The notes below the pieces were generated by a model. It was not told where the DNA came from. It ran no database searches and saw nothing but the letters and a program-made list of their open reading frames with translations. A stretch of 52,184 nt of DNA, from positions 1 to 52,184 of the forward strand of contig NZ_JAINDZ010000032.1 of NCBI RefSeq assembly GCF_019802345.1. The letters are read 5' to 3'. Shown here in pieces: positions 1-52,184 of the stretch. A program made the translations under genes and the position numbers. This DNA comes from Methylosinus sp. Sm6 (GTDB lineage: Bacteria; Pseudomonadota; Alphaproteobacteria; Rhizobiales; Beijerinckiaceae). The number at the start of each line of letters is the position of its first letter. Positions within the stretch are counted from its first letter, which is position 1.

Positions 1-254
1 GCCTGATCCTGCCGGCCAAAGCCGGAAATCCCAGTGTCCGCCTCGATCCAGCTACACCACGCTCTGGGACACGATCCGTCATCGAATTTGATGGGCTTCG
101 AGAGCGAGCCTGAGAGGCTCGCCCTTTCACCCTGTCAAATCGGCTGAAGCATGCCACTAGAGAGTTTTCCGCATCGAAGTTCTTCGAGCGGGCCGCCTCG
201 GGACGAATAGGTCGAGGCGGAGATTTCATCTCATTTTTTTCGGAGACGCCGACA

Positions 255-1463
255 ATGACTGCTTTCCCTGGACGCCGTTTCGCCGTTTCGCGCATCGTCG
301 TGATAGCGGTGCCGATCATCTGCGGCGATGCGCTCGCGCAGGCGTCCGCCGGCAAAGGGCCCGGGACGGCCGAAAGCCCGAAATCCTCGGCCCCGGCCGC
401 GACGGGCAATCCGACTCCGCCTCGCGGCCCGTATCGGTCGGTCCTGCCGCTCGCCGCTCCGAAGATTTTCGAGGACGCCGAAAAGGCCGCGCCGAATTCC
501 GTTCCGAGCGCAGAGCCGGCGCTCAAAGAGGAAAGCGAGTCGTCGCCCGGCGCCGCTCCCTCCGCCTATGGCGCATCCACCGCGCCCTACACCACGGCCC
601 GCGTCGCGGTGCAGACTCTGGGCAATTCGACGACGGCGGCGAACACGCCCGTCGCCAGCTTTCCGTACCGCGCGACAGGAAAGCTGTATTTCAAGGTCGG
701 CGCGGAGGTCGCCGTGTGCACGGCGTCGCTGGTGAAGCCCGGCGTGCTGATCACGGCGGCGCATTGCGTGTTCGATTTCGGCAAGGGCTCGAAGGGCTGG
801 TACAGCGGCTGGGTCTGGTGTCCCGCCAACACGTCCGCCGACGGGGGCGCCTATGGCTGCTATAGCGCCGGGTCGGCCCGGACGTTCGCCACCTACATCG
901 ACGGAACCGATGTCTGCGCGCAGCGCGGCGTCGTCTGCAACGACGACATCGCGACGCTGCTCGTCGCGCCCAAGAACGGGGTTCTCGCCGGCAAGGTCCT
1001 CGGCTGGTACCGCCATGGCTGGAACGATCCCTCCTACAAGCCGTCGCCTCTGCTCGGGAATGTGACGGTCCTGCAGATCACGCAGCTCGGCTATTCGTCC
1101 GCGCTGGACGGCGGCTATCAGATGGAGCGCACGGACGCCGTCGGCTGGTATTACGCCTCGGGAAACCTCAAGAACACGCAGATCGGCTCGGCGCAGGCCG
1201 GCGGCTCCAGCGGCGGGCCCTGGCTGATCAATTTCGGCACGCCGCCGGTCTTCGACCCGGCCTCGTCGTCGCCCGGAGCCTCTTCGAGGCAATTTATCGT
1301 CGGCGTGACGAGCTATGGCTCGTCCAGCATCGACTTCAATCGCCAGGGCGCCTCTTATTTCGGGCGGAATTCCCAATACAACGAAACCTATGGCTCTTAC
1401 GGATCCGGCAACATCGGCCGGCTGATGAGCGACACCTGCACCGCCAACCCCACCTACTGCTGA
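255..1463 (+). CDS. Secreted trypsin-like serine protease
   Basis: A 402-aa protein with an N-terminal signal peptide (hydrophobic stretch around residues 12-28, ending near ALAQA), then a low-complexity Pro/Ala/Ser-rich stretch to about residue 125 and a chymotrypsin-fold catalytic domain. The triad is visible: His170 in TAAHC, an Asp in NDDIATLL (D230/D231), and Ser319 in GGSSGGPW. The GSSGGP context and short core resemble the V8/glutamyl-endopeptidase-like branch of the S1 family. Several Cys residues in the catalytic half suggest disulfides. It should act in the periplasm or outside the cell; the substrate cannot be told. The ATG has a GGAG about 9 nt upstream. It is monocistronic, followed by palindromic repeats. 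The family call is firm, the specificity is not. Confidence 0.85.
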   Translation: MTAFPGRRFAVSRIVVIAVPIICGDALAQASAGKGPGTAESPKSSAPAATGNPTPPRGPYRSVLPLAAPKIFEDAEKAAPNSVPSAEPALKEESESSPGAAPSAYGASTAPYTTARVAVQTLGNSTTAANTPVASFPYRATGKLYFKVGAEVAVCTASLVKPGVLITAAHCVFDFGKGSKGWYSGWVWCPANTSADGGAYGCYSAGSARTFATYIDGTDVCAQRGVVCNDDIATLLVAPKNGVLAGKVLGWYRHGWNDPSYKPSPLLGNVTVLQITQLGYSSALDGGYQMERTDAVGWYYASGNLKNTQIGSAQAGGSSGGPWLINFGTPPVFDPASSSPGASSRQFIVGVTSYGSSSIDFNRQGASYFGRNSQYNETYGSYGSGNIGRLMSDTCTANPTYC

Positions 1464-1500
1464 CCGGCGCCGCAAAAAATCAATCCCGGCCGAGCGCTTC

Positions 1501-1647
1501 CCTTCTCCCGCGCGCGGGAGAAGGTGGCCCGGCGAAGCCGGGTCGGATGAGGGGAACCCCGCTTTACGCGAGCGCGCCCGGCGCCGCTGCCCCTCACCCG
1601 GCCGCTCCGCGGCCACCCTCTCCCTCTGGGAGAGGGACGCGCCCGTG
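1501..1647. repeat. Inverted pair of intergenic palindromic repeats (REPIN-like)
   Basis: Bases 1501-1524 form a perfect 24-bp palindrome (CCTTCTCCCGCG and its complement), followed by a GGCCCGGCGAAGCCGGGTC hairpin and GGATGAGGG. A second, diverged copy lies in opposite orientation at about 1590-1647. The same family recurs at 42659-42846. This fills the gap between the protease and the next gene, which is on the other strand. Confidence 0.8.
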
Positions 1648-1703
1648 CTTGCGAGAGTATTGCGGCAATCTCCATTGGCCCGGCGAGCGGACGAGCGGCT
1701 CGT

Positions 1704-3503
1704 TCATAACAGACAAGCGGCGACGTGCTGCAGCCAATCGCCGATTTGCGGGAACGTGTGCGTGAGCCTATCGATAACCAATGCAACGGCGCCGCATCCA
1801 CCGCCTACTTTCGCGCCAGGGAGCGCGCGCTTGGCCCATCTCGTCAGCGCCGGGCCGACAGCGTCGCCCCATTTGCCCGCTTCTCTCACGACGCTCTTAT
1901 CGGCATGGCTCGCGAACTTCTTTCCTGCGCGCTTCGCCGTGCCTGCGACACCGACCATCGGAGAAATTGCCGCTTCAGCAATCGCCTTGACCACATTCTC
2001 CATGCTCGTGACGAGGTCTTCCGCCAAGAGATCGGCGCCGGCCGCGATCGGATCGACGCACGTGGTTTCCGCATCGCGCTGCGCGGCGAGGCGGCTCGCC
2101 ATCTCGCTCACGATCGACGCGATTTCCTGCTCGACGAATTCCGCGGCCTCCGTTTCGCGCAGAGCATCGGCGAATTCGGCGGCGATGCGCGGCGTCGCCT
2201 CGCGCTGCTCGGCGGTCAGCCGGTCCTTTTCGGCGTTGGCTTTGAATTCGCGCCATTTCGGAAACTGTCGCACGGTGCTATCGAAAGCGCGAGTCACCGC
2301 GAGATAATCGGCGGCGAGCGTGCTCGGCCATTCGGCGACGACGCTCGCGGCGTAAGCTTCGAGCTTTTCCTGCTCATGCGCGAGCCGGAACAATTGCTCC
2401 TGAGTCGGCCGTTTCGTCGGGATGCGGTCAACCAGACGACGCAGAGATGCGGTCGCCCGCCTGTCGATGTTCGATTCCGCTTCGAGGCTGTCGACGAGAT
2501 CAGCGAATTGCTGCTTCAGCGCGCGCAGGGCGGCATTGAGCGCGCGCGCATCGAGATCGGCGCCGATCGGGCCGTTGCGGAGGCGGATTTTCCCGTCCGC
2601 GGCGATCGGCTCGATCGCGGCTGGCCTAGGTCGGGGAAGATTGGGTGTCTGGCGCAAGCCAGGAGGACGCACGATCTCTGCGTCGACCGAGTCTGCTATC
2701 TCAGCAATTTCCAGCATATTCTTTGTCGCGCTTTTTGTCAGCCGCGCGATTGCCTGCGCAAGCAGCGCATTCTGCTCGGCGGGGTCTTTCTCTCGCGGGT
2801 CGACCGGAAGCGTCGCGAAAAGAAGCTCGATCTCCTCGGACAATTCCTCTCCCACGAGGCGCCGTTGGTACCAGTCGAGCCACGGCCGCCAATGTTCCTC
2901 CGCGACGAGCGAGCGCCAGCGCGTCCAATGTTTTTTCGCCCAGTCGGGCGCGCCCTGCGGCCAGAGAGGATCGCCCGAGATTTCTGACGCCGACCGGCCC
3001 TCTTCGAGCGCGTCGACGTCGGCAGACAATGAACGCCAAAACGAGCGATCGGCGTCGAAGCGGCTGGTCACGCCAGCGGCATGATCGGCGGCTTCGCTGG
3101 CGCCCTCGGACGGGACGTGGACAACTCCGACGAGGCGAGCGGCGTAGCCGGCGGCGTCTCCGGCGAACCAGTTTTGTTCGGAGCCAAAATTACCGGCGAC
3201 TTTGGCTGATTTAGAGGCTTTGGCCACCGGGAGGCCATCAGCGTGGGTCGGATATCTGCCTGCCGCCCGAGCCAAAGCCGTGGCCCAAAACAATGCTAGC
3301 GCCAATCGTTCATACTGAGGCGAAATCGAATGTGGGCCTGCGTCGCCGAACTGACCCACCGATGGCAGCATGCGAAGCGTCGCTCGTGCTGCGATGACTA
3401 TGGCGGCCTGCCGCTGCCGTTGGACCGGCAGAGCGTCGATCCATCTTTGCAGGCTTGTCCCGCTGTTAATCGGTGGCTCGCCGCTCACATCCAATCCAGT
3501 CAC
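1704..3503 (-). CDS. Unrecognised 599-aa protein
   Basis: No family is recognised with confidence. The start is a GTG at 3503 with a good GGAGG about 7 nt upstream. The N-terminal part contains a segment around residues 24-48 rich in Ala/Arg (IVIAARATLRMLP) of a kind I associate with uncharacterised rhizobial proteins. The middle (about 170-260) is Trp-rich (WTRWRSLVAEEHWRPWLDW). A long mostly helical, charged region (about 330-500) looks coiled-coil-prone. The C-terminal end contains Gly/Ala-rich segments (around 505-560) that could be a weak membrane-associated helix, but no clear transmembrane segment is visible. There is no signal peptide. It stands alone between a repeat block and a gene-poor stretch, which suggests accessory DNA. 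Function is unknown. Confidence 0.7.
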   Translation of the reverse strand: MTGLDVSGEPPINSGTSLQRWIDALPVQRQRQAAIVIAARATLRMLPSVGQFGDAGPHSISPQYERLALALFWATALARAAGRYPTHADGLPVAKASKSAKVAGNFGSEQNWFAGDAAGYAARLVGVVHVPSEGASEAADHAAGVTSRFDADRSFWRSLSADVDALEEGRSASEISGDPLWPQGAPDWAKKHWTRWRSLVAEEHWRPWLDWYQRRLVGEELSEEIELLFATLPVDPREKDPAEQNALLAQAIARLTKSATKNMLEIAEIADSVDAEIVRPPGLRQTPNLPRPRPAAIEPIAADGKIRLRNGPIGADLDARALNAALRALKQQFADLVDSLEAESNIDRRATASLRRLVDRIPTKRPTQEQLFRLAHEQEKLEAYAASVVAEWPSTLAADYLAVTRAFDSTVRQFPKWREFKANAEKDRLTAEQREATPRIAAEFADALRETEAAEFVEQEIASIVSEMASRLAAQRDAETTCVDPIAAGADLLAEDLVTSMENVVKAIAEAAISPMVGVAGTAKRAGKKFASHADKSVVREAGKWGDAVGPALTRWAKRALPGAKVGGGCGAVALVIDRLTHTFPQIGDWLQHVAACLL

Positions 3504-4132
3504 GAAAGTCCTCCACTCTCACGCGAGCATGGCGTCGAGTCCACGGTTGCGCAAGGCTGAGTCGAGGACGCCCAACCCTGGCCACAGATTCCCCAGTGAA
3601 TTGCACAGCATTGCGCGAGAGGCGTTCGAAGTTGAGATGCGCGAAGCGCACCGCCTGCGGCGGTGTCCAGTCAATGGCGGCGTGCCGCCGGTGTTCCTGA
3701 GCGCCGCGCTCCCTTGACACTCACAAGAAAATATTCCTATACTCCGTCACCCTCGCCGAACGGCAAGGGCTTCGCCCGGGCCGCGGGGCCGGCGAGGGGG
3801 CGGTTTTCGAGAGACGCGGGACGGCTGCCCCCGTCGGCGCGCTCGATCGCTCCTCCGCCGGTCCGGCTTCTCCTTCGTGCGGAGGGCCTTTGGAGACAAA
3901 GGCGAAAGCCGGCCTGAATGTCCGAGAGTCGCGCGGGGATAGATTACCCGAGAGGCGGAAAACAACCCTGGCTCCGGAGGCGGTGTAAAATAACAGGCGG
4001 ACCGCGTCCGGGACCTCGCGTCTTCCGAATGCGCTTTTTCACAAAGGCCGTGGCCAACGGAGGCCGCGGCGGTCCTGGACGACCTTGTCCACCCGCTCGC
4101 GACGGCGCGGCGGGGCGCCCGCGCGTGTCTTC
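3504..4132. other. Gene-poor stretch with no supported protein gene
   Basis: About 630 bases between the 599-aa gene and the HbpS-like gene. Short open frames exist on both strands but have no homology I recognise and no good ribosome sites. The stretch contains a strong consensus promoter on the + strand (see 3714-3743) followed by GC-rich segments that can fold, so an untranslated RNA is possible. Confidence 0.5.
3714..3743 (+). promoter_or_regulatory. Sigma-70-like promoter with no obvious gene downstream
   Basis: TTGACA at 3714-3719 and TATACT at 3738-3743, separated by 18 bases, within an AT-rich island in otherwise GC-rich DNA. The nearest + strand gene is the thioredoxin at 4781, more than 1 kb away and beyond an opposing gene. 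The downstream sequence (3745-4130) is not coding as far as I can see. Confidence 0.5.
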
Positions 4133-4567
4133 TCAGGTGCGCCAGGGATGCGCCGGCAGATCGCTGACGCCGACCACTGCGACGCCGGCCTCCGCGACCG
4201 CATGGTCGTTCTCGACCGAGCTGCCGCTCACGCCGATCGCGCCGATGAGCACGCCGTTCTCGTCGACGATGGGCAGGCCGCCGGGAAAGGTGATGAGCCC
4301 CTGGTTCGAATGCTCGATGCCATAGAGCGGGCCGCCCGGTTGCGACAGCTTGCCGATCTCGCCGGTCGGCATGCCGAAGAAGACGGCGGTCTTCGCCTTC
4401 TTGATGGCGATGTCGATGCTGCCGACCCAGGCGTCGTCCATGCGATGGAAGGCCTTCAGATCGGCGCCGGAATCGACGACGGCGATGCACATTTTGGTGC
4501 CGAGCTCGGCGGCGCGCTGGCGCGCGGCGGCGATGGCGGCGTCCGCCGCGGCGATGTCGACATGCAT
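4133..4567 (-). CDS. HbpS/GlcG (DUF336) family protein
   Basis: A 144-aa protein with the typical single-domain layout of the GlcG/HbpS family: an N-terminal helix rich in Ala ([11 protein letters not shown]), the [20 protein letters not shown] core, and the C-terminal [20 protein letters not shown] block. Members bind haem or small ligands, or sit near glycolate, redox or cobalamin genes; the actual role varies. There is no signal peptide in this copy, so it should be cytosolic. The ATG has a GAAGG 9 nt upstream. It is divergent from the periplasmic thioredoxin gene and not obviously in an operon. The family assignment is good, the ligand is unknown. Confidence 0.85.
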
Positions 4568-4780
4568 GGTGGAGCCTTCTTTCGGCAGGAGGGACAGGGG
4601 CGGGGTCGGCCATCAGATGGCGGGAGCGAGGCTTGGTTTCAAGTCGCGCGCCCCCTGCGCATTTCGACGCGGCCGCGCGTAACGCTTCGGCTCCGGCGCG
4701 CGAAGATGAGGAGGGAGCGGCCCGCCGCCGCTTCGCCGGCGGTCCGCCGCCGGACGCAGACGCCAATTGAGGACTTCGCC

Positions 4781-5167
4781 ATGCGCTCTCGCCACACTCT
4801 CGCCTTCGCCGCCATCGCCGCGCTGATCTCCGCGCCGCTCTCCGCCGCCGAGCGTCACGCCTATTCGGCGAAGGCGTTCGACGCCGCGCAGGCGGCGGGC
4901 GGGCCGATCCTCGTCGAGGTTCACGCGCCCTGGTGCCCGACCTGCAAGGCGCAGTCGGCCGTGCTGGAAAAGCTGGAGGCGCAGGAGAAATTCGCCGGAC
5001 TGCAGGTCTTCACTGTCGATTTCGACAGCCAGAAGGACGCGCTGGCCCGCTTTCGCGCACGCATGCAGAGCACGCTGATCGCTTATCACGGCAAGGACGA
5101 GAAGGGCCGCTCCACCGGCGAGACGGGCGAGGCGGCGATCGCCGCCCTTCTGGACAGGACGCAATGA
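4781..5167 (+). CDS. Periplasmic thioredoxin-like protein
   Basis: 128 aa with a signal peptide (residues 1-22, ending ...PLSAA) and a thioredoxin fold carrying the active-site motif WCPTC (Cys52 and Cys55). The strand-rich part LVEVHAPWCPTCKA and the following helix are standard for the family. Its stop codon overlaps the ATG of the next gene (ATGA), a CcdA/DsbD-like transporter, so the two are translationally coupled. Together they make a two-gene version of DsbD: the membrane protein passes electrons from cytosolic thioredoxin and this protein delivers them to periplasmic disulfides, for example in cytochrome c maturation or copper-protein handling. The ATG is preceded by TGAGGA. Confidence 0.88.
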   Translation: MRSRHTLAFAAIAALISAPLSAAERHAYSAKAFDAAQAAGGPILVEVHAPWCPTCKAQSAVLEKLEAQEKFAGLQVFTVDFDSQKDALARFRARMQSTLIAYHGKDEKGRSTGETGEAAIAALLDRTQ

Positions 5168-5895
5168 GCGCGGCCGATCTCGCCGGGCCCGGCCTCGCCT
5201 TCGTGGCGGGGCTGCTGTCGGTGCTCTCGCCCTGCGTGCTGCCGCTGCTGCCGATCATTCTCGGCGCGGCGGCGAGCGAGCACAGGCTGGGGCCCGCGGC
5301 GCTCGCCGGCGGCGTCGCTTCGTCCTTCGTCGCCATTGGCCTCGTCGTCGCGATGCTCGGCTTCGGCGCCGGCATAGACGGCGACAGCTTCCGCTTCGGC
5401 GCGGCGCTGCTGATGATCGTCATCGGCGTCGTGCTCGCCGTGCCGGCTCTACAGGCGCGGCTCGCGGCCGCCGGCGGCCCAATCAGCGATTTCGTCGAGC
5501 GCCGCTTCGGCGGCTTCTCCACGCACGGGCTCGAGGGGCAGTTCGCGTTGGGGCTGCTGCTCGGCGCGGTGTGGAGCCCCTGCGTCGGGCCGACGCTCGG
5601 CGCCGCCTCGGCGCTCGCCGCGCAGGGGCGCGACCTCGGCGAGGTCGGCGTCACCATGGCGCTGTTCGGCCTCGGCGCCGGGGCGCCGCTGATCGCGCTC
5701 GGCGCGCTGTCGCGACGCGCCTCGATGAGCTGGCGCGAGCGGCTGATGGCCGGCGGCAAATGGGCCAAGACCGCGCTCGGCGTCGCGCTCGCCTCGATCG
5801 GCCTCGCCGTCGCGACGCATCTCGACAAGCCGCTCGAGGCCGCCCTCGTCGCCGCTTCGCCCGAGTGGCTGACGCGGCTGACGACGGCGTTCTGA
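5164..5895 (+). CDS. ccdA: CcdA/DsbD-like transmembrane thiol-disulfide transporter
   Basis: A 243-aa inner-membrane protein with about six hydrophobic segments. The two redox cysteines expected for the family are present in equivalent positions, each followed by the Pro-rich signature: SPCVLPLLP (Cys24) and SPCVGPTLG (Cys140). It begins within the stop codon of the periplasmic thioredoxin gene. The expected role is moving reducing equivalents across the membrane to that thioredoxin. The symbol reflects the family, not a proven role in cytochrome c assembly. Confidence 0.85.
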   Translation: MSAADLAGPGLAFVAGLLSVLSPCVLPLLPIILGAAASEHRLGPAALAGGVASSFVAIGLVVAMLGFGAGIDGDSFRFGAALLMIVIGVVLAVPALQARLAAAGGPISDFVERRFGGFSTHGLEGQFALGLLLGAVWSPCVGPTLGAASALAAQGRDLGEVGVTMALFGLGAGAPLIALGALSRRASMSWRERLMAGGKWAKTALGVALASIGLAVATHLDKPLEAALVAASPEWLTRLTTAF

Positions 5896-6009
5896 TCCAT
5901 CGGGAACGCAGCCGGGCGAGGGAGCGCGATCCACGCCTCTATCCCCTATCCCCGGTCGCCGCGATCGGTCTAGCATGAGCGCGCTTGTATCGCGTTATCT
6001 GGAGTTGCG

Positions 6010-8247
6010 GTGGCGGGTCGGGGCGCGAGGGCGGCGGGCGCGGCCGAGCGGGCGAGGGAAGCGGCGCTGCCTGCCCTCTCCGGCGCGCGCGCGGCGTTCA
6101 TCTGCGCCTTCCGCGCGGCTGTCGAGCGCGAGATCGCGCTGCGGCGGCCGTTCCTGTGGCTGCCGGTCGCGGCGGGCGCCGGCGCGCTGCTCTATTTCGC
6201 CGCCGACCGCGAGCCCTCCCTCGCCGTTGCGGCGGGCGCCTTCGCCGTCGTCGCCGCGCTCGCCGCGCTGCTGCGCGGCCATCGCGCCGCGCGCGCGCTG
6301 TGTCTCGCGCTCGCGTGCCTCTCGGGCGGATTCGTCTCGGCGGCGTGGCGCGCCGCGCGCGTCGACGCGCCCATCGTTCCGCGCGCGGGCGTCGGCTTCC
6401 TCACCGGCTTCGTCGAGGAGCTCGATCCGCGCCCCGCCGGCGCGCGCTTCATATTGCGCGTCGCAAGCGCCGAGGGCCTGCCCGGCGACGCGCGGCCGCG
6501 GCGCGTGCGGCTGACGACGCGTGGCGATGCGAAATTCGCCGCCGGCGATTTCGTCGCGCTGAAAGCGCGCGTGCTGCCGCCCGCCCATGCGGCGCTCCCC
6601 GGCGGCTATGATTTCGCGCGCGACGCTTATTTCGCCGGTCTCGGCGGAGTGGGCAACGCGCTCGGCCGCATCGAGATCATGCCGCCGCCCGATCCGCCGC
6701 CGCTGTCGCTGCGATTTTTCGCCGGCGTCGATCGTCTGCGCAATGATCTCGCGCGGCGAGTCTACGACGGACTCGGCGGCGACACCGGCGCCATCGCCGC
6801 GGCGATGGTGACCGGCAAGCGCGATTTTCTCGGCGAGGAGGCCAAGGAGTTGATCCGCCGCGCCGGCATCTTCCACATCATCACCATCTCCGGCGTGCAG
6901 ATGACGCTGGTCGCCGGAATTTTTTTCGTCGGCCTGCGCCGGCTGCTGGCGCTGTCGCGCACATTGGCGCTGAACTATCCGATCAAGAAATGGTCGGCCG
7001 CGCTCGCCATTCTCGGCGCGATCTTCTACGACATCGCCACCGGCTCGCGCGTCGGCACCGAGCGCGCGCTCGTCATGACCTCGGTGATGCTGATCGCCAT
7101 CCTGTTCGATCGGCCGTCGCTGTCGATGCGCAATCTCGCCTTCGCGGTGTTTTTCGTCATCGCCGTCGAGCCGGAGGCGCTGCTCGGCGCGAGCTTTCAA
7201 CTGTCCTTCGCGGCGGTCGCGGCGCTCGTCGCCGTTTATGAGGCGCGCGGCGCGATGGTCCAGCGGCGCCGCGAGCCGTCGGTCTCGACGTCGCGCCCGC
7301 GCGCCGACCCTCGGCGCGAGACTCTCGCGGAGCTGCTGCTGCGCGGGCCGGGCGCGCCATTGTTCGCGACCTTCTGCGCGACATCGGCGACGGCTTCGTT
7401 CATGGCGGGCAATTTTCACGAGCTCAGCCCCTATGTGCTGATCGGCAATCCGCTGACGCTCGCGATCATCGAATTTTTCGCCGTGCCGGCGGCGCTGTTC
7501 GGCGCCATGCTCTATCCGCTCGGGCTCGACGCGCCGGTCTGGGCCTATCTCGGCTTCGGCATCGATCTCGTCACGCGCATGGCAGGGGTCATCGCCGCCG
7601 CGCCCGGCGCCAGCCTGCCGGTGCGGAGCTTCGCGCCCTTCGCCCTCGCGTTTCTCGCGCTCGCCGTGCTGTCGCTGGTGATCTGGCGCAGCTGGCTGCT
7701 GCGCGCCACCGCCATTCCCTTCGCCGCGATCGGCCTCTATGGCGCGGCCAATGGCGACGGCTTCGACATGGCCGTCGCGCCGTCGGGCGAAGCCGCGGCG
7801 GTGCGGCGGCCGAGCGGCGAGCTGGCGCTGGTCGGGCGCGGCAAGCTGTCGTTCATCGGCGAGCAATGGCTGCGCGCCGACGCCGATCCGCGCGCGCCGG
7901 CCGACGCCAAGGGCGTCGCCTGCGACGAATTGGGCTGCGTGACGACGACCGTGGACGGGCGCAGGGTCGCGCTGCTGCTCGACCGTCGCGCGCTGATCGA
8001 GGATTGCGCGCGCGTGGCGATCGTGGTCGCGCCGTTCGATGCGCCCGCCGGCTGCGGCGCGGCGATCGTCCTCGACCGTCGCAAGCTCGCCGAGACCGGC
8101 GCCGTGACGCTCCGCTTCGAGGCGGGCGGCGTCGTCTGGCGCATGGCGCGCGGGCCGAACGAGGACCGGCCTTGGTCGCGGGCGCCGCAGCGGCGGCCGC
8201 ATGCGGGCGCGGCCGGCTCCGAAGAGGAGGATGCGCGCATTGATTAG
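6010..8247 (+). CDS. comEC: ComEC/Rec2-family competence membrane protein
   Basis: A 745-aa polytopic membrane protein. The N-terminal part (about 1-220) has two or three membrane helices followed by the DUF4131/OB-fold-like segment. The central competence domain starts at about residue 240 and includes the family signature GIFHIITISGVQMTLVAG and many further helices (about 290-560). The C-terminal third (after about 580) is a soluble region in the position of the metallo-beta-lactamase-like domain, but here it lacks an HxHxDH motif, as in many alphaproteobacterial members. Homologues form the channel that takes up single-stranded DNA. The start is a GTG with GGAG 5 nt upstream. The last codons and TAG stop lie inside a 52-bp repeat. 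Confidence 0.88.
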   Translation: MAGRGARAAGAAERAREAALPALSGARAAFICAFRAAVEREIALRRPFLWLPVAAGAGALLYFAADREPSLAVAAGAFAVVAALAALLRGHRAARALCLALACLSGGFVSAAWRAARVDAPIVPRAGVGFLTGFVEELDPRPAGARFILRVASAEGLPGDARPRRVRLTTRGDAKFAAGDFVALKARVLPPAHAALPGGYDFARDAYFAGLGGVGNALGRIEIMPPPDPPPLSLRFFAGVDRLRNDLARRVYDGLGGDTGAIAAAMVTGKRDFLGEEAKELIRRAGIFHIITISGVQMTLVAGIFFVGLRRLLALSRTLALNYPIKKWSAALAILGAIFYDIATGSRVGTERALVMTSVMLIAILFDRPSLSMRNLAFAVFFVIAVEPEALLGASFQLSFAAVAALVAVYEARGAMVQRRREPSVSTSRPRADPRRETLAELLLRGPGAPLFATFCATSATASFMAGNFHELSPYVLIGNPLTLAIIEFFAVPAALFGAMLYPLGLDAPVWAYLGFGIDLVTRMAGVIAAAPGASLPVRSFAPFALAFLALAVLSLVIWRSWLLRATAIPFAAIGLYGAANGDGFDMAVAPSGEAAAVRRPSGELALVGRGKLSFIGEQWLRADADPRAPADAKGVACDELGCVTTTVDGRRVALLLDRRALIEDCARVAIVVAPFDAPAGCGAAIVLDRRKLAETGAVTLRFEAGGVVWRMARGPNEDRPWSRAPQRRPHAGAAGSEEEDARID

Positions 8248-8294
8248 AACGCTTTCCGATCGAACGGAATCGTTCGATCGATCAGAATTCGCTC
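8243..8294 (-). repeat. 52-bp palindromic repeat, copy 1
   Basis: Contains the palindrome-rich core GATCGAACGGAATCGTTCGATC. Read on the minus strand it matches the sequence at 11426-11477 at 51 of 52 positions. It supplies the stop codon of comEC. It could act as a transcription terminator-like structure or be a REP-type mobile repeat. Confidence 0.9.
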
Positions 8295-8310
8295 TAGCGA
8301 TGCGTCGAAC

Positions 8311-9204
8311 TCACCGGCGGCGGCGGCGGCCGCTTCCGCTCTGGCTGCGGTGTTCGCTCGGCGCGCCGGCGGCGCGGCGCTCGGGGGCGCGTCCGCGCAT
8401 TGCCGCGCGATCGAGCGCGGCGAGCTTGCGGCGCATGCCCGCCGGCACGTCGGGCGTTTGCGACAGCGGGCGGAAGTCCGCATCCGTGTAAGGAAAGCGC
8501 CCGGCGCCGCGGAAAATCCGGACGCCGCGATCGGTCATCACCGCGTCGCCGCGGCGCAGCGTCGGGTCTCGATACAGCGCGTTGGTCGGAGCTTGCGCAG
8601 CCTCGGACTGGCAGGCGCAGCTCGGGTCCTTCTCCGTATCCGCGCGCCGGCGCAGCGAGGCGGCCAGGCGCGCATAAGAGCCGCGGCCGTGCGCGGCGAC
8701 GGCGTCCTCGATCTTGTCGGAGCCTGTCGGCAGGACGAACAAGCTCGTGCTGGCGCCGGGGCAGAGGCTGCTGCAGGCGCGCTGGTGGCTCGCCGTGTCG
8801 GCCGAGCCCGTGTAGACGCCGACCGGAAAGAAATAGCCGTCGCAATCGCGCACGCAGTAGGATTGCAGCCCGCCCGGCGGCGCGGCGACGGCGTTGCGCT
8901 CTTGCGTCTGAGGCAGGGCGTGGCGCGGGCGCTGCGGCTCGACGGGAGAAGCGGCCGCCGGCGCGATCCGAGCGGCGCGCCGCCATTGACGCAGAGCGTG
9001 ACGCGGCGCATGGCGCGCGCGGGCCTCGCGCAAGCGTGGCTGATTCTGCTGTGCGAACGAGCCGAACAGCTCCTGGAAAAAATCTTGGGCGAGAGCGCCC
9101 GAGAGGTCGCCGGCCGCGCAGGTCGCGGCGAGGACGATGACGGCGACGAGGACCACCCCGCGCCGGAGGGGGCCGGCCGGCGCTCGCAACACACGCGAAA
9201 GCAT
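8311..9204 (-). CDS. DUF2865 domain protein, secreted
   Basis: 297 aa from the preferred ATG at 9204 (an upstream in-frame start at 9261 would remove the signal peptide from the N-terminus). The first 40 residues form a signal peptide with Arg-rich start, a hydrophobic core VVLVAVIVLAAT and an end near GALAQ. The middle carries the hallmark CVRDCDGYFFPVG and a later CSSLCPG pair, characteristic of the alphaproteobacterial DUF2865 family. The C-terminus is a basic Arg-rich tail. The family is of unknown function and probably periplasmic; paired cysteines suggest disulfides. The gene stands alone between repeats and a receiver-domain gene on the same strand. Confidence 0.8.
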   Translation of the reverse strand: MLSRVLRAPAGPLRRGVVLVAVIVLAATCAAGDLSGALAQDFFQELFGSFAQQNQPRLREARARHAPRHALRQWRRAARIAPAAASPVEPQRPRHALPQTQERNAVAAPPGGLQSYCVRDCDGYFFPVGVYTGSADTASHQRACSSLCPGASTSLFVLPTGSDKIEDAVAAHGRGSYARLAASLRRRADTEKDPSCACQSEAAQAPTNALYRDPTLRRGDAVMTDRGVRIFRGAGRFPYTDADFRPLSQTPDVPAGMRRKLAALDRAAMRGRAPERRAAGAPSEHRSQSGSGRRRRR

Positions 9205-9306
9205 GACGCACCTACGCTGACGCGCCCGGGCGGATGCGCCTGGGCGAGGGAACACCCTCATACATGGCGCAGTCGCGCATTCGGCAACCCGGGCGAGGCC
9301 CTTTGG

Positions 9307-9750
9307 TTACGCCTTTGCCGATCGTCGCAGCGCGCAGCGCAGCGCGTCGATCACCTCGTCGGCGTAGAAGGGCTTCTCGATCATCGCCCGGGAGGCGTGC
9401 GCCTCCGGCAGGCCGGCGCGGCCATAGCCGGTGGTGAAGATGAACGGACAGTCGCGGCCGGCCAGCAGCTCGGCGACCGGGTCGACGCGCTCCGGGCCGA
9501 CGCTCACGTCGAGCAGAGCCACGTCGATCTGCTCGCTGGCGGCGAGATGCAGCGCCGAGGCCACGGTGCGCGCCGCGCCGACGATGACGCAGCCATGCTC
9601 CCGCAGCATATCCTCGAGCGCGGACGAGATGAACGGATCGTCCTCGACGACGAGGACGCGGCGGCCCGCGAGGGCGTCGGCCGCCTGCCCGCGCCGATCG
9701 TCCATCGCGATCGCGTTGCGTCGTTCCCTCGTCCCGGCCATCGCCGTCAT
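9307..9750 (-). CDS. Stand-alone response-regulator receiver protein
   Basis: Contains one CheY-like receiver domain and no output domain. The motifs are in order: VLVVEDDPF (acidic pocket), DVALLDVSVG (phosphoacceptor Asp), FTTGYG (Thr switch) and EKPF (conserved Lys). The start is uncertain; 9750 gives 147 aa, and 9741 or 9705 are equally possible because no clear ribosome site is visible. Such single-domain receivers act in phosphorelays or modulate kinases. No histidine kinase is adjacent. It is divergent from the RhlE helicase gene. Confidence 0.8.
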   Translation of the reverse strand: MTAMAGTRERRNAIAMDDRRGQAADALAGRRVLVVEDDPFISSALEDMLREHGCVIVGAARTVASALHLAASEQIDVALLDVSVGPERVDPVAELLAGRDCPFIFTTGYGRAGLPEAHASRAMIEKPFYADEVIDALRCALRRSAKA

Positions 9751-9873
9751 CGTGGGGCCGAATGCGGCGCCTGTCCAGGTGCGGGCGGGTGCGTGCAGAA
9801 ACGCAAGCGCCTCCGCGTAGAAGCCGCGCTCGCGCGACCTGCGCCGCCGATCGGTCGCGGCCGCTCGGCCGAT

Positions 9874-9902
9874 TTGACAAAGCTCGGCGCTCGCTCTATC
9901 AG
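9874..9902 (+). promoter_or_regulatory. Candidate sigma-70 promoter for the helicase gene
   Basis: TTGACA at 9874-9879 and TATCAG at 9897-9902, 17 bases apart, pointing towards the helicase whose start is about 180 bases downstream. A long leader would fit a cold-inducible helicase gene, but this is weak evidence. Confidence 0.3.
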
Positions 9903-10081
9903 CAGCATCGCTGCATTGCGGCATGAGATGCTCCGGTCGCGTAGATCGATCCCGTGGGTCGAGGTTCTGTCGAGCACATCCTTTTCAAGCGGACAGCCTG
10001 ATACGCGGGGCGAGTCTCCCTCTCAACGTCGAATCTCCGTGGGCGAACCGCGTCGGATTCGATCCAATCGAAAGACGACAC

Positions 10082-11410
10082 GTGACAAAATTCTCCGATC
10101 TCGGCCTCGCCGAGGTCATTCTGCGCGCGCTCGCGCAAGAAGGTTATGTTGCTCCCACGCCTATTCAGGCGCAAGCGATCCCCCCGCTCATGCAGGGCCG
10201 CGATCTGCTCGGCATCGCCCAGACCGGAACCGGCAAGACGGCGGCTTTCGCCCTGCCGATCCTGCACCGCCTGATCGCCGAACGGCGTCGTCCCGCGCCG
10301 CAGACGACGAGCGCCCTGGTCCTCGCGCCGACGCGCGAGCTCGCCGCGCAGATCGCCGACAGCTTTCGCGCCTATGGCCGCTTCGCGCGCTTCAATGTCG
10401 GCGTCATCGTCGGCGGCGTCTCGCATGGGCCGCAGATCAAAATGCTCGCGGGCGGTCTCGACGTGCTGGTCGCGACGCCGGGGCGCCTGCTCGATCACAT
10501 CGGGAGCGGCGCGCTGCGGCTCGACACGACGCGGACGATCGTGCTCGACGAGGCCGATCACATGCTCGATCTCGGCTTTCTCGCGCCGATCCGCAAGATC
10601 GTCTCGCGCCTGCCGAAGAGCCGGCAGAACCTGTTCTTCTCGGCGACCATGCCCAAGGAGATCGCGTCTCTCGCCGACGATATGCTGAATGATCCGGTCT
10701 GCGTGCAGGTCACGCCGGCGGCGACGACGGCCGAGCGCGTCGACCAGCGCGTGCTGCTGGTGGATGGCGCGGCCAAGCGCGACGTGCTGGTCGAGCTCTT
10801 CGCCGATCCGGCGCTCGCCTGCGCGATCGTCTTCACGCGCACCAAGCGCGGCGCGGATCGCGTCTCGCAGCATCTCGAGGCGCATGGCGTGGGCTCCGCC
10901 GCGATCCACGGCAACAAGAGCCAGAATCAGCGCCTGCGCGCGCTCGATGATTTTCGTCGCGGCCGCACGCGCGCTCTCGTCGCCACCGACATCGCCGCGC
11001 GCGGCATCGACATCGACGGCGTGACTCACGTCGTGAACTTCGAGCTGCCGGAGACGCCCGAGGCCTATGTGCATCGCATCGGCCGCACGGCGCGCGCCGG
11101 CGCCGGCGGCGCCGCCATCTCGCTCTGCGACAATAGCGAGCGGCCGCTGCTGCGGGCGATCGAGAAATCGACCAGGCAGTCGCTGCCGGTCATCGACCGG
11201 CGCAGCGCGCAGCCGGCGCAGGAGGAGCGGGCGCCGCGGCGCGCGCCGCAAGAGCATCGCCGCCCGCATGAGCGCCCGGAAGGGAGCCGCAAGCCCGCCG
11301 GCCGCGCGCAGCCGCATGGCAAGCCGGCCGCCGGCGCGCGTCCCGCAAAGCCGTCCGGCGCGAGCCGCCCGCAAAACAGCGGCGCGAAATCCTCCGGCCG
11401 GCGGCCCTAG
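10082..11410 (+). CDS. DEAD-box RNA helicase, RhlE-type
   Basis: 442 aa from a GTG at 10082 (the frame is open further upstream but the family alignment begins at TKFSDLGL). All helicase motifs are visible: Q motif PTPIQAQAIPP, I AQTGTGKT, Ia PTRELAAQ, TPGRLLDH, II DEADHMLD, III SAT, V ATDIAARGIDIDGV and VI HRIGRTARAG. The C-terminal 75 residues form a basic Pro/Arg/Gly-rich tail, as in RhlE proteins, which helps RNA binding. The role is RNA unwinding in ribosome assembly or mRNA decay. A second helicase of the same type is at 31132-32550. It is followed by the second copy of the 52-bp repeat. Confidence 0.92.
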   Translation: MTKFSDLGLAEVILRALAQEGYVAPTPIQAQAIPPLMQGRDLLGIAQTGTGKTAAFALPILHRLIAERRRPAPQTTSALVLAPTRELAAQIADSFRAYGRFARFNVGVIVGGVSHGPQIKMLAGGLDVLVATPGRLLDHIGSGALRLDTTRTIVLDEADHMLDLGFLAPIRKIVSRLPKSRQNLFFSATMPKEIASLADDMLNDPVCVQVTPAATTAERVDQRVLLVDGAAKRDVLVELFADPALACAIVFTRTKRGADRVSQHLEAHGVGSAAIHGNKSQNQRLRALDDFRRGRTRALVATDIAARGIDIDGVTHVVNFELPETPEAYVHRIGRTARAGAGGAAISLCDNSERPLLRAIEKSTRQSLPVIDRRSAQPAQEERAPRRAPQEHRRPHERPEGSRKPAGRAQPHGKPAAGARPAKPSGASRPQNSGAKSSGRRP

Positions 11411-11425
11411 AGCATTCTTTAGTTT

Positions 11426-11477
11426 GAGCGAATTCTGATCGATCGAACGATTCCGTTCGATCGGAAAGCGCTCTAAT
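11426..11477 (+). repeat. 52-bp palindromic repeat, copy 2 (inverted relative to copy 1)
   Basis: Begins GAGCGAATTCTGATCG and ends GCGCTCTAAT; identical on the opposite strand to 8243-8294 except for one base. It lies just after the helicase stop. Confidence 0.9.
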
Positions 11478-11514
11478 CCAGTTTCGCGAACCTTCGATGA
11501 AACGCCGAATCTGC

Positions 11515-11552
11515 TCCCTCTCCCGCGAAGCGGGGGAGGGCTGGGGAGGGAG
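11515..11552. repeat. Short intergenic hairpin repeat
   Basis: CTCCCTCTCCCGCGAAGCGG followed by GGGAGGG and a further GGGAGGGAG: nested complementary runs that fold into a GC-rich stem. It belongs to the general class of palindromic intergenic repeats in this window and lies downstream of the DUF423 gene (minus strand). Confidence 0.6.
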
Positions 11553-11582
11553 CGTCGAGCGGGCTCGCGCGCCGGGCCGACG

Positions 11583-11963
11583 CTATCGGTCGGCGCGAAT
11601 AGCGGCGACGAGCGCGAACACTGCGAGCGCGGCCCAGCTGGCGATGAGCAGCGATCCGCCGATCGGCGCCGCGTAGGGAAAGAGCCGCGTCCCCGCAAAG
11701 GCCCGGACGGCGAGGTCGCCGGAGAACAACGCCGCTCCGGCGAGCATCGCGAAGCTTGCCCCGAGCAGCCAGCGCGAAAAAGCTCCGGCCGTCGCCGTGA
11801 CGGCGGCGAGCGCGAGGCCGGCGGCGGCATGAATCAGCAGGAAGCGGCTCGCAGTGTCGAGCAGCGGGCTCGCCTCCACGTGCGCGGCGGCGGCCGACAG
11901 AACGACGCCGGCGGCGCCTTCCAGCGCCGCGAGCAGAATGACGATATATGTCGAGCGGAGCAT
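11583..11963 (-). CDS. DUF423 family small membrane protein
   Basis: 126 aa with four predicted membrane helices (about residues 5-27, 39-60, 66-84 and 98-121). The pattern matches the DUF423/YgdD family: a first helix followed by a His-containing turn (AAAHVEASP), the FLLIHAAAGLAL segment and the LFPYAAPIGGSLLIASWA end. Function is unknown in the family. It is a single gene, with repeats on both sides. Confidence 0.8.
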   Translation of the reverse strand: MLRSTYIVILLAALEGAAGVVLSAAAAHVEASPLLDTASRFLLIHAAAGLALAAVTATAGAFSRWLLGASFAMLAGAALFSGDLAVRAFAGTRLFPYAAPIGGSLLIASWAALAVFALVAAIRADR

Positions 11964-12005
11964 GGGGCGAAGCCTCTCGCTGAGCGGCGCGGCCGCTTGT
12001 CGATC

Positions 12006-12148
12006 TCATACGGTTTCCGGATGATCGGTTCGCGATCGATCAGGTCAAAAAGAACAGCCCCCTCATCTTGAGAGGCACCGAAGGGGCCGTCTCGAAGGAC
12101 GAGGGCGCTGGTTTGCCGCGATGCGCTGATCGACCGGAAACCGTATCA
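12006..12148. repeat. 143-bp element with 15-bp terminal inverted repeats
   Basis: The left end TCATACGGTTTCCGG (12006-12020) and the complement of the right end (12134-12148) agree at 14 of 15 positions. The interior contains a further complementary pair (CCCTCATCTTGAGAGG and GTCTCGAAGGACGAGGG) related to the repeat at 47321-47442. No open frame is inside. It looks like a MITE-like or nested palindromic element. Confidence 0.55.
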
Positions 12149-12186
12149 ATGCAGGAAGAGCTTCAAGGCGACTGCCGACGATTCGT

Positions 12187-13722
12187 TCAATAGGCGTTCT
12201 CCGCCTTCACGAGCGCGAGCGGCGTCAGCGCGAGTATATAGATGTCGAGCAGGATCGACCAGTTCTCGATGTAGTAGAGATCGCATTCGACGCGCTTCTG
12301 AATTTTCTCCGGCGTGTCGGTCTCGCCGCGCCAGCCGTTGATCTGCGCCCAGCCGGTGAGGCCGGGCTTCACGCGGTGGCGCGCGAAATAGCCGTCGACG
12401 ACCTCGTCATAGAGGTGCTCGGCGGCGCGCGCCTGCACGGCGTGCGGGCGCGGCCCGACCAGCGAGAGATTGCCCTTGAACACCACATTGAACAGCTGCG
12501 GCAATTCGTCGAGCGAGGTCTTGCGGATGAAGCGCCCGACGCGCGTCACCCGCGGATCGCCGCGCGTCACCTGCCTGGCCGCGGCCGGATCGAGCTGATC
12601 GACATACATCGAGCGGAACTTGTAGACCTCGATCTTCTCGTTGTTGAAGCCGTGGCGATCCTGCCGGAACAGGATCGGCCCGCGCGAGTCGAGCTTCACG
12701 GCGAGCGCCACCGCCGCCATCACCGGCGCGAGCAGCACGAGGCAGATGGTCCCGACGATCTTGTCGAAGGCCGTCTTGATCAGCACGTCCCAATCGGCGA
12801 TCGGCTTGTCGAACACGTCGAGCACCGGCACATTGCCGATGTAGGAATATGAGCGCGGCCGGAAGCGCAGCTTGTTGGTGTGGGCGGCGAGGCGAATATC
12901 GACCGGCAGCACCCACAGCTTGCGCAGCATCTGCAGCAGCCGCTCCTCGGCCGAGATCGGCAGCGTGAAGATCACCAGATCGAGACGTGTGTGGCGCGCG
13001 AATTCGACGAGATCGTCGATTCCGCCGAGCTTGGGATAGCCGGCGAGGACGTCCGGCGAGCGGCTGTCGCCGCGGTCGTCGAATATGCCGAGGATGCGCA
13101 GATCGCTGTCCTGCTGCGCGGCGGCGAGGTCGCGCAGAACGGGCTCGGCGGCGGGCCCGCCGCCAACGATGACGGTGCGCCGGTCGAGCCGGCCCTGCTG
13201 CGTCAGCGCGCGCACCAGCGCGGAGACGGCGAAGCGCTCGGCGGCGAGCAGGCCGAGCCCCGTCGCATACCAGCCGGCGAGCCACACGCGCGACAGCGCA
13301 TTGTCGAGCTTCAAAAAGAAGATGGCCGCGAGCGCCGCGAGAAAGACGCAGGTCCAGCCGCAGACGAGTCGGGCGCCATGGCTGATCGGCGCGCGGAACG
13401 CCTGCGTCGTGTAGAGCCCGAGCGCCTGCAGCGCGATGACGGCGAGCAGCGCCATGCCGGGAATCACGATGAAATATTCGACGCGATATCCCCAGGTCGG
13501 CGCGACATGCAGATAATGCACGCCGAAGCCGGCCGCGACGATGAGCAGAAATTCGAGGAGGCGCACGAGGCCGGACAGAACAATCGGCGAATAGGCGCGC
13601 GTCGGCGTCGTATCGGCGGCGATCTCGGCGAGGAGCGCGGCGCTGCGTTGCGAGGGCCGGGCCGCCGGGGCGCCGCCGGCGTTATCGACCGATTTCATGT
13701 CGCGCAACGCGAAAGCGCACAT
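12187..13722 (-). CDS. Undecaprenyl-phosphate sugar phosphotransferase (WcaJ type)
   Basis: 511 aa starting at the ATG at 13722; a GGAGGAG directly before it decides this start over the ATG 12 bases upstream, which would contain that site inside its own codons. Order: N-terminal membrane helices (about 40-165), a Rossmann-like nucleotide/CoA-binding domain with VIVGGGPAAEPVL (about 175-300), one more helix (TICLVLLAPVMAAVALAVKL) and the C-terminal bacterial sugar transferase domain with KFRSMYVD, RKTSLDELPQLFNV, LVGPRPHAV and KPGLTGWAQINGWRG. It transfers a hexose-1-phosphate to undecaprenyl phosphate, the first step of exopolysaccharide assembly. It is the last gene of a three-gene run with a glycosyltransferase and an export lipoprotein. 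Confidence 0.92.
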   Translation of the reverse strand: MCAFALRDMKSVDNAGGAPAARPSQRSAALLAEIAADTTPTRAYSPIVLSGLVRLLEFLLIVAAGFGVHYLHVAPTWGYRVEYFIVIPGMALLAVIALQALGLYTTQAFRAPISHGARLVCGWTCVFLAALAAIFFLKLDNALSRVWLAGWYATGLGLLAAERFAVSALVRALTQQGRLDRRTVIVGGGPAAEPVLRDLAAAQQDSDLRILGIFDDRGDSRSPDVLAGYPKLGGIDDLVEFARHTRLDLVIFTLPISAEERLLQMLRKLWVLPVDIRLAAHTNKLRFRPRSYSYIGNVPVLDVFDKPIADWDVLIKTAFDKIVGTICLVLLAPVMAAVALAVKLDSRGPILFRQDRHGFNNEKIEVYKFRSMYVDQLDPAAARQVTRGDPRVTRVGRFIRKTSLDELPQLFNVVFKGNLSLVGPRPHAVQARAAEHLYDEVVDGYFARHRVKPGLTGWAQINGWRGETDTPEKIQKRVECDLYYIENWSILLDIYILALTPLALVKAENAY

Positions 13723-13734
13723 TTTCTCCTCCAT

Positions 13735-14949
13735 TCAAGCTTTCTGCGGCGTTGCGGCCGGCATGGCGCGGCATCGGCGGCTCGCCGCCGCGAGCGCGTC
13801 GCGATAGCCGCGCAGCACCGATTCCGTCATCGTCTCGAGACTGAACATTTCGGCGACGCGCGCCGCGAGCGCGTCGCAATCTTTCCTCAGCGCCTGCGGC
13901 TCTGCGCTGCGCGTGCGGATCATGGCGTCCGCCAGCGCCGACGGATCGTCGCGTCGGACGAGCCTTTCAGCGTGAGGGCCGAATATTTCCGGAATGCCGC
14001 CGACGCGCGTCGCGATCAGCGGCGCGCCGGCGGCGATCGCCTCGAGCACGATGTAGGGAAGAGATTCGGCGCGGCTCGGCACGATCAATATGCGTCCGAG
14101 GCGCAGCGCCTCGCGCGCCGGCGTCGGCGGAAGGAAGGACAATTGCGCCAACACGCCGCGCCGCTCGCCGAGCGCGCGCAGAGCGGCTTCATCCGGCCCC
14201 GAGCCGACGAGCGCGAGGCGCGGCGTTGCGCCGCATCTCGCGCCGACCAGCGCGAGCGCCTCGATCAGAGTGTCGACGCCCTTGCAGCGGCGCCACTCGC
14301 CGACATAGAGAAAATCGGCGGCGTCGGCGGCGGGCGCGACCGGCGCGAATTCGTCCGGCCGCAATCCGTTGAGCACGACGCGCGAGAGCGCGCGCGAGAA
14401 GCCGACCGTCTCGCCGAAGCGCGCCTGCGCGAAGGCGCTCTCGAACGGGATGAAGTCGGTCACGCGCTCGAGCGCTGTCTCGACGGCGAGATAGAGCCGA
14501 TGCGCGAGAGTGTCCGGATCATAGTGCAGACTGCCGCCATGCGGCGTGTAGACGCGGATCAACGGACGCCGCGGCGCCGGAAAAAAGGGGAGCAGAGCCG
14601 GCAGACGCGCATAGAGGCCGCCCTTGGCTCCATGGCCATGCGCGACGTTGGGCGCCAGCCGGCGCAGGACCGATGCGACGCGGCAAGCGATATGAACGTC
14701 GCTCCAATGCGGCTCCCGCCGCATGCCGATGCGCGTGACGCCGAGCGCGAGAGCCGGCTCGAGACGGCGCAGCACGCTCTCCGCGCGCTCGCCGCCCGTG
14801 GTCGAATCGACGATCAGCCCGACCGCATGGCCGCGCGCGGCCTGCTCGCCGGCGAGATCGACGACATGGCGGAACAGGCCGCCGATCGGCGCGCGCATCA
14901 CATGCACGATGCGCAGGGCGTCCTCGGCCGTGTCGCGCTGCGCCGCCAT
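13735..14949 (-). CDS. GT4 glycosyltransferase, exopolysaccharide locus
   Basis: 404 aa with the GT-B two-Rossmann layout. The N-terminal half has IVHVMRAPIGGLFRHVVDL (acceptor domain) and the HGHGAKGGLYARL segment. The C-terminal half carries FLYVGEWRRCKGVDTLIEAL and the family's nucleotide-sugar site PSRAESLPYIVLEAIAAGAP with the EX7E pattern, followed by GGIPEIF. It should add a sugar to the lipid-linked repeat unit begun by the neighbouring phosphotransferase, 12 bases downstream. The upstream export lipoprotein gene ends 4 bases before this start, so the three genes look like one operon. Confidence 0.9.
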   Translation of the reverse strand: MAAQRDTAEDALRIVHVMRAPIGGLFRHVVDLAGEQAARGHAVGLIVDSTTGGERAESVLRRLEPALALGVTRIGMRREPHWSDVHIACRVASVLRRLAPNVAHGHGAKGGLYARLPALLPFFPAPRRPLIRVYTPHGGSLHYDPDTLAHRLYLAVETALERVTDFIPFESAFAQARFGETVGFSRALSRVVLNGLRPDEFAPVAPAADAADFLYVGEWRRCKGVDTLIEALALVGARCGATPRLALVGSGPDEAALRALGERRGVLAQLSFLPPTPAREALRLGRILIVPSRAESLPYIVLEAIAAGAPLIATRVGGIPEIFGPHAERLVRRDDPSALADAMIRTRSAEPQALRKDCDALAARVAEMFSLETMTESVLRGYRDALAAASRRCRAMPAATPQKA

Positions 14950-14953
14950 CGCG

Positions 14954-15520
14954 TCAGAATATCCGCTCGCGCACGGTGATCGTATCGCCGGGGCGCACGG
15001 TCTGCAGCAGCGGCACGCGGCCCGTCACCGACACGCCGCCCATGTCGCGGGTCAAATCCACCGCGTCCTGATAGCCGCGCGGGCTGAAGCCGCCGGCGAT
15101 GGCGATCGCCTTCTGCGCGGTCAGCCCGTCGACATAGGGATATTGGCCGGCGCTGATCACCTCTCCGAGCACATAGAAGGGCCGAAAGGCTTCGACCTCC
15201 ACCGAGACATGCGGGTCGCGGACGAAGCCGTTGCGCAGCCGCGCGGCGATGTCGTGCTGGAGCTCCTGCGTGTTTCGCCCGGCGGCGGGAACCAAGCCGA
15301 CGAGCGGCATGGAGATATGGCCCGAGCCGTCGACCGTGTAGCTGTTCGACAGAGCGTCCTGCCCGAAGACGATCACCCGCAGCCGATCGCCGGCGCCGAG
15401 CAGATAAGGCTCGTCCGGCGCGGTCGCCAGCAGTTCCGGGACATAGGCGCCGGGCAGGGCGCAGCCGGTCATTGTCGCGCTCATGATCAGCGAAAGAAGG
15501 AGGAAGCCATATCTCGGCAT
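14954..15520 (-). CDS. Polysaccharide export lipoprotein (GumB/Wza-like, short)
   Basis: 188 aa, starting at ATG 15520 with AAGG 6 nt upstream. A lipoprotein signal peptide ends at the lipobox MTGC (Cys20). The poly-export domain follows (YLLGAGDRLRVIVFGQDALS ... GHISMPLVGLVPAAGRN), then one SLBB-type unit (FYVLGEVISAGQYPYVDGLT). At 188 residues it is much shorter than Wza (about 380) and closer to GumB, so it probably lacks the outer-membrane helix and needs another partner to cross the outer membrane. It is divergent from the GumC/Wzc-like gene, with 147 bases between them likely holding both promoters. Confidence 0.9.
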   Translation of the reverse strand: MPRYGFLLLSLIMSATMTGCALPGAYVPELLATAPDEPYLLGAGDRLRVIVFGQDALSNSYTVDGSGHISMPLVGLVPAAGRNTQELQHDIAARLRNGFVRDPHVSVEVEAFRPFYVLGEVISAGQYPYVDGLTAQKAIAIAGGFSPRGYQDAVDLTRDMGGVSVTGRVPLLQTVRPGDTITVRERIF

Positions 15521-15667
15521 TTCGAACCTTGATCTCGAGTAACGGCTTATCACCGTCGTCGGCGGGCGCATTTTTAGGCGGTTATGGTTAACAAAGATTG
15601 ATCGCGCGATTAACCGGGCGGAAACCATGCGCTCGCTATCAATCGTCTCACGGACGGGGAGACGAGG

Positions 15668-17893
15668 ATGAGCGCCGGCGATTCGCGGGACGTGGAGCCG
15701 ATGGCTCAGGGCGAGATCGATCTGGGGCAGATCGCTTCGGCGCTGTCGCGCCATCGGCGCATCGTGATCGGCGTGACGCTCGCGGCCCTGGTCGGCGCGC
15801 TTTTGTTCGTCAATCTCGTCAAGCCGCGCTACACGGCCGAGGCGCGCGTCCTGCTCGAGAATCAGGAGAGCTATCTCACGCGCTCGGACAAGGGCGAGCG
15901 CTCCGATTCCGCCATGGCGCCCGACGCCGAGGCGGTGCAGAGTCAAATCCAGCTGCTCACCTCGCGCGATCTCGCGCGCCGCGCGCTGAAGTCGCTCGAG
16001 CTCGAGGGCAATGTGGAATTCGATCCGCTCGCCGGCGGCCCGGGCCTCCTGACGCGCATCGGCGTGGCGCTCGGCGTGTTGCGCGATCCCTCGCGGCTCT
16101 CGCCCGAGGAGCGGATGCTCGACGCCTATTTCGAGCGGCTGACCATTCTCTCGCCGACCAAGACGCGCGTGCTGCAGATCGAATTCTCCTCGCGCGATCC
16201 CGATCTCGCGGCGCGCGCCGCCAACGCCATCGCCGCGACCTACATCGACATGCAGCGCGAGGCCAAGCGCGAAAACGCGCGCGCGGCGGCTCGGGCCCTG
16301 AGCCCGCTGGTCGCCGACCTGCGCGTGCGCGTCGCCGAGGCGGAAGGAAAGGTCGAGGAGTTCCGCATCAAATCCGGCCTGCTCGCCGGCAGCAACAATG
16401 TGTCGATCGCCACGCAGCAGCTCGGCGACCTCACCAATCAGCTCTCGCTGTCGCGCACGTCCGAGGCGGACGCCGAGGCCAAGGCGAGGCTGGTGCGCGA
16501 GATGCTGCGCCAGAACCGCGTCGGCGAGATTCCCGACGTCGCCAATAATGAGATGATTCGGCGCATCGGCGAGCAGCGCGTGGCGCTGCGCGCGCAGCTC
16601 GCGCTCGAATCGCGCACGCTGCTGCCGGCGCATCCGCGCATAAAGGAGCTGAACGCGCAGCTCGCCGATCTCGAGGGCGATCTGCGCCGCGCCGCCGAGC
16701 GCACGGCGCGGACGCTGGAGAACGAGTCGCATATCGCCGCCGCGCGCGTCGAAAATCTCACGCGGGTGATGGAGCGGCAGAAGAAGATCGCGGGACAGGC
16801 GGGCGCCGAGGAGGTGCAGCTGCGCGAGCTCGAGCGCGCCGCCCATGTGCTGAAAGAGCAGTTCGAGGCGGATTCGGCCAAATATCAGGAAGCGCTGGCG
16901 CGTGAGGGCGCGAAATCCTCGCCCGCCGACGCGCGCGTCATTCAGGCCGCCGTGGCGCCGCCCAATCCGTCATTTCCGAAGAAGCTGCCGATCACGGCTT
17001 TCGCCGCCATCGCTGCTTTCGTGCTCTCGGCCGGAGGCGTCGTCGCCGCCGAGCTGCTGACCGGGCGTCCGCGTCTTTCCACGAGCCGCACGCCGCCCGC
17101 TGTCCGGGCAGCGCGCGTCGAGCCGACCTCGATGACGGAAGCGGATCGCGACGCGAGGGATGAGCAGCGGAGCGAGGAAGAAGATTCAGAGGACGACGAA
17201 GACGACGACGTGATCGACGACGACGCCGTGGATCGGCCGACTCTCTTTCGCCGCGCCGCCCTTCGTGTCGCATCTGGCGACGCGGACCCGATGTCGGAGC
17301 AGGATGAGCAGAGCGAACGCGCCGAGGCGCGGATCGAGGATATGAGAGAGGTCGTCGGCCGCATCACGGCCGGCGACGACCAGGCCTCGGTCGCCGTGCT
17401 GCTCGTCGGCTGCGCCGATGCGCGCGGCAGCTGCAGAACCGCGGCGGCGCTGGCTCGCTCGCTGGCTCGGCGCGGCGCGGCCATTCTGGTCTGCGTCGAC
17501 GACGACGACGAATATGACGGTCTCGTCGCCGGCGAAGATCCGGAGCCGCCGCTCGGCTTCGCCGATCTCGTCGCGCGCGAGACGACATTCGCCAGCGCGA
17601 TTCACAAGGACGCCGCCTCGCGCCTGCATGTGATGCCGGGCGGCTGCGCCGACGCGCGTTTCGACGAAGATGCGTCCTGGGTGCTGGAGGCGCTGTCGCG
17701 CGCCTATGATTTCGTCGTCGTCGCGACGCGCCGCTACGAGCGCGCCGTGGAGCTCGCGCCCTCCTTCGATCTCCTGTTGGTCAGCGGTGGCGACAAGGTC
17801 GCCGAGCTCGTTCGCGATGAGCTCGAGCAGGCGGGCGTCGACGACGTCGTGCTGCTCGAGGATGATGCGCTCACGAGCGCGACGGCGGCCTGA
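15668..17893 (+). CDS. Wzc/GumC-like polysaccharide co-polymerase with degenerate nucleotide-binding domain
   Basis: 741 aa. A Wzz-type chain-length domain is framed by two membrane helices (about residues 31-50 and 440-463), with a long periplasmic coiled coil between about 195 and 410 and the PNPSFPKKLPI segment before the second helix. A strongly acidic linker (Glu/Asp run at about 500-520) leads to a C-terminal Rossmann-like domain (about 560-740) in the place of a BY-kinase. There the expected Walker A is VGCADARGSCRTAAAL, with no GKS/GKT, and no Tyr cluster ends the protein, so it is probably not an active kinase. It controls export or chain length together with the divergent GumB-like lipoprotein. 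Its 3' end overlaps the next, convergent gene by 23 bases. Confidence 0.88.
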   Translation: MSAGDSRDVEPMAQGEIDLGQIASALSRHRRIVIGVTLAALVGALLFVNLVKPRYTAEARVLLENQESYLTRSDKGERSDSAMAPDAEAVQSQIQLLTSRDLARRALKSLELEGNVEFDPLAGGPGLLTRIGVALGVLRDPSRLSPEERMLDAYFERLTILSPTKTRVLQIEFSSRDPDLAARAANAIAATYIDMQREAKRENARAAARALSPLVADLRVRVAEAEGKVEEFRIKSGLLAGSNNVSIATQQLGDLTNQLSLSRTSEADAEAKARLVREMLRQNRVGEIPDVANNEMIRRIGEQRVALRAQLALESRTLLPAHPRIKELNAQLADLEGDLRRAAERTARTLENESHIAAARVENLTRVMERQKKIAGQAGAEEVQLRELERAAHVLKEQFEADSAKYQEALAREGAKSSPADARVIQAAVAPPNPSFPKKLPITAFAAIAAFVLSAGGVVAAELLTGRPRLSTSRTPPAVRAARVEPTSMTEADRDARDEQRSEEEDSEDDEDDDVIDDDAVDRPTLFRRAALRVASGDADPMSEQDEQSERAEARIEDMREVVGRITAGDDQASVAVLLVGCADARGSCRTAAALARSLARRGAAILVCVDDDDEYDGLVAGEDPEPPLGFADLVARETTFASAIHKDAASRLHVMPGGCADARFDEDASWVLEALSRAYDFVVVATRRYERAVELAPSFDLLLVSGGDKVAELVRDELEQAGVDDVVLLEDDALTSATAA

Positions 17894-19049
17894 CTCGGCC
17901 GAATGCGCCGCGCAGACGCACGGCCCGACGGAACATCCAGGGGGTCTGCTTGATCTGGCGCTTGGCGCGCGTCGCCGCGACGAAGAGCGGCGCGGCGACA
18001 ACGCCGAGCGGGCTCGCCGGGACGATCGTGTCGACCAGCGCGATGGTCTCGTCACAGACCGCATTCTTGTAGCGCCCTTCTCCGACGCCGAGATCGAAGC
18101 GCGTGAAGCCACGCGCGACGAGATCGCGCATCAGCGCATGCAGCAGCAGATCGCCGGGCGACGAGCGCGCGATCTCTTCCTCCGAATCGAAAGAGTTGAG
18201 CATCGCCGAGAAGCCGCGCTCATGCGGCAGCCCCGCATAGGCGGCGATGATCCGGCCGTCGAGGGTCAGCGCATGAGCTTCGAGCGCGCCCGTCTCGACG
18301 AGACGAAGAACGAAATCGCGCATGTCCGTCCGCTCGAAGGAGGCGTCGACGCCGCGCAGCCGCTCGGCCTTCTGCGCGAGCAGCGTCTTCACGATGTCTC
18401 GCGCACGATGTCCCGTCGCGACATGCTCGAAGACGACGGCGCCGAGCGTCTCGAGCCGCGTCTTCTTCTTGCGCAGCTTCTTGCGCGCATCACCCGTGAG
18501 CCGCGCATCGAGATCGGCGGCGCGAGCGGGCAGGGCGGTCGCATGCGCCGAGCTCGGACTGGGAGAGGAGCCGGGAAGAGCGAGCGGATTTGCGGCGCCG
18601 GCGCAGGATCGCGGCTGATTGCGCAAGAGGAAGAGATCGACGCTCTGCGGCGCCGCCCGTGCGGCGCGGCGCAGCAGCAAGCGCATGTCGCCGAGCGCGG
18701 CGTCGCGGGCGATCAGCCCGCAATTGAGATTGCTCTCTCTGCCGCCGATGAAGCGCGCGACGCCGAGCGGACCGACGCGCCCGAACGCGAGCGGCAGCAG
18801 GGCGACGGCTCGTCCGCCGCTCGCCCGGGCGACGACGATCATCGGCGCGAGGCCCTGCGCGCGGCCGAGCGTCTCCATCCAGACATTGCAGAAATCATAG
18901 GATTGGTAGGCGCTCGCCGGAGCGCGGGCGAAGAGATCGTCCCAATCGGCGCGCGCATCCTCGAGCCGTGTCAGCACATCCAGAGCGACGGGCGCCTCCT
19001 CGACCTCGCCCGCGAGATCTCCCACGCCGCAATCGATTGCATTTACCAT
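17871..19049 (-). CDS. GNAT/FemAB-like (BioF2/CelD type) acyl- or aminoacyltransferase
   Basis: 392 aa with two tandem GNAT-like lobes. Visible landmarks are YQSYDFCNVWMETLG near the N-terminus, the basic linker LTGDARKKLRKKKTRLETLG at about residue 185, and the C-terminal SPGDLLLHALMRDLVARGF ... DLGVGEGRYKNAVCDE block typical of the BioF2-like (CelD/BcsL) family. In exopolysaccharide clusters such proteins are thought to acylate sugars; that is inference here. It is convergent with, and overlaps by 23 bases, the Wzc/GumC-like gene, and is divergent from the polysaccharide deacetylase. Confidence 0.82.
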   Translation of the reverse strand: MVNAIDCGVGDLAGEVEEAPVALDVLTRLEDARADWDDLFARAPASAYQSYDFCNVWMETLGRAQGLAPMIVVARASGGRAVALLPLAFGRVGPLGVARFIGGRESNLNCGLIARDAALGDMRLLLRRAARAAPQSVDLFLLRNQPRSCAGAANPLALPGSSPSPSSAHATALPARAADLDARLTGDARKKLRKKKTRLETLGAVVFEHVATGHRARDIVKTLLAQKAERLRGVDASFERTDMRDFVLRLVETGALEAHALTLDGRIIAAYAGLPHERGFSAMLNSFDSEEEIARSSPGDLLLHALMRDLVARGFTRFDLGVGEGRYKNAVCDETIALVDTIVPASPLGVVAAPLFVAATRAKRQIKQTPWMFRRAVRLRGAFGRVRPPSRS

Positions 19050-19141
19050 GACTCGACGGTCCCGTTGCCGATCCGCTGCTTTGGTTCAAGCTATCAGGCA
19101 AAGGTCAACGAGAGCTGTAGAGCGCGAGAGGAGAGACCGCC

Positions 19142-20197
19142 ATGGCCAACTGGCGCCGGCTGGCCATCGATGCAGGCATGGCTTTCTTTCGGGCGAGCGG
19201 CGCCCATCGCCTCGCCGAGCCTTTTACGCGCGGCGTCGGGGTCATATTGACGTTTCACAACGTGCGGCCTCGGCGCGACGACGCTTTCGAGCCGAACGGG
19301 TCGATCGAGATCACGCCGCAATTCTTCGACGGCGTGCTGACGCATTTGCGGCGGCGAGGGATCGAGATCATCTCGCTCGACGATGCGCTCGCGCGTCTGC
19401 GGGAGCCTGAAGCCGATCGCACGCCTTTTGCCGTGCTCAGCTTCGACGATGGCTATCGCAATCTCGTCGCGCATGCGCTGCCTGTTCTCGAGCGTCACGA
19501 GGCGCCCTTCATCGCCTATGTGACGGCCGGTTTCGCCGATGGCGCCGCGCGACTTTGGTGGGTCGAGCTCGAGGAGGCGATTCGGCGGCTCGATCGCATC
19601 GACATCGTCGCCGGCGGTCTGCGCGTTGCGCGCGGAACGGCGACGGCGGCGGAGAAGCAGGCGGCGTTCTGCGATATTTACGCTCGGCTCGAAGCCGGCG
19701 CGGACGAGGAGCGTCTCGACGTCATCGCCGCGCTCGCGGCGCAGGCGACGCTCGAGGCGGGTGCGCTGACGCGCGAGCTCTGTCTCGGATGGAGCGAGCT
19801 GCGCGCGCTCGCGCGTCACCCGCTGGCGACCATCGGCGCGCACACGCTGACGCATCCGCGGCTCGCGCGGCTCGCGCGCGCGCCGGCCGTCATGGAGATG
19901 GCAACGAGCCGCAAGCGCCTGGCCGACGAGCTCGGCGTCGCCGCGAGGCATTTTTGCTATCCCTATGGAGGCCGCGCAGCGGCCGGCGCGCGCGAGTTCG
20001 AGCTCGCTGCCGCGATCGGCTTCGAGAGCGCGGTGACGACGCGGCCGGGCATGATCTTCCCGGCCCATCGCGAGCGCTTGCTCGCCCTGCCGCGGCTCTC
20101 CGTCAACGGCAATTATCAGAGCGTGGAGGCGCTCGACATTCTGCTGTCGGGCGCGCCCTTCGCCTTGATGAACGCCGGCCGCCGGGTCGCCGCTTGA
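19142..20197 (+). CDS. Polysaccharide deacetylase (NodB-homology, CE4)
   Basis: 351 aa. The NodB-homology motifs can be traced: VILTFHNVRP at the first strand, motif 1 LSFDDGYRN (two Asp of the metal/catalytic site), motif 2 GAHTLTHPRL (metal-binding His pair) and motif 3 FCYPYGGR. There is no cleavable signal peptide, although the N-terminus is mildly hydrophobic, so the enzyme may act in the cytosol or at the membrane. It would remove N- or O-acetyl groups from the polysaccharide made by the surrounding locus. GAGGAG lies about 8 nt before the ATG. Confidence 0.9.
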   Translation: MANWRRLAIDAGMAFFRASGAHRLAEPFTRGVGVILTFHNVRPRRDDAFEPNGSIEITPQFFDGVLTHLRRRGIEIISLDDALARLREPEADRTPFAVLSFDDGYRNLVAHALPVLERHEAPFIAYVTAGFADGAARLWWVELEEAIRRLDRIDIVAGGLRVARGTATAAEKQAAFCDIYARLEAGADEERLDVIAALAAQATLEAGALTRELCLGWSELRALARHPLATIGAHTLTHPRLARLARAPAVMEMATSRKRLADELGVAARHFCYPYGGRAAAGAREFELAAAIGFESAVTTRPGMIFPAHRERLLALPRLSVNGNYQSVEALDILLSGAPFALMNAGRRVAA

Positions 20198-20200
20198 CGG

Positions 20201-20644
20201 TCAGCGCCCCCAGCCGAAGCGCTGACGCAGATCCCGCCACATCTGCGCGAGGGTGCGCTTCTGCGACAGCGCGCGGGCGCGCGACGCCACGGCGCCGGGC
20301 GTGATCGCGCCGGAATAGTTGCAATCGCAGAAGAGATGATGCGCTTCGCGCATCGACAGGCCGAAGAACTCGATCGCGTCGCCGAGGCGGTCGCCGGCGA
20401 GGCCCTGCTCGCGGAACTGCGGATCGCGATAGGCGATCGAGAGAGGCGACTCGTCCTGACGCAGCTTCACGCGCTCGCGCACCGGAACATATTCCATCAT
20501 GGAGAATAGGCGGATGCGTCCGGAATGCGCCGAGAGGATCTGCGCGAGCCGCTCCAGCCGCGCGCGCCGCGGCGACTCTTCCTTGTTCGCGACGGGCTCG
20601 ATCGCCGCAATTTTCGTCACTTCTTCCAGAGTTCTGTGCTTCAT
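20201..20644 (-). CDS. Hypothetical alphaproteobacterial protein, 147 aa
   Basis: Starts at ATG 20644 with GGAGGG directly upstream; the open frame runs further but has no better site. The protein is charged and soluble, with the segment LGDAIEFFGLSMREAHHLFCDCNYSG near the centre, including a CDC pair after two histidines. This HHLFCDC cluster could bind a metal but no family is recognised. It is convergent with the deacetylase, 3 bases away. Confidence 0.7.
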   Translation of the reverse strand: MKHRTLEEVTKIAAIEPVANKEESPRRARLERLAQILSAHSGRIRLFSMMEYVPVRERVKLRQDESPLSIAYRDPQFREQGLAGDRLGDAIEFFGLSMREAHHLFCDCNYSGAITPGAVASRARALSQKRTLAQMWRDLRQRFGWGR

Positions 20645-20712
20645 CACGCCCTCCGTCGCCAATGGGCCGCTCCGCCCGAAACTTCCGGCCCCAATTCCTT
20701 TGAACACGCTTC

Positions 20713-20737
20713 CCCCGGATTGGTTCCGGGGCTTTTT
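20713..20737 (+). terminator. Terminator-like hairpin with T-run
   Basis: Stem CCCCGGA (20713-20719) and TCCGGGG (20725-20731) followed by CTTTTT. It points along the + strand and would protect the downstream membrane-protein gene from readthrough of the deacetylase transcript; on the minus strand it falls in the leader of the 147-aa gene. Confidence 0.6.
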
Positions 20738-20862
20738 CATGCGTCCGCTCGGGCTCGGCCGTGCGGAGCGCAGATGCTCCCGCGTTGTCGGTTACACGCT
20801 TGTCGCGGCGTGCGCTTCGACTATTTGGTGCGCGGGGCTGCGGGCCAATGGAGTGTCCTTCG

Positions 20863-21558
20863 ATGTCCATGTCCTTCCGAGAGGCAACTGCTCAGGAGAA
20901 TGCCGCAGTCTACGGCGGCCTCGTCGACGCCGTGGGAGGCATCGCGACGATCGTCCTCGCGGTCGTCGGTCTCGCCGGCGTCAATCCCCAGCTGTTCGCG
21001 TCGATCGCCACCATCGTGTTCGGCGTCGCTCTGCTCATTCAGGGCGGAACCATGCTGTCCGAATATGCTCAGATCATCTTTCCGACGGGCTCCCAGTCCT
21101 CCTCCGTCGAGCATTTCGGCGGCGGCAGCCTGTCTGCAGTGTTCCTCGTCGGAGCCGCCGGCATCGTGCTCGGCGTGCTGGCGCTGCTCGGCATCAGCCC
21201 CGGCGCGCTGACCCAAATCGCGGCGATCGCTTTCGGAACGGCGCTCGTGCTCAGCAGCAATGCGGTGTGGCAGCTCTATGTGCTCCGTCATGCTGCGGCC
21301 AAGAGCGAGGCCGCCCAGTCGCAGAGCTTCGGCGGCGAGTTTTTGGCGAGCGAGATGGCGTCGGGTTCGGCCGGCATTCAGTCGCTCGCGGGACTTGGCG
21401 CGATCGTGCTCGGCGTGCTCGCGGTCGCCGGCGCCACTAATGACGTGGTTCTCAACCTCGTCGCGCTTCTCGCCCTCGGCGCGACGCTCGTTCTCACGGG
21501 CAGCACGCTCAGCACGACGGTTCTTAGCTTCATGCGGCCGTGGTCGTCGCAGGCCTGA
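20863..21558 (+). CDS. Six-helix membrane protein of three internal repeats
   Basis: 231 aa from ATG 20863, chosen because GGAG lies 9 nt upstream. Six hydrophobic helices fall in three pairs that resemble each other: GIATIVLAVVGLAGVNPQLF ... FGVALLI, GIVLGVLALLGISPGALTQI ... FGTALVL, and AIVLGVLAVAGATNDVVLNL ... LGATLVL. Each unit is a helix, a short G-x-(S/T/N)P-like turn and a helix ending in a Gly-rich face. No family is recognised. Short hydrophilic loops carry Ser/Gln-rich stretches. It is convergent with the MarR gene next to the pmoD module, so a link to that module is possible but unproven. Confidence 0.75.
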   Translation: MSMSFREATAQENAAVYGGLVDAVGGIATIVLAVVGLAGVNPQLFASIATIVFGVALLIQGGTMLSEYAQIIFPTGSQSSSVEHFGGGSLSAVFLVGAAGIVLGVLALLGISPGALTQIAAIAFGTALVLSSNAVWQLYVLRHAAAKSEAAQSQSFGGEFLASEMASGSAGIQSLAGLGAIVLGVLAVAGATNDVVLNLVALLALGATLVLTGSTLSTTVLSFMRPWSSQA

Positions 21559-21615
21559 GCGGGCTCTCCCATTCTCCCGGGGTCGTCGCGTCGCGACGGC
21601 GCTCGGGTGAAGGGC

Positions 21616-22110
21616 TCATGTCTCGTCGGCGCCGATATCGTCGACGCGATGCGGCGCCTCGCCGCCGCTCCCATCGAAGAGATCGAGAAAGGCGCTTTTG
21701 TCGGCGCGCAGCCTTCTCAAATGGGCGTCCGCCAGTTGTGCGAGCCGGCGGTCGCCCGAAGCCGTGATGATCACGAGCGACCGGCGACGGTCGCCGGGAT
21801 CGATCTTGCGCCGGACCAGCTTCGCCTGCACCAGCCGCGAGACCAACTCTGCCGCGCTGTGATCGCGAATGATCAATTGCTCGGCCAGCTCTCCGACGCT
21901 GATATGTCCGCCGCCGCGAAACGTCTTGATGACGAGCAGCGCCTGATAGCGCTGCATGGTGAGCCCGACATCGGCGGCGGCCTGCTCGCTGAAGGCGAGA
22001 AAGCGGCGCAGCGCGTAGCGAAAATTGGCGAGAGCGAGCAGCTCCTCCTCGGTCGGGGCGGGCTTGTCGGCCGCCTTCTCCGCAGCGCCGCAGTCTGCCG
22101 TCGGGTCCAC
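21616..22110 (-). CDS. MarR-family transcriptional regulator
   Basis: 164 aa from a GTG at 22110 preceded by an ideal GAGGAGG; the open frame continues upstream without a site. Winged-helix layout: a helix with FRYALRRFLAFSEQAAADVGL, then LTMQRYQALLVIKTF, the recognition region ISVGELAEQLIIRDHSAAELVSRL and the wing VRRKIDPGDRRRSLVIIT. No Cys-based redox switch is obvious in the DNA-binding core. It is divergent from pmoD, and the shared 237-bp region holds several dyad sequences, so it may repress itself and pmoD. Ligand unknown. Confidence 0.88.
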   Translation of the reverse strand: MDPTADCGAAEKAADKPAPTEEELLALANFRYALRRFLAFSEQAAADVGLTMQRYQALLVIKTFRGGGHISVGELAEQLIIRDHSAAELVSRLVQAKLVRRKIDPGDRRRSLVIITASGDRRLAQLADAHLRRLRADKSAFLDLFDGSGGEAPHRVDDIGADET

Positions 22111-22143
22111 GCTGCCTCCTCGCTCTCGCGATAGTCGTCGCCG

Positions 22144-22171
22144 GAAACGAGAATGATGACGTTCCCGTTTC
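22144..22171. promoter_or_regulatory. 28-bp dyad upstream of the MarR gene
   Basis: Arms GAAACGAGAA and TTCCCGTTTC agree at 9 of 10 paired positions around an 8-base spacer. It is 34 bases before the marR GTG and is the size of a MarR dimer site, suggesting autoregulation. Confidence 0.45.
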
Positions 22172-22237
22172 GAGCGGTCAAGGCGCCCGGGGGCATGCGG
22201 CGTCAAAGCCTGCGACAATCGGGCTCGACAGCCGCTC

Positions 22238-22267
22238 TTGCCGATACATCGTATCACGATTTATAGT
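22238..22267 (+). promoter_or_regulatory. Candidate pmoD promoter overlapped by two dyads
   Basis: TTGCCG (22238-22243) and TATAGT (22262-22267) with an 18-base spacer, 80 bases before the pmoD start. Within the spacer are two overlapping perfect dyads, GATAC-ATC-GTATC (22243-22255) and ATCGT-ATC-ACGAT (22248-22260). A protein bound there would block RNA polymerase; the divergent MarR regulator is the obvious candidate. Confidence 0.5.
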
Positions 22268-22347
22268 TTTGCGGCCGGGGACCGCGAACGGCGCGCGGCG
22301 CACGGAGGAACGAGCGCGCAGAGCGCCAAGAGCCGGAGAGAGCGTAA

Positions 22348-22917
22348 ATGATCAGATTTCTCGTCGCCACTTTGCTGGTCACCGCATGGCTGACGTCACA
22401 AGCCCACGCGCATGGCGGCGTCAGCATCGACGAAGGCCAATGCAAGATGAAGATCGGCCCCGATCAGATGAACTTCACCGGCTACCAGCCGCTGAAGTCG
22501 CGGGAGCAGTTCTGCGACGACATTCCGGACGTGGGCCCGACAATCATCGTCCTCGACGCTGTGCAGGACGAGCTGCGCGATATGAATCTCGAAATCCGCA
22601 TTCTCCGCGATGTGGGCCAGAAGACCGACGAGGAAAACCTCGAGCAGAACACCGAGACCTATGTTCCGCCCAAGAAGTACCGGACCGGCACGCTCAACTT
22701 CGAGTATGATTTCGCGCAGAAGGGCAAGTTCATCGGCCTCGTCAAAGCGTCGACCGACGACGGGGCGAAGGTGTATGTCTCGCGCTTCCCCTTTTCGGTC
22801 GGCGAGACCGCGACCCGCGACATCACCGTGATGGTGTTTTTCGCGGCGCTGGGGCTGGTCGGATTCGGTCTCTGGTACAAGAACTCCTTCAACAAGAAGC
22901 CGTCCGCCATAGCGTGA
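22348..22917 (+). CDS. pmoD: PmoD-family periplasmic copper protein
   Basis: 189 aa. A signal peptide ends at SQAHA, giving a mature protein beginning with His22. A periplasmic domain contains the conserved CuA-like ligand pattern of the family, QCKMK (Cys32 and Met34) and QFCDD (Cys56). It closes with one C-terminal membrane helix (about residues 160-178, VMVFFAALGLVGFGLWY) and a short basic tail. PmoD proteins occur in methane and ammonia oxidisers; a homologue forms a dimer-interface copper site and pmoD loss harms growth on particulate methane monooxygenase in a Methylosinus (established knowledge of the family). Here it is away from pmoCAB, followed by a PCuAC protein and divergent from a MarR regulator. 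The ATG follows GGAGAG. Confidence 0.92.
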   Translation: MIRFLVATLLVTAWLTSQAHAHGGVSIDEGQCKMKIGPDQMNFTGYQPLKSREQFCDDIPDVGPTIIVLDAVQDELRDMNLEIRILRDVGQKTDEENLEQNTETYVPPKKYRTGTLNFEYDFAQKGKFIGLVKASTDDGAKVYVSRFPFSVGETATRDITVMVFFAALGLVGFGLWYKNSFNKKPSAIA

Positions 22918-22997
22918 GCGGCGCGAAGGGCGCGAGACCGCGGCTCTCGCGCCCGCTCTCACTTCCGTGGCGTTCGGCGACGGACGGAGGAGCGGAA

Positions 22998-23624
22998 ATG
23001 ACCATCGATCGACGTCGCATCCTTTCGCGCGCGCTCTCGGCCGGCGCGGCGTTCGCGGCTTGCTTCATCATTTGGCCTTCGACCTCGATCCGCGCGCACG
23101 AATATGAGGTGGGCGCGATTAAAATCGAGCATCCCTGGTTGCGCGCTCCGCACGAAGGCGAGACGCGCGCGCAGCTCTATATGTTCGTCTCCAATAAGGG
23201 GGATCGGCCCGATCGGCTGATCGGCGTCAAATCCGCCGGTTTCGGCTCGGCCGAATTTCACGTCGCGCCGCATTTCGCCGTGCGCGAGAATGCGATCTAT
23301 CTGCCGCCCATGTCCAAAGTGACGCTGGAGCCCGGCGGATCTCATGTGCTGCTGGTCGATATATCGAAGATGAATCCCATCGGCTGGGGATTCGAGATGA
23401 CGCTCGTCTTCGACAAAGCCGGAGAAGTCGCCATCGACGCCTCGATCGACGCGCCGGACGCAATGCATGCGCATGACGCCGACGCGATGGAGCGCTGGCG
23501 CAAGTCCCATCGCGAATCGTCGTCCGAACCAGAGACGCCGAGCGATCACACGGATCATGACCAAATGCAGAAGGATCAGGAGCCGATCGGCGGCGAGGGC
23601 GAGTCGGCGCCGAAATCCGAATGA
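22998..23624 (+). CDS. Periplasmic PCuAC-domain copper protein, likely histidine-brace type (PmoF-like)
   Basis: 208 aa. The signal peptide has an RRRIL twin-arginine-like start and probably ends at SIRA, leaving His34 (HEYEVGAIKIEHPW) as the mature N-terminus. The PCuAC core follows (to about 150), but the usual H-M-X10-M-X21-HXM set is incomplete: His88 and His116 are there, while the final HXM reads HVL. A free N-terminal His with a further His is the arrangement reported for methanotroph PCuAC proteins that bind copper through a histidine brace. The tail (157-190) is rich in His, Asp and Met (MHAHDAD, SDHTDHDQM), a likely metal-binding extension. It starts 80 bases after pmoD, probably in the same transcript. 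Confidence 0.85.
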   Translation: MTIDRRRILSRALSAGAAFAACFIIWPSTSIRAHEYEVGAIKIEHPWLRAPHEGETRAQLYMFVSNKGDRPDRLIGVKSAGFGSAEFHVAPHFAVRENAIYLPPMSKVTLEPGGSHVLLVDISKMNPIGWGFEMTLVFDKAGEVAIDASIDAPDAMHAHDADAMERWRKSHRESSSEPETPSDHTDHDQMQKDQEPIGGEGESAPKSE

Positions 23625-23869
23625 TCGCTGCTGCAGCGTTCGCGCGAGCGCTGACGCGCCAACGGCGCGCGACGGCGTTCGAGCCGCGGTCGTGCGTCGG
23701 ATCGGGACTCTGCCTGAACTAACTGAAATATCGGCGTTTGGATCAAAAAATGAGCTTGCTTCGCGCAGCGATTGATCGTAGGCCGACCAAACATGCTGCG
23801 GCGTCTCGACGTTTTCTGCGCTCAGCATTCCTACTGTTTGGAGCAGAAGCGTCAGTGGAGGCAAAACCG

Positions 23870-23998
23870 ATGTCCAACGATCCTTTCAAGAGGTCCGGCG
23901 CCGAGCTGGTCAAATCGATCGCGTGGTTTCTCGGCGCGGTCGGCGTGATCTTCGCGATCATCCATTATGCGCCGATCATTTCGCATGGCGGCTTCTGA
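23870..23998 (+). CDS. 42-aa single-helix membrane protein in the pmoD cluster
   Basis: A short protein starting MSNDPFKRSGAELVKS, with one membrane helix (about residues 17-34, AWFLGAVGVIFAIIHYAP) and the end IISHGGF. A clear GGAGG lies 8 nt before the ATG, which argues that it is translated; longer upstream starts in the frame lack a site. His residues flank the helix. It follows the PCuAC gene by about 245 bases and ends before a strong hairpin. Possibly an assembly or stabilising subunit; no function is known to me. Confidence 0.65.
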   Translation: MSNDPFKRSGAELVKSIAWFLGAVGVIFAIIHYAPIISHGGF

Positions 23999-24025
23999 GC
24001 CGGCGCGACGAAGAATCATTCGATA

Positions 24026-24064
24026 AAATCCGGGAGTCGTCCGACGAGGGCGGCTCCCGGATTT
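24026..24064. terminator. Bidirectional rho-independent-type terminator
   Basis: A perfect 11-bp stem AAATCCGGGAG / CTCCCGGATTT with A-run and T-run flanks, located between two convergent small genes (42 aa on the + strand, 35 aa on the minus strand). It should end both transcripts, including the pmoD module. Confidence 0.8.
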
Positions 24065-24100
24065 GCGTTCGGGATGGACGGCGCGACGTTCCGCGCGCGT

Positions 24101-24208
24101 TCATCGCCACATGCGCAGACCCACCGCGACGGCCATGGAAACGATCGCCACGATCGCGATGATAGCGGCGAGCCGCACCACTTCTCTGCTGTCATCGGCG
24201 TTCCGCAT
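24101..24208 (-). CDS. 35-aa single-helix membrane protein
   Basis: A short frame starting MRNADDSREVVRL, followed by one strongly hydrophobic helix (AAIIAIVAIVSMAVAVGL) and the end RMWR. The ATG has GAGAGGAAG upstream at good spacing, and codon use is GC-rich as in neighbouring genes. It converges with the 42-aa gene on the shared terminator. Function unknown. Confidence 0.55.
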   Translation of the reverse strand: MRNADDSREVVRLAAIIAIVAIVSMAVAVGLRMWR

Positions 24209-24370
24209 AGTCTTCCTCTCGACGGCGTCTCGCGATTGAGCGCGGGAAAAGCGGCCGCCGCGACGGCCGCCCGTCCTCATCGGAATTCCCGCCTTGATTT
24301 GCGGACAGCTTACGCGCGTGTGGCCGCCGAGACGAGCGCGAACGGCGCGACGATCTGTCGCGGCCGCCCC

Positions 24371-24958
24371 TCAGAAGGGGTTCCAGGTCGCTTCGCGTGT
24401 GAACTTCAAATAGCCGAAGCTGACGCCGAGCCGCGCGCCGACGCCGGAACGGATCGGCGCGAGGACGATGTCGCCGGCCGTCAGCTCGGTGAGGCCGAGC
24501 CCGCCGACCAGATAGGCGGAGCCGTCGACGCCGCCGAACCGCGTATAGATCGCCTCCGCGGAAGGCAGATTATAGACCAGCATCATGGTGCGGTCGCCGT
24601 CGGCGCCCGCGTCGAAGCCGAGCGTCGGCCCTTGCCAATAGACCCGCTTTTTGCCGGCGTTGCGGGTGTACATCAAGCCCTCGCCATAGCGCAGCCCGCC
24701 GATCAGAGCGCCCGAGGCCTCCTGGCCGAGCACATAGGCGTTGGGCCGGCCCCAGCGCCGCGCGGCCTCCTCGACGGCGAGCGCCAGATTGCGTGCGATC
24801 GAACCGAAGAAGCGATGGCCGTCGCGCACGATCTCGTCGCCCGACATTTCCTCGGGGCGCTCCTCATAAGCGGCGAGGGCGGGAAGGGCCGGCGCCAGCG
24901 CGCAGGCGCCGGCGAGAGCGAGAATATCCCTGCGGGAGGATCGTGACGCGGCGCTCAT
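24371..24958 (-). CDS. DUF1134 / EipA-like envelope protein
   Basis: 195 aa from ATG 24958 (GGGGAG 8 nt upstream). The N-terminus carries a twin-arginine-like signal (SRRDILALAG) and cleavage near LAAY. The mature domain has the family features VLGQEASGALIGGLRYGEG, GPTLGFDAGADG, a glycine-rich loop FGGVDGSAYLVGGLGLTEL and an end in AGDIVLAPIRSGVGARLGVSFGYLKFT. The DUF1134 family includes EipA, needed for envelope integrity in Brucella. It should be periplasmic. It lies 71 bases after cysQ on the same strand. Confidence 0.85.
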   Translation of the reverse strand: MSAASRSSRRDILALAGACALAPALPALAAYEERPEEMSGDEIVRDGHRFFGSIARNLALAVEEAARRWGRPNAYVLGQEASGALIGGLRYGEGLMYTRNAGKKRVYWQGPTLGFDAGADGDRTMMLVYNLPSAEAIYTRFGGVDGSAYLVGGLGLTELTAGDIVLAPIRSGVGARLGVSFGYLKFTREATWNPF

Positions 24959-25029
24959 GCGGAAGACTCCCCGCGCGGTCTCGGCGACCAGGCCGGCGCC
25001 GCGCTCGCTCGAAGAATCTCGCGCGAAGC

Positions 25030-25851
25030 TTAACAAATCCTTGCCGCCGCGGGGTCGCCGAGAGCGATGAAGGGGCCGTTGCGATAGCCGGTCTCGGCCT
25101 TGCCGTAGCGCAGCGGACGGCCGGACGGGTCGAGCACCGCGCCGCCCGCCGCCCGCAGCACGGCGTCGCCCGCCGCCGTGTCCCATTCCATCGTGGGTCC
25201 AAAGCGCGGATAGAGATCGGCCACGCCTTCGGCGAGGCGGCAGAATTTGACCGAGGAGCCGGTCTCGCGAATTTCGGTCACGCCCCGCGCGCGCAAGAAG
25301 GCCTGCGTCTCTTCGTCGAGATGGGAGCGGCTGACGAGGGCGGTCGGCCCCTGCGGCGGCGCTGTCCGCACGCCGAGCCGGCGCCAATCGCCGGGCGGCG
25401 GCGCGTGGGCGCCGGGCGCGGCCCGGCATCCGAAAGCGGTCGCTCCCGCGAACCATAATTCGCCGAGCGCCGGCGCGAAGACGGCGCCGATGCGAGGCGC
25501 GCCGTCGGCGACGAGCGCGATATTGATGGTGAACTCGTCGCGCCGCGCCAGAAACTCGCGCGTGCCGTCGAGCGGATCGACGAGCAGAAACACATTGGCG
25601 GGCAGGGGAGTCGCGCCCCGCGCAGTGGACTCTTCGGCGATGATCGGAACGCCCGGCGCGATCGCGGCGAGCTCGGCCAGCAGCATGGCCTCGATCTTCT
25701 CGTCCGCCTCGCAGACCGGGCTCGCATCCGTCTTGACCCGGGCGACGATGTCCGGCGCCGCGAGAATCTCCATGGCGATGACGCCGGCGCGCGCCGCGAG
25801 ATCGGCGAAGGCGAGCGCGAGGCGGTCGCGGGTCGCGTCATCGAGGCTCAT
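25030..25851 (-). CDS. cysQ: 3'(2'),5'-bisphosphate nucleotidase (inositol-monophosphatase family)
   Basis: 273 aa. Metal-binding motifs of the family are in place: CEADEKIE, AEES, DPLDGTREFLARRDEFT and the C-terminal PTMEWDTAAGDAVLRAAGG. The DGTREF and TMEWDTAAG forms are typical of CysQ, which turns 3'-phosphoadenosine 5'-phosphate into AMP during sulfate assimilation. Its ATG overlaps the acylphosphatase stop (ATGA), part of a run of overlapping genes with acyP and panC. Confidence 0.9.
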   Translation of the reverse strand: MSLDDATRDRLALAFADLAARAGVIAMEILAAPDIVARVKTDASPVCEADEKIEAMLLAELAAIAPGVPIIAEESTARGATPLPANVFLLVDPLDGTREFLARRDEFTINIALVADGAPRIGAVFAPALGELWFAGATAFGCRAAPGAHAPPPGDWRRLGVRTAPPQGPTALVSRSHLDEETQAFLRARGVTEIRETGSSVKFCRLAEGVADLYPRFGPTMEWDTAAGDAVLRAAGGAVLDPSGRPLRYGKAETGYRNGPFIALGDPAAARIC

Positions 25852-26147
25852 GTCGGCGCAAAGCCGACATCGCCCGCGCCATTGCGCAGGGCCGCCTCGT
25901 CGCAGTCGTCGAGGCGCAGCGCGTCGACGCGCGAGGCCGGCGGGCCGCGCCGCGCCGCGACAACCAGCGAGTCGACCACGGCGGCCGGGCCGGCGGCGAC
26001 GATCTCGACGGAGCCGTCGCGGCAATTGCGCGCCCAGCCTTCGAGCCCGAGCCGGCCGGCCTCGCGCGCGACGAAAGCGCGGAAGCCGACGCCCTGCACG
26101 CGGCCCGTCACAGTGATGCGCAGGATGCGGCGGTTCTCGAAATCCAT
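25848..26147 (-). CDS. acyP: Acylphosphatase
   Basis: 99 aa from ATG 26147; GGAGG is 5 nt before it, while the GTG just upstream is too close to that site. The catalytic loop GRVQGVGFRAFVAREA holds the family Arg, and the conserved Asn is in WARNCRDGSVEIVAAG. It hydrolyses acyl phosphates. The start shares one base with the panC stop (TGATG) and its stop overlaps the cysQ ATG. Confidence 0.92.
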   Translation of the reverse strand: MDFENRRILRITVTGRVQGVGFRAFVAREAGRLGLEGWARNCRDGSVEIVAAGPAAVVDSLVVAARRGPPASRVDALRLDDCDEAALRNGAGDVGFAPT

Positions 26148-27016
26148 CACGCCTCCTCGACGGCGATATTGTCGATGAGCCGCGTCGCCCCGAGGCGAGC
26201 GGCGGCGAGCAGGCGCGTCGGTCCGTCATGGCGCCGCGCGACGCGCGCCAGCGTCTGTGCATGGCGCGCCTCGAGATAGTCGATCGCAAAGCCGGCCGTC
26301 GCCACCTCTTCGCGCGCTTCGCCCATCACATGGCCGATCGGCTCGCCCTCGGCGATCCGACGCGCCGCCGTGACGAGCGCGCGATGCAGCGCGGGCGCGA
26401 CGCGCCGCTCCTCCTGCGAGAGATAGATATTGCGCGAGGACATGGCGAGCCCGTCGGCTTCGCGCAAAGTCGGCGCGCCGACGATCTCGGCGCGCAGGTC
26501 GAGGTCGCGCGCCATGCGCGCGATCACCAGCAATTGTTGATAATCCTTCTCGCCGAACACGGCGACGTCCGGCTCCGCCTGATTGAGCAGCTTGGCCACC
26601 ACGACCGCGACGCCGGCGAAATGGGTCGGCCGAAAACGGTCCTCGAGATCGGCCTCGGCCGGCCCGCCGACCGTCACGCTGGTGGCGAAGCCCTGCGGAT
26701 ACATCTCCTCGACGGCCGGCGCATAGCAGAGGTCGGCGTTCACCCGCGCGAGGCGGTCGAGATCGGCCTCGAGCGTGCGCGGATAGCGCCCGAAATCCTC
26801 ATTGGCCGCAAATTGCGTCGGATTGACGAAAACCGAGACGACGACGCGCTCCGCCCGGCGCCGCGCTTCCTCCATAAGGGAGAGATGTCCGTCGTGCAGC
26901 GCGCCCATGGTGGGGACGAAGCCGATGCGCTCGCCGCGCGCACGCCATTGCGCGATGCGGCGTTTCAGTTCTGCGACCGAGCCGACGAGGGGAACAGGTG
27001 GGGCGAGGCGGTTCAT
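26147..27016 (-). CDS. panC: Pantothenate synthetase
   Basis: 289 aa. The signature PTMGALHDGHLSLM, the VFVNPTQFAANEDFGRYPR block, GEKDYQQLLVIARMARDL and the adenylate site MSSRNIYLS are all present. It joins pantoate and beta-alanine using ATP in coenzyme A synthesis. The ATG overlaps (ATGA) the stop of the gamma-glutamylcyclotransferase reading frame upstream, so the five genes from 27479 down to 24371 may form one operon. No panB is in the window. Confidence 0.95.
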   Translation of the reverse strand: MNRLAPPVPLVGSVAELKRRIAQWRARGERIGFVPTMGALHDGHLSLMEEARRRAERVVVSVFVNPTQFAANEDFGRYPRTLEADLDRLARVNADLCYAPAVEEMYPQGFATSVTVGGPAEADLEDRFRPTHFAGVAVVVAKLLNQAEPDVAVFGEKDYQQLLVIARMARDLDLRAEIVGAPTLREADGLAMSSRNIYLSQEERRVAPALHRALVTAARRIAEGEPIGHVMGEAREEVATAGFAIDYLEARHAQTLARVARRHDGPTRLLAAARLGATRLIDNIAVEEA

Positions 27017-27479
27017 GGGAGGGCTCGCAAAGGCGCGCCGCGTCCGGGTCCGGGCGCGCGGGGGATCAGGCTGTCGAGAAAGGCGAGATAGGCGGCGGGC
27101 AGCGCGGCGGCGCGGGCGGCCGCGGCGACGCTCTCCATATAGCCGGGCGCGGGCGCGCCTTCACGCGCCGCCGAGCCGATATAGACGAGGGCGTTGACCG
27201 AGCCGGCCGTCTGCTCGCGCAGCACGGGAAGCACGAGCTTGCGATAGAGGCCGCGACGTCTTCATAGCGGTCGAGCGCGGGTGTGTCGGAAAGAGCGAGG
27301 TCCCACAGCAGGCCATGCACATCGGCGCGATTGTCGCGCAGGATGCTGGCGAAGCCCGTCTCCTGCACCACGAAGCGATGGCGGGCGAGCCGCGCCCGGC
27401 CGAGCAGGCGCGAGCGCGGACAGCGCGCCGCCATGGCGGTCGCGTCCATATTGGCGCCATAGGCGAAATAGAGCGGCAT
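27013..27479 (-). pseudogene. Gamma-glutamylcyclotransferase-like gene, frameshifted
   Basis: The first part (MPLYFAYGANMDATAMAARC ... DTPALDRYEDVA) is a clear AIG2/GGCT-like start. The rest of the domain (GLYRKLVLPVLREQ, then VNALVYIGSA and GYMESVAAAARAAALP) continues in another frame. A one-base loss near 27249-27256, within a GCGGCC run, explains this. The second frame still ends in an ATGA overlap with panC, so the operon geometry of the intact gene is preserved; the shift is recent or a sequencing or assembly error. An intact product would be about 154 aa. Confidence 0.8.
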
Positions 27480-27613
27480 GAGCGATGCCTCTTGCTGCGT
27501 TGCCGCGAGAGTTTAGCGCATCGCGAGCCTCTCAGCGAGAAAATGGCGCGAAGGCTCGCCAGAGGCGCCGTTGAGGGTGAGCGCTCGCTTGCTCGACGAT
27601 CGGCGCGATGCTA

Positions 27614-27628
27614 GAACAAAAATAGAAC
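27614..27628. promoter_or_regulatory. LexA (SOS) box of alphaproteobacterial type
   Basis: GAACAAAAATAGAAC fits GAAC-N7-GAAC, the complement of the GTTC-N7-GTTC site bound by LexA in alphaproteobacteria. It lies in the divergent region between the gamma-glutamylcyclotransferase gene and ssb, 96 bases before the ssb start. Confidence 0.7.
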
Positions 27629-27723
27629 TCAGCGGAAGCGCCTTTGCTGTGGACAACGGAACCGATGTCCGCCGGCGCCGATTGGTTCGGATTAGAGTGT
27701 CCGGGTTCTGAGGAGAGAGGCAA

Positions 27724-28245
27724 ATGGCGGGCAGCGTCAACAAGGTGATCCTGATCGGCAATCTGGGACGCGATCCGGAGGTGCGCACGCTTCCCTCGGG
27801 CGACCGCGTCGTTTCGTTTTCCGTGGCCACGTCCGAATCCTGGCGCGATCGCAACACGGGCGAGCGGCGCGACCGCACCGAATGGCACAATGTGTCGATC
27901 TTCAACGAGAATCTCGGCAAGATCGCCGAGCAGTACTGCCGCAAGGGCTCCAAGGTCTATCTCGAGGGCCAGCTGCAGACGCGCGAATATCAGGACAAGG
28001 ACGGCATTCAGCGCCGCGCCACCGATGTCGTGCTGCAGCGCTTTCGCGGCGAACTGACCTTGCTCGACAGCCGCGGCGGCGGCAGCGGCGGCGATATCGA
28101 GGGCGGCGGGGGCTATGGGTCGAGCAGCGGCGGCTCCAGCTTCGGACGCTCCTCGCCGATGGAGCGCTCATCCGGCGACCGCGCGCCCGCCCCGGCCGGC
28201 GGCGGCCGGCTTTCCGACCAGCTCGACGACGATATCCCGTTCTGA
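27724..28245 (+). CDS. ssb: Single-stranded DNA-binding protein
   Basis: 173 aa. The N-terminal OB fold (residues 1-110) begins MAGSVNKVILIGNLGRDPEV and includes RRDRTEWHNVSIFNE and the KGSKVYLEGQLQTREYQDKDG segment. A Gly/Ser-rich flexible linker (about 118-165) leads to the acidic tip DDDIPF that recruits partner proteins. TGAGGAGAG lies before the ATG. A LexA box is upstream, so the gene is probably induced by DNA damage. Confidence 0.95.
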   Translation: MAGSVNKVILIGNLGRDPEVRTLPSGDRVVSFSVATSESWRDRNTGERRDRTEWHNVSIFNENLGKIAEQYCRKGSKVYLEGQLQTREYQDKDGIQRRATDVVLQRFRGELTLLDSRGGGSGGDIEGGGGYGSSSGGSSFGRSSPMERSSGDRAPAPAGGGRLSDQLDDDIPF

Positions 28246-28267
28246 GCTACGGCGGCGTCGTGACATT

Positions 28268-28294
28268 CCCTTCTGCCGCCCTGCGGGAGAAGGG
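28268..28294. repeat. Short palindromic repeat after ssb
   Basis: CCCTTCT (28268-28274) and AGAAGGG (28288-28294) with inner complementary CCGC/GCGG. It lies between the convergent ssb and opgD-like genes and may also act as a terminator hairpin, without a T-run. Confidence 0.6.
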
Positions 28295-28315
28295 GCGCGG
28301 CGGCGAGTTTGCGCG

Positions 28316-29896
28316 TCAGAACGGGTGGTATTGATACAGCCAGTTCTCGGAGAGAACCTCGGCGCCATTGCGCAGGAAGAGGCGCATCTCCACAGGCTCG
28401 GGGCCGTCGACCGTCAGATCGAATTGCGCGCGCCAATGGCCCGGCACGCCGTCCGGAACGGCCTCGGTGAAGATATAAGAAAATGTTCCGCGCGAGGCCC
28501 AGAGCGCCGCCTCCGGCTTGACGCCGAAGGGCAGCTTCTCCAGCGGCCCGCCCAAAAACTCCACCATGAACTTGCGCACGCCCTTGGGCCGCGGCTTGCC
28601 GGGCTGGCCGCCATTGCCGAGCCGCGTCGCGACGCAGCGGGCGAGAGGCGCGGGGTAGGGCTCGTCGGCGAGCCAGTGCAGCCGGTAGGAAAATTCGAAC
28701 GAGGAGCCCGGCACCGCCGGCGCCTGCGGAACCCACATGGCGACGATATTGTCGTGAATCTCGTCGTCGGTCGGGATCTCGACGAGCTGCACGGCGCCCT
28801 TGCCCCAATCGCCCTTGGGCTCGACCCATACGCTCGGGCGGCGGTCGTAGAACACGCCGTCGAGATAATGGTCGAAATTGCGGTCGCGCTGCATCAGCCC
28901 GAATCCTTTCGGATTCTCGTCGCTGAAGGCGGAGGCGATCACCCGTCCGGGATTGTTCAGCGGGCGCCACAGACGCTCGCCGGAGCCGGTCCACATGGAG
29001 AGGCCGTCGGAATCGTGCACCTCCGGCCGCCAGTCGGCGGCGGTCGGCTTCACCGCCTCGGAGAACCAGAACATGGAGGTCAGCGGCGCGATGCCGAAAC
29101 GGATGAAATCGCCGCGCAGATGCAGGGCGCAGTCCACATCCATCGTCACCGCGCCGTCGCGCTTGGCGATGATGCGGAACGCGCCCACGATCGACGGTCC
29201 TTCGAGCAGCAGATGGATGTGCAGCCCGTCGGCTGTCTCGGGGCCGATGTAGACATTGGTGAAATCGGGAAATTCTTCCGACCGGCCGGCGACCCAGGTG
29301 TCGAGCGCGACGCCGCGCGCCGAGAGTCCATATTGGCGAAGCGCGCCGATCGCGCGGAAATAAGAGGCGCCGAGAAAGGCCGCCCAATCATTCTTGCGCC
29401 AGTCGAGCGGGCCGTCCACCGGCTCCTGGATGCGGAAGCCCGCGAAGCCCGCGCCCTTCGGCAGCTGATGGGCGATCGAATCGGCGGGCATTTCGAAATA
29501 GGTCGGGCTGTAGAGGATCTCGCGCGCGTCGCCGTTCTCGACCTTGTACATCCGCACGGATTTGCGGAAGAACATGCCGAGATGGAAAAACTCCACCGGA
29601 TAGCGCCCGGGGCCGATCCTCAGCGCATAATCGGTGTCGTAACGGATCTTGCCCCAGGCCTCATAGTCGATTTTGCCGGTGATCTCGGGGTCGGGCTGGA
29701 GCGGGGGATGGTAGGGCTCGGCGACGCGCCGGCGCGCGGTGTCCTTCAGCCGCTCGAAAGTGAAAGGCTCGGCCGGCCCGAGCTGCAGCTTGCCGGGCAG
29801 GGGCGCGCCACTAGCCTCGGCCGCGCCGAGGGCGCTAACAGCGGTCGTCGCCGCCGCGGCCTCGAGGAAGGAGCGGCGATCCATCTTCTCGGTCAT
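28316..29896 (-). CDS. Glucan biosynthesis protein, OpgD/OpgG family
   Basis: 526 aa. The N-terminus (MDRRSFLEAAAATTAVSALG) is a twin-arginine signal peptide; this and the length fit OpgD (MdoD) better than OpgG. The mature protein shows the two-domain MdoG family blocks, such as PFTFERLKDTARRRVAEPY, GRYPVEFFHLGMFFRKSV, QEPVDGPLDWRKNDWAAFLGASYFR (in two parts), DVDCALHLRGDFIRFGIAPLTSMF and a conserved FSDENPKGFGLMQRDRNF. It acts in the periplasm in making or trimming osmoregulated glucans. A GAGGA precedes the ATG. It is followed on the same transcript side by nothing; two small membrane genes lie upstream on the same strand. Confidence 0.9.
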   Translation of the reverse strand: MTEKMDRRSFLEAAAATTAVSALGAAEASGAPLPGKLQLGPAEPFTFERLKDTARRRVAEPYHPPLQPDPEITGKIDYEAWGKIRYDTDYALRIGPGRYPVEFFHLGMFFRKSVRMYKVENGDAREILYSPTYFEMPADSIAHQLPKGAGFAGFRIQEPVDGPLDWRKNDWAAFLGASYFRAIGALRQYGLSARGVALDTWVAGRSEEFPDFTNVYIGPETADGLHIHLLLEGPSIVGAFRIIAKRDGAVTMDVDCALHLRGDFIRFGIAPLTSMFWFSEAVKPTAADWRPEVHDSDGLSMWTGSGERLWRPLNNPGRVIASAFSDENPKGFGLMQRDRNFDHYLDGVFYDRRPSVWVEPKGDWGKGAVQLVEIPTDDEIHDNIVAMWVPQAPAVPGSSFEFSYRLHWLADEPYPAPLARCVATRLGNGGQPGKPRPKGVRKFMVEFLGGPLEKLPFGVKPEAALWASRGTFSYIFTEAVPDGVPGHWRAQFDLTVDGPEPVEMRLFLRNGAEVLSENWLYQYHPF

Positions 29897-29984
29897 TGGG
29901 GTCGATCCTCACGCGGGCCGAAGCGTTCGGGCGAGCGTCGTTCGAGCCGCCGTCCGGCCGATGGTCGTTGGGGGATGTGGGCGA

Positions 29985-30218
29985 TCAGCGAATCGGCTCG
30001 TGGCGGACCGCGGTGCGCATGAAGAAATACAGGCCGACAAAACCGGCGAGCGCGAACACGATCTCGATGCCGCGGCTGATCGCCGGGTCGAGCTGAAACA
30101 GGCCGCCGAGCGCCCAGCCGGCCGCCCAGGAGGCGCCGACCAGCTCTGTTCCGACGAGGATCGCCACAGCGACCAGCGTGGACAGATGCAGGAGGTTGAG
30201 GGGCTTCTTGCTGCTCAT
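29985..30218 (-). CDS. Small two-helix membrane protein, 77 aa
   Basis: Starts MSSKKPLNLLHLSTL, with two hydrophobic helices (about residues 11-33 and 48-67). The preferred start at 30218 has GGAG 11 nt upstream; the frame is open to 30284 but that stretch is hydrophilic with no site. It ends in a basic tail (MRTAVRHEPIR). No family is recognised. It lies 88 bases upstream of the opgD-like gene. Confidence 0.6.
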   Translation of the reverse strand: MSSKKPLNLLHLSTLVAVAILVGTELVGASWAAGWALGGLFQLDPAISRGIEIVFALAGFVGLYFFMRTAVRHEPIR

Positions 30219-30258
30219 GCGACGGGGGACTCCGCGCTCATCGTCTGCCTCGACGGTG

Positions 30259-30348
30259 CTATACGATCGATCGGAACGGCGCAAGCGCCAGGCCGCGGCG
30301 GCGCGAAGGACGCAGGTCCCGCGCGCGAATCCGCATCATTCCGCTCAT
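30259..30348 (-). CDS. Possible 29-aa basic peptide
   Basis: ATG at 30348 overlaps the stop of the 58-aa gene (ATGA) and has AGGAGA 5 nt upstream. The peptide begins MSGMMRIRARDLRPSRRRG and ends in a TAG. The ribosome site is good but nothing else supports it; it may be chance. Confidence 0.25.
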   Translation of the reverse strand: MSGMMRIRARDLRPSRRRGLALAPFRSIV

Positions 30349-30521
30349 TCTTTCTCCTGGGCGCGGCGCGATCTGATGATCGCCGATCCGACGCTCCAGC
30401 CGCCGATCGCGCCGACCACGCTTCCCGCGATCGCCACGCTGAAGCCCAATGCGCTGCCCACATAGGCGCCGATGAGCGCGCCGACGCCCGCGAAAGCCAG
30501 CGCTGTAGCCGACAATTCCAC
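30345..30521 (-). CDS. 58-aa glycine-rich membrane protein
   Basis: Starts at a GTG (30521) with AAGGAG 7 nt upstream. After MELSATALAF it is a nearly continuous Gly/Ala-rich hydrophobic stretch (GVGALIGAYVGSALGFSVAI, then GSVVGAIGGWSVGSAII) with glycine-zipper-like spacing, ending in a basic, charged tail (RSRRAQEKE). Two packed helices are likely. No function is known to me. Confidence 0.55.
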   Translation of the reverse strand: MELSATALAFAGVGALIGAYVGSALGFSVAIAGSVVGAIGGWSVGSAIIRSRRAQEKE

Positions 30522-30838
30522 CCGAGGACTCCTTATCTTGTCGGGTTCGTCACGCCGCCGCTCCCGTCGCCTCGCCGCCTCCGTTCCCGGATGGGGACCT
30601 CGGACAAAGCCACGACGGCTCGGCGATTACTCAGGCACTCTCATGACCCGGAGGCGCTCGCAACCGAAATTCCCGCTGCGAGCGCTCGTCGCCACGATTT
30701 GCCACGCCTCACCATAAATTGCACTCGCTCCGCGCCAAAGCATGAAAATTCGTATTCGAGGCGCTCCAGAATTGGACGCGTCTTCGCTTGCGCACTACAA
30801 GCGACGGGAGCGAGGCGATCGGAAACGGAGGGGCGAGC
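30522..30838. other. Divergent intergenic region
   Basis: About 317 bases between the 58-aa membrane gene and the ferredoxin gene. It presumably holds both promoters (an AT-rich patch near 30710-30760). No other gene or repeat is seen. Confidence 0.4.
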
Positions 30839-31123
30839 ATGAATGCGAGCGTTGCGCCGCCGCTCGTGCGGCTGCTCGTCTGCCTCGGGCCGCGCTGCGA
30901 TGCGCAGGGCGGCGGCGAATCGCTGCTGGCGGAGCTCCGGGCGGCCTTGGCCGAGGCTTTCGCCGAGGACTTGGCCCGCGGCCGGATCGCCCTCGCGACG
31001 CGCGACTGTCTCCGCCACTGCACGCGCGAGCCGGTGGCGCGAGTCGAGCCCTCGGGAGACGTCTTCTCCAATCCCCGCATCGACGAGCTTTTGGCGGCCG
31101 TCGCGCGCGAGCTGGCGATGTGA
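30839..31123 (+). CDS. Thioredoxin-like [2Fe-2S] ferredoxin
   Basis: 94 aa, ATG at 30839 with GGAGG 8 nt upstream. Four cysteines fit the thioredoxin-like 2Fe-2S family: CLGPRC near the N-terminus and DCLRHC in the middle, followed by REPVARVEPSGDVFSNP, a conserved end block. It probably carries one 2Fe-2S cluster; partners are unknown. It ends 9 bases before the convergent helicase gene. Confidence 0.8.
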   Translation: MNASVAPPLVRLLVCLGPRCDAQGGGESLLAELRAALAEAFAEDLARGRIALATRDCLRHCTREPVARVEPSGDVFSNPRIDELLAAVARELAM

Positions 31124-31131
31124 GCCCCGGG

Positions 31132-32550
<1,419 letters not shown>

Positions 32551-32787
32551 CAATGGTCCTGGTCGCGGCGATGCGGGTGAATTCGGATCAACGCGCGTGC
32601 GGGCCGCGACGGGCGCGCGTGTCGCTCAGGCGGCTTCGTCGCAACTCGACGATCGAATGTTCCGCTGACGCTCTGCTCGGGCGATCCGAGAGCAAGACGT
32701 GCGCCATGCTTGAAGCCGAACGGGCTCAAAGTCAATGAATTTGACGCGGCCGGCCCGTTTCGTCGGGGCCGGGTTCGAGCAAATGCC

Positions 32788-33075
32788 TCAATTATGGCCC
32801 TTGTCGCAGGGCGAAACGGCGGCGGCGCCGCGCCGCGCGGCCGGAATCGAGGCGGTCGTCGACATGTCGACGCGGACGTCTCGCAAATCCTGCGCGCCGG
32901 CCGGCCGGTTGTCCGGCCGCACGAAGGCGATGGCGGGAAGCTCGCCCTTTTGTAACTTTGACGACAGCAGATCTGCGCCGAGCACGCTGACGAGCGCAAG
33001 CAGGGCGGAAACGAGCGCAACTCTCTCCACGAGGGAGCCAGACTCGTCACGCAGAAATCCAGGGGTGGTCGACAT
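32788..33075 (-). CDS. Small membrane-anchored protein, Flp-pilin-like N-terminus
   Basis: 95 aa beginning MSTTPGFLRDESGSLVERVA, then a single hydrophobic helix (ALVSALLALVSVLGADLL) and a hydrophilic end. The FLRDESG...E....(helix) pattern is like Flp/Fap class IVb pilins (FLxDESGATAIEY), but the pilin Gly/Glu-Tyr processing site is altered, so it is pseudopilin-like at best. GAGG lies before the ATG. No other tad genes are near. Confidence 0.5.
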   Translation of the reverse strand: MSTTPGFLRDESGSLVERVALVSALLALVSVLGADLLSSKLQKGELPAIAFVRPDNRPAGAQDLRDVRVDMSTTASIPAARRGAAAVSPCDKGHN

Positions 33076-33470
33076 GGGGGCCTCGCGTTCCGGCTGCGTC
33101 CGAGATTGACGACATGCGGTTAAGGACGCGTTGACGGCGCGCGGCTGCGCTCCAGCCGAAGCGAAAGGGATTGGAAAGCCTCGCAGGCCGGGAGGCGGCC
33201 GCCCTCACTTGTTCGGCGGCGAAGACACATTATCTCCCTCGGTGATTTGTCGACTGTCCCCTCCGTTCCGGAAGGCGCCTCTTTCGATTTTTTCCGTCGA
33301 ACGGCTTTTGGGTCTTGCCAATGCCCCTGCGAGAAAGAAAACTCATCGGGTCCCCGCTTCGCCCTCCGCGCGATCGACGGCCGAACCCGTCCGGTACGGA
33401 GAATGCTACGAACCCGTTCGGCGGGCCTTTCGAGGGCCATTCATCGGAAAGGGGAAAGAGGAAGGCCGAG
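33076..33470. other. Region upstream of clpS
   Basis: About 395 bases. It holds only short shadow frames and the open upstream extension of the clpS frame, which lacks ribosome sites. It should contain the clpS-clpA promoter; no repeat is seen. Confidence 0.4.
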
Positions 33471-33476
33471 GTGACA

Positions 33477-33887
33477 GTGAACGATGAATTCTCGCTCGAT
33501 AGCGTGGTTCGGCCGCATGCATCGCGTCGCGTTGCGCCGCTGCGCGCCGGCAAGGAGCCCCGCAGGAACGGGGGCGGCGATGGCGGCTCGGGCTCCGGAA
33601 CGGCGCTGATCACCCGCACCCGAACCCAGACGCGGCGCCCCAACATGTACCGCGTCCTTCTGCTCAACGACGATTACACGACGCAGGAGTTCGTGGTGAT
33701 CGTGCTGCGCAAATATTTCAACAAGTCTCTGGAAGAGGCGACACGCATCATGCTGCATGTGCATAATCACGGCGTCGGCGAATGTGGGGTCTACACCTAC
33801 GAGGTCGCCGAGACCAAAGTGACGCAAGTGATGGATTATGCGCGCAAGCATCAGCACCCGCTTCAGTGCATCATGGAAAAGAAGTGA
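33477..33887 (+). CDS. clpS: ATP-dependent Clp protease adaptor
   Basis: 136 aa from the GTG at 33477, chosen because GAGGTGA lies just upstream; the frame extends to 33315 without support. After a variable basic N-terminus, the ClpS core runs from [19 protein letters not shown] through [19 protein letters not shown] to the end CIMEKK. The NDDYTTQEF and [17 protein letters not shown] motifs form the N-degron pocket. It delivers N-end-rule substrates to ClpA, encoded 15 bases downstream. Confidence 0.94.
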
Positions 33888-33902
33888 GGGCGGACCAAAA
33901 CG

Positions 33903-36365
<2,463 letters not shown>

Positions 36366-36391
36366 GCGCCTCGTCATCGCAGACGTCGAGA

Positions 36392-36419
36392 GGCGGCCCT
36401 TCGCGGGGCCGCCTTTTTT
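36392..36419 (+). terminator. Rho-independent terminator after clpA
   Basis: Stem GGCGGCCC (36392-36399) and GGGCCGCC (36406-36413), loop TTCGCG, then six T. Confidence 0.9.
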
Positions 36420-36527
36420 CACACCTTCTGTTAACCATCCCGCGACTAGAGTGAGACGGTCGCTTTTTGCGCGAGGCGCGCGGGGCGTCGCGTCACTTTG
36501 CGCCGAACCGGTCCGATCTCTGCTGCG

Positions 36528-37652
36528 ATGCGAATCTGTCACGTCATCGAATCCGCGAGCGGTGGAAGCGCCCAGGTCGTCGTCGATCTTCTGCGCGCGG
36601 GCATTGCGGCGGGTGACGAGCAGACGCTGATCTACTCTCCGGTTCGCGCCGAGGCGCGCTTCCTTCAGGCGATCGACGCGCTGCGTGGGCTGGTCCGCGT
36701 GCACGCGCTCGAGATGCAGCGACGCGTCGGTTGGAGGGACATTATCGCCGCGGGACGATTGATGCGTCTGATCCGCGCGCTTGGACCCTTCGACATCGTC
36801 GCGTCGCACAGTTCCAAGGCGGGCGCCCTGGCGCGAATGGCCGGGATCTTTCTGCCGGGCGTGGCGCAGGTCTACACGCCGCACGCCTTCATCACCATGG
36901 CGCCCGAATCGCCGGCGATCTATGGTCTCGTCGAATGGGCGGCCAGCTGGTTCTGCGACGCCATCATCGTCGGCTCGCAGCAGGAATGGGATCACGCGCG
37001 CCGCTGTTTGCGCATCCTTGCCTCGCGTCTGCGTCTCGTGCCGATGGGCGTCGACCTCTCGGCTCATGCCGAGCGCGATCCGGCGCGACGCGCGCTTCTG
37101 GCGGAGGAGGGCGCCTTCATCGTCGGCTTTGTCGGACGTCTCGTGTCACAGAAGAATCCCGAGCGGCTCGCCGAAGTCTTCGCGCATGTCGCGGCGGCCG
37201 AGCCGCGCGCGCGCTTCGTCGTCGTCGGCGATGGGCCGCTGCATGACAAGCTGCGGCGCGAAATTGCGAGTCGCGGCGTCGCCGATCGCACGCGGCTCGT
37301 CGGCGGATGCGATGCGCGCGCGCTGATGCCGGGCTTCGATTGTCTGGTCTGCACCAGCGACTATGAATCCTACGGCCTCATTTTTCCGGAGGCGCTCGCC
37401 GCCGGCGTTCCGATCGTGTCGCCGCCGGTCGGCGTCGCGCGCGAGGCGGCGAGCGAGGGCGAGACCGGCGTCGTGACGGGTTTCGATGCGTCGGACATCG
37501 CCGCCGGCGTGCTGACGCTCGCGGCGCTCGGCGCCGAGGCGCGCGCGCGCCTTGCGGAGCGATGCCGCGAGCATTCGCGCCGCTTCGATTTTTCCGAGAC
37601 GGCGCGTCGCACGCGCGCGCTCTATGCGAGCCTGCTCCGCCGCGCGAGATGA
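36528..37652 (+). CDS. GT4 glycosyltransferase
   Basis: 374 aa from ATG 36528; no good ribosome site is seen, and a TTG start 10 codons earlier is possible. GT-B fold: MRICHVIESASGGSAQVVVD, ASHSSKAGALARMAG and YTPHAF in the first half, IVGFVGRLVSQKNPERLAEVF and SDYESYGLIFPEALAAGVPI (EX7E) in the second. The order resembles capsular or lipopolysaccharide GT4 enzymes. It is apart from the exopolysaccharide locus at 12-20 kb, between clpA and uvrA, so its pathway is uncertain. Confidence 0.88.
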   Translation: MRICHVIESASGGSAQVVVDLLRAGIAAGDEQTLIYSPVRAEARFLQAIDALRGLVRVHALEMQRRVGWRDIIAAGRLMRLIRALGPFDIVASHSSKAGALARMAGIFLPGVAQVYTPHAFITMAPESPAIYGLVEWAASWFCDAIIVGSQQEWDHARRCLRILASRLRLVPMGVDLSAHAERDPARRALLAEEGAFIVGFVGRLVSQKNPERLAEVFAHVAAAEPRARFVVVGDGPLHDKLRREIASRGVADRTRLVGGCDARALMPGFDCLVCTSDYESYGLIFPEALAAGVPIVSPPVGVAREAASEGETGVVTGFDASDIAAGVLTLAALGAEARARLAERCREHSRRFDFSETARRTRALYASLLRRAR

Positions 37653-37672
37653 GCGAGCCTTCGGTCTCGCTC
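37651..37672. terminator. Hairpin between convergent genes
   Basis: Stem GAGCGAG / CTCGCTC around CCTTCGGT, between the glycosyltransferase and uvrA ends. No T-run, so the terminator role is tentative. Confidence 0.35.
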
Positions 37673-37699
37673 CTCGTCACGCGGATCGGGCGCGCGGCC

Positions 37700-40600
37700 T
37701 CACTGCTCCTGCGCGGCGCGCTTGCGACGCGGCGCCGGCGCCTCCTTTTTCACCTTCTCCGCACGTGGCGGACGCCGCTTCAGCACCTCGTCGAGATAGC
37801 GGCCGGTATGGCTGCGCAGCGCCGCGACGATCTCCGACGGCGGGCCCTCGGCGACGATCTCGCCGCCGCCGTCGCCGCCCTCGGGTCCAAGATCGATGAT
37901 CCAATCAGCGGTCTTGATCACCTCGAGATTATGCTCGATCACGACGACGCTATTGCCCTGATCGACGAGCTCGTGCAGCACCTCGAGCAGCTTCGCGACA
38001 TCGTGGAAATGCAGGCCGGTCGTCGGCTCGTCGAGGATGTAGAGCGTGCGCCCGGTCGAGCGGCGCGCCAATTCCTTGGCGAGCTTTATACGCTGCGCCT
38101 CGCCGCCCGACAGCGTCGTCGCCTGCTGGCCGACGCGAATGTAATCGAGGCCGACGCGCTTCAAGGTCTCCATCTTGTCGCGGATCGCCGGCGCCGCCTT
38201 GAACAGATCGCTCGCCTCCTCGACCGTCATGTCGAGCACATCGGCGATCGATTTCTCGCGATATTTCACCTCCAGCGTCTCGCGGTCGTAGCGCTTGCCC
38301 TTGCAGACGTCGCAAGTGACATAGACGTCCGGCAAGAAATGCATCTCGATCTTGATGACGCCGTCGCCCTGACAGGCTTCGCAGCGACCGCCTTTGACGT
38401 TGAATGAAAAGCGTCCCGGCGCATAGCCGCGCGCCTTCGCCTCGGGCAGGCCGGCGAACCATTCGCGGATCGGCGTGAAGGCGCCCGTATAAGTTGCCGG
38501 ATTGGAGCGCGGCGTGCGGCCGATCGGCGATTGATCGATGTCGATGATCTTGTCGATATGCTCCAAGCCTTCGATCTTGTCGAACGGCGCGGGATGCTCA
38601 TGCGCATTGTTGAGGCGACGCGCCACGGCCTTGTACAGAGTCTCGATGACGAGAGTCGATTTGCCGCCGCCGGAGACGCCGGTGACCGCGGTGAAGAGAC
38701 CCAACGGAATCTTCGCCTCGACATTTTTCAGATTATTGCCGCGCGCGCCGGAAATCTTCAGCCAGCGGCCGGGATCGGGCTTGCGCAGCGCATGGCGCAA
38801 GGTGACCTGCCGTGCGCCGGTCAGATACTGGCCGGTGAGCGAATTCTCATCGTCCATGATCTCCTGCGGCGCGCCCTTGGAGACGATTTTGCCGCCGTGC
38901 ACGCCGGCGCCGGGGCCGACGTCGACGACATAATCGGCGGCGAGGATCGCATCCTCGTCATGCTCGACGACGATGACGCTGTTGCCGAGATCGCGCAGCC
39001 GCCGCAGCGTGTCGAGCAGGCGATCATTGTCGCGCTGATGCAGGCCGATCGACGGCTCGTCGAGCACATAGAGCACGCCGGTGAGGCCGGAGCCGATCTG
39101 TGAAGCGAGCCGAATGCGCTGACTCTCGCCGCCGGACAATGTGCCGGAGGCGCGCGACAAAGTGAGATAATCGAGCCCGACATCGACGAGGAAGGTGAGC
39201 CTGTCGCGAATCTCCTTCAATATGCGATGGGCGATCTCATTGCGCTTGGCGTCGAGCTTTTCCGGCAATGCGCGAAACCAGTCGAGCGCCGCGCGCACGG
39301 AGAGATCGGACACTTCCCCGATATGGCGAGAATCGATCTTCACCGCCAGCGCCTCGGGCTTCAGTCGATAGCCGAGGCACGCCTTGCAGGGCTCGGCCGA
39401 CATGTAGCGGCCGATCTCCTCGCGCGCCCATTCGCTGTCGGTTTCGAGGAAGCGCCGTTGCAGATTGCTGACGACGCCTTCGAACGGCTTCTTCACATCA
39501 TAGGCGCGCGCGCCATCGTCATAAGAGAAACGAATTTCTTCCTTGCCGGAGCCGTGCAGCAGCACGTCGCGCACCGCCTTGTCGAGCTTCTCGAACGGCG
39601 TGTCGAGACGGAATTTGTAATGCCGCCCGAGCGACTCGAGCGCCTGCATGTAATAGGGCGAGGATGATTTCGCCCAGGGCGCGATGGCGCCTTTGCGCAA
39701 GCTGAGCTTGGGATCGGGAACGACGAGATCGGGATCGATGACCTGCTCTTGTCCGAGGCCGCTGCAGACGGGACAGGCGCCGAAGGGATTGTTGAACGAG
39801 AACAGCCGCGGCTCGATCTCCGAAATGGTGAAGCCGGAAACAGGGCAGGCGAATTTGGAGGAGAAGACGATGTGGTCGGGCGCGTAATGAGAGGTGAGCA
39901 GGGCTTTGGGGGCTCCATGACTACTCACTGCCTCGCTGCTCGCTTTGTCGGCGAATTCGACGACAGCCAGCCCATTCGCCAGCTCCAGCGCGGTCTCGAA
40001 ACTATCGGCGAGACGCGCGCCGATGTCGCTGCGCACGACGATGCGGTCGACGACGATGTCGATGTCGTGCTTCAATTTCTTGTCGAGCGGCGGCGTGTCG
40101 GCGATTTCGTGATAGGCGCCGTCGATCTTCAATCGCTGAAAGCCGCGCTTCGTATATTCGGCGATCTCTTTTTTATATTCGCCCTTGCGGCCGCGCACCA
40201 CCGGCGCGAGCAGATAGAGCCTCGTCCCCTGCGGCAGCGCCAGCACGCGATCGACCATTTGCGAGACGGTCTGACTCTCGATCGGCAGGCCGGTCGTCGG
40301 CGAATAGGGGATGCCGACGCGCGCCCAGAGGAGACGCATGTAATCGTGAATCTCGGTCACCGTGCCGACGGTGGAGCGCGGATTCTTGGACGTCGTCTTC
40401 TGCTCGATGGAGATGGCCGGCGAGAGCCCGTCGATCTGATCGACATCGGGCTTCTGCATCATCTCGAGGAATTGCCGCGCATAGGCGGAGAGCGATTCGA
40501 CATAGCGGCGCTGGCCTTCGGCATAAATGGTGTCGAAGGCCAGCGAGGATTTGCCCGAGCCCGAGAGGCCGGTGAAGACGACGAATTTGTCGCGCGGAAT

Positions 40601-40714
40601 GACGAGATCGACGTTTTTGAGATTATGCTCGCGCGCGCCGCGAATGGCGATGACCTTGCCGTCGAAGAGATCATCGAGCGTGGCGTCGGCGGCGGATTTC
40701 TTCGAGCTTCGCAT
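37700..40714 (-). CDS. uvrA: Excinuclease ABC subunit A
   Basis: 1004 aa from the ATG at 40714 ([17 protein letters not shown]); a long upstream open extension reaches 41026 but runs through repeats and is not part of the family. Two ABC modules: Walker [21 protein letters not shown] and [13 protein letters not shown]; signatures [14 protein letters not shown] and [14 protein letters not shown]. Zinc-binding Cys pairs are visible in [25 protein letters not shown] and CDVCKGKR. It recognises DNA damage in nucleotide excision repair. No LexA box is visible just upstream; instead a palindromic repeat begins 35 bases before the start. Confidence 0.96.
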
Positions 40715-40748
40715 GTGCACGACCAGAACTTGAGCGGCGGGCGGGTCG

Positions 40749-40869
40749 CACCCTCCCTTCGGGGGGAGGGTCGCGCCGAAGGCGCGCGGTGGGGTGACTC
40801 CCGGAGTCTCGCGGCGCACCCCACCCCGGACGGCTTCGCCGTCCGACCCTGCTCCTGAAGGGGAGGGTG
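40749..40869. repeat. Inverted pair of palindromic repeats upstream of uvrA
   Basis: The left copy CACCCTCCCTTCGGGGGG ... GGTGGGGTG and the right copy, on the other strand CACCCTCCCCTTCAGGAG ... GGGGTGGGGTG, face each other. Each contains its own internal hairpin. Confidence 0.75.
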
Positions 40870-41000
40870 GAATACGCCGATTTTCCCAGGGTCGCGTCGA
40901 TCTTACGCCCTCCGCTTCCTCTTGCCATGCTGCGACGCAGTAATCCACAGCCTCGCGCGCCCGCGTCCCCGCCGCCGTCTCCGGCGCGGGGGGATCCAGC

Positions 41001-41135
41001 GTCACGGCCGCGCTTGTCGCGGCCATCTACGCCTCGACGATTTGGAATGTCGGAACATGAGCGGAACAACGCCGCCTCGTTTTCCCGCATGTCGCACTGT
41101 CTGGGCGTGGACGCTCGCGACAAGCGCGGGCATGA
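41001..41135. repeat. Inverted pair of GTCAyGsCCGCGCTTGTCGCG repeats
   Basis: Copy A at 41001-41033 (GTCACGGCCGCGCTTGTCGC) and copy B, opposite strand, at 41103-41135 (GTCATGCCCGCGCTTGTCGC), about 70 bases apart. The motif is of a kind common in intergenic DNA of Rhizobiales-type genomes (recalled, not searched). Confidence 0.75.
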
Positions 41136-41277
41136 CGCGACGTATCGGAATTGTCGACCTGGATTCGGAGCCCTGCGCACCGCCTGCAGAGGCGTGCGTC
41201 CTCGATAAGATCGGAGCCGTCTGCCGCTATTGCGCGCCGTTGTCGGCGTCAAAGATAGGCCTGCGCAGGGCTGCTCT

Positions 41278-41526
41278 TCAACTCGTCATCCGCAAGGCCG
41301 CGAGCAGAAGCGCGCCGACTGCGAGTTGCGTCGCAAGCATTCCGCACAAAATATCGACTTTCAAATGGGCCGCTGTCGTTACGATTTTCGCTTCCAGGCG
41401 CTCGATGGCGGCGCCGATGTTCGTCCTGCAACGATCGATGTCGGCCTTCGACGCGACGCCGTCGCGCAGAGCCACATCCAGCGCTTCCGCATGGGCGCGC
41501 GCCCTGCCGCCGATGCGGCATAAATC
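41278..41526 (-). pseudogene. DUF1640-like coiled-coil membrane protein remnant
   Basis: The frame ends with SKADIDRC, a coiled-coil segment IGAAIERLEAKIVTTAAHLK and a C-terminal helix LCGMLATQLAVGALLLAALR, the typical tail of DUF1640 (CCDC90-like) proteins. The N-terminal half expected in the family is missing, and no start codon with a ribosome site precedes it; a GTG inside would give only about 62 aa. Probably a decayed gene. Confidence 0.5.
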
Positions 41527-41620
41527 ATGCTGCCGGATGGAGCGACCGAGAAAGGCGAGCAAGAGCGATGGCGGGATTCGGACATTCGGCGGGCGAGCGG
41601 CAGGCTCGGAAGACCATGCG

Positions 41621-42307
41621 ATGAGCGAGCCGCTGCGCGCCATTCTGATCGATCTCGAAGGCGTCATGATGCCCATGGCCTTCATGACCGAGACGCTCAC
41701 GCCGCTCGCGGCGCAGCGGCTGGGGAGCTATATCGTCGAGCATGCCGAGGACGAGGTGGTGGAGGAGGCGCTCGAGGAGACCGGGCGGCTCATGGGCGGT
41801 TATGACCTCGAGCCCGCGCAGGCGGAATCCCTGCTGCTGCGCTGGATGAAGCAGGGGCGCAAGGCGACGCCGCTGAAACTCCTCCAGGGTCTCGTCTGGG
41901 AGGAGGCCTTTGAGGCGGGCAAGCTGCAAGGCGCGCTCTATCCGGATGTGGCCGAGCGTCTCGCCGCCTGGGCCGCCGCCGGCCTGCGCCTCTTCGTCTA
42001 TTCCTCCAATTCGATCTTCGCGCAGAAGCGGCTGCTGACCCGCTCGTCTTCCGAGCAGCTGATGGGCTTGTTCGAGGATTTCTTCGACACCTCGCTCGGG
42101 CAGAAGATCGAGCCCGGCTCCTATCGCGATATCTGCGAGCGCCTCGACCTGCCCGCGGCGTCGATCCTCCTGTTGTCGGAGAACGAGGAAAAGCTCGACG
42201 CCGCCAAGACCGCCGGCCTCGCGACCATCCGCGTCGCGCGCGACGGGCCGGTCGACAGCGGCCATGACGTCAGCCCCGATCTCGCCTCCTTGACCATCGG
42301 ACGGTGA
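41621..42307 (+). CDS. MtnC-like enolase-phosphatase (HAD family)
   Basis: 228 aa. The N-terminal AILIDLEGVMMPMAFMTETL matches MtnC's DIEGT motif I, but with Val in place of Thr after DLEG. Motif II is in VYSSNSIFAQKRLL and the later motifs in DTSLGQKIEPGSYRDICERL and LLLSENEEKLDAAKTAGL. MtnC makes an acireductone in the methionine salvage pathway; no other salvage gene is here, so the substrate could differ. A GGAAGA is about 10 nt upstream. The next gene, a ferredoxin, begins 3 bases after the stop. Confidence 0.75.
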   Translation: MSEPLRAILIDLEGVMMPMAFMTETLTPLAAQRLGSYIVEHAEDEVVEEALEETGRLMGGYDLEPAQAESLLLRWMKQGRKATPLKLLQGLVWEEAFEAGKLQGALYPDVAERLAAWAAAGLRLFVYSSNSIFAQKRLLTRSSSEQLMGLFEDFFDTSLGQKIEPGSYRDICERLDLPAASILLLSENEEKLDAAKTAGLATIRVARDGPVDSGHDVSPDLASLTIGR

Positions 42308-42310
42308 CGA

Positions 42311-42640
42311 ATGACGAAATTCACGCTCGAGACACGCGACGGGACGCGATCGGAGATCGCTGGCAAGGATCGCGCGACGATGATGAAGCTGATCCGCAAA
42401 TCCGGGGTGGAGGAGCTGGTCGCAGAATGCGGCGGCAGCTGCACCTGCGCCACCTGCCAAATCTATGTCGATCTGCCGGACGGCGTCGCCATGCCTCCCA
42501 TGGAGCCCGCCGAGGCCATCATGCTGGCCAAGGCCCCCAACCGCCGCCTCAATTCGCGCCTCGCCTGCCAGATGAAATTCGACTCGAGCCTCGACGGAAT
42601 GCATGTCTGCATCGCGCCGGAGGATTTCAGTCAGATTTAG
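42311..42640 (+). CDS. Adrenodoxin-type [2Fe-2S] ferredoxin
   Basis: 109 aa. The cluster-binding pattern C-X5-C-X2-C is present as CGGSCTCATC, with the fourth Cys in SRLACQMKF. The protein begins TKFTLETRDGTRSEI and matches the bacterial adrenodoxin-like group that feeds electrons to P450s or Fe-S assembly. It follows the MtnC-like gene by 3 bases, so they are co-transcribed; why is unclear. Confidence 0.9.
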   Translation: MTKFTLETRDGTRSEIAGKDRATMMKLIRKSGVEELVAECGGSCTCATCQIYVDLPDGVAMPPMEPAEAIMLAKAPNRRLNSRLACQMKFDSSLDGMHVCIAPEDFSQI

Positions 42641-42658
42641 GGGGTAGGGCGGCGCGGG

Positions 42659-42846
42659 CCCTCATCCGACCCGGCCCATAGCCCGTCGCCTGCGACGGGC
42701 GTCCTTGCGGACGCCCTATGGCCGGGCCACCTTCTCCCATAAATGGGAGAAGGATGCGCGAGCCTATTCGGTGTTTCTCAGAAAAGGGCGTCTCCTTCTC
42801 CCGCCTGCGGGAGAAGGTGGCCCCGCGAAGCGGGGTCGGATGAGGG
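42659..42846. repeat. Opposed copies of the CCTTCTCCC palindromic repeat
   Basis: A reversed copy (42659-42753), expanded by an internal GCCCGTCGCCTGCGACGGGC hairpin, is followed by a direct copy (42793-42846) containing CCTTCTCCCGCCTGCGGGAG and GGTCGGATGAGGG. Same family as 1501-1647. Confidence 0.8.
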
Positions 42847-42854
42847 TCCCGACG

Positions 42855-42882
42855 AAAAAGGCCCGGTCTTTCGACCGGGCCC
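42855..42882 (-). terminator. Rho-independent terminator after glnA
   Basis: On the minus strand, stem GGCCCGGTC / GACCGGGCC with loop GAAA, then five T. It starts 8 bases after the glnA stop. Confidence 0.92.
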
Positions 42883-42890
42883 TTCGTTCC

Positions 42891-44300
42891 TCAGTAGCTG
42901 TAATACATGTCGTATTCGACCGGATGGGGCGTCATCTCGAAGCGATAGACGTCCTGATATTTGAGGTCGATATAGGAGGCGATGAAGTCCTCGTTGAAGA
43001 CGCCGCCGGCGGTCAGGAAGGCGTGGTCGGCCTTCAGGCTGTCCAGCGCCTCGCGCAGCGAGCCGCACACGGTCGGGATCGCCTTCAGCTCCTCGGGCGG
43101 CAGGTCGTAGAGGTCCTTGTCGGCCGGCTGGCCCGGATCGATCTTGTTCACGATGCCGTCGAGGCCGGCCATCAGCATGGCCGAGAAGGCGAGATAGGGA
43201 TTGGCCGTCGGGTCGGGGAAGCGGACCTCGATGCGCTTGGCCTTCGGGCTCGTCCCGAAGGGAATGCGGCAGGAGGCCGAGCGGTTGCGCGACGAATAGG
43301 CGAGCAGCACCGGCGCCTCGAAGCCCGGAACCAGGCGCTTATACGAGTTCGTCGACGGGTTGGTGAAGGCGTTCAGCGCCTTGGCGTGCTTGATGATGCC
43401 GCCGATATACCACAGGCACTCCTGGGAGAGGCCGGCGTATTTGTCGCCCGCGAACACCGGCTTGCCTTCCTTCCAGATCGACTGGTGGACGTGCATGCCC
43501 GAGCCATTGTCGCCATAGACCGGCTTCGGCATGAAGGTCGCCGTCTTGCCGTAGGAATGCGCCACCTGATGGATCGCATACTTATAGATCTGCAGATGGT
43601 CGGCGACCTCGACCAGCGTCGCGAACTTCAGGCCGAGCTCGTGCTGGGCGGAGGCGACCTCGTGATGGTGCTTCTCGACCTTCACGCCCATCGACGCCAT
43701 GGCCGCCAGCATCTCGCCGCGCATGTCCTGCGCCGAGTCGATCGGCGGAACCGGGAAATAGCCGCCCTTGGTGCGCACGCGGTGGCCGAGATTGCCGCCC
43801 TCGTAAGCCGTGTCGGAGTTCGACGGCAGCTCGGTCGAGTCGACGGTGAAGCCGGTGTTGTAGGGGTCGGCGGAGAAGCGCACGTCGTCGAAGACGAAGA
43901 ATTCGGCTTCCGGACCGAAGAAGGAGGTGTCGCCGATGCCGGTCGACTGCAGATAGGCCTGCGCCTTCTTGGCGATGCCGCGCGGGTCGCGGTTATAGGG
44001 CTGGCCGGTGGTGGGCTCGACGACGTCGCAGACGATCGAGATCGTGGAGGCGGCGAAGAAGGGATCGGTCGCGATCGTGGAGAGGTCCGGCAGCAGCGTC
44101 ATGTCGGACTCGTTGATCGCCTTCCAGCCGGCGATGGAGGAGCCGTCGAACATGATGCCTTCGTTCAGCGCGTCCTCGTCGACGATCGACACGTCGAAGG
44201 TGACGTGCTGCCACTTGCCGCGCGGATCCGTAAAGCGGAAATCCACATATTTCACGTCATTGTCGGCGATCTGCTTGAGAACGTCCTTGGCCGTCGTCAT
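42891..44300 (-). CDS. glnA: Glutamine synthetase, type I
   Basis: 469 aa. GSI landmarks: [59 protein letters not shown], and the adenylylation Tyr in DLYDLPPEE (about 397). It makes glutamine from glutamate and ammonia and is inactivated by adenylylation. It is preceded by glnB, 104 bases upstream on the same strand, the usual glnBA order of alphaproteobacteria. Confidence 0.97.
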
Positions 44301-44404
44301 GTCGTGGAGCCTTCAGTTCGTTGTGGAGCGACCGGTGCGCGATGCGCGGGCGAAAGATGAAGCGGGGGGGGCGAGCCCGAGCGTTAGCGAGATCGGCGCC
44401 GGCT

Positions 44405-44743
<339 letters not shown>

Positions 44744-44900
44744 TCACCTTTCCCCGCATCCCGACCCGTGGCTTCCCGTCTCGCCCGAGCATTGCGAGGA
44801 GGCGAGGAACCGCCGCGCTCATAGCATTTGTCACAATCTCACGCCATGTCGAAAATGAGCGAAGCTGCCCAATAGGCGGGCGGCGGCGCCCAGCAAACGA

Positions 44901-45755
44901 TCAAACCTCGATGACGACGGGCAGATCGGGCCGCGCGCCCCATTCCGACCAGGAGCCGTCATAGACCGTCGCCGGCGGCCGGCCGGCGGCGGCGAGCGCG
45001 AGGCTCAAAATAGAGGCTGTGAGCCCCGAGCCGCAGCTCGCGATGACCGGCCGGTCCGGATCGACGCCGGCCGCGGCGAAGGCGCTCTCGAGGCCGGACC
45101 TGTCCTTCAGCCGGCCCTGCGCGAGCAGCGCGCCGAAGGGCAGGTTGATCGCGCCGGGCATATGGCCGGACCGCAGTCCCGGACGCGGCTCGGCGACGAG
45201 GCCGCGGAAGCGCTCGGACGAGCGCGCGTCGACGACCTGCGCCGAGCCGTCGGCGAGCGCCGCCTGCACATCCGCGGCGTCGGCGACGAGGGCGTGGTCG
45301 ACGCGCGGCGTGAAATGGCGCGGCTGGCGCGCATGCGGCCCCTCCTCGAGCGGGCGCCCCTCGGCGATCCAGGCGGGCAGGCCGCCGTCGAGGATCGAGA
45401 CCTCGCTCGCGCCGAACACCTGCAGCGTCCACCACAGGCGCGGCGCCGAGAACAGGCCGACGCTGTCATAGACGACGGCGCGCATGCCGTCGCCGAAGCC
45501 GAGCTTGCGCACCGCCGAGGAGAATGCGACCGCGTCCGGCAGCATGTGCGGCAGGTCGGTCGAATGATCGGCGATCGCGTCGATGTCGAAGAACACGGCC
45601 CCGGGAATATGCCCCGCGAGATATTCGGCATGCGCGTTTCGGCCGGCTGCCGGCATGTGCCAGGAGGCGTCGAAGACGACGAGGTCCGGCGCCTGCAGAT
45701 GGTCGGCCAGCCATTGCGTCGAGACGAACAGGCTCTGCGGGGCGGGTCTCGTCAT
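44901..45755 (-). CDS. sseA: 3-mercaptopyruvate/thiosulfate sulfurtransferase
   Basis: 284 aa with two rhodanese domains. The first (inactive) includes [20 protein letters not shown] and [14 protein letters not shown]. The second carries the active loop [10 protein letters not shown], whose CGSGxTA form fits 3-mercaptopyruvate as sulfur donor. GAGGAG lies 7 nt before the ATG. It is divergent from the YkgJ-like gene. Confidence 0.92.
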
Positions 45756-45895
45756 GCTCGTGCTCCTCGGGCTCGTTCAGCTCGGCTCGTTCGTCTCGGC
45801 CGGCGGCGAAGGCGATGGCGCGGTCGGCGCGATCGTTGTAACCAGTGTAGCAGAACGATTCGATACTCCCAATCGGCGCCGACGCGAAACCTCTC

Positions 45896-46312
45896 ATGCT
45901 CGACATTCCCGGCAAGGCCTGCGGTCCTTGCGCCTTCTGCTGCAAGGTGCTGGAGATCGACGAATTCGACAAGAGGGCCGGCGTCTGGTGCGCCCATTGC
46001 CAGGGCGCCGCCGGCTGCGGCGTCTATGCGACGCGCCCGCAAGTGTGCCGCGACTATTATTGCCGCTGGAAGGAAGAGCGCGAGCTCGGGCCGCAGCTGA
46101 GGCCGGACCGGGTGGGGACATTGCTGATGGACGATCCCGACAGCGACGAATATCATGCGGTCTGCGACCCGGAAAAGCCGTTTTCCTGGCGCAATCAGCT
46201 CGTATTCAAGCACCTCGTGAGCGAGGCGAAAGCCGGCCGCATCGTGGTCGCCAAAGCGGGACTGCGCGCCTGGCGCGTCTTCGCCGACGGCAGCTGGCGG
46301 GAATGGGTCTGA
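45896..46312 (+). CDS. YkgJ-family cysteine-cluster protein
   Basis: 138 aa. Cysteines cluster in the first 60 residues: ACGPCAFCCKVLEI, WCAHCQGAAGCGVY, CRDYYCRW. This is the YkgJ-type zinc- or iron-binding cysteine cluster of unknown function. No strong ribosome site is seen before the ATG. It may be co-transcribed with the DUF3108 gene that follows. Confidence 0.82.
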   Translation: MLDIPGKACGPCAFCCKVLEIDEFDKRAGVWCAHCQGAAGCGVYATRPQVCRDYYCRWKEERELGPQLRPDRVGTLLMDDPDSDEYHAVCDPEKPFSWRNQLVFKHLVSEAKAGRIVVAKAGLRAWRVFADGSWREWV

Positions 46313-46401
46313 ACGGCCCATCCGCCGGACGGGTGAAGCGCCCGCGCGAGCGCGTGCGGCGGTTTTTGTGGCGCATAGTCGAATCGATCGCGGACCCCGG
46401 C

Positions 46402-47238
46402 ATGGCGCAAGTGTCATTCGTTCTCGTAAGGGGGGCCTGCGGCCTCGCCGCGTCGTTTCTCGCAATGGCCGCGGCAGGGCCGGCGGCGGGCGCGGAGACG
46501 CTGAAAGCGCAATATTCGCTGAGCCTCATCGGCTTTTCCATCGGCCACGCCTCGGCCGAGGGCGTGTTCGACGGACGCGCCTATCGCATCGACATATCGA
46601 TGCGCACCTCGGGGCTCGCCGCGCTCGTCAACGACACGCGCGGCGCCGCCACCGCCGCCGGCGCCTTGTCGCGCGGCGGGCCGCAGCCCTCGCGCTACGC
46701 CAACACCACCTCCAATTCCTATGAGACGCGCACCGTGCGCATGGCGCTCGCCGGCAATGCGGTGCGCGCCGTTCAGGTGGAGCCGACGCCCTGGGATCTG
46801 CCGGTCCGCATTCCCGTCACCGACAGCAACAAGACGCATATCATCGATCCGGTGAGCGCGATGCTGATGACCGTGCCGGACAATGAGCCGCTCACCGGCC
46901 CTTCGGCCTGCAATCGCACCATCCCCGTGTTCGACGGCGTGACGCGCTTCGACGTCACGCTGCAATATGTCGAGACGCGCATGGTGCAGACGCGCGGCTA
47001 TGAAGGGCCGGTCTCGGTGTGCATGGCCCGCTACACGCCGATCTCCGGCCATCGGCCGGACAGCGTGTCGACGCGCTTCATGGCCGAGAACAACGACATC
47101 ACGGTGTGGCTGGCGCCGTTGCCGAACGCCCATATGGTCGTGCCCTATCGGCTCGCCCTGCGCACATCGGCGGGAATGCTGGTGGTCGAGCCCGCCGAGT
47201 TCCGCCTCGGCGGACGGCGGCAGGCATCGGAGCAGTAG
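46402..47238 (+). CDS. DUF3108 periplasmic protein
   Basis: 278 aa from ATG 46402, which gives a signal peptide (MAQVSFVLVRGACGLAASFL, cleaved near GPAAGA). An in-frame ATG at 46303 would overlap the previous gene and bury the signal. The mature part, starting ETLKAQYSLSLIGFSIGHAS, has the beta-rich DUF3108 features including DVTLQYVETRMVQTRGYEGP and VCMARYTPISGHRPDS. A lipid- or outer-membrane-related role is sometimes suggested for the family; unproven. Confidence 0.8.
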   Translation: MAQVSFVLVRGACGLAASFLAMAAAGPAAGAETLKAQYSLSLIGFSIGHASAEGVFDGRAYRIDISMRTSGLAALVNDTRGAATAAGALSRGGPQPSRYANTTSNSYETRTVRMALAGNAVRAVQVEPTPWDLPVRIPVTDSNKTHIIDPVSAMLMTVPDNEPLTGPSACNRTIPVFDGVTRFDVTLQYVETRMVQTRGYEGPVSVCMARYTPISGHRPDSVSTRFMAENNDITVWLAPLPNAHMVVPYRLALRTSAGMLVVEPAEFRLGGRRQASEQ

Positions 47239-47320
47239 CGCGGAGGGGGCGGCGTCCTTCCTCCCGCGAGCGGGAGGGAAAGAGCGCGCCGAGGGCGATC
47301 GGGGGAAGCAAATGCAATCA

Positions 47321-47442
47321 CCCTCGTCCTGAGGAGCCCGCGAAGCGGGCGTCTCGAAGGACGGCTACACGCGAAACTCCTGCCATTCCGGCCCGCGGCC
47401 GTCCTTCGAGACGCCGCCTGCGGCGGCTCCTCAGGACGAGGG
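47321..47442. repeat. 122-bp inverted pair (CCCTCGTCCTGAGGAGC family)
   Basis: Left arm 47321-47365 and right arm 47398-47442 are near-perfect inverted copies, differing mainly in the internal hairpin (CCCGCGAAGCGGG versus CCGCCGCAGGCGG). A single copy of the same motif begins at 52110. A simpler hairpin CCTCCCGCGAGCGGGAGG lies at about 47254. Confidence 0.85.
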
Positions 47443-47485
47443 TGCGGGATTTATGCTCGGCTTTTTACGAGATTGCGCCCCGCGC

Positions 47486-47887
47486 TCAGTCGAGCCGCAC
47501 TTCCTGCAGTTTCTTGCGGTTCAGCCGGTCAGATCCGTAGGTGAGATAGCGGATTTCGGTCGGCTGGGTCGCGCCCGGCGCGAGGCAGAAAGAGGGCGAG
47601 GGCGTGAAGCGGCCGTCCGGCCCCGCGAAACAGTCCGAATAGAGCACCTCGCAGTCGAAGGACGTATCCTGCTTGGGCGCGGCGCGCAGCGCGAGGGCGC
47701 GCGCCTTCTCGACGGCGGAAGCGCAGACGGAGGCCTCGAAGCCGAGGGCGCGGCACTGCTGCGTCGTCGCCATCAGCGTTCCGCCGGAGGCGCAGGCCGG
47801 CGTGCGGCGCAGGACGAAATACCAGGTCGCGGCGCCGAGGACGACGAGCGTCGCGGCGGCGACGAACAGGAATGAGGGGCGGGCCAT
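47486..47887 (-). CDS. DUF1190-like small secreted or membrane-anchored protein
   Basis: 133 aa with an N-terminal membrane helix (FLFVAAATLVVLGAATWYFV) and a Cys-rich outer part: ACASGG, QQCRALG, SVCASAVEKA, FDCEVLYSDCFAG, SFCLAPG. The spacing around QQC..., A..C and CE..YSDC recalls DUF1190 (YgiB-like) proteins, which are of unknown function. Confidence in the family is moderate. It is convergent with the DUF3108 gene across the repeat pair. Confidence 0.65.
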   Translation of the reverse strand: MARPSFLFVAAATLVVLGAATWYFVLRRTPACASGGTLMATTQQCRALGFEASVCASAVEKARALALRAAPKQDTSFDCEVLYSDCFAGPDGRFTPSPSFCLAPGATQPTEIRYLTYGSDRLNRKKLQEVRLD

Positions 47888-48088
47888 TGCTTCTGCTCCA
47901 GGCGAGACGTTTTCTTGCCGCCGCGCCTCTCTATCCGCCGGGGGCGGGGCGCGGCAAGGGCGTCGCGCCGATCGTCCTCGGCCAGGACGGTCGCCAAAGA
48001 CCGCCGCAGCGCGCTATTTGATAAAGGGCTCGATACGGCGCGGGGAGCTCACGCTCGTCGCCGTGGATCAAACGTCCGAGGCGGCGAG

Positions 48089-51000
48089 ATGCAGGGCTTG
48101 ACCAGCGCCGAGGCGCGCGCGCGTCTGCTGAGATTTGGGCCGAACACGCTGCCCGAGCCGCGGCCGCCGTCGATTCTTTCCGTGTTCCTGCGGCAGTTTC
48201 TCAGTCCGCTCATCTATATTCTGGTCGCGGCGGCGCTCGTCGCGCTCCTCATCGGCGACGCCAAGGACGCGCTGTTCATCGCCATTGTCCTGCTCATCAA
48301 TGGCGTGATCGGCGCCGTGCAGGAATATTCGGCGAGCCGCGCGGCGGCGGCGCTGCGGGAGCAGGATCAGCCGCATGCGCTCGTCATTCGCGACGGCGTG
48401 CGCATGGACATCGATGCGCGCGAGCTCGTTCCCGGCGATTGCGCGCTGCTCGAGGCCGGGCGGCGCGCGCCGGCCGACATTCGACTCGTCGAGGCCGACG
48501 ATCTGCGCTGCGACGAATCGCTGCTCACCGGCGAGTCTCTGCCGGTGCGCAAGGCGCCGCAAACGGCGCCGTTCGGGCGCGAGGCGGAGCGCTCCGGCAT
48601 GGCTTTCGCCGGCTCCATGGTCACGCGCGGACGCGGGGCCGGCGTGGTGGAGGCGACCGGCCGCGCGACGCAAGTGGGCCGAATCGCCGAGTCGTTGGCC
48701 GAGCCCTCGATCTCGCAGCCGCCGCTGATGATCCGCATGGAGCGCTTCTCGCGCATGGTCGCCATCATCATCGGCGCGGCCATCGCCGTGCTGGCGGCGA
48801 TCGGCTTCGCGCGGCAGATGCCGCTCGTCCAGATCTTCATGATGGCGGTGGGACTCGCGGTCGCCGCCATTCCGGAGGGCCTGCCCGTCGCCATTTCGGT
48901 CGCGCTCGCGATCGGCATGCGCCGCATGGCCAAGGCCAATGTCATCGTGCGCAGAATGCCGGCGGTCGAGGCGCTCGGCTCCTGCACGATGATCGCCTCC
49001 GACAAGACCGGCACGCTCACGCTCAACCAGCTGACGGTCACGACGATCGCTCTGCCCGACGGCACGGTGCTGACCTGCGAGCCGGACGGAGAAACGCTCG
49101 CCCGCGAATCCGGCGCGGCCGATGCCGCCGGCGAGCGCGCCGATCTCCTGGTGGCGGCGCTGCTGCGCGCCGCGGCGCTGCCCAATGAGGCGGAGATCTG
49201 GCAGGAGCGGGAAGGCATGCGGACCGTGGGCGACACTGTCGATGTCGCGCTGCTCGTCGCCGCACATCGCGGCGGCGTTCCGCACGACGCGCTGCGCGAG
49301 CGCTATCCGCTCATCAAGCGCATTCCCTATGAGCCGGACATTCGCTACGCGGCCTCCTTCCATCGGCACGAGCAGGTCGGAACCGTGCGCGTGTTCGCCA
49401 AGGGCGCGCCGGAGGCGCTGATCCCGATGGCGAGCCGGATGGATGTCGGCGGCGAGGCGGTCCCGATCGACCGCGACGCGATCATCGCGCAGAAGGACGC
49501 GATGTCGGCGCAGGGGCTGCGCGTGCTCGCCTTCGTCGAGGGCGAGGTCGCGGCCGAGCCCGACGGCGAGTACGGCCCCGGCCATCTCGACAATCTCGTC
49601 TTCCTCGGCCTCGCCGGCATGCAGGACCCGCTGCGCCCGGAGGCTAGGCGCGCCATTCGCGCGTGCTACGGGGCCGGCGTCGAGGTCGCGATGGTGACGG
49701 GCGATTCGGCCGGAACGGCGGCCGCCGTCGCCGAGCAGGCGGGCATGGAGTTCACGCCCGAGCAGGTCGTGACCGGCGCCGATGTGCGGCGCGCGGAGGA
49801 ACTGGGCGAGGCGACGCTCGACGAGCTCACGCGCCGCGCGCGCGTCTATGCGCGGGTGGAGCCGATCCAGAAGCTCGCCATCGTCCTGTCGCTCGCGCGC
49901 AATGGCCATTTCGTGGCGGTGACCGGCGACGGCGTCAATGACGCGCCGGCGCTCAAGCATGCGCATGTCGGCGTCGCCATGGGCAAGCATGGCACGGATG
50001 TCGCCAAGGAGAGCGCCGACATCATCGTCGCCGACGATAATTTCGCCTCCATCGTGCGCGGCGTGCGGGAGGGCCGCGTCGCCTATTCCAATATTCGCAA
50101 GGTGATCTTTCTGCTGGTGTCGACCGGCGCGGCGGAGCTTCTGCTGTTCCTGCTGGCGATTCCGCTCGGCATGCCGATGCCGCTGCTGCCGGTGCAATTG
50201 CTCTGGCTCAACCTCGTCACCAATGGCGTGCAGCATGTGGCGCTCGCCGCCGAGAAGCCCGAAGGCGACGAGCTGCGCTATCCGCCGCGCCGGCCGGAGG
50301 AGCCGATCTTCGATCGCGTGATGGTCGAGCGCAATGTCTATTCGGCGATCGTGATGGCCTGCGTCGGCTTCGGCGTGTTCGACTGGCTGCTCGACCATGG
50401 CTATGACGAGGCCCATGCGCGCAATCTTCTGCTGCTGCTGTTCGTGATCTTCGAGAATTTCCAGGCGCTCAACGCGCTGTCGGAGCGGCACTCGGTGTTC
50501 TATCGCAGCCTGCTCGCCAGCCCCTTCCTGCTGGCCAGCGTCGTCGGCGCGCAGGCCATTCATCTCGCGGCCATGCGGTGGCCGCCGCTCGCGGAGCTGC
50601 TGCGGATCGCTCCGGTGACCTTTCGGGAATGGGGCTATCTGATGCTCGCGGGGTCGTCTCTGCTCGTCGTGATCGAAATCGCCAAATGGCTGGGGCGCCG
50701 CCGGGGCCCGCGCGCCGCCGCGCCCATCCGCGCGCCGGCGTGGGGCGTTTCGCAGCGCGCCGAGGCCAAGGATTGGCGATGGGCGGGCCTCGTCGGCAGC
50801 CTCGCCGTCGCCGCGATCGCCGGCTCGCTCTATCTCGCGACGCGGCGCGAGCCGATCCTGGGGCGGGAACCGCCCGGCGCGCCAGCCGAGCGCGCCGTCG
50901 AGGCGCACGGCGTGGTCTCGCTGACGCCGGCGGAGGCGGTGAGGGCCAAAATCGCCGGCGTGCTGGGCTCGGTCGATTGTCCCGTCGGCGCGAGCGTCGC

Positions 51001-51616
51001 AGCCGGGCAGATCTGCGCCCGCATCGATTCCCGCGCCCTCGACACGGCCCTCGCCCAGGCGCGAGAGGCGCGGGACGCGGCGGCCCGCCGCGCCGAGAGC
51101 AGCGACGTGGCGGAGAAGGCGGCGAAGGCGGCGCTGGAGCGCGCCGAGGCCGGCAAGGCCGCGCGCCGGACCGCGCGGGCGCGCGCGGCGCTGTCCCGCG
51201 CGCAGAACCGGCAGGCGCGCGACGCGGCGCAGCTCGAGCGTCGAAAGACCGAGCTCGCAAAGGCGCAGGCCGATCTCGCCGGCGCGGAGATCGTCGCGCC
51301 CATCGCCGGAACAGTGGCGGAGCGCAACGCCGCGCGCGGCCGAACGGTCGCGCCCTCGGACGCCAAGCCATTGTTTCTCATAGAGCCGCAGCGGCCCCTG
51401 CGCGTCGCCGCGACGCTGGACGCGGCGAGCGCGCCCCGGGCGCAGCTGGGCGATCCGGCGCTGGTCTCGATCGGCGGACAGGAGCTGGCCGGAACCGTAG
51501 TCGAGGCCGAGGCGCTCCCGGACGGGGGGCGGCGGATCGTGGTCGCGGCGGAAAAGCCCGAGCCGCCGCCGCCGCCGGGCGCCGAAGCGACGGTGAAAAT
51601 TCGGCCGGCGCCGTGA
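48089..51616 (+). CDS. P-type cation ATPase fused to a HlyD-type membrane-fusion (adaptor) domain
   Basis: 1175 aa in one frame from ATG 48089 (GAGG 7 nt upstream). Residues 1-870 are a type II P-type ATPase: GLTSAEARARLLRFGPNTLP start, TGES at about 146, PEGLP in helix M4 (about 264), DKTGT at 305, GDGVNDAP at about 613, and M6 LLWLNLVTNGVQHVALAAEK, in which an Asn replaces the SERCA Asp (NLVTDG). A further helix (WAGLVGSLAVAAIAGSLYL, about 895-915) is followed by an adaptor: half-lipoyl motif DCPVGASVAAGQICARID, a coiled coil (about 985-1065), second lipoyl half AEIVAPIAGTVAERNAARG, then a beta-barrel. Ten ATPase helices plus one would place the adaptor in the periplasm. The transported ion cannot be told; the lack of CPC argues against copper. 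Confidence 0.9.
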   Translation: MQGLTSAEARARLLRFGPNTLPEPRPPSILSVFLRQFLSPLIYILVAAALVALLIGDAKDALFIAIVLLINGVIGAVQEYSASRAAAALREQDQPHALVIRDGVRMDIDARELVPGDCALLEAGRRAPADIRLVEADDLRCDESLLTGESLPVRKAPQTAPFGREAERSGMAFAGSMVTRGRGAGVVEATGRATQVGRIAESLAEPSISQPPLMIRMERFSRMVAIIIGAAIAVLAAIGFARQMPLVQIFMMAVGLAVAAIPEGLPVAISVALAIGMRRMAKANVIVRRMPAVEALGSCTMIASDKTGTLTLNQLTVTTIALPDGTVLTCEPDGETLARESGAADAAGERADLLVAALLRAAALPNEAEIWQEREGMRTVGDTVDVALLVAAHRGGVPHDALRERYPLIKRIPYEPDIRYAASFHRHEQVGTVRVFAKGAPEALIPMASRMDVGGEAVPIDRDAIIAQKDAMSAQGLRVLAFVEGEVAAEPDGEYGPGHLDNLVFLGLAGMQDPLRPEARRAIRACYGAGVEVAMVTGDSAGTAAAVAEQAGMEFTPEQVVTGADVRRAEELGEATLDELTRRARVYARVEPIQKLAIVLSLARNGHFVAVTGDGVNDAPALKHAHVGVAMGKHGTDVAKESADIIVADDNFASIVRGVREGRVAYSNIRKVIFLLVSTGAAELLLFLLAIPLGMPMPLLPVQLLWLNLVTNGVQHVALAAEKPEGDELRYPPRRPEEPIFDRVMVERNVYSAIVMACVGFGVFDWLLDHGYDEAHARNLLLLLFVIFENFQALNALSERHSVFYRSLLASPFLLASVVGAQAIHLAAMRWPPLAELLRIAPVTFREWGYLMLAGSSLLVVIEIAKWLGRRRGPRAAAPIRAPAWGVSQRAEAKDWRWAGLVGSLAVAAIAGSLYLATRREPILGREPPGAPAERAVEAHGVVSLTPAEAVRAKIAGVLGSVDCPVGASVAAGQICARIDSRALDTALAQAREARDAAARRAESSDVAEKAAKAALERAEAGKAARRTARARAALSRAQNRQARDAAQLERRKTELAKAQADLAGAEIVAPIAGTVAERNAARGRTVAPSDAKPLFLIEPQRPLRVAATLDAASAPRAQLGDPALVSIGGQELAGTVVEAEALPDGGRRIVVAAEKPEPPPPPGAEATVKIRPAP

Positions 51617-51636
51617 GCGACACGTGATTTCGCCGA

Positions 51637-52058
51637 TCAGCTCGCGGTCGAAATTTTACGCGGCCGACCTCCTTTGATCCGTTCTCGCGCGCCGCGGCGG
51701 CCTTCGCGCGTGAGCGCGCCTGGCCGCCCGTGGCGCCGAGCTGCGCGGCCATCCAGCGCCGGGAGCCGAATACGCCCTGCAGGAGCGCCGGCAGATACAC
51801 ATCGGCGTCGAGCTTCGGCTAATGCAGCCCGAGGCCGGCCGGGCTGATCTCGTTTGTGGAAAGGTCGGCCGCCGATGCGTCGGCGAGACCTTCCGCCAGC
51901 CGCGTCGGGAAGGCGACCTGCACGCCCGTGTTCAGATCGATGACGACGCGGCCCGTGCGGCGATCATAGCGCGCGGACACGGCAAAGCCGCTCGCGCGCA
52001 GAGCCTCCGTCCGCTCTTCGGCCTGTCGAACGTCCTGGCTCTCCATTCCGCGCGCCAT
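51637..52058 (-). pseudogene. DUF2442 gene, broken by a stop and a frameshift
   Basis: The first half (ASGFAVSARYDRRTGRVVID, LNTGVQVAFPTRLAEGL, NEISPAGLGLH) is a DUF2442 domain. Just after GLGLH, where relatives have Trp, there is a TAG (51819-51821); reading on gives PKLDADVYLPALLQGVFGSR and RWMAAQLGATGG, which is the normal continuation. A one-base loss near 51668-51675 (AAAGGAGG) then shifts the Gly/Arg/Lys-rich end, which would otherwise finish at 51637. Start 52058 is chosen for AGGGGA just upstream; 52106 is possible. DUF2442 proteins are often near DUF4160 or toxin-like genes; none is seen here. Confidence 0.7.
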
Positions 52059-52109
52059 CAATCCCCTGGCCTCGCAGGGCGATCGGGTGAACGATAAAAT
52101 CCCCAACCC

Positions 52110-52153
52110 TCGTCCTGAGGGGCCGCCGCAGGCGGCGTCTCGAAGGGCGGCCG
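52110..52153. repeat. Single copy of the CCCTCGTCCTGAGG repeat at the window edge
   Basis: CCCTCGTCCTGAGGGGCCGC followed by GCAGGCGGCGTCTCGAAGGG; same family as 47321-47442. A partner copy may lie beyond the window. Confidence 0.75.
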
Positions 52154-52184
52154 CAGGGCGAAATCAAAGGGTTCTCCCCATTGC

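Follow-up and report, generated by a model that had tools for sequence, protein, structure and literature searches.

The window, that is, the whole stretch of DNA analysed, corresponds to a complete 52184-base contig of Methylosinus sp. Sm6, which ends 568 bases beyond a gene encoding a P-type ATPase fused to an efflux adaptor-like module. The features recognized in this gene are the following:

48089..51616, + strand: whole fused gene, stop included, 1175 aa (translation, own-genome search)
48092..50692, + strand: type II (P2) P-type ATPase, residues 2-868 (Pfam, alignment to SPCA1)
50693..50782, + strand: Arg/Ala-rich linker, residues 869-898 (sequence)
50783..50845, + strand: extra membrane helix, about residues 899-919 (hydropathy; 899-917 scores 1.83)
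50936..51028, + strand: first half of the barrel-sandwich (lipoyl-like) domain, with Cys964 and Cys976 (alignment)
51029..51286, + strand: coiled-coil hairpin, residues 981-1066, without the RxxxLxxxxxxS tip (model helices, motif scans)
51290..51382, + strand: second half of the barrel-sandwich domain, residues 1068-1098 (HlyD_3, alignment)
51383..51604, + strand: beta-barrel, residues 1099-1172 (model strands, alignment)

Both parts are encoded in a single open frame (48089-51616) whose sole stop is the terminal one, confirming an earlier note that had read them as one polypeptide, and a search of the Methylosinus sp. Sm6 genome recovered one full-length copy with zero internal stops. The same architecture occurs in six further records, representing five species-level genomes (plasmids of two M. 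iwaonis strains, two Methylocystaceae MAGs, G006 and G244), and its frame is unbroken in all of them. The G006 orthologue (1179 aa, 85% identity) begins identically (ATG-MQGLTSAEAR). Third-position G+C is even over the junction (0.84-0.93 in the whole gene, 0.87-0.91 at the junction and beyond), and the rise in second-position G+C at this point, from 0.38 to about 0.61, is due to the Ala/Arg-rich composition of the module. Separate genes for the two parts were not seen in close relatives; the rhizobial homologue L004 stops after the ATPase part. An apparent frameshift does exist within the P1B ATPase part of a related fusion from Methylocapsa (L049), but nothing at the window suggests one. Since the same fusion is open in independent genomes and plasmids, a join of two genes by assembly or frame error is ruled out for practical purposes.

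The ATPase part contains the TGES, PEGLP, DKTGT and GDGVNDAP motifs, and its Pfam domains are all present and ordered (Cation_ATPase_N, E1-E2_ATPase, Cation_ATPase, Hydrolase and Cation_ATPase_C, residues 2-868), in agreement with its previous description as a complete type II P-type ATPase. Among solved structures it comes closest to SPCA1 (ATPase type 2C member 1) and to Listeria lmo0841, and the likeness to P2-type PMR1/SPCA and SERCA-like calcium ATPases extends over the entire catalytic and membrane core. PEGLP in M4, E683 in M5 and N708..N712 in M6 are invariant across a four-row alignment. However, M6 reads NLVTNG against NIIMDG in SPCA1, Asn replacing an Asp which we take to be a Ca2+ ligand; the unfused L004 and the six P2 clade I fusions all share NLVTNG. 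Also, the protein falls short of the equivalog cut-offs of both PMR1 (NCBIfam TIGR01522, 563 of 798 bits) and SERCA (TIGR01116, 522 of 703 bits), and differs from these pumps in its additional C-terminal helix and adaptor. On the basis of the scores and the absent M6 Asp, assignment as a canonical calcium pump was discarded. Given its intact catalytic motifs, the ATPase presumably moves a cation over the inner membrane as other P-type pumps do.

The C-terminal module resembles MacA of MacAB-TolC in the order of barrel-sandwich, hairpin and beta-barrel. A profile of the module retrieved MacA (4dk0, 4.6e-27) as best match among solved structures, and this profile supports both barrel-sandwich halves, the hairpin and the beta-barrel. 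Pfam HlyD_3 (1.6e-5, over its gathering score) and HlyD_D23 (1.7e-6, under its gathering score) map to residues 937-1142, and NCBIfam RND_mfp (6.8e-18, under its cut-off) to residues 948-1169. Modelled with AlphaFold (mean pLDDT 63.5), the module bears out the adaptor fold in part, with hairpin helix blocks at 82-96 and beta-barrel strands at about 63-76, yet the lipoyl halves stay under 50 and the membrane helix at about 50; the full-length model has a mean pLDDT of 38. Foldseek searches with the module model placed MacA chains within the top five, with TM-scores near 0.4. In contrast to MacA, the module is fused behind a P-type ATPase rather than being a separate protein, its partner is not an ABC transporter, and it has neither the RLS tip motif nor the membrane-proximal domain: only 212 residues separate Cys964 from the C-terminus, as compared to 282 in L102 and 318 in L049. 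Hydropathy places an eleventh membrane helix where the earlier note had predicted it, and by helix counting the adaptor should face the periplasm, as expected there; the charges flanking this helix are equal (3 and 3) and thus do not by themselves prove its orientation.

The fusion is not peculiar to this ATPase. Four proteins of the same genome carry the module: besides the P2-type ATPase, these are a hemerythrin-containing P1B-type ATPase, CyoD of the bo3 quinol oxidase and an AHSA1 protein, the last being cytosolic. This recurrence on other partners lay beyond the view of the earlier note. The P1B-type protein (L015) contains a P1B core with TPCPL (TIGR01525, 506.7 bits, cut-off 346) followed by a C-terminal hemerythrin domain (Pfam Hemerythrin, 9.1e-8). 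It thereby resembles the P1B-5 ATPases with C-terminal hemerythrin domains of A. cellulolyticus and S. meliloti (Nia) described in PMC9388753, but continues past the hemerythrin into a membrane helix and the adaptor module. Against the ligand pattern given there, H-HxxxE-HxE-HxxxxD, L015 has HxE as HRE, while the other two, located by eye, are HEREDE and HNAQEED and are shifted relative to that pattern. The CyoD fusion (L016) holds a domain over the NCBIfam cut-off for subunit IV of bo3 oxidase (TIGR02847), and genes with COX2 and COX1 domains (Pfam) and a cyoC-like frame (by eye) lie upstream; it differs from ordinary bo3 CyoD in the module at its C-terminus.

In total, 24 fused modules with five partner types were collected, excluding L001 (second M. 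iwaonis strain, a near copy) and L111 (G304, cut by the contig edge). Nine modules, each with the cysteine pair described below, went into the survey profile; it also found standalone adaptors devoid of the pair and therefore does not force it. The surveys at order and class level scored only a handful of top candidates from each genome; L117 was missed by the search pattern, and G079 and G145 fall outside this reading. The 24 fused modules form one clade against 16 standalone adaptors with 100/100 support, in a tree that took 10 of the available pair-less standalones (another took 25), and smaller sequence sets give the same split. Five partner changes occur among the fused modules in the best tree, four being the minimum possible for five types. 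A search of plasmids with the window module alone (tblastn) came back empty, for which the abundance of Ala and Arg in this module is the probable reason.

A hydrophobic stretch precedes the first Cys by 32-56 residues in all 24 fusions, although two of these fall below the hydropathy line of 1.6 (L049, 1.55; L107, 1.46). This preceding helix is an added one in 21 fusions (P2, P1B-hemerythrin and AHSA1) and CyoD's own third and last helix in the 3 CyoD fusions, the C-terminus of which should be outside. A helix was added only where needed, illustrating how topology restricts domain transfer. The frame is open in all fusions but L049; the beta-barrel is absent from 3 of the 24 modules and the membrane-proximal domain has been lost in all but two.

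Every fused module contains exactly two Cys at fixed places, and only six positions are invariant in the set (G957, C964, G973, C976, G1074 and G1084, window numbering); no conserved third Cys or His was found across the 24. The pair sits in the lipoyl hairpin, at positions that are mostly hydrophobic in other adaptors. It is likewise present in standalone adaptors that mostly retain the docking motif, and is therefore not specific to a new role. The RxxxLxxxxxxS tip motif associated with TolC binding, described in PMC3391258, is absent from the window protein. With Thr allowed, a regular-expression scan recovered the full motif in 1/24 fused modules (L021 from M. rosea) versus 4/4 of the cysteine-pair standalones scanned; one scan could not parse the fused row L110 or 4/36 of the standalone rows, and it misplaced the tip in at least one standalone, of EmrA type. 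A looser R-x10-S pattern matches 10/24 fused modules, M. rosea included, some of them out of register. Together with the full motif of M. rosea, these matches suggest that some relatives may still be able to dock. The module evolves with dN/dS values below 1 in four ortholog pairs (0.34-0.53), two to three times those of its partner in three of them, and is near neutral between the two M. iwaonis strains (10 nonsynonymous and 5 synonymous changes; dN 0.027, dS 0.035), indicating that constraint on it is weak.

The earlier note had proposed that the fused adaptor hands the ion from the ATPase to a TolC-like channel, in a single-chain tripartite pump. The homology to MacA and the expected periplasmic orientation agree with such a role, as do the full motif of M. 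rosea and the longer adaptor C-terminal part of L049 and L102. The lack of a TolC gene in the window says little, given that the contig ends shortly past the fused gene, and outer-membrane factor (OMF) genes are often located away from their partners. Two fusions do have one nearby: in M. iwaonis it lies a few kb off, inside an MFS-HlyD cluster, and at L003 it is directly downstream (Pfam OEP), but there an adaptor of its own and, judged by eye, an RND-like gene come next. No constant OMF gene was found by eye within a few kb around six P2 clade I fusions, nor any other constant partner gene across the neighbourhoods. In addition, the hairpin tip of the window protein no longer carries the docking motif, which 23/24 fusions lack, the membrane-proximal domain is lost from the window protein, three of the 24 modules are also without the beta-barrel, and the module is also borne by CyoD and AHSA1 proteins, which are no exporters. 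These losses and partners make a pump-to-channel chain unlikely, and direct TolC coupling of the window protein was set aside; the single polypeptide, the eleventh helix and the expected periplasmic position of the adaptor in the original interpretation stand.

Since the module recurs on several membrane proteins that are not akin to one another, across related methanotrophs, it appears to be a domain put to a new use and not just a connector between pump and outer membrane. The explanation we favour, tentatively and at somewhat less than even chance, is that a P2 cation ATPase gained a C-terminal helix followed by a periplasmic domain whose ancestor was a MacA-like efflux adaptor; this domain would no longer dock to TolC-like channels and would act in cis as a scaffold keeping pump molecules together or in place. 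Oligomerisation would be the benefit, and the barrel-sandwich part would possibly be stapled by a Cys964-Cys976 disulphide. The sampled modules share one descent and have changed partners, moving among five partner kinds in these bacteria, and their source would have been the cysteine-pair adaptors. The single fused clade, the partner changes, the four partners within one genome, the helix pattern, the invariant Cys and Gly, the motif loss and the module dN/dS argue for the scaffold, as do the funnel-like hexamers of MacA, AcrA and MexA described in PMC3391258; the poor models, the weak constraint, the M. rosea motif, the pair in standalone adaptors and the equal flanking charges count against it.

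Alternatively, the cysteine pair could tune the partner by reading periplasmic redox or by binding a soft metal, for instance Cu(I), a role which we regard as possible but not probable. The strict invariance of the pair alongside only four other positions is in line with it, and the partners include cation pumps and an oxidase, one of them with a hemerythrin, an oxygen- or iron-related domain according to PMC9388753. Genes for SMBP small metal-binding proteins adjoin two P2 fusions (L108 and L021), and Nramp genes adjoin the P2 fusion L106 and the P1B fusion L109 (Pfam). Yet the location of the pair in the lipoyl hairpin also fits a plain structural disulphide, a conserved third Cys or His is absent, and for the AHSA1 partner a role in redox is not obvious. 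That the module is merely a passenger of a chance fusion, tolerated and decaying without function, would explain its elevated dN/dS relative to its partner, the near-neutral M. iwaonis strains and the domain losses. Nevertheless, the open frames, the dN/dS of 0.34-0.53, the invariant cysteines and glycines and the gain of further partners, with helix numbers that suit the topology, render this improbable.

Periplasmic adaptors are usually described as parts of ABC, RND or MFS pumps, and P-type ATPases as acting alone. Consistent with the statement in the earlier note that no characterised example of this architecture was known, none of the titles and abstract beginnings searched (in part the best 15 or best 10 matches) dealt with a fusion of the two, and the term 'P-type' was not found in the available portions of adaptor reviews. 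One adaptor lineage has been freed from its transporters and reused on five partner kinds, keeping its cysteine pair and mostly losing its docking motif, which raises the question of whether an adaptor ring can work as an all-purpose scaffold or switch in the periplasm, and is relevant to metal handling and respiration in methanotrophs. A bolder and rather doubtful idea is that of a mobile envelope module of Methylocystis-type methanotrophs, in which modules of different partners would co-assemble into disulphide-locked mixed clusters of pumps and oxidase. Its partners are cation pumps, a quinol oxidase that pumps protons and an AHSA1 protein of the cytosol; the assembly site would be the periplasm or the lumen of the intracytoplasmic membranes.

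The same fusion, uninterrupted, occurs in independent genomes and plasmids, and an assembly artefact was thereby ruled out.

Records with the same open frame
M. iwaonis plasmids, two strains: 1093 aa
Methylocystis MAG: 1098 aa
LBMAG Methylocystaceae MAG: 1169 aa
G006, a genome of the same genus: 85% identity over 1179 aa
G244, a genome of the same family, another genus: open

In the window, the translated frame 48089-51616 (+) encodes 1175 residues, with Pfam domains of a full type II P-type ATPase at residues 2-868 and of an adaptor within 937-1142, confirming that both parts lie in one polypeptide, as the earlier note held. The G006 ortholog starts with the same residues, in support of the ATG at 48089. 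Adaptor scores in the window protein are modest (HlyD_3 above the Pfam cut-off, HlyD_D23 just under), and a profile built from seven such C-terminal modules matched solved MacA structures at 4.6e-27. Among the matches listed in a plasmid search, the 38 after two Methylocystis ones cover the ATPase part only (~59-64% identity), and a rhizobial homologue (L004, 871 aa) stops after that part. Antisense to the ATPase runs an open frame of 946 codons, 48068-50908 (-), which is probably no gene but a side effect of the high G+C codon usage.

Searching the own genome with the window protein revealed further adaptor-like places, three of which, when read out, proved to be fusions with other partners.

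Other fusions in the own genome
L015, contig C44, 8341-11574 (-): P1B-type ATPase with TPCPL, hemerythrin domain and module, 1077 aa
L016, contig C86, 9765-10883 (-): CyoD of bo3 oxidase and module, 372 aa
L017, contig C74, 6347-7762 (-): AHSA1/SRPBCC protein and module, 471 aa

Ahead of L016 come genes carrying COX2 and COX1 domains and, judged by eye, a frame resembling cyoC. These three were the top adaptor matches of the single-query search (1.5e-27, 5.5e-21 and 3.3e-19; next 7.7e-8), and a profile containing all four fusions returned them at E 1.4e-99 or better, followed by an adaptor at 3.9e-17. A cysteine pair (Cys964 and Cys976 of the window protein) was found at the aligned place in none of the 15 other adaptor-like own-genome proteins from the profile search.

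The distribution of the module was analyzed in three surveys. At a threshold of 1e-40, nine of the 10 genomes of the genus (own included) gave 20 matches, comprising 17 fusions with a known partner spread over eight genomes, two standalone adaptors and one locus (L111) cut by a contig edge. At 1e-55, five of 297 genomes of the order matched, own genome aside, with a fusion seen in G244 alone; two of the other four were read and both are standalone. Six other genomes matched among 385 of the class (1e-55), and each of the five read was judged by eye to be standalone; two of them carry the cysteine pair. Named records with fusions were added (M. iwaonis, M. rosea, Methylocapsa polymorpha and two MAGs). 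The named hosts are methanotrophs by genus, and the own genome is inferred to resemble Methylocystis. The total is 24 fused modules, M. iwaonis SD4 being omitted as a near copy.

Fused modules by partner
P2 ATPase, clade I (n=6): window, L077, L102, L002, L003, L005
P2 ATPase, clade II (n=5; 34-39% identity to clade I): L021, L080, L078, L106, L108
P1B-hemerythrin ATPase (n=7): L015, L075, L081, L082, L109, L110, L049
CyoD (n=3): L016, L076, L045
AHSA1 (n=3): L017, L079, L107

Partner domains were assigned by Pfam or NCBIfam scan in 22 of the 24 and by BLAST in L003 and L108; the HlyD match is below the Pfam cut-off in L045 and some clade I proteins. In L049 (Methylocapsa polymorpha pRX1) the P1B-hemerythrin-adaptor fusion lies in two overlapping frames, 1449-2330 and 2327-5023, and the gene table annotates the adaptor end alone.

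As judged from their sequences, the fused modules are of one origin and have acquired many partners. In a 40-row tree a single branch splits all 24 from all 16 standalone adaptors (support 100/100), and the same split was recovered in two earlier 37-row trees with 10 fused rows each (100/100 and 100/99), one of which omitted the membrane helix and most of the linker. The 40-row tree, in which L045 and L005 have long branches and some inner branches are weak, implies five partner changes (four being the minimum for five types), with P1B-hemerythrin, P2 clade II and AHSA1 fusions each at more than one place. Among standalone adaptors, the closest to the fused modules share the cysteine pair, which occurs in 12/12 rows of the joint clade versus 0/25 outside it in a 37-row tree. 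This standalone MacA-like lineage (L022, L050, L101, L105, L112, L113), with hosts including Bradyrhizobium and Burkholderia, has a CDYNT-like start and a CAKIDP-like end; the TolC-docking motif is retained in five of these six adaptors, two of which were judged by eye.

All 24 modules have exactly two cysteines, which together with four glycines are invariant (window residues 957, 964, 973, 976, 1074 and 1084). The motif RxxxLxxxxxxS, demonstrated as the TolC interface of MacA, AcrA and MexA (PMC3391258), occurs in one of the 24 (M. rosea), in 21 of 32 standalone rows parsed by search pattern and in 4/4 cysteine-pair standalones scanned; by eye, one of L112 and L113 has it and the other has Ala for Ser. 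A looser R-x10-S persists in 10/24 fused modules, in some out of register. The membrane-proximal domain, judged by length, is retained in L049 and L102 only, and the beta-barrel is also absent from L002, L003 and L045. Between near orthologs, dN/dS of module versus partner is 0.39 versus 0.16 (P2), 0.46 versus 0.19 (CyoD), 0.34 versus 0.38 (AHSA1) and 0.53 versus 0.17, with hemerythrin at 0.22 (P1B-hemerythrin); the modules (0.34-0.53) are thus constrained, yet more loosely than the partner in three of four pairs. The two M. iwaonis strains differ in the module by 10 nonsynonymous and 5 synonymous changes, a number too small to tell from neutral.

A hydrophobic stretch precedes the first cysteine by 32-56 residues in 24/24 fused modules, scoring just below 1.6 in L049 and L107. 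In P2, P1B-hemerythrin and AHSA1 fusions, whose partners have an expected cytosolic C-terminus, this stretch is a helix added to the partner; for CyoD (three fusions) it is the third helix of CyoD itself, whose C-terminus is presumably outside, as in E. coli. On this pattern, read from sequence, the module should be periplasmic in every fusion. Charges flanking the helix agree in many rows, not all. In the window protein the hydropathy scan resolved nine ATPase helices and, at 899-917, the extra one predicted earlier; type II ATPases usually have ten helices and end in the cytosol. Since the flanking positive residues are equal (3 and 3), orientation rests on helix count, which likewise points to a periplasmic adaptor.

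The earlier note proposed here a single-chain pump that could pass its ion to a TolC-like channel. The absence of the docking tip and the presence of oxidase-subunit and cytosolic-protein partners argue against such a conduit for the window protein, though members such as M. rosea, which keeps the motif, may form one. The loss of the tip and partners so unlike favour a scaffold: the adaptor fold is ring-forming in relatives, and the simplest common use of the module would be to keep its partner assembled at the periplasmic face, where the two cysteines might act as staple or switch. The module model (mean pLDDT 63.5) is confident in the hairpin helices, moderate in the beta-barrel and poor at the barrel-sandwich halves and membrane helix; Foldseek placed MacA chains 9qgy and 5nik on top, with TM-scores near 0.4. 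The full-length model (mean pLDDT 38) was left unused.

The solved structures nearest to the window ATPase are SPCA1 and Listeria lmo0841. M6 reads NLVTNG against NIIMDG in SPCA1, and M5 carries a Glu (E683) that is absent from SPCA1 at the aligned position. A curated calcium-pump assignment was rejected, scores being below cut-offs.

Genes for SMBP (small metal-binding protein) adjoin the P2 clade II fusions L021 and L108 (Pfam) and L078 (by eye), Nramp-type metal transporter genes adjoin L106 (P2) and L109 (P1B) by Pfam and L081 and L110 by eye, and AI-2E family transporter genes adjoin L080 and L005 (Pfam). These neighbours hint at metal handling in sister systems rather than in the window itself. 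At P1B loci an EamA-type transporter (by Pfam in L109) lies between fusion and Nramp gene. The window fusion is directly followed, at the end of the contig, by 51819-52106 (-), which has a weak DUF2442 match, below cut-off; judged by eye, the G006 fusion too has a similar gene after it. Divergent from the window fusion, 47486-47887 (-) encodes a small protein that contains Cys and is hydrophobic at its N-terminus; a similar one lies beside the G006 fusion (L077, 3346-3798). In Azospirillum (L023, L054), genes for a standalone MacA-like adaptor and ABC proteins directly adjoin an mgtA-annotated P-type ATPase gene.
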